Below are positions 1 through 40,701 of a stretch of DNA of 40,701 nucleotides, piece by piece; position 1 is the first letter of the stretch, and every line of letters begins with the position of its first letter. The notes under the pieces are model-generated. The model saw only the letters and a program-made list of their open reading frames with translations. It did not search any database and was not told the origin of the DNA. The DNA lies in the NCBI GenBank assembly GCA_036562685.1, contig DATCJR010000181.1, positions 1 through 40,701 on the forward strand, written 5' to 3'. Origin of the DNA: Clostridia bacterium (GTDB taxonomy: Bacteria; Bacillota; Clostridia; Christensenellales; DUVY01). The position numbers were made by a program, and so were the translations under genes.

Positions 1-1
1 T

Positions 2-1150
2 ATCAAGGGAAATGACGGAAAGTTTTGGCTTTATTATTCTATGACTGGATATTTTGGCGGATCTAGAAGCTGTATTGGTTTGGCTAAAGCCGATAATGTT
101 TTGGGACCTTATAAGCATGACAGTATTATCATAAAATCCCCTGCAGGCTGGGCTACTCCAAACACTATTGACGCCCAAGTAATATTTGAACAAAATGACC
201 GTTCTAAGCAGATGTGGCTTGTTTATGGCTCATTTGGAAAAGGCATTCATATGATAAAACTTGACAGTCAAACGGGAAGAAGACTAGACAATCCTGAATA
301 TACAGGTACATACAATCTGGTAAACGGTGAAGACGCTTATTATGGAATAAGGATTGCCGGAGAAGGCGGCGGAATGGAAGGACCGGTATTGACGTATCAT
401 CCTGATGTAAAAGTGTATAACGAATCCACTGGTAAATATGAAACCAAAAGTTATTATTATCTGTTTACATCATACGGCGATCTTACTTCTACTTATCATA
501 TAAGAACTGCTAGGTCAGAAAGCATTACAGGACCTTATGTCGATGTTACAGGTCAGCAATTAAAATCTAATACTAGTAAGTGGGAGAATAGCACAGGCAA
601 TAAAGTTATGGGCTCTTTCCAATGGAGCGGATATGACGTAGACTTTAACGCTCCTGGACATAATGACCTTTATACTTTGGATAACGGCGTTAACCTTATG
701 GTTTACCATTGCAGAACATATTACTTTGAAAACACTGGCAAGGGATCGGGCAATAACTATCATTATTTATATTTGTCTCAATATGCCTTTAATGAAGACG
801 GACAAATAGTGGTTAACCCTAACCGCTATGCTTATGAATGGTTAAGACCAATCGACAAAAACGAGCTCCTAGATAAAAGCAACGGCAAGTACAAATTGAT
901 TATATTAGATTCTTCTACTACCAATAAAAAATCTGTTGCTGTTACCTTGAATGCTGATGGCACAATTACAGGCAGCAAGACCGGAACATGGGAACATAAA
1001 GGCGAGAATTATATCACGATAAGAATTGACAATGTGGTATATAAAGGCGTGATTATGCCGGCATGGCTGCAGGAAGAAAAAGCGGCAGGACTTACGATTT
1101 CTGCAATGTCTTCTAACGGAATGGCATTGTATATGAATATGGATTTCTAA
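2..1150 (+). CDS. GH43 arabinanase, 5' end cut by window edge
   Basis: The reading frame is open from base 2 to the TAA at 1148-1150, so the start lies outside the window. The first ATG (41) is not the start, because the codons before it (IKGNDGKFWLYYS) match the downstream paralogue (IKGSDGKYWLYYS). It is the C-terminal ~380 residues of a glycoside hydrolase family 43 enzyme, probably an endo-1,5-alpha-L-arabinanase that cuts arabinan. Visible family motifs are NTIDAQV (the Asp that tunes the acid pKa), GMEGPV (general acid Glu) and the late APGHND segment. The catalytic-base region is missing. The last ~90 residues form a small beta-rich domain of the kind found at the C-terminus of family 43 arabinanases. 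Its stop overlaps the next start by one base (TAATG), so the two are translationally linked. Family is clear; exact substrate is inferred. Confidence 0.88.
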   Translation: MKGNDGKFWLYYSMTGYFGGSRSCIGLAKADNVLGPYKHDSIIIKSPAGWATPNTIDAQVIFEQNDRSKQMWLVYGSFGKGIHMIKLDSQTGRRLDNPEYTGTYNLVNGEDAYYGIRIAGEGGGMEGPVLTYHPDVKVYNESTGKYETKSYYYLFTSYGDLTSTYHIRTARSESITGPYVDVTGQQLKSNTSKWENSTGNKVMGSFQWSGYDVDFNAPGHNDLYTLDNGVNLMVYHCRTYYFENTGKGSGNNYHYLYLSQYAFNEDGQIVVNPNRYAYEWLRPIDKNELLDKSNGKYKLIILDSSTTNKKSVAVTLNADGTITGSKTGTWEHKGENYITIRIDNVVYKGVIMPAWLQEEKAAGLTISAMSSNGMALYMNMDF

Positions 1151-2607
1151 TGAAAAAGATATTTTCTCTTATTTTAGCTGTATTGTTGGCATTTACGATT
1201 GGATTGATTGGCGGATGCAATCGTAATATAGACGATACACCAAAAGATACCAAAGACGATATGGAAAAAGAAATGGCTTATCCTGATAATCCACAATTTT
1301 TAGCATTTGACCAATTAATGGGGCAACGAAATTATTTTGAGCAAAAAGAAATGTACGCCCATGATCCTTCTATCTTTCAGGATACAGACGGAACATTTTA
1401 TGTGTTCTCTACTCATGGCAACGGCGATTTTCAAGTTCAAATAAGAAAATCCACAGACCTTATAAACTTTGAAACTTTGCCTTGCGCTATAAGCAATGAC
1501 GAATTGACAGAAGGGAAAAATTATACAGGCCAAACAAACGTAGATGTTTGGGCGCCAGATGTAATAAAAGGTTCAGACGGCAAGTATTGGTTGTATTATT
1601 CGATGTCAACCTTTGGAAGTCAGACATCGTATATCGGACTTGCCAAGGCTGATAAGGTTACTGGGCCATATTACCATGATTCTATGGTAATAACCTCAAA
1701 ACAAGGCGATTCTGGACCTAATTGCATTGATCCAAACATAATAAAAGATCCAAAATCCCAAAAGCTGTATATGGTTTATGGCTCTTTTGCGGGTGGAATA
1801 TATATAAAAGAACTTGATGCTAGTACAGGCAGAGCGTTAGATAATAACTTTGGCGTGCGGCTTGTAGGAAGAAACAATGCATGGATGGCAATAGAAGGAC
1901 CTTATATAGTATATAATCCAAAATTTAAAAATTATTATTTGTTTTTATCCTATGGCAGTTTGTCATCTGATTACAATATACGCGTTGCGCGAAGTTCAAA
2001 AATCGACGGCGAATATGTAGATGCTGACGGCAACAATTTGAGCCTTATGACTGATTTGAGTCAAAATTATGGTACTAAGATTTTGGGTGGATATGCTTTT
2101 ACACAAGACAGTAAAAATGAACTTAAAAACGGCTGGATGGCACCCGGACATAATTCTGTGATTAATACTTCTAAAGGGTGGTTTTTGGTTCATCATGTAC
2201 GCACATATCGATATGGTGAAGGACCTTTTATGATGCAGGTCAGAAAAATGGTGTTTAACGAAGACGGCTGGCCTGTGGTGTCGCCCTTTAGATATGCTGG
2301 AGAATTAAGCAACACATATACATCAGAAAAAATCGCAGGACAATATCAATTTATTTTTCAAGGCAAGGACACATCAAGTATCGCAAAAACAGCAGTTTTG
2401 GTAAACCTTGAAAAAGACGGACATGTGTCTAGTGATGAATTTAGCGGTCGATACAGCGTAGCTAAAGACGGTAAAATGACTATGTATATAGGCGATATAG
2501 TATATAAGGGCTTTATACAAGCGACATGGGATAATGACGCAAATCAAAAAACACTTGCAATTTCTTTGCTGGGCGCAGGAGAAAGCGTTATTGCAAGGCG
2601 TATATAA
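1150..2607 (+). CDS. GH43 endo-arabinanase, secreted lipoprotein
   Basis: 485 residues. The N-terminus (MKKIFSLILAVLLAFTIG) is a lipoprotein signal peptide ending at a lipobox-like IGGC, so Cys23 would be lipid-anchored and the enzyme would sit outside the membrane. The five-bladed propeller triad of GH43 is visible: base Asp72 in AHDPSIF, pKa-tuning Asp194 in CIDPNI, and acid Glu249 in IEGPY. APGHNS near residue 335 is another family motif. The last ~90 residues (from about YTSEKIAGQY) form the GH43 C-terminal beta domain. It is a diverged paralogue of the upstream gene, which argues for a local duplication. With the intracellular GH51 enzyme downstream it makes an arabinan-use cluster; transporter and regulator genes are not in view. 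Whether it acts in endo or exo mode cannot be told from sequence alone. Confidence 0.93.
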   Translation: MKKIFSLILAVLLAFTIGLIGGCNRNIDDTPKDTKDDMEKEMAYPDNPQFLAFDQLMGQRNYFEQKEMYAHDPSIFQDTDGTFYVFSTHGNGDFQVQIRKSTDLINFETLPCAISNDELTEGKNYTGQTNVDVWAPDVIKGSDGKYWLYYSMSTFGSQTSYIGLAKADKVTGPYYHDSMVITSKQGDSGPNCIDPNIIKDPKSQKLYMVYGSFAGGIYIKELDASTGRALDNNFGVRLVGRNNAWMAIEGPYIVYNPKFKNYYLFLSYGSLSSDYNIRVARSSKIDGEYVDADGNNLSLMTDLSQNYGTKILGGYAFTQDSKNELKNGWMAPGHNSVINTSKGWFLVHHVRTYRYGEGPFMMQVRKMVFNEDGWPVVSPFRYAGELSNTYTSEKIAGQYQFIFQGKDTSSIAKTAVLVNLEKDGHVSSDEFSGRYSVAKDGKMTMYIGDIVYKGFIQATWDNDANQKTLAISLLGAGESVIARRI

Positions 2608-2648
2608 TAAAAAACAAAATTAAAACTAAAAAACAGGAGCAAGATATC

Positions 2649-4136
2649 ATGAAAAAAGCAAAAATATTTGCAGATAAGAATATGCAAATCGGCAAAGTCG
2701 AGCCTGAAATGTTTGGTTCGTTTATAGAGCATCTTGGAAGGGCGGTTTATGAAGGTATTTATGAGCCAGGTCATTATGCGGCTGATGAAAATGGATTTAG
2801 AACAGACGTAATAAAATTGATAAAAGAATTAGGTGTTCCTGTCGTAAGATACCCAGGTGGCAATTTTGTCAGCGGATATAATTGGAAAGACGGTATAGGT
2901 CCCAAAGAAAACAGACCGCGCCGCCTTGACTATGCTTGGAAATCCACCGAGACCAATCAGTTTGGTACAGACGAATTTATGAAGTGGTGCAAAAAAACAG
3001 AGATTCAGCCTATGATGGCGGTGAACTTAGGTACAGGCACTCCTCAGGACGCAGGCTATCTTGTAGAATATTGCAACCATCCAGGCAATACATATTACAG
3101 CGAATTGAGAAAACAAAACGGAAGCGAAAAGCCTTATGATGTAAAGTATTGGTGTCTAGGCAATGAAATGGACGGACCTTGGCAGATATGTCATCTAGAC
3201 GCAGTTGACTATTCCAAAAAAGCGCTTGAAACGGCTAAAATTATGAAATGGGTGGATGACAGAGTTAAGCTTGTCGCCTGCGGAAGTTCAAGCGTAGATC
3301 TTGCAAGTTATCCGGATTGGGATAGAGTAGTTTTGGAAAACCTTTATGACCATGCAGACTATCTATCTATACATCAATATTATTGGAACCAAGGCGTAGA
3401 TAATGATTTTTATGCTAGTTATCAGCGCATGGATGATTTTATAAAGACAGCTATTGCAACCTGCGACTTTGTAAAAGCAAAAAAGCGTTCCCAAAAGACG
3501 ATTTACTTGAGCTTTGACGAATGGAATGTATGGTACTTAACTCAAACCAAACTGGAAAACTGGACAGAAGCCCCGCATATCTTGGAAGATGTATATACCT
3601 TGCAGGATGCTATAGTGTTTGGCGGACTTATGAATACGCTTTTGAATAACTGCCATAGAGTAAAAATGGCATGTCTTGCGCAGCTTGTCAATGTCATTGC
3701 ACCTATAGCAACCCAAAAAGGCAAGGAAGCAATCAAGCAGACGACATTCTATCCTTTCAAATATGTAAGCCAGTATGGACGCGGCAATGCGCTTATGACT
3801 ATAAGCGAATGCGATAAACTTGATTCAAAACATGGCGAATTTAAGACTTTAAGCCAATCCATAATATATGACGAAAAGAATAACAGCATTGCGATATTCA
3901 TTTCTAATTACAGCGAGGATACAACTCAGGCTGAAATAGAGTTAAGGTCGTTTGGGGATTTGGAAGTTTTGGAACATGTTGTTTTAAATGGTACAGATCT
4001 AAAAGCTGTCAATGACTTTAACAATCCTAATAGAATTACGCCTAAGAATGTTGAAACAGGCAATATAAAAGACAGCAAGCTCGCTGTTCAACTGCCACCC
4101 CTTTCATGGAATATGATAAGAATCAAAATAAAATAA
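2649..4136 (+). CDS. abfA: Alpha-L-arabinofuranosidase, GH51
   Basis: 495 residues, the usual length for family 51. The enzyme removes terminal alpha-L-arabinofuranosyl units from arabino-oligosaccharides. It has no signal peptide, so it acts in the cytoplasm on imported oligomers. The acid/base Glu173 lies in CLGNEMDGPWQ and the nucleophile Glu291 in SFDEWNVWY, both in a retaining TIM barrel. MFGSFIEHLGRAVYEGIYEPG at the N-terminus is the family's substrate-binding signature. A beta domain follows the barrel and ends in LPPLSWNMIRIK. An AGGAG site stands 7 bases before the ATG. The 41-bp gap to the GH43 gene holds no terminator, so the three genes are probably one transcript ending at the hairpin at 4171. 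Confidence 0.95.
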   Translation: MKKAKIFADKNMQIGKVEPEMFGSFIEHLGRAVYEGIYEPGHYAADENGFRTDVIKLIKELGVPVVRYPGGNFVSGYNWKDGIGPKENRPRRLDYAWKSTETNQFGTDEFMKWCKKTEIQPMMAVNLGTGTPQDAGYLVEYCNHPGNTYYSELRKQNGSEKPYDVKYWCLGNEMDGPWQICHLDAVDYSKKALETAKIMKWVDDRVKLVACGSSSVDLASYPDWDRVVLENLYDHADYLSIHQYYWNQGVDNDFYASYQRMDDFIKTAIATCDFVKAKKRSQKTIYLSFDEWNVWYLTQTKLENWTEAPHILEDVYTLQDAIVFGGLMNTLLNNCHRVKMACLAQLVNVIAPIATQKGKEAIKQTTFYPFKYVSQYGRGNALMTISECDKLDSKHGEFKTLSQSIIYDEKNNSIAIFISNYSEDTTQAEIELRSFGDLEVLEHVVLNGTDLKAVNDFNNPNRITPKNVETGNIKDSKLAVQLPPLSWNMIRIKIK

Positions 4137-4170
4137 TAAATAACCCTCTTATTTCCTCATCGAACGCGTA

Positions 4171-4203
4171 AAAAAAGCATTGAAGTTTTTCAATGCTTTT
4201 TTA
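4171..4203 (+). terminator. Terminator of the arabinan cluster
   Basis: AAAAAAGCATTGAA pairs with TTCAATGCTTTTTT around a 4-base loop (GTTT), and the 3' arm runs into a U tract. It is 34 bases after the arabinofuranosidase stop. The A-rich 5' arm makes it symmetric, so it could work in both directions. Confidence 0.88.
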
Positions 4204-4340
4204 ACTTTTTTTATTCCTTGATAGCAATTAACCAAAAACCTCAAAAAAAGGCAAAAATATCTAAGATAATAAAAGTCTATTAATCTTCAAAAAAGTTTAA
4301 TTTGAATTTTACTTGCATAAACTATTGCAAGAGGTTTTTT

Positions 4341-5093
4341 ATGTGGGAAATAAGCATCAGCATTGATTCAAAGAAAGCGGCTTGCATAGACAATCTTATG
4401 CGCGATATAAGTCCTTATGTTAAAAAAGCCGGTGGAGTAATGGCTCGCGGCAGAACATTGACGAGGGATTATCTGTCCTTAGCTTGTGAAGACTGCAACC
4501 AAAAGCTAATAACGGATGCTTTGCATGACATAATTTCAGATATAATCATAACTGATTTTAAGCTAGAATACCTGCTGGAAAATTCGCGCCTGCCTATTAC
4601 TAACCGCATCAGCTATAATGCTTTTATTAAGGCGCTTGTGGAATTTGACAGAGAATTTGACAGGGAGATGGTGATAAAAAAACTATTTTTCAAAAAAGAA
4701 CTTATGCTAGACGGCTTTTATCATTTCCGTCTAAAAGAACTCAGAAGCCGCTGGCAAGAAATCTGCGACCTAGCCAATAACAATTCTATATATCTATCAT
4801 ATCATGAAACATTTCTGGAATTATTAAAGTTTTTGGTTAACACTATCAATTCAAAACTCGAAGAAGTACATATTTTTGATGAAAACGGCAAATATGTTTT
4901 TTATGATAAAGACATGAACAGATTGAAAAATGAAGAATTTCATTTAGACGAAGAAATAAACAGCGATACATTAATTCCATCGCTTATCAATCTTTCACCC
5001 CAAAAGATTGTATTTTATAGCATAGACAAACTGCCTGTTGTAATAGTAAATATGATAAGCAGTATTTTTGAAAACAGGATTGAAGTTAGATAA
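4341..5093 (+). CDS. ytxC: YtxC-like protein, sporulation-associated family
   Basis: 250 residues from the ATG at 4341, which has AAGAGG 6 bases upstream. An earlier in-frame ATG at 4302 would add 13 residues (MNFTCINYCKRFF) that look unlike a conserved N-terminus and lack a binding site. The protein is soluble, mixed alpha/beta and charged, with a paired ITNRISYNAFIKALVEFDREF helix region and HETFLELLKFLVNTINSK near the C-terminal third. I assign it to the YtxC family from overall pattern and from position: in Bacillus ytxC also lies directly upstream of thrS. The family is called sporulation-related but its biochemical role is unknown. It is not proof that this organism sporulates. A terminator follows immediately and thrS has its own promoter. 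Confidence 0.7.
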   Translation: MWEISISIDSKKAACIDNLMRDISPYVKKAGGVMARGRTLTRDYLSLACEDCNQKLITDALHDIISDIIITDFKLEYLLENSRLPITNRISYNAFIKALVEFDREFDREMVIKKLFFKKELMLDGFYHFRLKELRSRWQEICDLANNNSIYLSYHETFLELLKFLVNTINSKLEEVHIFDENGKYVFYDKDMNRLKNEEFHLDEEINSDTLIPSLINLSPQKIVFYSIDKLPVVIVNMISSIFENRIEVR

Positions 5094-5098
5094 ACATC

Positions 5099-5124
5099 GC
5101 CGTTTTTAAAAAACGGCTTTTTTT
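5099..5124 (+). terminator. Terminator after ytxC-like gene
   Basis: GCCGTTTTT and AAAAACGGC form a near-perfect palindrome followed by seven T, starting 6 bases after the stop codon. Confidence 0.85.
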
Positions 5125-5163
5125 ATATCTTGTAGAAGTAAAACAGTGTTTGTGCATATTTCA

Positions 5164-5192
5164 TTGACTGTCCAAATTTTTGGGTATATAAT
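5164..5192 (+). promoter_or_regulatory. Vegetative promoter of thrS
   Basis: TTGACT (5164-5169), a 17-bp spacer and TATAAT (5187-5192) make a near-consensus housekeeping promoter. Transcription would start near 5199, leaving a ~50-base leader. That is too short for a T-box, so threonine control of this gene by a T-box is unlikely. Confidence 0.8.
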
Positions 5193-5249
5193 CAAATAAA
5201 TAATTTTTAAAAGATAATTAATTTATTGATATATTGGAGAAAAATTATT

Positions 5250-6992
5250 ATGGAATTAGAGATTTTAAGACACAGTGCATCACATTTGCTGGCGCATGCT
5301 ATTAAGCGTTTGTATCCCGATACTTTGTTTGCTATCGGCCCTACAACTAAGACAGGCTTTTATTATGATTTCGAATTTTCCACGCCCATAACAATGGCGG
5401 ATTTTGATAAGATAGAACAAGAAATGACTAAAATCGCTAAGGAAAATCTTAAGATTGAGAGATTTGAATTGCCGCGTGATGAGGCAATTAAACTTATGCA
5501 AGAACAAAATCAGCCTTACAAAGTTGAACTTATCAATGATTTGCCTGAAGGTGAAGTTATAAGTTTTTATCGTCAAGGCGATTTCGTTGACCTTTGCCGC
5601 GGTCCTCATGTCAATTACACTTCTAAAATCAAGCATTTCAAACTTTTGTCTTTGACCGGCGCTTATTGGCGCGGCAGCGAAAAGAACAAAATGCTTACCC
5701 GTATTTACGGTACAGCTTTTGCTACTCGTGAAGAATTGGATGCATATATCAACGCTTTGGAAGAAGCAAAAAAGCGCGACCATAACAAGCTGGGCAGAGA
5801 GCTTGGAATATTTATGACTGAAGAAAATATAGGTCAAGGTTTGCCTTTGTTTATGCCTAAAGGCGCTAAGATAATGCAAAAACTTATGAGATGGGTAGAA
5901 GACGAAGAAGAACGCAGAGGCTATGTCTTGACTCGTACGCCTTATATGGCAAAAAGCAATCTATATAAGATAAGCGGACACTGGGATCATTATCTAGATG
6001 GAATGTTTGTCTTAGGGGAAGAAGATGTGGATGATGGTCTAAAGGCGCTTCGTCCTATGACCTGTCCTTTCCAATATATGATTTATAAAAACGGCGTAAA
6101 AAGCTATAGAGATTTGCCTATTCGCTATGCCGAAACATCTACTTTGTTTAGAAACGAAAACAGCGGCGAAATGCATGGCTTGATAAGAGTTCGTCAGTTT
6201 ACCTTAAGCGATGGTCATATTATTTGCAGACCAGACCAGATAAAAGACGAATTTAAAAATGCATTAGAATTATCTTATTATTTGCTTGATACTTTGGGCT
6301 TAAGAGAAGATATAACCTTCAGATTCTCTAAATGGGATCCCAATAATAAAGAAAAATATATTGATGATCCTGAAAGATGGGAAGAAACACAAAATCTTAT
6401 GAAAGAGATTTTGGACGGACTCAATATAGATTATGTTGAAGGCATAGGAGAAGCAGCTTTCTATGGTCCTAAGCTTGATTTCCAGATCAAGAATGTTTAC
6501 GGAAAAGAAGATACTTTGATCACTATCCAGATTGACTTTGCCCTTGCAGAAAGATTTGGAATGGAATACACTGATGCTGACGGAACCAAAAAGCATCCAT
6601 ATATATTACACAGAAGTTCAATAGGCTGCTATGAAAGAACGCTTGCTTTATTGATTGAAAAATATGCAGGTGCTTTCCCGACCTGGCTTGCGCCTGTTCA
6701 AGTTGTGGTTATGTCTTTGACTGACCGTACAATACCCGAAGTTCAACAGGTTGCAGACGAGTTGACCAAAGCAGGCATATCTGTTCAAAAAGATATCAGA
6801 GCAGAAAAGATCGGCTACAAGATAAGAGAAGCGCAAGTTAATAAAGTTCCGTATATGCTGATTATCGGCGATAAGGATAAAGAAGCCGGTGTTGTAAGCG
6901 TAAGAAGCAGAAAAGACGGCGATATAGGACAATTTAAGTTAGAAGACTTTATCAAGAAGATTAGAGAAGAAATAGACACTAAGAGCAGATAA
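5250..6992 (+). CDS. thrS: Threonyl-tRNA synthetase without TGS domain
   Basis: 580 residues from the ATG at 5250, with TTGGAGA about 9 bases upstream. The ATT at 5226 is in frame but has no binding site. The enzyme charges tRNA-Thr. The editing domain is first: H8xxxH12 in HSASHLLAH and C116 in DLCRGPH, the residues that hydrolyse Ser-tRNA-Thr. The class II core follows, with zinc ligands Cys272 (MTCPF), His323 (SDGHI) and His454 (LHRSS). The anticodon-binding domain begins near TWLAPVQVVV. Typical bacterial ThrRS is ~640 residues because of an N-terminal TGS domain of ~60 residues, which is absent here. The 125 bases upstream hold the ytxC terminator and a strong promoter, so no TGS segment was overlooked. 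All catalytic and editing residues are intact. Confidence 0.97.
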   Translation: MELEILRHSASHLLAHAIKRLYPDTLFAIGPTTKTGFYYDFEFSTPITMADFDKIEQEMTKIAKENLKIERFELPRDEAIKLMQEQNQPYKVELINDLPEGEVISFYRQGDFVDLCRGPHVNYTSKIKHFKLLSLTGAYWRGSEKNKMLTRIYGTAFATREELDAYINALEEAKKRDHNKLGRELGIFMTEENIGQGLPLFMPKGAKIMQKLMRWVEDEEERRGYVLTRTPYMAKSNLYKISGHWDHYLDGMFVLGEEDVDDGLKALRPMTCPFQYMIYKNGVKSYRDLPIRYAETSTLFRNENSGEMHGLIRVRQFTLSDGHIICRPDQIKDEFKNALELSYYLLDTLGLREDITFRFSKWDPNNKEKYIDDPERWEETQNLMKEILDGLNIDYVEGIGEAAFYGPKLDFQIKNVYGKEDTLITIQIDFALAERFGMEYTDADGTKKHPYILHRSSIGCYERTLALLIEKYAGAFPTWLAPVQVVVMSLTDRTIPEVQQVADELTKAGISVQKDIRAEKIGYKIREAQVNKVPYMLIIGDKDKEAGVVSVRSRKDGDIGQFKLEDFIKKIREEIDTKSR

Positions 6993-7005
6993 AATATTAG
7001 ATATT

Positions 7006-7039
7006 AAAAAAACGGCATTGTTTTAAATGCCGTTTTTTT
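7006..7039 (+). terminator. Terminator of thrS
   Basis: AACGGCATT pairs with AATGCCGTT, flanked by an A run and a seven-T tail, 13 bases after the thrS stop. Confidence 0.88.
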
Positions 7040-7075
7040 ATATTCAAAATTTAAATTATCTTAATTAATTTATAT

Positions 7076-7110
7076 AAAAAAAGGGCTGTTTTAAAAACAG
7101 CCCTTTTTTT
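7076..7110 (-). terminator. Symmetric terminator, serves the reverse-strand micro-gene
   Basis: AAGGGCTGTTTT and AAAACAGCCCTT form a long perfect stem with A and T tracts on both sides, so it can stop transcription on either strand. It lies 31 bases beyond the stop of the reverse-strand micro-gene and backs up the thrS terminator on the other strand. Confidence 0.82.
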
Positions 7111-7140
7111 GGTTTTAAAATATTACGGAAATAACTTATG

Positions 7141-7215
7141 TTATTTCTTTACGGGTTTAGCAGGTTTTTCGGGCTTAGAAGGAGCTGAAGTCGGCTTCTT
7201 TGTTGTGTCTGCCAT
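7141..7215 (-). CDS. Lys/Pro-rich 24-residue micro-protein
   Basis: The reverse strand from the ATG at 7215 to the TAA at 7141 encodes 24 residues: MADTTKKPTSAPSKP followed by EKPAKPVKK. Seven residues are Lys and five are Pro, with no aromatic residue, Cys or membrane segment, so the peptide is basic and almost surely disordered. The case for a real gene is the signals. AAGGAGG lies 9 bases before the ATG. TTGACT, 16 bp, TATAAT lies 38-65 bases before the ATG. A perfect hairpin terminator lies 31 bases after the stop. It resembles the Lys/Pro/Ala-rich tails of nucleic-acid-binding proteins, but that is a composition match only. I do not recognise a named family. It is transcribed away from infC. 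Confidence 0.68.
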   Translation of the reverse strand: MADTTKKPTSAPSKPEKPAKPVKK

Positions 7216-7252
7216 AATTTACTTACCTCCTTGATTTTTTAAAATCGACTTC

Positions 7253-7280
7253 ATTATACTACTTGCAATATCAAAGTCAA
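7253..7280 (-). promoter_or_regulatory. Promoter of the Lys/Pro micro-gene
   Basis: Read on the reverse strand: TTGACT (7280-7275), a 16-bp spacer, and a perfect TATAAT (7258-7253). The expected start of transcription is near 7246, giving a leader of ~30 bases that carries the AAGGAGG site. Confidence 0.75.
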
Positions 7281-7324
7281 TAATTATATTGGTGTAAAAT
7301 TTTTTGGTATATCTTAAAAATCAA

Positions 7325-7353
7325 TGAACAAAATTGATAAAAAGGTATATAAT
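7325..7353 (+). promoter_or_regulatory. Possible upstream promoter for the infC operon
   Basis: TGAACA (7325-7330), 17 bp, TATAAT (7348-7353). The -10 is perfect but the -35 matches only four of six. It would give a longer leader than the promoter at 7413. Confidence 0.45.
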
Positions 7354-7412
7354 TAAATGGGTTGCTATGTTTGCAAACTGTAATATTTAATAAATAATAT
7401 TGATAAAAACCA

Positions 7413-7441
7413 TTGACAAAACAAACGCTATAATATAAAAT
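7413..7441 (+). promoter_or_regulatory. Main promoter of infC-rpmI-rplT
   Basis: TTGACA (7413-7418), 17 bp, TAAAAT (7436-7441). The -35 is consensus and the -10 is one base off. Transcription would begin near 7448, at the 5' edge of the structured leader. Confidence 0.7.
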
Positions 7442-7444
7442 AAT

Positions 7445-7562
7445 TCAAGTAAAGCAGAAGTTATCTCTTCTCACCGGTTGGGATTCCCAAACCGAGTCAA
7501 TATAAAGAATAATTTATATTTGATTTTTGAGAGCAGGTAATTTTTGCCTGCTAATTTTTTTA
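7445..7562 (+). promoter_or_regulatory. Ribosomal protein L20 leader (autoregulatory RNA)
   Basis: The region between the promoter and infC has the layout of the Firmicutes L20 leader. It has an apical hairpin from CACCGGTTGGG and CCCAAACCGAG (about 7470-7496), an AT-rich connecting section, and a terminator hairpin at 7532-7561. In the known system L20 binds a leader fold that mimics its 23S rRNA site and favours premature termination, so excess L20 shuts down the operon. Position directly upstream of infC-rpmI-rplT supports this strongly. The match to the family is by eye, without a covariance model. Confidence 0.72.
7532..7561 (+). terminator. Attenuator terminator in the L20 leader
   Basis: AGCAGG and CCTGCT pair around a 9-base loop and are followed by AATTTTTTT, all upstream of infC. 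It ends 6 bases before the GGAGG of infC, so it decides whether the operon is read. Confidence 0.8.
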
Positions 7563-7578
7563 TTTTTGGAGGTCGGTT

Positions 7579-8094
7579 ATTTTTAAGGATTTAGAAATCA
7601 ATGAAAGGATTCGTGACCGCGAGGTAAGGGTTATTGATGAGAATGGCACCCAGCTAGGCATTATGTCAGCATATGAGGCCAATAGAATAGCGGATGAAAA
7701 GAATCTTGATTTGGTTAAGATTTCGCCCACTGCCAATCCACCTGTTTGTAAGATAATGGATTACGGCAAGTACAGATTTGACGCGACAAAAAGAGAAAAA
7801 GACGCGCGCAAAAATCAAAAAGTAAGTGATTTGAAAGAGATTTGGCTGTCAATGACAATTGACAAGCATGACTTAGAGACCAAGGCGAAACAAGCTAGTA
7901 AGTTTATAGCCGGCGGCGACAAAGTCAAGGTATCCATCAAAATGAGAGGACGCCAGCAAGCATATTCTGATCTTGGTATGGAGGTTATGCAAAAGTTCTT
8001 TGAACTTTTGAAAGACGTTGCAGTTCAAGAAAAGAATGCATATAAAGAGGGCAAAAGTATAATAATGGTACTCTCACCCATGAAAGCAAAGTAA
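7579..8094 (+). CDS. infC: Translation initiation factor IF-3, AUU start
   Basis: 171 residues if it starts at the ATT at 7579. IF-3 binds the 30S subunit, keeps 50S off and checks the start codon. The ATT is 6 bases after GGAGG (7568-7572), and the reading from it ([20 protein letters not shown]) is the standard IF-3 N-terminus. No ATG, GTG or TTG lies in frame near that site. The first in-frame ATG (7663) would delete conserved residues and has no binding site. The N-domain contains [20 protein letters not shown] and [15 protein letters not shown]; the C-domain begins near [17 protein letters not shown]. An AUU start is a known infC trait: IF-3 itself discriminates against AUU, so the protein limits its own synthesis, a control that adds to L20 attenuation. 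It leads the infC-rpmI-rplT operon. Confidence 0.95.
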
Positions 8095-8114
8095 ATTTAC
8101 GGAGGAAACATAAT

Positions 8115-8309
8115 ATGCCTAAAATGAGAAGCCATAGCGGCGCAAAAAAGCGTTTCAGAGTTACCGGCAGCGGCAAACTGAAAAGAGGACAGCAAGGAAA
8201 AAATCATATATTAACTAAAAAACGCCGTAAGACAATAAGAAACTTGCGTCAGACACAATATGTAAGTTCAACGCAAGAAAAAACAATCAAGACTATAATT
8301 CAAGGTTAA
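8115..8309 (+). CDS. rpmI: 50S ribosomal protein L35
   Basis: 64 residues, full length. The sequence is highly basic and has the family opening [21 protein letters not shown] and the central [14 protein letters not shown]35 is a small protein of the large subunit. GGAGG stands 9 bases before the ATG. It lies 20 bases after infC and 17 before rplT, in the standard operon order. Confidence 0.97.
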
Positions 8310-8326
8310 TGGAGGCGTGAATAGTT

Positions 8327-8680
8327 ATGAGAATTAAGAGAGCAGTTAACGCAGTTAAAAAGCGTAGAAAAATATTAAGATTAGCAAAAGGTTATTTTGG
8401 TTCAAAATCAAAGCTATATAGAATAGCTCGTCAAGCTGTTATGAAATCCCAGATGTATGCTTACATCGGAAGAAGATTAAAAAAGAGAGATTTCAGAAAG
8501 CTTTGGATTGCACGTATTAATGCAGCAGCAAGAATCAACGGTCTTAGCTATAGTAAGTTTATGCATGGGCTAAAAACAGCAGGCATTAATCTTAACAGAA
8601 AGATGTTGGCAGATCTTGCAGTTAACGACGCAGCAGCATTTTCAGCACTTGCCGAAAAAGCAAAAGCCGCTGTAAAATAA
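8327..8680 (+). CDS. rplT: 50S ribosomal protein L20
   Basis: 117 residues, the usual length. It has the family motifs [39 protein letters not shown] and [17 protein letters not shown]20 binds 23S rRNA early in 50S assembly and is also the repressor of this operon through the leader upstream of infC. GGAGG lies 12 bases before the ATG. The gene ends 11 bases before a terminator, so the operon probably ends here. Confidence 0.97.
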
Positions 8681-8688
8681 CAAATATA

Positions 8689-8713
8689 AAAGCCCATGCT
8701 TATGGGCTTTTTT
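8689..8713 (+). terminator. Terminator of infC-rpmI-rplT
   Basis: AAGCCCAT and ATGGGCTT pair around GCTT and run into six T. The T tract ends only 7 bases before the next ATG (8721), so it sits where a ribosome binding site would be expected. Confidence 0.85.
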
Positions 8714-8720
8714 GATAATT

Positions 8721-9470
8721 ATGGAAGTAATAAAATCCCGTTCAAACGAAACCGTAAAAATGCTCAAAAAACTAGACCAAAAAAAATACAGGCAGGAGCT
8801 GGGGCTTTTTTTGGTTGAAGGGCACAAAATGCTAAAGGACTGCATAAAAGCAGGCTTTGAAATCGTTTTGGTGGCTATTTCTGAGTCCAAAGTGCAGGAA
8901 TATGCTGAGTTTTTGAATATTTCCAAAACTGTGATTTTGCAAGACGGGGTTTTTGATAGTGTAAGCGATACCGTAAGTCCGCAAGGAATAATCGCCGTAG
9001 TTTTGCAAAAAAAAGCTACGTTAGCCTTGCCTTCTGGAGATTCGCTTATCTTAGACAATATCAATGATGCGGGCAATGTCGGTACAATGATTCGTACTGC
9101 GGCGGCGGCAGGTATAAGCGATATTTATCTTATCAACTGCGCCGATCCTTATAGTCCAAAAACAATTCGTAGCACCATGGGCGGAATCTTTTTTACGCGC
9201 ATATATGAAATAGAGTATGATTTTCTTGACCAAATTAAGAAAAACAGCGTTATTTTGGGTGCGGATATGATTGGAACTGATTTTAGAAACTATAAGCGCA
9301 GTGGTGGTTTTATAAGCCTTGCAATAGGCAGCGAAGCCAACGGATTAAGTGAACAAGTAAGACAAAAATGTTCGCAATTTTTATCTATACCTATGAAAAA
9401 CACCGAGTCGCTTAATGCGGCGATAAGTGCAGGAATTTTGATGTATTATTTAAGAAGTAAGGAGTTATGA
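8721..9470 (+). CDS. TrmH/SpoU-family RNA 2'-O-methyltransferase
   Basis: 249 residues from the ATG at 8721; an in-frame TTG at 8712 is less likely. It transfers a methyl group from S-adenosylmethionine to a ribose in rRNA or tRNA. The N-terminal substrate-binding domain has LFLVEGHKMLKDC. The knotted SPOUT domain has its three motifs: NINDAGNVGTMIRTAAAAGI (motif 1), IAIGSEANGLSE (motif 2) and IPMKNTESLNAAISAGI (motif 3). The target is not predictable; the domain layout is like RlmB and YsgA-type proteins. In many Firmicutes a gene like this follows rplT. There is no clear ribosome binding site, because the rplT terminator occupies that space. Transcription must come from read-through or from inside rplT. 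yebC follows after 4 bases. Confidence 0.9.
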   Translation: MEVIKSRSNETVKMLKKLDQKKYRQELGLFLVEGHKMLKDCIKAGFEIVLVAISESKVQEYAEFLNISKTVILQDGVFDSVSDTVSPQGIIAVVLQKKATLALPSGDSLILDNINDAGNVGTMIRTAAAAGISDIYLINCADPYSPKTIRSTMGGIFFTRIYEIEYDFLDQIKKNSVILGADMIGTDFRNYKRSGGFISLAIGSEANGLSEQVRQKCSQFLSIPMKNTESLNAAISAGILMYYLRSKEL

Positions 9471-9474
9471 AATT

Positions 9475-10209
9475 ATGTCAGGGCATAGTAAATGGGCTAA
9501 TATCAAACATAAAAAGGAAAAAGGCGATGCTCAAAAAGCAAAAATCTTTACCAAGATTGGCAGAGAAATAGCAGTTGCAGTAAAGCTAGGCGGATCTGAT
9601 CCCAACAGCAATTCCAAACTAAGAGACATAATAGAAAAAGCCAGAGACAACAATATTCCTAACGATAATATAATAAGAAGTATAAAGAAAGCAGCGGGAG
9701 AACTTAACGCCGTAAACTATGAAGAAATCACCTATGAAGGCTATGGTGTAGGCGGCGTAGCTGTTATTGTTGATACTTTGACAGATAACAAAAACCGTAC
9801 AGCGGGCGATGTGCGCCATATCTTTGCAAAATATGGCGGTTCATTAGGAACTACTGGAAGCGTATCTTTTATGTTTGATACCAAAGGGGTAGTTATAGCT
9901 CAAAGAGAAGATGAAAGCAAAGACGATGAAATAATGCTTTTGGCTGTGGATAATGGAGCAGACGACTTTTTGCCGGACGGCGACACTTATGAGATTTTGA
10001 CTGATCCTACTAATATTCACAATCTTAGAAGTAGCTTAGAAAAAGCAGGTGTCAAGGTTGTTTCGGCTGATGTAGATAAAATTCCTCAAACCACAGTTAA
10101 ACTAGACGCAGAAACAGCGCAAAAAATTCAGAATTTGATAGACGCTCTTGAAGAAGACGATGACGTTCAGAATGTTTATCACAATGCTGAATTGCCGGAT
10201 GAAGAATAA
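9475..10209 (+). CDS. yebC: YebC/TACO1-family regulator or translation factor
   Basis: 244 residues, full length. It opens with the family signature MSGHSKWANIKHKKEKGDAQ and KIFTKIGREI. GYGVGGVAVIVDTLTDNKNRT and HIFAKYGGSLGTTGSVSFMF lie in the middle, and the C-terminus is acidic (LEEDDDVQNVYHNAELPDEE). Members have been described as transcription regulators and, more recently, as ribosome factors that relieve stalling at proline-rich stretches. Sequence alone does not separate these roles. AAGGAG lies 9 bases before the ATG. In many bacteria yebC precedes ruvC; here proA and a reverse-strand arg block lie between them. Confidence 0.93.
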   Translation: MSGHSKWANIKHKKEKGDAQKAKIFTKIGREIAVAVKLGGSDPNSNSKLRDIIEKARDNNIPNDNIIRSIKKAAGELNAVNYEEITYEGYGVGGVAVIVDTLTDNKNRTAGDVRHIFAKYGGSLGTTGSVSFMFDTKGVVIAQREDESKDDEIMLLAVDNGADDFLPDGDTYEILTDPTNIHNLRSSLEKAGVKVVSADVDKIPQTTVKLDAETAQKIQNLIDALEEDDDVQNVYHNAELPDEE

Positions 10210-10230
10210 TAATTCTGTTTAGGTCAAGAT

Positions 10231-11475
10231 ATGGAAGATTTTATTGTTAATATCTGTTCGCGAGTTAAAAGTGCAAGTGTAGAGCTTGCATTATATGACA
10301 CACAAAAAAAGAATGCGATTTTGGATCACATCGCTAAGGAATTGTTAAACAACAAGGACTTAATTTTGCGTGCCAATATTGCGGATTTGTCGAATAATAA
10401 AGAAAAGCCTTCTCATTATCTTGACCGTATGAAATTGACCGAAGGACGAATTCAAAGCATTGCTCAAGGCGTAAGAGATGTAATCGCCTTGGATGATCCT
10501 ATAGGTCAGGTTATAGAACAGTTCACTGCACCCAAAAACGGTCTAAAAATTCATAAAGTCAGAGTACCATTGGGCGTAATCGGCATTATTTATGAAGCGC
10601 GCCCCAATGTTACAGTAGATACAGCGGTTTTGTGCCTAAAAAGTTCAAATGCGGTTATTTTGCGCGGCAGCCGTGATTGCATTAACAGCAATACTGTCTT
10701 AGTTGATATTATGAAAAACGCAATAAAAGACGCAGGCGGCAATCCTGATATTTTGGGATATGTAGATTGCACTCACGAACAAGCAATAGGCTTAATGCGC
10801 GCCAATGACTATATAGATGTTTTGGTTCCCAGAGGTTCTGAAAGACTTATAAAAACTGTTGTTCAAAATTCTACAATACCGGTAATAGAAACAGGCACAG
10901 GCAACTGTCATGTGTATGTGGAAAGTTCAGCGGATAAAGATATGGCAGTTGATATCGTAGTAAATGCCAAGGTTTCAAGACCGTCAGTATGCAATGCCGC
11001 AGAGAGCTTGTTAATAGACGAGAGCATATATCAAGAATATTTGCCGTTGATTTGCAATGCATTAACGGAACATGGAGTACAAATTAGAGGCTGCGAAAAG
11101 ACCTGTCAGGTGTTTGATAAAGCAATTCCAGCAACTGAGAAGGATTATTATACAGAATTTTTGGATTATATAATTTCAGTAAAAGTAGTAAAAGATTATA
11201 ACGAGGCGATAGAACATATCAACAAGTACGGAACAAAGCACAGCGAAAGCATTGTTACCAAAAACGATTATATCGCTCGAGAATTTACCAAAAGAGTAGA
11301 TGCGGCGGCGGTTTATGTCAATGCTTCTACCCGCTTTACTGATGGTGGAGAATTTGGTTTTGGAGCCGAGTTGGGCATTTCAAATCAAAAGCTTCATGCC
11401 CGCGGTCCTGTCGGCTTGAAGGAGTTGACTTCGTATAAATATATAATTAACGGCAACGGTCAAATAAGACAGTAA
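10231..11475 (+). CDS. proA: Gamma-glutamyl phosphate reductase
   Basis: 414 residues, full length. It reduces gamma-glutamyl phosphate with NADPH to glutamate semialdehyde, the second step of proline synthesis. The aldehyde-dehydrogenase fold is clear: PLGVIGIIYEARPNVTVD, SNAVILRGSRDCINSN, catalytic Cys254 in SRPSVCNAAESLL, and a late EFGFGAELGISNQKLHARGPVGL. The partner kinase gene proB normally precedes proA but is not in the window. The gene lies 21 bases after yebC with no terminator between, so it is probably co-transcribed with it. The binding site (AGGTCAAG) is weak. Its stop is 6 bases from the stop of a converging small gene. Confidence 0.96.
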   Translation: MEDFIVNICSRVKSASVELALYDTQKKNAILDHIAKELLNNKDLILRANIADLSNNKEKPSHYLDRMKLTEGRIQSIAQGVRDVIALDDPIGQVIEQFTAPKNGLKIHKVRVPLGVIGIIYEARPNVTVDTAVLCLKSSNAVILRGSRDCINSNTVLVDIMKNAIKDAGGNPDILGYVDCTHEQAIGLMRANDYIDVLVPRGSERLIKTVVQNSTIPVIETGTGNCHVYVESSADKDMAVDIVVNAKVSRPSVCNAAESLLIDESIYQEYLPLICNALTEHGVQIRGCEKTCQVFDKAIPATEKDYYTEFLDYIISVKVVKDYNEAIEHINKYGTKHSESIVTKNDYIAREFTKRVDAAAVYVNASTRFTDGGEFGFGAELGISNQKLHARGPVGLKELTSYKYIINGNGQIRQ

Positions 11476-11481
11476 CTATTC

Positions 11482-11688
11482 TTAATAATAGTCTAAGTCA
11501 ATGTCATCTGTATCATCTTCATACAGTTCGTTGTAATCGTCTCTTTTATAATTTTGATGAATTCCGTATAATTCTTCGTAAGCATCAGCTTGCTCATCTG
11601 TTTCAATTCCAGAAGGTATTAATCCTGTGCAGTCACTCATTGATGCGAGATTGTTTACATCATAAGTAATATCATCTTTATTATTCAT
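11482..11688 (-). CDS. Small acidic protein, unknown function
   Basis: 68 residues, starting at 11688 on the reverse strand with a perfect AGGAGG 7 bases before the ATG. The C-terminal half is strongly acidic (YEDDTDDIDLDYY). The middle has a tighter-looking module, LASMSDCTGLIPSG, then ETDEQADAYEELYGIHQ, with the only Cys in the protein. There is no signal peptide or membrane segment. A TATAAT (TTGCATTAATTATATGCG on the given strand, around 11714-11726) lies ~30 bases before the ATG, but no good -35 accompanies it. It converges on proA and is followed by no obvious terminator. I do not recognise a named family. The strong binding site and the shaped middle module argue that it is a real gene. 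Confidence 0.78.
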   Translation of the reverse strand: MNNKDDITYDVNNLASMSDCTGLIPSGIETDEQADAYEELYGIHQNYKRDDYNELYEDDTDDIDLDYY

Positions 11689-11880
11689 TGATTTTCCTCC
11701 TGTATCTTATTGCATTAATTATATGCGTTTTTAGATGTTTTTATAAAAAATCAAAATTACTTTCAGTTATTACCATAATAGGATAAGAAATCAAAAAAGG
11801 TGAAAACCAAAGGACGATATATTCCTGAGTTCAAGATATATTTTAATGAAATTTTTATTATAGATTTTTAAATTTGGTAT

Positions 11881-11908
11881 AAAAAAAGGCGGCCTATTTT
11901 GCCGCCCA
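11881..11908 (-). terminator. Terminator of argG-argH
   Basis: On the reverse strand, GGGCGGC and GCCGCC pair around a short loop and run into seven T. It begins ~10 bases after the argH stop codon. Confidence 0.9.
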
Positions 11909-11917
11909 AAAAATTAT

Positions 11918-13291
11918 TTATAACTTTTTTAATTTTTCTTTCAAAATTTGAGTGCTTTTCAAAACACTCTGCGGCGAAGTTCCGCCCAAACTGTTTCTGT
12001 TTTTTACTACATTATCTAGTTTTACTGCGTCTATTATATCGCTTTCAAAAACATCAGAAAAACTTTTGAATTGATCTAAAGTTAATTGTTCTAATGCGAG
12101 ATTGTTTTTGATACAAAACAGCACTATTTCGCCGGTAAGCTTGTGCGCATCTCTAAAAGGCACGCCTTTTTTGGCTAGATAATCTGCTATATCGGTAGCA
12201 GCTGAATATCCCCCGGAAGCCGACTTATACATCTTTTGAGTGTTGAATTTTGCAGTAGCAGCAACTCTTTCTAGTACATCAAGGCACATATTGACTGTAT
12301 CCTCAGCATCAAACAACGCTTCCTTGTCTTCCTGCATATCTTTGTTATATGACAAAGGCAACGCCTTCAAAAGACATATTGACGAACTCAAATGTCCGGC
12401 AACCCTTGCGGTTTTTGCACGAATAAGTTCAAGCATATCTGGGTTTTTCTTTTGGGGCATTATGCTAGAACCTGTGGAATATTTGTCGTCTAGCGTAATA
12501 AAAGAAAACTCATCACACGCCCAATAAATCCATTCTTCAGATATTTTGGACATATGAATGCATATAATCGAAACGCAAGCAAGATATTCCACCAAAAAGT
12601 CTCTATCCGAAACAGAATCAAGCGAATTAAGAGATATTTCGGAAAAGCCAAGCAACTTACCTGTAAACTCTCGGTCAATAGGATAGGTGGTGCCGGCCAA
12701 AGCCCCGCTTCCAAGCGGCATGACATCAATTCTTTTTTTGGCGTCCATCAGTCTGTCTATATCACGCATAAACATACAAACATATGCATTAAAATAATGT
12801 CCCAAAGTAACAGGCTGAGCTTTTTGCATATGCGTAAAGCCAGGCATAATAGCGTCATTATATTTTTGCGCTAATTCTAATAAAGTATTGCACAGCTTTT
12901 TTAGCTTAAAGACAGTATTGTCAATGCTGTCTTTTAGATACATTCTGATATCCAGCGCAACCTGATCGTTTCTGGAACGCGCAGTATGCAGTTTTTTGCC
13001 TGCATCGCCTATGCGCTTGGTTAATTCCTGTTCTACAAAGCTGTGTATGTCTTCAGCATCTTTTATCTCTAATTTATGGTTTTGTATATCGTCAAGAATG
13101 CTTTCTAGCCCATTGATTATTGCTTCTGATTCTTGATTAGAAATTATCTTTTGCTTTCCAAGCATTTTGGCGTGCGCGATACTGCCCAAAATATCGTGCT
13201 TATATAAGCGCTTGTCAAACTTTAATGACGAATTAAAATCATCGGCAATTTTATCTGTGTTTTGCGTAAAAACGCCGCCCCATAATTTCAT
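11918..13291 (-). CDS. argH: Argininosuccinate lyase
   Basis: 457 residues, full length. It splits argininosuccinate into arginine and fumarate, the last step of arginine synthesis. The opening KLWGGVFTQNTDKIADDFN is typical. TARSRNDQVALDIRMYLKD and PGFTHMQKAQPVTLGHYF carry active-site residues. The family signature loop is GSSIMPQKKNPDMLE, with the catalytic Ser. The N-terminal ATG has AAGGAA 8 bases upstream. It is 10 bases downstream of argG on the same strand, so the two make a reverse-oriented operon. Confidence 0.97.
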   Translation of the reverse strand: MKLWGGVFTQNTDKIADDFNSSLKFDKRLYKHDILGSIAHAKMLGKQKIISNQESEAIINGLESILDDIQNHKLEIKDAEDIHSFVEQELTKRIGDAGKKLHTARSRNDQVALDIRMYLKDSIDNTVFKLKKLCNTLLELAQKYNDAIMPGFTHMQKAQPVTLGHYFNAYVCMFMRDIDRLMDAKKRIDVMPLGSGALAGTTYPIDREFTGKLLGFSEISLNSLDSVSDRDFLVEYLACVSIICIHMSKISEEWIYWACDEFSFITLDDKYSTGSSIMPQKKNPDMLELIRAKTARVAGHLSSSICLLKALPLSYNKDMQEDKEALFDAEDTVNMCLDVLERVAATAKFNTQKMYKSASGGYSAATDIADYLAKKGVPFRDAHKLTGEIVLFCIKNNLALEQLTLDQFKSFSDVFESDIIDAVKLDNVVKNRNSLGGTSPQSVLKSTQILKEKLKKL

Positions 13292-13301
13292 ATCTGTTTC
13301 C

Positions 13302-14516
13302 TTATTTTTTGTTTTTCCAATTTTTTTGCTTCATGGCACGAACTTTTAAAGGCAGTCCGAACAGATTGATAAAGCCTTCCGCATCTTTTTGGTTATATAC
13401 TTCGTCTTTTCCAAAAGTAGCTATATCCATATCATACAGTGAATAAGGAGAAGTAACGCCAGCAGGAATGATATTGCCCATAAAGAGTTTAAGTCTTACA
13501 GTGCCTGTAACGGTTTCTTGCGTCTTATCTACAAAGGCGGATAGACTTTCTCTTAACGGTGTGTACCAGCAGCCGTCATAAACAAGTTCTGCAAACTTAA
13601 TAGCAACCAATTCTTTATAGTGCATTGTAGCGCGGTCTAGAGTTATTTCTTCAAGATTGTTATGCGCTGCGTACAAAATCGAACCCGCAGGATTTTCATA
13701 AACACCTCTTGACTTCATTCCTACGAGACGGTTTTCTACCATATCAGCAACACCTATGCCGTGTTTCGCTCCGATTTCGTTAAGTACGGTAAGAAGTTCG
13801 ACAGGCGAATAGCTTTTTCCGTTAACCTTGACAGGAATACCTTTTTCAAATTCAATTTCCACATATTCAGGGGTTTGTGATGCTTGTGACAAAGGTTTTG
13901 TAACCATCAGCAATGATTCTTTAGGCTCATTGGCAGGGTTTTCTAGATCCTGACCTTCATGCGACAAGTGCCAGATGTTTCTATCCATACTGTAATTGTT
14001 TTGCTTTGTAACAGGAACAGGAATATTGTGCGCTTGTGCATAGTCAATAGCATCTTCACGAGATTTTATATCCCAAATACGCCAAGGTGCAATGATTTTA
14101 AATTCAGGCGCCAAAGCCTTGATTGTAAGTTCAAATCTTACTTGGTCGTTGCCTTTTCCGGTGCAGCCATGCGCTATCGCTACTGCTCCTTCTTTTTTTG
14201 CGATCTCAACCAATCTTTTGGCTATAACAGGACGGGCAAACGAAGTTCCCAAAAGATACTTTTTTTCATATACCGCACCAGCTTTTAAAGTGGGATAGAT
14301 AAAGTCCGTTATAAACTCTTCTTTGAGGTCTTCGATATAGATTTTGGATGCGCCTGTTTTTATTGCTTTTTCTTTTAAAGGCGCAAGTTCTTCGCCTTGA
14401 CCTACATCGGCTGCCATTGCGATTACATCATAATCATAATTTTCTTTTAACCAGCTGATTATAATTGAAGTATCCAGTCCGCCTGAATACGCTAAAACTA
14501 CCTTTTCTTTTGCCAT
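13302..14516 (-). CDS. argG: Argininosuccinate synthase
   Basis: 404 residues, full length. It joins citrulline and aspartate with ATP to form argininosuccinate. The N-terminal PP-loop is [32 protein letters not shown] binds citrulline and aspartate. A long C-terminal helical tail supports the tetramer. AGGAGA lies 7 bases before the ATG. It is the first gene of argG-argH, and a near-perfect promoter lies ~100 bases upstream. ArgR control would be usual, but I cannot point to convincing ARG boxes. Confidence 0.97.
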
Positions 14517-14542
14517 AATGATTCTCCTAAATAATTATTATC

Positions 14543-14571
14543 TTGACTAATAATGTTTATATGTTTATTAT
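14543..14571 (+). promoter_or_regulatory. Possible promoter toward ruvC
   Basis: TTGACT (14543-14548), 17 bp, TATTAT (14566-14571) on the forward strand. It lies between argG and ruvC and would give ruvCAB a ~100-base leader. Confidence 0.5.
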
Positions 14572-14613
14572 TGATAATATAACTTAGTAATATAATGCAC
14601 TAAACTATGTATA

Positions 14614-14642
14614 ATTATAAATCAGTATGCATAAATAGTCAA
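14614..14642 (-). promoter_or_regulatory. Promoter of argG-argH
   Basis: On the reverse strand: TTGACT (14642-14637), 17 bp, TATAAT (14619-14614). It gives a leader of ~90 bases before argG. The forward-strand candidate for ruvC lies inside this leader, so the two units would be transcribed across each other. Confidence 0.72.
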
Positions 14643-14676
14643 TCAAAAAGCTAAATAAAATTAAAGGTGATTTTTT

Positions 14677-15171
14677 TTGATAATTTTGGGATTTGACCCT
14701 GGGTTTGCGATTGTAGGCTACGGGGTAATAGAAAAGGATAATAAAGGCGTGGTAAAACCTATTGACTATGGAGTCATAAACACGCCCAAAGACGAAAGCA
14801 TGGCTGTTAGGCTTTCTATAATATACGACCAGATATGTGTTTTGATAGAAAAATTCAAGCCTGATGCAATCGCGATAGAAGAATTGTTTTTTAACACCAA
14901 TACCAAAACAGCTATCAATGTTGCTCAAGCCAGAGGAGTAATTGTGGTTTGTTCAAACAAGTTTTGCGGCTCTCTTTATGAATATACGCCGCTTCAGATA
15001 AAACAGGCCATTACGGGCAACGGCCGTGCCGAAAAGCAGCAGATTCAGTATATGGTCAAAATGATGCTTGGTCTAAAAGCAGTTCCCAAGCCAGACGATG
15101 CTGCGGACGCTTTGGCAGTTGCGCTTACTCACGCCCAAACTAATGACTTATCCAATCAAAATATGCTATAA
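14677..15171 (+). CDS. ruvC: Holliday junction endonuclease RuvC, TTG start
   Basis: 164 residues from a TTG at 14677, with AAAGGTGA 6 bases upstream; the opening MIILGFDPGFAIVGYGVI is the normal RuvC N-terminus. The enzyme cuts four-way DNA junctions as a dimer. Acidic metal ligands are Asp7 (FDPG), Glu68 (AIEELFF) and Asp140/Asp141/Asp144 (KPDDAADALAVALTHA). It heads ruvC-ruvA-ruvB, in which RuvA and RuvB drive branch migration. The gap to ruvA is 39 bases with a good binding site and no terminator. Confidence 0.96.
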   Translation: MIILGFDPGFAIVGYGVIEKDNKGVVKPIDYGVINTPKDESMAVRLSIIYDQICVLIEKFKPDAIAIEELFFNTNTKTAINVAQARGVIVVCSNKFCGSLYEYTPLQIKQAITGNGRAEKQQIQYMVKMMLGLKAVPKPDDAADALAVALTHAQTNDLSNQNML

Positions 15172-15210
15172 TTTTTAAAACATAGGTTTATTAATTTTTT
15201 TGGAGAAATA

Positions 15211-15795
15211 ATGTTTGATTTTATTAGTGGACGCATTGTTGATATACAGGATTCAAGAGTAATTTTAGAAAACAACGGAATAGGATACGAAATCTTTGTT
15301 ACCAACGATACGCTTTCCAAATGCCAAAATAAAGACAAAGTTCAATTATATATATACATGCATATCAAAGAAGACGGAATCAGTCTTTTTGGCTTTTTTG
15401 ACAAATCCGAAAAGCAGATGTTTTTAAGGCTTATTACAGTAAGCGGAATAGGTCCAAAGCTTGCATCTTCTATTCTTTCGGGCATTTCCTGTCAAAAGCT
15501 GGCTTTGGCTATTGCTTCAGGCGATACTTCAGCTTTGAACAAGATAAAAGGCGTAGGCAAAAAGACAGCCGAACGCATTGTCTTGGAACTTAAAGATAAG
15601 ATCGCAACCGAAGACAATATTATGGTTTCGGATACAGACAAGGTTTTGGATATTGGCGACAATATAAACGATGCTATTTTTGCGCTTATGTCGCTGGGTA
15701 TGACCAAAGCAGAAGCTATGGCCGCGGTTAATAAGGTTGCGGATAAATCAATGTCCGCAGAGCAGATTTTGGCCGAAGCATTGAAGAGAGGTTGA
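15211..15795 (+). CDS. ruvA: Holliday junction branch-migration protein RuvA
   Basis: 194 residues. RuvA forms a tetramer that holds the open junction and recruits RuvB. Domain I is the OB fold ([20 protein letters not shown]). Domain II has two helix-hairpin-helix motifs, [19 protein letters not shown] and [20 protein letters not shown]. The C-terminal domain III, which binds RuvB, is [24 protein letters not shown] lies 7 bases before the ATG. The stop is one base from the ruvB start. Confidence 0.96.
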
Positions 15796-15796
15796 G

Positions 15797-16843
15797 ATGG
15801 AAGACGATGTAAGATTTATAACAAGTACATTAACTCCGGAAGATATAGACAGCGAAGTAACTTTGCGCCCTCAAAGTCTCGATGAATTTATCGGTCAGGA
15901 AAAGATAAAGAGCAATCTAAAAGTTTATATAGAATCGGCAAAGTTAAGAGGCGAGCCTTTGGATCATGTAATGCTTTATGGTCCTCCGGGGCTTGGCAAG
16001 ACAACCTTAGCGCATATTATCGCCAATGAACTTGGCGTTCAGTTTAAGATAACAAGCGGACCGGCGATTGAGCGCGCGAGCGATTTGGCGGCGGTGTTGA
16101 CCAATCTTTCTCAAGGCGATGTCTTGTTTATTGATGAAATACACAGACTTAACCGATCGATAGAAGAAATACTTTATCCAGCAATGGAAGATTATTGCCT
16201 TGATTTTATGATAGGAAAAGGACCTTCTGCCCGTTCTATGCGGTTGAAATTACAGGGCTTTACTTTGATAGGCGCGACCACAAGAGCAGGGAACATTACA
16301 GGACCCTTAAGAGACCGTTTCGGGGTTATATTCCGCATGGAGATGTATACGCCCCAAGAGTTGGCAATAATTATTAAAAGGTCAGCAACTATTCTTAATA
16401 TAAAAATAGCTGAAGACGCGGCATTTGAGATTGCTTCCCGTTCCAGAGGAACGCCCAGAATCGCCAACAGAATGCTAAAAAGAGTAAGAGATCATGCAGT
16501 AGTGCAGGGAAAATCAGAAATAGACCGAGCTATTGCAAAAAACGCTCTTGACAAAATGGATATTGATATGTTTGGTCTAGACGACGCGGACAGAAAACTT
16601 CTAAAAGCTATGATAGAAAAATTTGACGGCGGTCCTGTGGGAGTAGAAACGCTGTCAGCGGCGACTGGAGAAGAAGCGGTTACCATAGAAGATGTCATAG
16701 AGCCGTATTTGCTGCAGCTTGGATTTTTGTCGCGCACGCCAAGAGGCAGAATAGTATTGCCTGCAGCATATAAGCATCTGGGACTTAAGCCTAAGACCAT
16801 ACAAATGAGTATAGATGATATTACATTAGAGGACAATGACTAA
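15797..16843 (+). CDS. ruvB: Holliday junction helicase RuvB
   Basis: 348 residues, full length. It is the AAA+ motor that pumps DNA through the RuvA-bound junction. Walker A is GPPGLGKTT with Lys68, and Walker B is LFIDEIHR with Asp113. Sensor 1 (LIGATTRAG) and the arginine finger region ([14 protein letters not shown]) follow. The C-terminal winged helix ends near [23 protein letters not shown] from the end of ruvA lies 6 bases before the ATG. queA begins 6 bases after the stop. Confidence 0.97.
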
Positions 16844-16848
16844 ACAGA

Positions 16849-19003
<2,155 letters not shown>

Positions 19004-19013
19004 GTAATATCAC

Positions 19014-19047
19014 AAATTTATCAAACTTTTTTAATTTGATAAAATTT
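19014..19047 (+). terminator. Weak hairpin after tgt
   Basis: TTATCAAA and TTTGATAA pair around an 8-9 base loop, followed by AATTT only. It may end the ruv-queA-tgt message in part. The short U tract makes this uncertain. Confidence 0.35.
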
Positions 19048-19049
19048 GG

Positions 19050-19078
19050 TTGTCAATAAACTAACAATAATATATTAT
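19050..19078 (+). promoter_or_regulatory. Promoter of yajC
   Basis: TTGTCA (19050-19055), 17 bp, TATTAT (19073-19078); each hexamer is one base from consensus. The leader is ~25 bases and contains AAAGGAGA. Confidence 0.65.
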
Positions 19079-19108
19079 TATAATTAGTTCAAAAAGGAGA
19101 ATAATTTG

Positions 19109-19504
19109 ATGTTAAAATATTTAGCAAGCACACCAAGTAAAGCTAATTTATGGGACAATTGGCCTTTGTTATTAGTTTTGGGTGTTTTATTGATAGTGTT
19201 CTTTGTATTGCCTATCTTTACCCAAAAGAAGAACAACAAAAAATATCAGGATATGATTAATAAAATCAATCTTGGAGATGAAGTTAAAACCATAGGCGGA
19301 GTTGTTGGTAAGGTAATAGAAATTCGAGAAAAATCTGCAACCGAAAAATATATGGTTATTGAAACAGGCGTTGGCGACAACAAGAGCACAATGATTTTTG
19401 ATATGAACGCTCTTTTAAACGTGGTAACACCCGCTTTTGTAGCAGAAGACAATACCAAAACCGAAGAACCTAAAACTGATTCCGCTGAAGAAAAGAAAGA
19501 GTAA
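19109..19504 (+). CDS. yajC: Preprotein translocase accessory protein YajC
   Basis: 131 residues from the ATG at 19109, with AGGAGA 8 bases upstream; the TTG three bases earlier is too near that site. YajC is a single-span membrane protein that joins SecDF at the SecYEG channel. The membrane helix is about residues 18-36 (WPLLLVLGVLLIVFFVLPIF). The cytoplasmic core has INLGDEVKTIGGVVGKVIEI and the tail is acidic (KTEEPKTDSAEEKKE). It stands apart from secDF here: five genes lie between. A terminator follows, so it is probably transcribed alone. Confidence 0.93.
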   Translation: MLKYLASTPSKANLWDNWPLLLVLGVLLIVFFVLPIFTQKKNNKKYQDMINKINLGDEVKTIGGVVGKVIEIREKSATEKYMVIETGVGDNKSTMIFDMNALLNVVTPAFVAEDNTKTEEPKTDSAEEKKE

Positions 19505-19528
19505 GTTTTTTTAAATAATCCAAAAATT

Positions 19529-19561
19529 AATGCGTTTGTTTAAATTCAAACGCATTTTTTA
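19529..19561 (+). terminator. Terminator of yajC
   Basis: AATGCGTTTG and CAAACGCATT pair around an 8-base loop and run into a T tract, 25 bases after the yajC stop. Confidence 0.9.
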
Positions 19562-19655
19562 TTTTAATGCAAAAAATTAATTAATAGGCATTAATAAAGC
19601 ATTTACAAGATTAAACTTAAAATAAATTTTAATTTGTTTTTTTCCAGATTTAACC

Positions 19656-19684
19656 TTGAAAAAGATAATTTGATAATATATAAT
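19656..19684 (+). promoter_or_regulatory. Promoter of the SbcD/SbcC-like pair
   Basis: TTGAAA (19656-19661), 17 bp, TATAAT (19679-19684). The rest of the 245-base gap from yajC holds only the yajC terminator and AT-rich DNA. Confidence 0.68.
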
Positions 19685-19750
19685 AAACATATAAGTTTAT
19701 ATATATGTAGCTTTTTGACATAAAAAATACTAAAGAGACGAGAAGGTACG

Positions 19751-20809
19751 ATGAAAATAATTCACTGTTCGGACATTCATTTGGATTCTAAGCTAGAAGG
19801 CGTTAATTCTACCGAGCGTAACAATGAACTTTTAAGTACATTTTACAAAATGGTTGATTATGCAAAAAGTGAAAACGTACGCACTATTATTATCGCAGGC
19901 GATTTATTTGACTCTAGCCGCGTTTATGTCAAAACCAAAAACTATATAATTGATCTTATTTCCCAAACACCAGAAATTGATTTTTTATATCTAAAGGGCA
20001 ACCACGATTTGTTTAGTCCTTTTGAAGGCATGGAAATGCCTGTTAATTTCAAACCTTTTTTTAATAAATGGACTCAATATGTCTATGACGATGTTACGAT
20101 AACGGGAATAGAAACAGATGCCGAAAATTATCTTACATTATATTATGATCTAAGCCTTGATCCCAATAAAAAAAACATAGTAGTTATGCATGGCGCGGTT
20201 TCAACGGTTTCCAAAATGGATACTGTTAATATCGACGAACTAAAAGACAAGAACATAGACTATCTTGCCCTTGGTCATTACCATGCCTTTGTTTGCAAGC
20301 CTTTGGACAAAAGAGGGATTTATTGTTATAGCGGATGTCTAGAAAGCAGAGGTTTTGACGAAATCGGCGAAAAAGGTTTTGTGCTTATTGATACGGACCA
20401 AAAAATCAAACCTAGGTTGATTACCGGCTTTACATATCGCACTGTTTATGAAAGAGAAGTAGATATTACAGGGCTTAGTACCTATCTGAAGATAAAAAAC
20501 GCTGTAATCAATGCAGTATCAGATATTGATAAAAGGCATTATCTCAAAATTAAACTCACAGGCAATTACAATCTCAACACCCAAAAAGATGTTCAACATC
20601 TTAGCCTTGATTTGAATTCTTTATTTTATTCTGTCAGAATTGAAGACAATACAGTTTTGGACATAAAGCCTGAAGAATATATGTATGATATTTCATTAAA
20701 AGGCGAGTTTATAAGAGCGGTGTTAAAGTCCGATTTGTCTCAAAAGCAAAAGGAAGATATTATTAACGTGGGTATAAAAGCATTAAAAGGCGAGGAAATA
20801 GCGCTATGA
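19751..20809 (+). CDS. DNA repair exonuclease, SbcD/YhaO-like
   Basis: 352 residues. It is a calcineurin-type metallophosphoesterase, the nuclease half of an SbcCD/Mre11-Rad50 type complex that processes DNA ends and hairpins. The metal motifs are in order: CSDIHLD (Asp8, His10), IIAGDLFDS, KGNHDLF (Asn84, His85), VMHGAVS and LALGHYHAF. The C-terminal part is shorter than in SbcD, closer to Bacillus YhaO. It overlaps the ATPase gene by four bases (ATGA), so the two are translated together. The binding site before the ATG (GAGACGAGAAGG) is unusual but purine-rich. Assignment to YhaO rather than SbcD rests on the partner's form. Confidence 0.88.
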   Translation: MKIIHCSDIHLDSKLEGVNSTERNNELLSTFYKMVDYAKSENVRTIIIAGDLFDSSRVYVKTKNYIIDLISQTPEIDFLYLKGNHDLFSPFEGMEMPVNFKPFFNKWTQYVYDDVTITGIETDAENYLTLYYDLSLDPNKKNIVVMHGAVSTVSKMDTVNIDELKDKNIDYLALGHYHAFVCKPLDKRGIYCYSGCLESRGFDEIGEKGFVLIDTDQKIKPRLITGFTYRTVYEREVDITGLSTYLKIKNAVINAVSDIDKRHYLKIKLTGNYNLNTQKDVQHLSLDLNSLFYSVRIEDNTVLDIKPEEYMYDISLKGEFIRAVLKSDLSQKQKEDIINVGIKALKGEEIAL

Positions 20810-22818
20810 TTTTGAAAAAATGCTTTGTGGAAAATTTTGGTACTTTACATAATTTTTCTTATGATTTTCAAAAAGGACTTAATATAATTCAGCAGGACAA
20901 CGGCTGGGGAAAGACTACGTTGTCTGTGTTTATAAAATCAATGTTCTATGGATTGACGCCGTCCAGAAAATTATCCTTAGACGAGAACGAAAGAAAAAAG
21001 TACACTCCCTGGCAAGGCGGAAAATTCGGCGGTTATATTGAGTTTGAAATGGGAGAAAAAGCATACAGAATAGAAAGGTTTTTTGGCAAAAAAGAAAGCG
21101 AAGATACCTTTATGCTGTATGACCTTGGAACAAACAAACCTAGCACGGATTATTCCTCAAAAATAGGCTATGAGATATTCAAAATAGACGAAGAAGCGTA
21201 CGAAAGAAGCACATTTTTTCCTCAAAAAAACTATAAGCTGGGAATCAACGATTCTATTAAGGCAAAATTAACCAACCTTATAGAAAGCACAGACGATATG
21301 GGCGGATTTTCGGAAGCGATAGAAAACATTAAACTGAAAAAAGGCGTTTATGAAAAACGCGGAAACAAAGGACTTATTGCCGAACTTGAAAACAGACAGC
21401 TTGAGTTATATGACGACTTGGAGCTTTGCAAAGAAAAAGAAAGAACCAAACAAAGACTTACCAAGCGATACAATAATTTGTTAAACGAACAAAGAGAACT
21501 TGAACTTCAAGCCCAAAAATTAAGACACGAAATTGATATCATCAAGGAAAACAGGGTAAAAAAAGAAGTTTACGAAAACTATCAAAGACTCAAGACTGAT
21601 TATCAGCGCGCCTTATCTATGTATAACGGTGTTCAGTCCAACTTTAACAACAGACCTATATCAACTACTACTATGCGTGATCTTGACGAACGTATGTCGT
21701 CAATCACTAACGCGTCTTACAGAATAAAAGAATTTCATCAGCAAATAGAGAAAAACAAAGAGGAAGAAAAAAAGACAACAAACAAAGCCAAAACTTTAAG
21801 CTGGGTTTTGGGTGTTTTAGATATAATGCTGATTGGCGGCGGCGTTGCTTCATTGTTCATTGAACGTCTAATAGGTTATATACTGTTGGGATGCGCAGGC
21901 GCTTTGACCGTATTTAGTTTAATTTCGTTAATAATGATGCTGGTAAAAAAGGGTGTAAAAAAAGGAAAGACTCAAAAGCTTGAAAAAGAAGTACAAGCCT
22001 CTAACAGACAAGTAGCCAGCAATTCATATTATGTAACCAATACCTTAAGGTCTTATTACAGTGACGTCAATCAGAACAACTATTATGACAGATACAACGA
22101 ACTAAAATACAGCGCAAGAATAGTCCAAGAAAGAGAAGAAGAAAAGAACCGTAAATACAAAGCACTTATGGACTATATAAAAGAAAAGAACATCAACGAA
22201 AGAGAAGTTGTAGATGTTACCAAACTTAAGACTGATTTTGGCACGTTGGAAACAGAGTTGTATGATGTTCAAAAGTTGCTGGACTCAAAAACGATAGAAA
22301 TTATTAATCTCAAAAATGAAATAAAGCTCAATGAAAACTTTGTTAAGCAAAAAGATGAAATTTTGCAAGAGTTAAAACAAACTGAACAGGAAATAGAAAA
22401 GGCAAAATACAATGTGCAGACTTTGAGCCTTGCAATGGAATTCTTAGAAAAAGCCAGAGATACCTTATCGCTTAACTATCTTGACAAGATGGAATCAAGC
22501 TGCAAAAAGTACATAAGGCAGTTTAACAAGACAGACGACTTTAGCATAGATACAGATCTGGATGTCAAGATAGAAAAAAACGGCGAGAAAAAAGATTTGA
22601 GTTATTTTTCAGCAGGCCATAGAGATATAGTGGGGCTATGCACAAGGTTAGCGCTCATTGACGCCATGTTTGAAAAAGAAAAGCCTTTTATAGTGTTTGA
22701 CGATCCTTTTGTAAACTATGACGACAACAACCTCGAAAAAGCAAAAGAAATTTTAACCAAAATCGCCCAAACCTATCAGGTTATTTATCTTGTATGTCAT
22801 TCCAGCAGAGCACAATAA
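20806..22818 (+). CDS. SbcC/YhaN-like ATPase with a membrane-spanning hairpin
   Basis: 670 residues, an SMC/Rad50-like ATPase. Walker A at the N-terminus is QQDNGWGKTT with Lys36. Near the C-terminus, YFSAGHRDIVGLCTRLALID is the ABC signature and FIVFDDPF (Asp632, Asp633) is Walker B. Between them lie two long charged coiled-coil arms. A strongly hydrophobic stretch at about residues 331-385 (LSWVLGVLDIMLIGGGVASL ... LLGCAGALTVFSLISLIMML) would form two membrane helices at the tip of the coiled coil. That layout fits YhaN more than cytosolic SbcC. It is shorter than those I know (YhaN is ~960, SbcC ~1050), mainly in the arms. It pairs with the nuclease upstream, and a terminator closes the unit. 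Confidence 0.85.
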   Translation: MILKKCFVENFGTLHNFSYDFQKGLNIIQQDNGWGKTTLSVFIKSMFYGLTPSRKLSLDENERKKYTPWQGGKFGGYIEFEMGEKAYRIERFFGKKESEDTFMLYDLGTNKPSTDYSSKIGYEIFKIDEEAYERSTFFPQKNYKLGINDSIKAKLTNLIESTDDMGGFSEAIENIKLKKGVYEKRGNKGLIAELENRQLELYDDLELCKEKERTKQRLTKRYNNLLNEQRELELQAQKLRHEIDIIKENRVKKEVYENYQRLKTDYQRALSMYNGVQSNFNNRPISTTTMRDLDERMSSITNASYRIKEFHQQIEKNKEEEKKTTNKAKTLSWVLGVLDIMLIGGGVASLFIERLIGYILLGCAGALTVFSLISLIMMLVKKGVKKGKTQKLEKEVQASNRQVASNSYYVTNTLRSYYSDVNQNNYYDRYNELKYSARIVQEREEEKNRKYKALMDYIKEKNINEREVVDVTKLKTDFGTLETELYDVQKLLDSKTIEIINLKNEIKLNENFVKQKDEILQELKQTEQEIEKAKYNVQTLSLAMEFLEKARDTLSLNYLDKMESSCKKYIRQFNKTDDFSIDTDLDVKIEKNGEKKDLSYFSAGHRDIVGLCTRLALIDAMFEKEKPFIVFDDPFVNYDDNNLEKAKEILTKIAQTYQVIYLVCHSSRAQ

Positions 22819-22825
22819 AGTGATC

Positions 22826-22857
22826 AAAGCTTCTATCTTTAGAAGCTTTTTTATTTT
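22826..22857 (+). terminator. Terminator of the SbcD/SbcC-like pair
   Basis: AAAGCTTCTA and TAGAAGCTTT pair around TCTT and run into a T-rich tract, 8 bases after the stop. Confidence 0.9.
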
Positions 22858-22959
22858 TTATCTAAAAATAGATTTTTCTTTGGACTTTTTTGTAACTATC
22901 ATATTAGAAAACATATCGGCATATTTTATATTGAATATCTTATATGCAGGTGGATAATA

Positions 22960-23379
22960 ATGAGTTTAAGTCTAAAAAAAGAAAAGTCAAAAACGACAAG
23001 TCCAAAGGTAGGCGAAATATATCTTGAAATTTTAAAAGGTTTGACCATTGCGCTTATTATAAGCCTAATCTTGATTTTGGCAATGGCATTAGTGATTACT
23101 TTTGTCGATGTGTCAGATACAGTAATAGCAATAATCAATCAGATAATAAAAGCTGTTTCTCTTCTTGTAGCAAGCATAGTTTCATTTAAAGAAAAATCCA
23201 AGGGCTGGAAAAAAGGCTTGATTTTGGGCGTAGTTTACATAATAGCGGCTTATATTATTTTTTCTTTGATGGAAGGCAAGTTTACATTCGGCTGGAGTAT
23301 TTTGTTTGACCTCATCGCAGGTGCTGTAATGGGCATTGTATGCGGAATATTTGCTGTCAATTTGGGAAAAAAGAACTAA
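22960..23379 (+). CDS. TIGR04086-type four-helix membrane protein
   Basis: 139 residues with a basic N-terminus (SLKKEKSKTTSPK) and four predicted membrane helices, at about residues 26-48, 50-70, 84-104 and 110-134. I assign it to the TIGR04086 membrane family because of its size, helix pattern and place: such genes are commonly found beside the SCIFF peptide gene and yajC/secDF in Clostridia. The function is unknown. AGGTGG lies 8 bases before the ATG. No clear terminator separates it from the SCIFF gene, but SCIFF has its own promoter. Confidence 0.72.
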   Translation: MSLSLKKEKSKTTSPKVGEIYLEILKGLTIALIISLILILAMALVITFVDVSDTVIAIINQIIKAVSLLVASIVSFKEKSKGWKKGLILGVVYIIAAYIIFSLMEGKFTFGWSILFDLIAGAVMGIVCGIFAVNLGKKN

Positions 23380-23418
23380 ACAGTAATAGGTTAAAATTTC
23401 ATTTTTTATAATATTTTC

Positions 23419-23447
23419 TTGATAAACGGGATGTTTTGGTATATAAT
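23419..23447 (+). promoter_or_regulatory. Promoter of the SCIFF peptide gene
   Basis: TTGATA (23419-23424), 17 bp, TATAAT (23442-23447). The leader is ~20 bases and carries TAGGAGG. Confidence 0.78.
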
Positions 23448-23472
23448 CATTATATAAAATTAGGAGGAAGTT

Positions 23473-23646
23473 ATGAAGCATATAAAAGTTATTGCAGCCA
23501 ACACAATTGACAGAAGTAAGGGAACTGGTTGCGGAGAATGCCAGGCAAGCTGCCAGTCCGCATGCAAAACAAGCTGCACAGTAGCTAACCAAAACTGCGA
23601 AAAGAAAATAGTACGTAATCCCGTTATCAAAGTTTGCTTAGAATAA
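23473..23646 (+). CDS. scfA: SCIFF ranthipeptide precursor with C-terminal extension
   Basis: 57 residues; AGGAGG lies 6 bases before the ATG. SCIFF means six cysteines in forty-five residues, a ribosomally made peptide whose maturase adds thioether links. The leader is MKHIKVIAANTIDRSKG. The core has Cys20, 23, 27, 31, 35 and 42, the family spacing C-x2-C-x3-C-x3-C-x3-C-x6-C, in GCGECQASCQSACKTSCTV and NQNCEK. In a studied SCIFF peptide (CteA) the link joins a Cys to a Thr five residues later; Cys31 and Thr36 match that pair by eye. Known members usually stop right after the last Cys at about residue 46. This one adds KIVRNPVIKVCLE and a seventh Cys (55). The maturase is 75 bases downstream. 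The biological role of SCIFF peptides is not settled. Confidence 0.93.
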   Translation: MKHIKVIAANTIDRSKGTGCGECQASCQSACKTSCTVANQNCEKKIVRNPVIKVCLE

Positions 23647-23678
23647 AATTTTTTATAAAGGTTGTAAAAAAAATTAGC

Positions 23679-23712
23679 TATGCAGTAATGTTTAAGTTAC
23701 TGCATATTTTTT
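23679..23712 (+). terminator. Terminator between SCIFF gene and maturase gene
   Basis: TATGCAGTAA and TTACTGCATA form a perfect 10-bp stem with an 8-base loop, followed by six T. It ends 10 bases before the maturase ATG. Partial read-through would give much precursor and little enzyme. Confidence 0.85.
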
Positions 23713-23721
23713 GTAATTGAC

Positions 23722-25077
23722 ATGGTACATAGTTTTAAAGTTTTAGACGATTATTTTTTGTTAGATAGTGAAAGCGGAAGTGTTTTTCATATTGATCGTG
23801 CTGCACATGAAGCTGTTCAGATAATGACAGGCAATGCGCCTTCTAAAAAAGAAATTTCTGACGACATAAAAGAAGCGATTAATGAGCTTGAGAGTTTGAA
23901 AGATCAAGGCGTGCTTTTTTGTCAACCGCCCGAACCCGAGGAGGTAAAGTACAACGGGGATATTAAGTCGATGTGCCTTAATATAAGCCACCGCTGCAAC
24001 CTTAAGTGCAAATACTGCTTTGCAAAAGAGGGTACTTACGGCGGACAAGCTGCGGATATGAGCTTGGAAATAGCAAAAAAGGCTATTGACTTTTTGATAA
24101 TGCACAGCGGTAAAAGGCACTTCTTGGAAATTGACTTTTTTGGCGGCGAACCAATTCTTAATTTTGATGTTGTAAAATCTGCGGTTGAATACGCCAAAGT
24201 TCAAGCGCCCAAGTTCAATAAAACATTCCGTTTTACCATTACCACTAACGGCGTTATTTTTAATGAAGACCAGATAGATTTTATTAATCAAAATATGTCC
24301 AATGTTGTCATCAGCATAGACGGCAGACCAGAGGTTCATAACAACGCGCGTCCTTTTGCAGGCGGACAAGAGAGCTATGACAAGGTTCTGAAGTTTGCCA
24401 AAAATTTTAGAAGTATAAGAGGCAGCAAGGATTATTATATAAGAGGTACATATACGGCTCAAAACCTGGATTTTGCAAATGATGTTCTTTGGATAAATGA
24501 TCAGGGCTTTGACCAGATTTCAATCGAGCCTGTTGTTTTGCCTTATGAACATGTAATGGCAATTAAGCAAGAACATATTCAAAAAATAAAAGACGAATAT
24601 GAGCGTTTGGCAAAAGAATATCTAGAACGCAGAAAGACCGAAAAATGGTTTAATTTCTTCCATTTCATGATTAATTTTGAAGGCGGACCTTGCGAGAAAA
24701 AGAGAGTAAGCGCATGCAGCGCAGGCAACGAATATGTCGCAATAGCGCCCGATGGATTGATATATCCTTGTCATCAATTTGTAGGCAATCATGATTTTGT
24801 TTTGGGCGACCTAAAAAATTGGAATAAGGATTCAAAATTACCGCTTAACGAAGAGATAAGAAATAAATTTCAAAACTGCAATATCCACACTAAACCTAAG
24901 TGTAAGAACTGTTTTGCAAAATACTATTGTTCGGGCGGATGTGCTGCCAATAACTATAATCTCAATAATGACATTAATGATCCGGTTGATGTTATGTGTG
25001 AAGTTATCAGAAAGCGTACTGAATGTGCTATCGCTGTTAACATATTGGAGAATTATTCTAAACAATCGGTTGACTAA
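23722..25077 (+). CDS. scfB: SCIFF maturase, radical SAM thioether-forming enzyme
   Basis: 451 residues. The enzyme uses S-adenosylmethionine and iron-sulfur clusters to make thioether bonds from SCIFF cysteines to nearby residues. Residues ~1-80 form a PqqD-like leader-binding domain. The radical SAM motif is Cys92-x3-Cys96-x2-Cys99 in HRCNLKCKYCFAKEG, followed by DFFGGEPILNF. The C-terminal SPASM domain supplies auxiliary cluster ligands: Cys324, Cys332, Cys350 and the later set in KPKCKNCFAKYYCSGGCA and VMCEV. No purine-rich ribosome binding site lies before the ATG (preceded by TGTAATTGAC), and a terminator stands just upstream, so expression is probably low. The neighbouring SCIFF gene fixes the assignment. 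Confidence 0.95.
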   Translation: MVHSFKVLDDYFLLDSESGSVFHIDRAAHEAVQIMTGNAPSKKEISDDIKEAINELESLKDQGVLFCQPPEPEEVKYNGDIKSMCLNISHRCNLKCKYCFAKEGTYGGQAADMSLEIAKKAIDFLIMHSGKRHFLEIDFFGGEPILNFDVVKSAVEYAKVQAPKFNKTFRFTITTNGVIFNEDQIDFINQNMSNVVISIDGRPEVHNNARPFAGGQESYDKVLKFAKNFRSIRGSKDYYIRGTYTAQNLDFANDVLWINDQGFDQISIEPVVLPYEHVMAIKQEHIQKIKDEYERLAKEYLERRKTEKWFNFFHFMINFEGGPCEKKRVSACSAGNEYVAIAPDGLIYPCHQFVGNHDFVLGDLKNWNKDSKLPLNEEIRNKFQNCNIHTKPKCKNCFAKYYCSGGCAANNYNLNNDINDPVDVMCEVIRKRTECAIAVNILENYSKQSVD

Positions 25078-25098
25078 TAAAGTATAAAAACTTATAAT
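25070..25098 (+). promoter_or_regulatory. Promoter of secDF, overlapping the end of scfB
   Basis: TTGACT (25070-25075), 17 bp, TATAAT (25093-25098). The -35 lies over the last codons and stop of the maturase gene, so secDF is transcribed independently of the SCIFF genes. Confidence 0.8.
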
Positions 25099-25133
25099 TA
25101 ATTATTAGTGCGAGATTAGTATAAGGAGATATT

Positions 25134-26522
25134 ATGCAAAAGCATAAAAAAGGCGCAATAGTCAAGTTAGTCTTAATTTCCATAGCTATTGCAATAGCGT
25201 TGTTTTTGGCGCTTGTACCGTTTAATGTTCCGTTTACAAATTACAAATATACGTCATTTGCAGGCGGAATAAAGCTAGGAATTGACTTAAAGGGCGGTAT
25301 TTATGCCGTTTATGACATTGCGGACAATGAAGAAGACCGTACTAATTTGGATTCACGCTTGGAAGGTACGGTAAGCCGTCTTTATAGCATGATAACAGGC
25401 AAGGGCTATATGGAAGCTACCGTAAGTCGTGAAGGCAAAACACGCATTCGTGTAGAGGTTCCCGACCTTCAAAACCCCGAAGAATTGTTTGAGGTTATTG
25501 GTGAACCTGCCGTATTAGAGTTCAGAATTGATGGGGAAACTGTATTAACTGGTGATACTATTGAAAATGCGTACGCTTCTTATTCGGATACTGAAGGCTA
25601 TTTAGTTCAGCTTATCTTTAATGCCGAGGGTACTAAGAAGTTTGGCGAAATAACAACAAACAACATTAACAAAACCATGGATATCGTGGTAAATGAGCAA
25701 GTTATTTCTTCTGCACAAATACGTCAAGCGATTACCAACGGAAAACCTGTTATAACTAGTCCCAATTTTGATTATCAATCCGCGAGCAAGCTAGCCAATC
25801 AAATTGTATCAGGTGCTTTTGATGTAAAACTTCAATTAATTGAATCAAGTGTGGTAAGTCCTACTTTGGGTGCCAATGCATTGACAACCAGTCTTATAGC
25901 AGGTGCTATTGGACTTGTAGGAATTATCATATTTTTGTGTGTTTTATACAGAGTAATGGGGGCTATGTCTTCATTATCCTTGCTGTTGTTTACAGCATTG
26001 TATCTGTTCTTTTTATGGGCATTGCCGTGGGTACAGCTGACATTGCCTGGTATAGCTGGTATAATCCTCAGTATTGGTATGGCGGTCGATGCTAATATAG
26101 TTATTTTTGAAAGAGTAAAAGACGAATATAGACTTGGAAAATCAATAAACGCATCCATAGCGGCAGGATTCAAAAGAGCGCTTGCAGCAATTATCGATTC
26201 CAACGTTACTACAATTATCGCTGCAGTCGTATTGATTGCTTTGGGGACAGGCTCTGTAAGAGGATTTGGTATTACATGGCTTATCGGTGTAGTCGTTTCT
26301 ATGTTCTGCTCGTTGGTTGTTACTAGAGGATTGCTAAAAACATTCTTAAATATCAACAAGACAGACGCAAAATTGTTTAATCTAAAAAGAGATGACGATG
26401 TTACCGAAGTTCCGGATGATCATGACACTAAGGGTGACAGACCTCGTGGAATTTTTTCATTGGGCAAAGCAATAAAAAACAAATTTGCCGCAAAAAAACA
26501 AACTGGGAGCGTTAACGAATGA
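25134..26522 (+). CDS. secD: Protein translocase subunit SecD
   Basis: 462 residues. With SecF it uses the proton gradient to pull exported proteins through SecYEG. One N-terminal membrane helix (LVLISIAIAIALFLALVPF) is followed by KLGIDLKGGIYAVYDI, the P1 head on the outer face (to about residue 230), and five membrane helices with the conserved GIILSIGMAVDANIVIFERVKDE. It is on the short side because SecD and SecF are separate genes here and the head is compact. AAGGAGA lies 6 bases before the ATG. It overlaps secF by four bases (ATGA). Confidence 0.96.
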   Translation: MQKHKKGAIVKLVLISIAIAIALFLALVPFNVPFTNYKYTSFAGGIKLGIDLKGGIYAVYDIADNEEDRTNLDSRLEGTVSRLYSMITGKGYMEATVSREGKTRIRVEVPDLQNPEELFEVIGEPAVLEFRIDGETVLTGDTIENAYASYSDTEGYLVQLIFNAEGTKKFGEITTNNINKTMDIVVNEQVISSAQIRQAITNGKPVITSPNFDYQSASKLANQIVSGAFDVKLQLIESSVVSPTLGANALTTSLIAGAIGLVGIIIFLCVLYRVMGAMSSLSLLLFTALYLFFLWALPWVQLTLPGIAGIILSIGMAVDANIVIFERVKDEYRLGKSINASIAAGFKRALAAIIDSNVTTIIAAVVLIALGTGSVRGFGITWLIGVVVSMFCSLVVTRGLLKTFLNINKTDAKLFNLKRDDDVTEVPDDHDTKGDRPRGIFSLGKAIKNKFAAKKQTGSVNE

Positions 26523-27544
26523 GCAGAAATTCTTTTTATAAAAGAGAATGGAGAATAGTTGACCACTGGAAATATTTTTTCTTGGTTTCAGGTCTTATTA
26601 TACTTCTCGGTATTGTATTGTTATGTGTTCCCAAAATAGGTCTTAACTTAGGTATTGACTTTGAGGGCGGCTACTCAATAGAAATAAAATATGGCGGAAC
26701 TTTGAACAAAGGTAACTATGACGAAAAATTAGCCGTTGTAGAAAGAGTAGTAGAAAACCTAAAAGATGAAGACGGCAAGCCCTATGGTTTGAAAGTCGCA
26801 AGAGCTCAAATGCAGGGCGAATCAGACGAAGCTTCAATCCTTATCAGATTCAAAGCAATCGGCGATGAAGATTTTATGGAAAAAGTTACCGATGATTTGA
26901 AAACTGCGCTTATCGCTGAATTAAAAGATAGCGAAGCTCCTTACGTCGGTACTGTAAAAGATTCGTCAGCTATATCACAAACTGTAAGCGGTGAATTGTT
27001 GTTTGCCGCAATAGCTGCTATATACTTGAGCCTTTTGTTTATGCTAGTTTATATAACAATAAGATTTGAGTTCAAAAGCGGCATTGCAGCAGTAGTAGCT
27101 TTGGCGCACGATGTTTTGATAGTGGTTTCATTTATGGTATTTTCACGCATTGAAGTAAACTCAACATTCATAGCGGCGATCATAACATTGATAGGTTATT
27201 CAATCAATAACACCGTTATTATTTTTGATAGAGTTCGTGAAAATTTGAAAAACCCCAACAATGCAGAGCTATCTTATGCTAAGATTGCTAATAAGTCAGT
27301 TAAGGAATCTTTCTGGAGAACATTCAACTCATCCTTGACTACTTTGTTTATAATAACCATATTGGCAATAATAGGCGTACCTTCAATAAGAGAATTTGCT
27401 TTACCTATCATTGTTGGACTTGTTTCTGGTATATACTCTTCATTGTGTTTGGCTCCTTCAGTTTGGACATTGCTTCAGTCCAAGAAAAAGAGAGCAAAGG
27501 GCGACCAGAAAGAAGAAAAGCAATCAGAGACTGTTACAGCATAA
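26519..27544 (+). CDS. secF: Protein translocase subunit SecF
   Basis: 341 residues, full length. The first membrane helix (FFLVSGLIILLGIVLLCV) is followed by LNLGIDFEGGYSIEI, a periplasmic-type P4 domain, and five further helices with the family segment ALAHDVLIVVSFMVF and TLIGYSINNTVIIFDRVREN. The tail is charged. It overlaps secD by four bases and ends at a strong terminator. Confidence 0.96.
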   Translation: MSRNSFYKREWRIVDHWKYFFLVSGLIILLGIVLLCVPKIGLNLGIDFEGGYSIEIKYGGTLNKGNYDEKLAVVERVVENLKDEDGKPYGLKVARAQMQGESDEASILIRFKAIGDEDFMEKVTDDLKTALIAELKDSEAPYVGTVKDSSAISQTVSGELLFAAIAAIYLSLLFMLVYITIRFEFKSGIAAVVALAHDVLIVVSFMVFSRIEVNSTFIAAIITLIGYSINNTVIIFDRVRENLKNPNNAELSYAKIANKSVKESFWRTFNSSLTTLFIITILAIIGVPSIREFALPIIVGLVSGIYSSLCLAPSVWTLLQSKKKRAKGDQKEEKQSETVTA

Positions 27545-27572
27545 AAAATTACGACTTAGATTTAAAATACCC

Positions 27573-27607
27573 ATGCACTGTTTTTTTAAAACAGTGCATT
27601 TTTTTAT
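27573..27607 (+). terminator. Terminator of secDF
   Basis: ATGCACTGTTTT and AAACAGTGCAT form a long stem, followed by seven T, 29 bases after the secF stop. Confidence 0.92.
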
Positions 27608-27675
27608 TTTAATGATTTTTTACATAAAATCGATTATGTACTTTTAGACAGCTTTAATATAAAAAGATTTTAATC

Positions 27676-27704
27676 TTTACAAATTCTCATATGTGACATA
27701 TAAT
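27676..27704 (+). promoter_or_regulatory. Promoter of the recJ-relA-hemZ operon
   Basis: TTTACA (27676-27681), 17 bp, TATAAT (27699-27704), ending 27 bases before the recJ ATG. Confidence 0.75.
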
Positions 27705-27731
27705 TATATAAAAAATATCAGTGAGTAATAG

Positions 27732-30095
27732 ATGAATAGTATTTTTAAAAAACGGGATGAACAGCCCGTTAGTGTTCATTTTAATAATTTTAATCTAAAG
27801 CTATCTAAAACAGTTCTTGAAATATTATCTGCCAGGGGACTTCAAAGCGAACAGCAAATAAGACAATTTCTCAATCCCACAGAAAAAGACTTATACGATC
27901 CGTTTTTGCTTTCAGGTATGAGAGAGCTTACCAGCAGACTCCAAGAAGCCTGCCAAAACAACGAAACCATTGTCATATACGGCGATTATGACGCAGACGG
28001 AATATGTGCTACCGCAATTTTGTCTGATTATTTGGCTTCATGCGGAGCACAAGTTTATCCTTATATTCCAAGCAGAAATAATGACGGATATGGATTGAGT
28101 GTAGATGCATTGACCAAAATAATTGAGGATTGCACTCCTGACCTTATAGTCAGCTGCGATTGCGGAATTTCAGCAACCTCTGAAGTTGAATTTGTAATGG
28201 ACCTTGGTGTGGATATTTATATAACTGACCACCATGAAGTTCCTGAAAATCCTCCTAGTTGCGTAATTATCAATCCAAAACTAAAAAATCAGGAATATCC
28301 CTTTGATATGCTTTGCGGTGCTGGAGTAGCATTAAAAGTAGTTCAGGCAATGGGCGGAATAAGCGCTGCTTCAAAATATTATGATTTGTGCGCGCTTGCG
28401 ACCGTAGCCGACCTTGTACCTTTAATAGATGAAAACCGCACTTTAGTAGTTTTGGGACTCAAAAAAATAAATTCATCTTCTGTCAATCTGGGACTTAAGA
28501 TGCTATGTCAATATCTTGGACTTACAGAACAGATAACTTCGTCTGATATAGCTTTTAGAATTTCGCCTAGAATAAATGCGGCAGGAAGAATGGGAGACGC
28601 TTATCGGGCTTTTGAATTGCTCACAGAAAAAGATAAGTCAAAAATTCTTGAATTGATTGAAGAAATAAGCGCAGACAATGAGCGCAGACGCGACATCTGT
28701 CAGGAACTGCATAATCAGGCTTTGGCGATGTTAAGTTCAGAAGACCTTGTCAATGAATATGCAATAATTTTACACAGTTCCGAATGGGAAAAAGGACTTA
28801 CCAGTATAGTCGCAGCACAAATAAGCGGAGAATATCACAGACCCACTTTTTTGATGGTTGAAGTCAATGACAGTTACAAGGGTACAGCTAGAAGCATTGA
28901 AGGAATCAACCTATATGAACTGTTGTCCGAGATGTCGGATATAATGATAGAATTTGGCGGACATGCTCAAGCTGCTGGCTTTTCTATATATAAGGATAAT
29001 CTGGAGATATTTAAGAAAAGGGTAAACAAATATATCAAGGAAAAGTATCAAAAGAATTTATTCCTGCCTTATAGCGTTTATGATATGGAAATTGACGAAA
29101 GTGTAATAGACGCGAAATTGATAAAAGAGCTTGATTTGTTAGAACCTTACGGTTTGGGCAATCCAAGACCGGTATTTAAGCTTACTGCAAAGTCGCTGTC
29201 AGCTGATTTTATGAAAAACAAATATAATCACGTTATCGCCAAAACGCCCGAAGAAAACACCATTGTTTGCTTTGGATATGGTAAGTTTGTCGAGCTTATG
29301 AATGCTTGTTCAGACTTTGAATTGGCGGTTGAACTTTCAATCAATAAGTACAAAAACAAAGAATACCCCACAATGGTTTTGAAGGATATTAACTTTTCAT
29401 ATATTAAGTCCATAAAAGACAACGATAAGCTGCATGCGCAGGCTTTGAAAACTTTATCGTTGAATGGAAAACATATTCCAAAATATGATATAATTAATCA
29501 AGATCAGTTGAATGGATTGATAAATAACGACAGACTTTACGGCACGCTTATTTTGTCCTATGATTTTGATTCGTATAAGCAGCTGCAAGAAAGTAATTTG
29601 TTAGCCCCGAATTTTGTGCATAATTATATCTATTCAACTACATGCAATAATTACAACCGCATAATCTTGGGCTGTGACTTTGATGTTGACTTTGGGGGCT
29701 TTGACACAATAATTTTTCTAGAAAAACCTATATCCGACAATGTCATATCATATATCAATGACCTAACTGATGCCAAAGTTTATGTCGTTGACAAAGAACT
29801 GTCATCATCAATTTTTGACGGGCTTACCACCGAAAGGGCAGTATTTGTGCGCGCTTATACAATATTGCAAAAATGTGAAATTGAGAAAGATAATTTCTTT
29901 TCGGTGTTTGAACAATATGTCAATGACGGGATTATAACCTACAAGCAGCTAATGCTGTGTTTGGTAGTGTTTTTAGAACTTGGAATATTGGATGTAAAAT
30001 GGCAGGATTTTTGTATAAATCCTGTACAAGGTGTAAAAACGGACTTATCAAAATCAGAAATACTTAGAAAAATAGAAAAACTCATAAGCAGGTAA
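27732..30095 (+). CDS. recJ: Single-strand DNA exonuclease RecJ
   Basis: 787 residues. RecJ degrades single-stranded DNA 5' to 3' in recombination and repair. The DHH phosphoesterase motifs are visible: IVIYGDYDADGICATAIL, the DHH at Asp166-His168 (ITDHHEVPENPP), RINAAGRMGD, and the DHHA1 motif EFGGHAQAAGFSI. An OB-fold region follows (about residues 455-560). The last ~230 residues are an extra C-terminal domain of the kind found in Firmicutes RecJ and are less conserved. The ribosome binding site (GTGAG) is weak. The stop lies inside the first copy of an 18-bp tandem repeat. Confidence 0.95.
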   Translation: MNSIFKKRDEQPVSVHFNNFNLKLSKTVLEILSARGLQSEQQIRQFLNPTEKDLYDPFLLSGMRELTSRLQEACQNNETIVIYGDYDADGICATAILSDYLASCGAQVYPYIPSRNNDGYGLSVDALTKIIEDCTPDLIVSCDCGISATSEVEFVMDLGVDIYITDHHEVPENPPSCVIINPKLKNQEYPFDMLCGAGVALKVVQAMGGISAASKYYDLCALATVADLVPLIDENRTLVVLGLKKINSSSVNLGLKMLCQYLGLTEQITSSDIAFRISPRINAAGRMGDAYRAFELLTEKDKSKILELIEEISADNERRRDICQELHNQALAMLSSEDLVNEYAIILHSSEWEKGLTSIVAAQISGEYHRPTFLMVEVNDSYKGTARSIEGINLYELLSEMSDIMIEFGGHAQAAGFSIYKDNLEIFKKRVNKYIKEKYQKNLFLPYSVYDMEIDESVIDAKLIKELDLLEPYGLGNPRPVFKLTAKSLSADFMKNKYNHVIAKTPEENTIVCFGYGKFVELMNACSDFELAVELSINKYKNKEYPTMVLKDINFSYIKSIKDNDKLHAQALKTLSLNGKHIPKYDIINQDQLNGLINNDRLYGTLILSYDFDSYKQLQESNLLAPNFVHNYIYSTTCNNYNRIILGCDFDVDFGGFDTIIFLEKPISDNVISYINDLTDAKVYVVDKELSSSIFDGLTTERAVFVRAYTILQKCEIEKDNFFSVFEQYVNDGIITYKQLMLCLVVFLELGILDVKWQDFCINPVQGVKTDLSKSEILRKIEKLISR

Positions 30096-30122
30096 AAATA
30101 CTTTAGCAGGTAAAAATACTTT
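30087..30122 (+). repeat. 18-bp perfect tandem duplication at recJ/relA junction
   Basis: AGCAGGTAAAAATACTTT occurs twice in a row (30087-30104 and 30105-30122). The first copy carries the end and stop codon of recJ. The second carries the AGG that probably serves as the relA binding site, and ends on the first two bases of the relA TTG start. Confidence 0.97.
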
Positions 30123-32277
30123 GAAAGAAGAAGTACAAAAGGTTGGCAAGGAAGAAGAATTAATCGCTAAAATCAGGCATTACTATCCTAATGATAGTAA
30201 GACTCTTGAGCATGCCTATTTTTTTGCAAAAGAAGCTCATTCTTCTCAAAAGCGTGAATCAGGTGAACCGTATATAATGCACCCTATGGGCGTAGCCGAC
30301 ATTCTCATTGATTTGGGAATGGATATTGCTACCATTTGTGCTGCTTTTTTACATGATGTTTTAGAAGATACGCCTGTTAATGAAGAAAAGCTCAAACAAG
30401 AATTTGGAGCTGAAACTTGCGAGCTTGTAAAAGGCGTTACAAAATTAGACAAAATTGTATTCAAGTCCAAAGAGGAAGAACAGGCTGAAAATTTCCGCAA
30501 GATGTTTTTTGCCATGGCAAAAGACATCAGAGTCATTTTGATAAAACTTGCAGACAGACTGCATAATATGCGTACCATTTCTCCGCTTTCTGAAGAACGC
30601 CAAAAAGCAATGGCAAAGGAGACTTTGGAGATTTATGCGCCCTTGGCAGGAAGGCTAGGTCTTTCGTATATAAAATGCGAGCTAGAGGATTTGTGCCTAA
30701 AGGTTATGCATAGAGAAGTCTATGAAGAACTAGTAAAAGAAGTTAACCTCAAGCGTGCAGAACGCCAGGAAATGGTCAATAAGATAATAAAACAGCTTGT
30801 AGAAATCCTTAACGAACTTAATATCCCTGGAGAAGTAAGCGGTCGTCCTAAACATTTTTACAGCATATACCGCAAGATGACCACACAGCACAAGACTTTT
30901 GAACAGATTTATGACCTTACCGCAGTTAGAGTTATAGTAAATACCGTAAGTGACTGTTACGAAGTGCTTGGCAAAATCCATACTTATTGGAAGCCTGTTC
31001 CAGGCAGATTTAAAGATTATATAGCCGTTCCCAAACCCAACAACTATCAGTCATTGCACACCACTGTTATGACGAATTATGGTTCACCTTTTGAAATACA
31101 GATACGAACCTTTGAAATGCACAAGGTAGCCGAATATGGTGTTGCGGCGCACTGGAAATATAAAGAAAACCGTTCTAGCGCAAGCGATTTGGATATAAAA
31201 ATCGGCTGGTTAAGAGAAGTAATGGATATGCAGGGCGAACTTGGATCTTCAAAAGAGTTTTTGGAGTCCGTTAAGTTTGACCTTTATAGCGGTCAGGTCT
31301 TTATATTTACACCCAAAGGCGATGTGGTGATTTTGCCAGAAGGTTCTAACCCTATTGACTTTGCATATAACGTTCATACTGATATAGGAAATAAGTGCGT
31401 TAGCGCCAAAATCAACGGAAAAATTGTTCCGCTGACTACACCTTTAAAAACAGGCGATTATGTAGAAATTATTACTTCATCTAACTCAAAAGGTCCGTCA
31501 AGAGACTGGCTAAAATATGTAAAGACTTCAGCGGCCAAAGCCAAGATACGTTCTTTTTTCAAAAAACAGATGAAAGAAGAAAATATCAAGCTTGGAAAAG
31601 ATATTTTAGAAAACGACTTAAAAAGACGCGGTTATACAATGGCGCAGCTTTTCAAACCTGCATGGCTGGATTCGGTTATGTCTAAGCTGTCGCTTACTTC
31701 GCTTGAAGATATGTACGCTGCCATAGGCTACGGCGGCATTAATTCAGCGCAGGTTTTGGTCAAATTAATTGACTTTTATAAAAAAGAGCAATATAGTAAA
31801 ACACGCGAAATCAAAACTCATGAAAAAGTGCATGAGGTTAATCATGGCGTCATAGTTCATGGCCAGACCGATGTGTTTGTCAGAATGGCAAAATGCTGCA
31901 CACCTGTTCCGGGCGACAGTATAATAGGCTTTATTTCACGCGGTAGAGGAATAGTGGTACACCGCAATAATTGCCCTAATGTCAGTTCTATGGAAAAAGA
32001 GCGTCTTATAAAAGTTGAATGGGCAAAAGCCGAAACCAAGTTTTTTGCCAATGTGCAGATTATCGCTAATGACCATTCTGGACTTTTGGCTAAGGTATCC
32101 AATGTGTTTGCAGAGCAAAAGCTGTCTATCGGTTCGGTAAACGCCAAGATTTCCAAAGCAGGCAAAGCTGTGATGAACTTAAGCGTAAAAGTTGAAAAAA
32201 CATCAGACCTTGAAAATCTGTTTACAAAATTAAGACAGCTGGAAGAGGTTGACGAAGTAAGGCGTATAACCAATTAA
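30121..32277 (+). CDS. relA: Bifunctional (p)ppGpp synthetase/hydrolase, TTG start
   Basis: 718 residues from a TTG at 30121. Rel makes (p)ppGpp from ATP and GDP/GTP under starvation and also degrades it. The hydrolase domain has KRESGEPYIMHPMGVA, FLHDVLEDT (His78, Asp79) and KLADRLHNMRTI, all intact, so it should be bifunctional. The synthetase domain has GRPKHFYSIYRKM and YDLTAVRVIV, then EIQIRT. A TGS domain (FTPKGDVVILPEGSNPIDFA), a cysteine-bearing region (CCTPVPGDSIIGFISRGRG) and a C-terminal ACT domain follow. The TTG start and the AGG of the repeat are 10 bases apart. In many Firmicutes apt lies between recJ and relA; it is absent here. Confidence 0.96.
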   Translation: MKEEVQKVGKEEELIAKIRHYYPNDSKTLEHAYFFAKEAHSSQKRESGEPYIMHPMGVADILIDLGMDIATICAAFLHDVLEDTPVNEEKLKQEFGAETCELVKGVTKLDKIVFKSKEEEQAENFRKMFFAMAKDIRVILIKLADRLHNMRTISPLSEERQKAMAKETLEIYAPLAGRLGLSYIKCELEDLCLKVMHREVYEELVKEVNLKRAERQEMVNKIIKQLVEILNELNIPGEVSGRPKHFYSIYRKMTTQHKTFEQIYDLTAVRVIVNTVSDCYEVLGKIHTYWKPVPGRFKDYIAVPKPNNYQSLHTTVMTNYGSPFEIQIRTFEMHKVAEYGVAAHWKYKENRSSASDLDIKIGWLREVMDMQGELGSSKEFLESVKFDLYSGQVFIFTPKGDVVILPEGSNPIDFAYNVHTDIGNKCVSAKINGKIVPLTTPLKTGDYVEIITSSNSKGPSRDWLKYVKTSAAKAKIRSFFKKQMKEENIKLGKDILENDLKRRGYTMAQLFKPAWLDSVMSKLSLTSLEDMYAAIGYGGINSAQVLVKLIDFYKKEQYSKTREIKTHEKVHEVNHGVIVHGQTDVFVRMAKCCTPVPGDSIIGFISRGRGIVVHRNNCPNVSSMEKERLIKVEWAKAETKFFANVQIIANDHSGLLAKVSNVFAEQKLSIGSVNAKISKAGKAVMNLSVKVEKTSDLENLFTKLRQLEEVDEVRRITN

Positions 32278-32291
32278 CTTAGGAAAAAATT

Positions 32292-32894
32292 ATGAATATA
32301 AAAACAATTACGACAGACCTTGTTCAGAGCAACACATATATAATAACATCTAATAAATCAGCTGTTATAATTGATCCGTCAGGTACGGACAAAATCTTTT
32401 TTAAGATTGAAAGCTGTCTTAAGGATATTAGATTAAAGGCCGTATTGTTTACACACGGACATTTTGACCACGTAGCATTGGGACATAAATATGAAGGAAA
32501 AGTTCCTATTTATATCCATAAGCTGGACAGTTTTATGCTAAATTCAGACCAAAACTTAGGTGAAGATTTTGGATATGCTGTTAAGCCTTGCAAGGCTGAT
32601 GTTTTGTTAAACGGCGGAGAGGTGCTAAAATTTGATGATATTACAGTCAAGGTTTTGCATACGCCTGGTCATACCCAAGGTTCTGTTTGTTTTGTAATAG
32701 ATAATTATATTTTTTCAGGAGATACATTATTTAGAAGCAGCATTGGTCGAACTGACTTTGAAGGCGGTAGCCAAACTGCTATTCTAAAATCCATTAACTG
32801 CCTGTTTATGCTAGACGGTGATTATGTCGTTTATCCTGGACACGGCGAGCCTACAACATTAAGATATGAGCAAAAAACTAACCCCTACATTTAA
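32292..32894 (+). CDS. Metallo-beta-lactamase-fold hydrolase, glyoxalase II-like
   Basis: 200 residues. The zinc motif is THGHFDH with His55, His57, Asp59 and His60. HTPGHTQGSVCF and FSGDTLF give further ligands, and YPGHGEPT the last one. It belongs to the short hydroxyacylglutathione-hydrolase-like group (YcbL type), cytoplasmic; the true substrate is unknown. TTAGGAAAA lies before the ATG, 14 bases after relA. A gene of this kind between relA and hemZ is a common Clostridia arrangement. Its last 29 bases overlap the start of hemZ. Confidence 0.9.
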   Translation: MNIKTITTDLVQSNTYIITSNKSAVIIDPSGTDKIFFKIESCLKDIRLKAVLFTHGHFDHVALGHKYEGKVPIYIHKLDSFMLNSDQNLGEDFGYAVKPCKADVLLNGGEVLKFDDITVKVLHTPGHTQGSVCFVIDNYIFSGDTLFRSSIGRTDFEGGSQTAILKSINCLFMLDGDYVVYPGHGEPTTLRYEQKTNPYI

Positions 32895-34305
32895 TATCAA
32901 CATACCCAAGATTTTGACCGATACCGAGGACATAATCAGACTGTTTTTCAAAGATTACAAACGCGGCACTCAAGGCGATTTTTTTATAGACCAAGCTATA
33001 ACATTTGAATCCGATTTGGTTATTAGCGTCATAAAAACTGATTTCAGCGGAGAATCTCAAGAGTTTACAGACACTCAGCAGTTTTTATATGTAAAAGGTT
33101 CGTTAGATTATTTAAAATATCTCAAAAGATTTGCCAAAAATGCGCTTTATAGGGTATTAAAAAGCCTTACAGGCAAAATATTGCCCTGGGGCAGTGTTAC
33201 AGGCGTGCGTCCGACAAGACTTGCTTATGAACTTAAAGAAAGCGGTATTGAAGAAAATAATATAGAGTCTATTTTGCAAAAAGACTTTGATATATTCCCG
33301 TCAAAGTCTAGGATTTTGAATCAGATTTTAAAAGCCCAAGAAGGCATATATACAGTTGACAAAAATGCTGTCAATTTATATGTCAATGTTCCTGTATGCA
33401 CAACAAGATGCAGCTATTGTTCATTTATTTCTTCCGAACTAAAAAGATGCCAAAACTTGCTTGATAAATACAGCGAATTGGTTTCGCAAGAGATAAAATA
33501 CTGCCTTGAACTTTTGCAATCTCAAAATAAATATATCCGAACTGTATATATAGGCGGCGGAACGCCTACTTCACTTGATATTATGCAGCTTGATAAAATT
33601 TTATCAGTGATACCTAAAAACACGCTTGAATTTACCGTAGAAGCAGGCAGACCGGATACAATAACCAAAGAAAAACTGGATTTGCTGGCAAGTCATAATG
33701 TAACACGCATCAGCATCAATCCCCAGACTTTTTCGGATAAGGTTTTGAAAGCTATCGGCAGAGAACACAGCACCCAAGATGTTATTGAAGCTTATAATCT
33801 AACAAAGCAAAATTATAACTTTGTAATTAATATGGATCTTATAGCGGGTTTGCCCGAAGATGATTTTGACGGTTTCAAGGATACCATTAATAAGACATTG
33901 GTGCTAAGACCTGATAATATCACTGTGCATACTTTGGCATTAAAAAATGGTTCTGTTTTGAAACAGCAGGATTATAATAACTTAGTTCTTATCGATGACA
34001 TGGTAGACTTTGCTTATAATAGAATAACACAATCAGGATATACTCCTTATTATCTCTATCGCCAAAAAAATATGCTTGGCAACCTAGAAAACACAGGCTA
34101 TTGTTTGCCCAATAAGCAATGCATCAATAATATAGATACGATGGAAGAAAGTATCTCAGTAATAGCCTGCGGTGCGGGAGCTATAAGCAAATGCCTGTTT
34201 GGCGGCGGGAGGATAGAGCGCAGTCCCAATGTAAAACATATAGACGAATACATCAGCCGTTTTGATGAGATGTTAAAACGAAAATCAGATTTGTTTCAAA
34301 TTTGA
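32866..34305 (+). CDS. hemZ: HemZ-type radical SAM coproporphyrinogen oxidase-like protein
   Basis: 479 residues. The radical SAM cluster motif is Cys178-x3-Cys182-x2-Cys185 in NVPVCTTRCSYCSFIS. TVYIGGGTPTSLD, EFTVEAGRPDTIT, RISINPQTFSDKVLKAIGR and VINMDLIAGLPEDDF follow in HemN order. The ~165-residue N-terminal extension ending in LPWGSVTGVRPTRLAYEL marks the HemZ branch. The family is annotated as oxygen-independent coproporphyrinogen dehydrogenase, though heme synthesis in organisms with no other heme genes is doubtful and none are visible here. It starts inside the end of the preceding gene (29-base overlap, different frame). An AT-only hairpin follows (34306-34323), a weak terminator candidate. 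Confidence 0.9.
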   Translation: MSKKLTPTFNINIPKILTDTEDIIRLFFKDYKRGTQGDFFIDQAITFESDLVISVIKTDFSGESQEFTDTQQFLYVKGSLDYLKYLKRFAKNALYRVLKSLTGKILPWGSVTGVRPTRLAYELKESGIEENNIESILQKDFDIFPSKSRILNQILKAQEGIYTVDKNAVNLYVNVPVCTTRCSYCSFISSELKRCQNLLDKYSELVSQEIKYCLELLQSQNKYIRTVYIGGGTPTSLDIMQLDKILSVIPKNTLEFTVEAGRPDTITKEKLDLLASHNVTRISINPQTFSDKVLKAIGREHSTQDVIEAYNLTKQNYNFVINMDLIAGLPEDDFDGFKDTINKTLVLRPDNITVHTLALKNGSVLKQQDYNNLVLIDDMVDFAYNRITQSGYTPYYLYRQKNMLGNLENTGYCLPNKQCINNIDTMEESISVIACGAGAISKCLFGGGRIERSPNVKHIDEYISRFDEMLKRKSDLFQI

Positions 34306-34370
34306 TTAATTATCCATAATTAAATTTATAGTTTTTCGCATAATAAAACAGTAAGGACAACTTAATTTAT

Positions 34371-34399
34371 TTTACATCCGCTTTACCTTATGATATACT
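34371..34399 (+). promoter_or_regulatory. Promoter of rpsO-pnp
   Basis: TTTACA (34371-34376), 17 bp, TATACT (34394-34399). Transcription would begin near 34406, right at the structured leader. Confidence 0.8.
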
Positions 34400-34406
34400 A
34401 AATCGA

Positions 34407-34480
34407 TACCAAAACTTGGTTTTGCGGCTACTCCTCGCAATACTCAGTTCTTGGCTAATTTTATGAATCCATTAGGAGGT
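34407..34480 (+). promoter_or_regulatory. rpsO: Structured rpsO leader, candidate S15-responsive RNA
   Basis: The ~80-base leader contains two adjacent stems: ACCAA/TTGGT (34408-34412 with 34416-34420) and TTGCG/CGCAA (34422-34426 with 34436-34440). A downstream TTCTTGG near 34451 could instead pair with the first CCAA, giving an alternative or pseudoknotted fold. The AGGAGG of rpsO lies just after. In other bacteria S15 binds such leaders and blocks its own translation. The structure is seen; S15 binding is inferred, and I cannot match it to a described class. Confidence 0.5.
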
Positions 34481-34486
34481 TAAAAA

Positions 34487-34750
34487 ATGGATAAAAATTT
34501 AAAACAAGAAATCATCTCTAAATTCGCAAGAAAGGAAGGAGACACAGGTTCACCTGAAGTACAAATCGCATTGCTTACAGAGAGAATCAATCATCTCAAT
34601 GAGCATCTCAACGTTCACAAAAAAGACTATCATTCAAGACGTGGTCTTTTGCAAATGGTTGGTACAAGAAGAAGTCTTCTAAATTATCTCAAAAAGGTGG
34701 ACATTGATCGTTATAGAGATATTATCGAGAAGTTAGATATAAGAAAATAA
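34487..34750 (+). CDS. rpsO: 30S ribosomal protein S15
   Basis: 87 residues, full length. It has [20 protein letters not shown], the helical [20 protein letters not shown], and [20 protein letters not shown], which binds 16S rRNA helix 22. AGGAGG lies 8 bases before the ATG. S15 and PNPase genes are paired in most bacteria, and a hairpin lies between them here. Confidence 0.98.
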
Positions 34751-34757
34751 TGTTTTT

Positions 34758-34783
34758 AATAAGGGCGGAGTATCGCCCTTATT
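34758..34783 (+). other. Intercistronic hairpin between rpsO and pnp
   Basis: AATAAGGGCG and CGCCCTTATT form a perfect 10-bp stem with a 6-base loop. The tail (ATTGTTTG) is a poor U tract, so it looks more like a processing or stability element than a full terminator. It ends 10 bases before the GGAGG of pnp. Confidence 0.7.
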
Positions 34784-34808
34784 ATTGTTTGTTGGAGGAC
34801 ATGACTGT

Positions 34809-36899
34809 ATGGAATTAGGACAAGTTTTCAAGACAGAGTTCTGCGGAAGGGAATTAACTGTAGAAGTAGGAAAGTATGCTGAACTCAGTAACGGTTCGTG
34901 TATTGTTAGATGTGGAGATACCGTTGTCTTGACTAACGTAACAATGGCAGATGCCCCCAGGGAAGGAATTGATTTTTTCCCGCTGGGTGTTGACTTTGAA
35001 GAAAAGATGTATGCCGTGGGAAAAATTCCCGGAGGTTTCAAACGACGCGAAGGTCGTGCAAGTGATAAGGCAATTTTGGTCAGCAGACTTATAGATAGAC
35101 CTATTAGACCATTATTCCCCAAAGGATTTTTTAACGATGTAGCGGTAGTATGTACTGCGCTTTCAGTAGATACCAATATACCCCCTGAAGTTTATGCAAT
35201 GATAGGTTCTTCTATTGCATTGTCAATTTCAGATATACCTTTTTATGGACCTACTGGCTCGGTGGTTGTTGGTTATGTTGACGGCAAGTATGTTCTTAAC
35301 CCTGATACCGAGGCCCGCTCAAAATCCCAAATGCATGTTTATGTAAGCGGAACAAAAGACGCTATCATGATGGTTGAAGCAGGCGCAAACATCGTAAGCG
35401 AAGATGTAATGCTAGATGGTATCTTGTTTGCTCATGAAGAAATCAAAAAATTAGTAGCTTTTCAAGAAGAAATTGTAAAAGCTGTCGGCAAGCCTAAAAA
35501 GCAGATTGAATATTATACTATTCCTGATGAAATCAATGTAGCAGTTAGAGAATATGCCGATAAGAAACTTGATGAAGCGCTTGACACATTTGACCGTGCT
35601 ACAAGAGAAGAAAATCAAGAAAATCTTAAGAAAGATGTTTTGGATCATTTCAAGGACACTTATCCTGACAAAGCTAGAGAAATCGGCGATGTCTTGTATA
35701 ATATGACCAAAGAAAAGGTAAGAGCCAAGATACTAAATCAAGGAATTCGTCCTGACGGCAGAAAGCTTACCGAAATCAGAAAGATTTGGTGCGAAACATC
35801 AATTTTGCCCAGAGTTCACGGCAGTGCGGTATTTACAAGAGGACAGACTCAAGCACTTTCAACAGCTACTTTGGGAACAATTAGCGAAGTTCAAAAACTT
35901 GAAGGTTTAGACGAAGAAAACTTCAAGAGATATATGCACCACTATAACTTCCCGCCTTATTGCACAGGCGAAGCAAAGCCTCTAAAGAGCCCTGGCAGAA
36001 GAGAAATAGGACACGGAGCTTTAGCAGAGCGTGCATTGGAACCTGTTATTCCGCCCGAATCTGAATTCCCTTATGCAATCAGAACAGTAAGTGAAATTTT
36101 GAGCTCAAACGGTTCAACTTCACAAGCAAGTGTTTGCGGCTCATGCCTTGCATTGATGGATGCTGGCGTGCCTATAAAAGCACCTGTTGCTGGTATTGCT
36201 ATGGGTCTTATTAAGGACGAAGAATCTCACAAAGTTGCTATATTGTCTGATATTCAGGGACTTGAAGATTTCTTAGGCGATATGGACTTTAAAGTTGCAG
36301 GAACATCTGAAGGCATAACTGCAATTCAAATGGATATAAAAATCAAAGGTATCGATAAAGAAATTCTAAAGACCGCTTTGGAACAGGCAAGAGTAGGCAG
36401 ATTGCATATTTTGGGCAAGATGCTTGAAGTTTTACCTGCTCCTAGACCTCAATTATCAAAATACGCTCCTAAGATTATTTCTTTTGATATTTCACCCGAT
36501 AAGATTGGCGATGTAATCGGTAAGGGCGGCAAAGTTATCAATAAGATTATTGAGGAAACAGGCGTTAAGATTGATATCAATGACGATGGCAAGGTTATGA
36601 TCGCATCCTTAGACCTTAATCAGGCTGAACTTGCTAAGAACAAAATCTTGGCTATAACAGTTGATCCTGAGGTTGGATTCCAGTATCAATGCTTTATCAA
36701 CCGTATATTAGATTTTGGCGCTTTTGCTGAAATAGCTCCCGGAAAAGACGGCTTAATTCACATAAGCAAATTAGCCGATCACCGCGTAGAAAAGGTTACA
36801 GATGTTGTTAACGTAGGCGATGAGGTTATTGTTGAAGTAATCAAAATCGACAACGAAAAGAACAGAATAGACCTAAAACTAGTTAAGAAATTGAGCTAA
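34809..36899 (+). CDS. pnp: Polynucleotide phosphorylase
   Basis: 696 residues from the ATG at 34809 (GGAGG 10 bases upstream). An in-frame TTG at 34785 lies upstream of that site and is not the start. PNPase degrades RNA 3' to 5' with phosphate, releasing nucleoside diphosphates. Two RNase PH domains are clear, the first with DRPIRPLFPKGF, the second with GIRPDGRKLTEIR, FTRGQTQALSTATLG and the active-site stretch KVAILSDIQGLEDFLGDMDF. A KH domain (DKIGDVIGKGGKVINKI) and an S1 domain (FGAFAEIAPGKDGLIHISKL) end the protein. In other bacteria PNPase controls its own mRNA through the hairpin before pnp. Confidence 0.97.
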   Translation: MELGQVFKTEFCGRELTVEVGKYAELSNGSCIVRCGDTVVLTNVTMADAPREGIDFFPLGVDFEEKMYAVGKIPGGFKRREGRASDKAILVSRLIDRPIRPLFPKGFFNDVAVVCTALSVDTNIPPEVYAMIGSSIALSISDIPFYGPTGSVVVGYVDGKYVLNPDTEARSKSQMHVYVSGTKDAIMMVEAGANIVSEDVMLDGILFAHEEIKKLVAFQEEIVKAVGKPKKQIEYYTIPDEINVAVREYADKKLDEALDTFDRATREENQENLKKDVLDHFKDTYPDKAREIGDVLYNMTKEKVRAKILNQGIRPDGRKLTEIRKIWCETSILPRVHGSAVFTRGQTQALSTATLGTISEVQKLEGLDEENFKRYMHHYNFPPYCTGEAKPLKSPGRREIGHGALAERALEPVIPPESEFPYAIRTVSEILSSNGSTSQASVCGSCLALMDAGVPIKAPVAGIAMGLIKDEESHKVAILSDIQGLEDFLGDMDFKVAGTSEGITAIQMDIKIKGIDKEILKTALEQARVGRLHILGKMLEVLPAPRPQLSKYAPKIISFDISPDKIGDVIGKGGKVINKIIEETGVKIDINDDGKVMIASLDLNQAELAKNKILAITVDPEVGFQYQCFINRILDFGAFAEIAPGKDGLIHISKLADHRVEKVTDVVNVGDEVIVEVIKIDNEKNRIDLKLVKKLS

Positions 36900-36941
36900 A
36901 TATTAAGCAGAGCAAAAATCTGCTCTGTTTAATATTTTTTT
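36900..36941 (+). terminator. Terminator of rpsO-pnp
   Basis: ATATTAAGCAGAGCA pairs with TGCTCTGTTTAATAT (15 bp, one G-U) around a 6-base loop, followed by T6. It starts at the pnp stop codon. Confidence 0.92.
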
Positions 36942-37018
36942 GTTGTTTTTAGTTACCAAAATTTGTTAAAATATATCAGGTTTATTTTATAAAAATACTA
37001 TAAAGAAAGGAGTCAAAA

Positions 37019-39649
37019 ATGTCACACAAGTATGTTTATCTTTTCAGTGAAGGCAATGGATCGATGAGAGAACTGCTGGGCGGCAAGGGCGCTAACCTTG
37101 CAGAAATGACCATTTTGGGTTTGCCTGTTCCTCAAGGTTTTACAGTCAGCACAGAAGCATGCACAAGATATTATGAGGATGGTAAAGTTATTGCTGACGA
37201 AATCAAAACACAGATTTTTGATGCATTAGCTAAGCTGGAAAAAATAGAAGGTAAAAAGTTTGGGGATGTTAGCAATCCATTACTTGTTTCCGTAAGAAGC
37301 GGTGCTCGCGCATCTATGCCGGGTATGATGGATACCATATTGAACCTTGGTCTTAACGATGAAACTGTTGAAGGACTAGCAAAACTTACTAACAACAAGA
37401 GATTTGCTTATGACTCATACAGAAGATTTATTCAAATGTTCTCAGACGTTGTTATGGAACAAGAAAAATCCAAGTATGAACGCATTTTGGATGAAATCAA
37501 AGAAAGAAAAGGCGCTAAGTTTGATACAGACCTTAACGCTGACGATCTAAAAGAAATCATTGATTTGTTCAAGAAGTTGTATAAAGATGGCGTTGGAGAA
37601 GATTTCCCTCAAGATCCCAAAGTTCAGTTGATTGAAGCTGTAAAAGCAGTATTCAGATCATGGGAAAATCCCAGAGCTATTGTTTACCGTCGTATGAACG
37701 ATATTCCTAGTTCATGGGGAACTGCAGTTAACGTTCAAGCAATGGTATTTGGTAATATGGGCGAAGACAGTGGTACTGGTGTTGCATTTACACGTAACCC
37801 TTCAACTGGTGAAAACAAACTTTACGGCGAATATCTTATGAACGCTCAAGGCGAAGACGTTGTTGCTGGTATTCGTACTCCTAACCCCATTGACGTTTTG
37901 AAGACACAAAACCCTGAATTATATAATCAGTTTGCAAAAATTGCTAATACTCTTGAAAAACATTATAGAGATATGCAGGATATGGAATTTACTATCGAAA
38001 GAGGCAAACTCTATATGTTGCAGACTCGTAACGGAAAGAGAACAGCTAAGGCTGCATTGAAGATTGCTGTTGACCTTGTAAAAGAAGGCATGATCAATGA
38101 AAAAGAAGCACTTCTAAAAATTGATCCTAAGCAATTGGATTCATTGTTGCATCCTCAATTTGAAGCCAGCGCTTTGAAGAAAGCTACAGTTATAGCGAAA
38201 GGTTTGCCTGCTTCGCCTGGAGCTGCTAGCGGTGCTATAGTATTTACTGCTGAAACAGCCGTTGAATGGAAGAAAGAAGGCAAGAAAGTTGTTCTTGTAA
38301 GACAAGAAACCAGCCCTGAAGATATCGAAGGTATGTACGCATCTGAAGGTATTTTGACAGCACGCGGCGGTATGACTTCTCACGCTGCAGTTGTTGCTCG
38401 TGGTATGGGAACATGCTGCGTAGCAGGTTGCGGAGATATCAAGGTTGATGAAGAAAAGAAGATATTTACTTTAAACGGAAAAGTATATAAAGAAGGCGAT
38501 CCTATTTCATTAGACGGAAGCACAGGCTATGTTTATGGCGAAGCTATTAAGACCGAACCTGCTTCTTTGACTGGCGATTTTGCTGTAATAATGGAGTGGG
38601 CTGACAAATATCGTGCATTACAGGTTCGTACCAATGCTGATACTCCTGCTGATACAAGACAGGCTGTTAAGTTTGGTGCAGAAGGTATTGGTTTGACACG
38701 TACAGAGCATATGTTCTTTGATCCTGACCGTATCCCTGCAATGCGTGAAATGATCGTAAGCAAGACCGAAAAAGAAAGAAGAAGAGCATTAGACAAATTA
38801 TTGCCTATGCAGAAGAAGGACTTCAAGGGCATTTACGAAGCTTTGGAAGGCAGACCTGCAACAATCAGATTCTTGGATCCTCCTCTCCATGAGTTCTTGC
38901 CTTCAACTGAAGAAGATATTCAAGCTTTGGCAAAAGAAATGGGCTTGACCTATGAAGACCTCAAGAACACCGTTGATTCATTGCATGAATTTAACCCGAT
39001 GCTTGGTCACAGAGGCTGCCGTTTGAGCGTAACTTATCCTGAAATAGCTGAAATGCAGACAAGAGCCGTTATTGAAGCAGCTATTGAAGTAAATAAAGAA
39101 AAAGGATACAATGTAGTTCCTGAAATCATGATCCCTCTAGTAGGCGATGTTAAAGAATTAGAATATGTTAAGGCTGTAGTTGTTAAGACTGCTGACGAAA
39201 TCATCGCAAAGAGCGGCGTAAAGATGGAATATCATGTTGGTACCATGATTGAAGTTCCTCGTGCAGCTGTAACAGCAGATAAGATCGCTAAGAGTGCAGA
39301 GTTCTTCTCATTTGGAACTAACGACCTAACACAGATGACTTACGGTTTCAGCCGTGATGACGCTGGCAAGTTCTTGGATGATTACTACGCCAAGAAGATA
39401 TTTGAATCCGATCCTTTCGCAAAACTTGACCAAGAAGGCGTAGGCGCTTTGGTTAAGATGGCTGTTGAAAAAGGTAAGGCTACTCGTCCTAACATCAAAT
39501 TAGGAATTTGCGGAGAGCATGGTGGAGATCCCAGCACTATCGAATTCTGCCATAACGTAGGATTGACTTATGTATCCTGCTCACCTTTCAGAGTTCCTAT
39601 TGCAAGATTGGCAGCAGCACAAGCCAACATTAAGAATCCTAGAAAATAA
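37019..39649 (+). CDS. ppdK: Pyruvate, phosphate dikinase
   Basis: 876 residues, full length. It interconverts pyruvate, ATP and phosphate with phosphoenolpyruvate, AMP and diphosphate, working in glycolysis or gluconeogenesis in anaerobes. The N-terminal ATP-grasp part has LLGGKGANLAEMTILGLPVP and VSVRSGARASMPGMMDT. The swivelling domain carries the phosphorylated His455 in GGMTSHAAVVARGMG; Thr453 beside it is the site used by PPDK regulatory proteins. The C-terminal barrel has the proton donor Cys831 in GICGEHGGD. These numbers coincide with those of the well-studied Clostridium symbiosum enzyme. AAAGGAG lies 7 bases before the ATG. The best promoter candidate (TTGTTA 36963, TATAAA 36988) has a 19-bp spacer. 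No PPDK regulator gene is in view. Confidence 0.98.
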   Translation: MSHKYVYLFSEGNGSMRELLGGKGANLAEMTILGLPVPQGFTVSTEACTRYYEDGKVIADEIKTQIFDALAKLEKIEGKKFGDVSNPLLVSVRSGARASMPGMMDTILNLGLNDETVEGLAKLTNNKRFAYDSYRRFIQMFSDVVMEQEKSKYERILDEIKERKGAKFDTDLNADDLKEIIDLFKKLYKDGVGEDFPQDPKVQLIEAVKAVFRSWENPRAIVYRRMNDIPSSWGTAVNVQAMVFGNMGEDSGTGVAFTRNPSTGENKLYGEYLMNAQGEDVVAGIRTPNPIDVLKTQNPELYNQFAKIANTLEKHYRDMQDMEFTIERGKLYMLQTRNGKRTAKAALKIAVDLVKEGMINEKEALLKIDPKQLDSLLHPQFEASALKKATVIAKGLPASPGAASGAIVFTAETAVEWKKEGKKVVLVRQETSPEDIEGMYASEGILTARGGMTSHAAVVARGMGTCCVAGCGDIKVDEEKKIFTLNGKVYKEGDPISLDGSTGYVYGEAIKTEPASLTGDFAVIMEWADKYRALQVRTNADTPADTRQAVKFGAEGIGLTRTEHMFFDPDRIPAMREMIVSKTEKERRRALDKLLPMQKKDFKGIYEALEGRPATIRFLDPPLHEFLPSTEEDIQALAKEMGLTYEDLKNTVDSLHEFNPMLGHRGCRLSVTYPEIAEMQTRAVIEAAIEVNKEKGYNVVPEIMIPLVGDVKELEYVKAVVVKTADEIIAKSGVKMEYHVGTMIEVPRAAVTADKIAKSAEFFSFGTNDLTQMTYGFSRDDAGKFLDDYYAKKIFESDPFAKLDQEGVGALVKMAVEKGKATRPNIKLGICGEHGGDPSTIEFCHNVGLTYVSCSPFRVPIARLAAAQANIKNPRK

Positions 39650-39666
39650 TAATCTTACGGATTATC

Positions 39667-39702
39667 AAAAAGCCCTGTTTGAAATATAACAGGGCTTTTT
39701 TT
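39667..39702 (+). terminator. Terminator of ppdK
   Basis: AAAAGCCCTGTT and AACAGGGCTTTT pair around an 8-base loop and run into seven T, 18 bases after the stop. Confidence 0.92.
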
Positions 39703-39764
39703 ATAGGTTTTTATGTTTAGTAGTTTTTTGATTGATTAGAAATTTCAAAATCAAATCAATAAAC

Positions 39765-39793
39765 TTGTTAATTTTTGGTTTATATGATACAAT
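39765..39793 (+). promoter_or_regulatory. Promoter of the acyltransferase gene
   Basis: TTGTTA (39765-39770), 17 bp, TACAAT (39788-39793). Confidence 0.65.
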
Positions 39794-39862
39794 TTGATGA
39801 AATGAAGTAAGATTATATACTGTTAAGATATCAAAATATGCCAAAGTTTTTTGGAGGACAAA

Positions 39863-40663
39863 TTGAGTAAAAAAACGCTTCCAATAAAGACTATATACTA
39901 TAAAGATGAACTCAACGACGAATTTTCGGGGATAAAAAGAAAGCTAAAAGTTATTGATGAATCATACAAATATATACCGACCAATAAGCTATGGATTTTT
40001 TTATCCAAGATTGTTTATGGTGTTGTGTTTGTTGCTGGTTTTTTATATACAAAAATCAAATTTGGGCTAAAAATCCAAAACAAAAAAGCCTTGAAGCCGT
40101 ATAAAAAAACAGGATATTTTCTTTATGGAAATCATACTCAAGTTCCAGGCGACGGTTTTATACAAAGCATAGTATCGTTTCCCAAGAAAAATTATGTAAT
40201 AGTCAATTCTGATAACGTTGCCCTAAAAGGTACAGAACATCTGATATTAATGCTTGGAGCAATGCCAATTCCGACGACAATAAAAGGCTTTAATAATTTT
40301 TATACTGCTATAGAAAAAAGGTGCCAGCGCGGAAACTCTATCGTGATTTATCCGGAAGCGCATATTTGGCCGTATTATACAGGAATACGAAATTTTCCTA
40401 AAACATCCTTTTTGTATCCCGTTAAATTCAAAAAGCCTGCTTTTTCTTTTACTGTAATATACAAAAAACGAAGATTTTTCAAAACGCCTGGAATTATTGT
40501 AAAAATTGACGGACCGTTTTTTGCCGATGAAACCTTAACCACGGGGCATGCAGCACAAAACTTACGCGATATGGTCTATGACGCTATGGTAGCCCGTTCA
40601 AAAGAAAGCGATTGTGAATATATAAGATATATACAGATGCCTGATAAGAGTGAGGATAACTAG
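39863..40663 (+). CDS. PlsC-like acyltransferase, TTG start
   Basis: 266 residues from the TTG at 39863, which has GGAGG 5 bases upstream. The in-frame TTG at 39851 precedes that site and is rejected. The protein resembles 1-acylglycerol-phosphate acyltransferases, which add the second acyl chain to phosphatidic acid. A membrane helix (LWIFLSKIVYGVVFVAGFLY) comes first. GNHTQVPGD stands where the catalytic HX4D motif is expected, with one extra residue between His and Asp. SIVIYPEAHIWPY replaces the usual EGTR motif. These deviations mark a sub-branch, so the acceptor could be something other than lysophosphatidate. It has its own promoter and ends 3 bases before another gene. Confidence 0.78.
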   Translation: MSKKTLPIKTIYYKDELNDEFSGIKRKLKVIDESYKYIPTNKLWIFLSKIVYGVVFVAGFLYTKIKFGLKIQNKKALKPYKKTGYFLYGNHTQVPGDGFIQSIVSFPKKNYVIVNSDNVALKGTEHLILMLGAMPIPTTIKGFNNFYTAIEKRCQRGNSIVIYPEAHIWPYYTGIRNFPKTSFLYPVKFKKPAFSFTVIYKKRRFFKTPGIIVKIDGPFFADETLTTGHAAQNLRDMVYDAMVARSKESDCEYIRYIQMPDKSEDN

Positions 40664-40666
40664 CTT

Positions 40667-40701
40667 ATGGAAACGATAAATCTATTATATTGTGCCAATG
40701 C
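40667..40701 (+). CDS. Start of a further gene, cut by window edge
   Basis: An ATG at 40667, 3 bases after the acyltransferase stop, with GAGG 11 bases upstream, opens METINLLYCAN and runs off the window. Eleven residues are too few for an assignment. The beginning resembles that of family 8 glycosyltransferases, which is only a guess. Confidence 0.4.
   Translation, partial: METINLLYCAN

Follow-up and report, generated by a model that had tools for sequence, protein, structure and literature searches.

Lys/Pro/Ala-rich tails of the histone H1-like type are known from several bacterial proteins. In AlgP and PhaF, these tails are highly repetitive, comprise 100 or more residues and are attached to a folded domain. 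Further histone H1-like Lys/Pro/Ala tails are found in HupB. Peptides with KPAA repeats of the kind present in the AlgP tail were shown to bind DNA in vitro (PMC9239181). Among small proteins at large, the GMSC catalogue of the global microbiome counts 96.7 million families with at least three members, 52.6 million of them genus-specific (PMC11364881).

Here, we analysed a 40,701-nt stretch of a Clostridia genome (contig DATCJR010000181.1), called the window below. It holds a 24-codon gene which, like the genus-specific GMSC families (PMC11364881), is short, genus-restricted and without functional annotation. Compared with those families, this gene is backed by a complete promoter-SD-terminator unit and by an ortholog at the same locus. 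We regard it as very probably a real, genus-restricted small-protein gene. Its features are listed in Table 1.

Table 1 Features of the peptide gene and of the convergent neighbour, in window coordinates.
Feature	Position	Strand	Remarks
Sigma-70-type promoter TTGACT-16-TATAAT	7253..7280	-	11/12 consensus bases
-35 box TTGACT	7280-7275	-	read directly; followed by the 16-nt spacer
-10 box TATAAT	7258-7253	-	read directly
Small hairpin GATTTT-AA-AAAATC	7233..7246	-	predicted transcript 5' end, +1 near 7246
Shine-Dalgarno AAGGAGG	7226..7232	-	read directly
24-codon gene, product MADTTKKPTSAPSKPEKPAKPVKK	7141..7215	-	ATG 7215, TAA 7143-7141; net charge +5
Hairpin GAAATAAC-ATAA-GTTATTTC	7128..7147	-	takes in the stop codon
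Intrinsic terminator AAAAAAAGGGCTGTTTTTAAAACAGCCCTTTTTTT	7076..7110	-	hairpin + T-run
thrS	5226-6992	+	convergent with the peptide gene

The elements named in the first-pass annotation (promoter, AAGGAGG, the frame 7215-7141 and a strong terminator) were all correct in kind and position, read on the minus strand. The encoded peptide contains seven Lys, five Pro, three Ala, one Asp and one Glu, with three threonine codons, no cysteine and no hydrophobic stretch. Its terminator folds with -19.6 kcal/mol (z -5.6). Since a U-run and an A-run make the hairpin symmetric, and thus palindromic for the plus strand too, it could also serve that strand. As promoter, SD and terminator are all strong, the unit is predicted to yield a short mRNA (~170 nt) that is well expressed. 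The region between thrS and the peptide gene (7000-7110) carries two tandem terminator-like hairpins with T-runs (near 7012-7040 and at 7076-7110), both nearly palindromic, so that they could act on both strands.

How often such a unit arises by chance was estimated by scanning the 40.7-kb window, and dinucleotide shuffles of it, for a promoter, a GGAGG, an ATG frame of 10-60 aa and a terminator. Two units were observed, against 0.02 per shuffled window, a figure that is indicative, as the thresholds were chosen after the unit had been seen. None of the shuffled units had a promoter of at least 11/12. The second unit in the window was SCIFF (PF13165, E = 2.7e-20; 23473-23646, plus strand), a known small protein that served as an unplanned positive control. 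Both genes have their own promoter, SD, short frame and terminator. However, SCIFF is Cys-rich and the substrate of an adjacent radical-SAM/SPASM enzyme, whereas the present peptide has neither cysteine nor an adjoining maturase. The SCIFF gene (57 aa) and the radical SAM/SPASM protein following it, its expected maturase, occupy 23473-25077 on the plus strand. The composition of the peptide was likewise rare: at least seven Lys and five Pro, a criterion set post hoc, were reached by 0 of 200,000 random frames with the base composition of the window.

The genus was represented by this genome (G000) and two others, G001 and G002. An ortholog, MADVKKPAEKPAQAPSKPAKPVKK, was found in G002 (C50, 1360-1286, minus strand), flanked by thrS and infC genes with amino-acid identities of 90% and 81%, respectively. 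G002 is estimated to be 89% complete and 6% contaminated; its contig can be assigned to the organism because it carries orthologous thrS and infC. Promoter, SD, ATG, reading frame, stop and terminator are all kept. The two promoters share 25 of 30 aligned bases, including the unchanged spacer word ATTGCAAG, and the extended promoter pattern (up to two mismatches) occurred at the peptide locus and nowhere else in either genome. The shared word ATTGCAAG is a possible regulator site; a search of the three genomes of the genus for a regulon sharing the TTGCAAG spacer gave no second site. In G002 the SD is GGGAGG, at about the same spacing as AAGGAGG here, and the terminator (GGGGCTGTTA...TAACAGCCCC followed by a T-run) folds with -19.0 kcal/mol (z below -5). 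In G002, thrS and the peptide gene are separated by an inserted frame of 72 codons (L025:991-1209, plus strand), which has hydrophobic segments and no Pfam match.

The two peptides are ~70% identical. Both have 24 residues, K7, P5, D1 and E1 at a net charge of +5; the N-terminal halves differ, alanine numbers three and five, and the G002 peptide contains no threonine. It had been proposed that related genomes should keep the frame if this was a complete micro-protein gene, and that promoter and terminator kept without the frame would favour a small RNA. In G002 promoter, SD, frame and terminator are kept together, the frame is intact, and its substitutions and indels fit a coding sequence, in support of the gene.

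Genes neighbouring the locus have a dS of 1.18-1.23 between the two genomes, and unconstrained DNA is therefore expected to be near-scrambled. Drift simulations with 0.45-0.6 substitutions per site preserved the frame in 0.07-1.2% of cases, and a frame both intact and Lys/Pro-rich in at most 0.005%. Conservation of the frame thus exceeds the neutral expectation, in a comparison of two sequences. The MAFFT alignment contains two apparent 9-nt indels of opposite sign within the frame, and many indels in the flanks are of lengths not divisible by three. From codon 14 onward, the nucleotide-guided codon alignment has three synonymous and no non-synonymous changes. The NG86 dN/dS was ~0.21 with this alignment vs 0.09 with a protein-guided one in which dS was saturated, values that depend on the alignment and come from few sites at a dS near saturation. 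Changes at third codon positions (7/14) were not significantly enriched (p = 0.12-0.15). The intergenic DNA on the infC side is also fairly similar between the genomes (70% of aligned bases); some of the conservation may therefore reflect regulatory sequence. Taken together, the two sequences point to selection on the peptide in which composition would matter more than exact sequence; the case for the unit is strong, that for the protein moderate.

Beyond these two genomes, the gene was not detected. The third genome of the genus (G001, 93% complete), in which thrS and infC lie apart, lacks the peptide, so the gene is dispensable. No convincing homolog was found in other genera of the family, nor with a profile of both peptides, run first on 297 and later on 396 genomes of the order, and on 391 genomes of the class. 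Further profile matches that were read out were rejected, as they had no ATG with SD or lay within longer or unrelated frames. Searches for the peptide in phages, viral contigs, PDB, NCBIfam and Pfam returned nothing, the same genome holds no paralog, and the literature search did not find a described Lys/Pro-rich clostridial micro-protein. The gene is a new, well-supported case of a genus-specific small protein, the commonest kind in microbiome catalogues.

The neighbours were identified as a YtxC-family gene, thrS, infC, rplT, an rRNA methylase-like gene and a YebC-family gene. As originally described, the peptide gene sits beside thrS and points away from infC, which is on the plus strand, i.e. 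the two are divergent. However, the hinted link to translation is unsupported. The order thrS-infC is ancestral and widespread in Clostridia: it occurred in 17 of 80 other thrS loci, most often with the genes about 300 nt apart, and neither the 17 gaps nor any of the 80 thrS loci held such a peptide frame. Since the peptide, unlike this gene pair, is not ancestral, the location is no argument for a translation role. The peptide gene thus sits within an old gene pair, yet is young itself or too fast-evolving to trace. Upstream of infC-rpmI-rplT lies a match to the ribosomal protein L20 leader (RF00558; 7446-7565, plus strand; E = 2.4e-9; 51.9 bits, below the gathering score of 58.7). The infC frame (7579-8094, plus strand) continues without a stop 5' of its first ATG (7663), as far as an ATT codon at 7579 that follows a GGAGG (7568-7572). 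An AUU start, typical of infC, is likely there; ORF calling based on ATG drops 28 codons. The infC genes of G002 and G001 have the same arrangement upstream of the first ATG.

Several other readings of the locus were considered. The least plausible, a chance near zero in our judgement, is a leader peptide or attenuator, e.g. one sensing threonine for thrS. Its appeal lies in the position beside thrS, the three threonine codons, a terminator after the frame and, in Rfam, a weak hit of Thr_leader on the terminator part (30.7 bits vs a cut-off of 55). It was rejected on orientation and on the threonine-free ortholog: thrS is convergent and the minus strand has no gene downstream of the peptide unit. 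A chance frame or decaying remnant in intergenic DNA would fit the narrow distribution, the 24 codons and the missing family match. However, architecture and frame are kept in a second species at a dS near 1.2, and the unit is rarely expected in shuffled sequence, which makes this highly improbable. Lysine/proline-rich peptides can be antimicrobial, and a small, cationic, proline-rich product might be secreted as an antimicrobial or signal. We consider this very unlikely, as the sequence allows no hydrophobic segment or signal peptide and is not amphipathic, and no exporter, protease or immunity gene was found among the adjoining genes identified by family.

A small regulatory or dual-function RNA, in which the RNA acts and the frame is secondary or aids RNA stability, is the rival to which we give most weight, though we still think it improbable. 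The short autonomous transcript with its strong terminator would suit it. Over its full length, the transcript has a more stable fold than shuffled sequences (z -5.1 here, -2.8 in G002), in part owing to the terminator. The stop-codon hairpin recurs in both species (-6.6 kcal/mol, z -5.9 here; -7.4 kcal/mol, z -1.1 and differently extended in G002). A hairpin at the predicted 5' end also recurs (GATTT-N5-AAATC in G002, as far from the -10 as here); it is weak in this genome (-1.4 kcal/mol), its pairs do not vary between the species, and it may act as a 5' stabiliser. Against a regulatory RNA stand the near-perfect SD at good spacing, and a frame that retained its length, charge and Lys/Pro content although the DNA itself diverged, 9-nt indels included. 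The codon-position bias is suggestive and non-significant, so some selection may act at the RNA level. Moreover, no Rfam family reached its gathering score in the unit, and the sub-threshold matches were mostly to the terminator hairpin.

Very probably, then, the locus is a real gene, monocistronic and constitutive-looking, that encodes a 24-residue peptide and occurs in part of one clostridial genus. The gene would be expressed as a short mRNA of its own. Given its shortness and its high Lys and Pro content, the product appears unable to form a folded core, and it leaves no room for a membrane segment; it is predicted to be a flexible, extended Lys/Pro/Ala polycation. Such a peptide may bind RNA, ribosomes, DNA or polyphosphate via charge and composition, not via a fixed fold. 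Judged from conserved composition, electrostatic binding of polyanions would be the likeliest action, because Lys/Pro/Ala tails (AlgP, PhaF, histone H1) act in this way and KPAA-repeat peptides bind DNA. As a whole, a real gene for a disordered polycation that binds polyanions is our best explanation, which we hold tentatively, with belief and doubt nearly balanced.

With the AlgP and PhaF tails, the peptide shares a basic, presumably disordered, Lys/Pro/Ala-rich sequence with repeats of the KPA(K) type, and both orthologs have the polycationic composition of the AlgP type. However, those tails are long and attached to a domain, whereas this peptide is free-standing. At 24 residues and without a Pfam or NCBIfam match, it has neither the folded N-terminal domain nor the long KPAA-type tail of AlgP. 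It resembles the H1-like tails in composition and is not a member of those families. More speculatively, and rather unlikely, it could be a minimal, abundant, free-standing polycation, a tail-only peptide of the H1/AlgP kind. Conserved in length, charge and Lys/Pro content and not in sequence, it would serve this genus by coating or condensing RNA, ribosomes, DNA or polyphosphate.

Genes this tiny are normally overlooked, and lineage-specific small genes are common. The present case demonstrates that architecture and a single ortholog can suffice to support the reality of a 24-codon gene that matches no family. It also offers a new testable candidate for the class of disordered basic small proteins. 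Should the peptide prove abundant and bind RNA or ribosomes, few free-standing polycation proteins of bacteria would be smaller.
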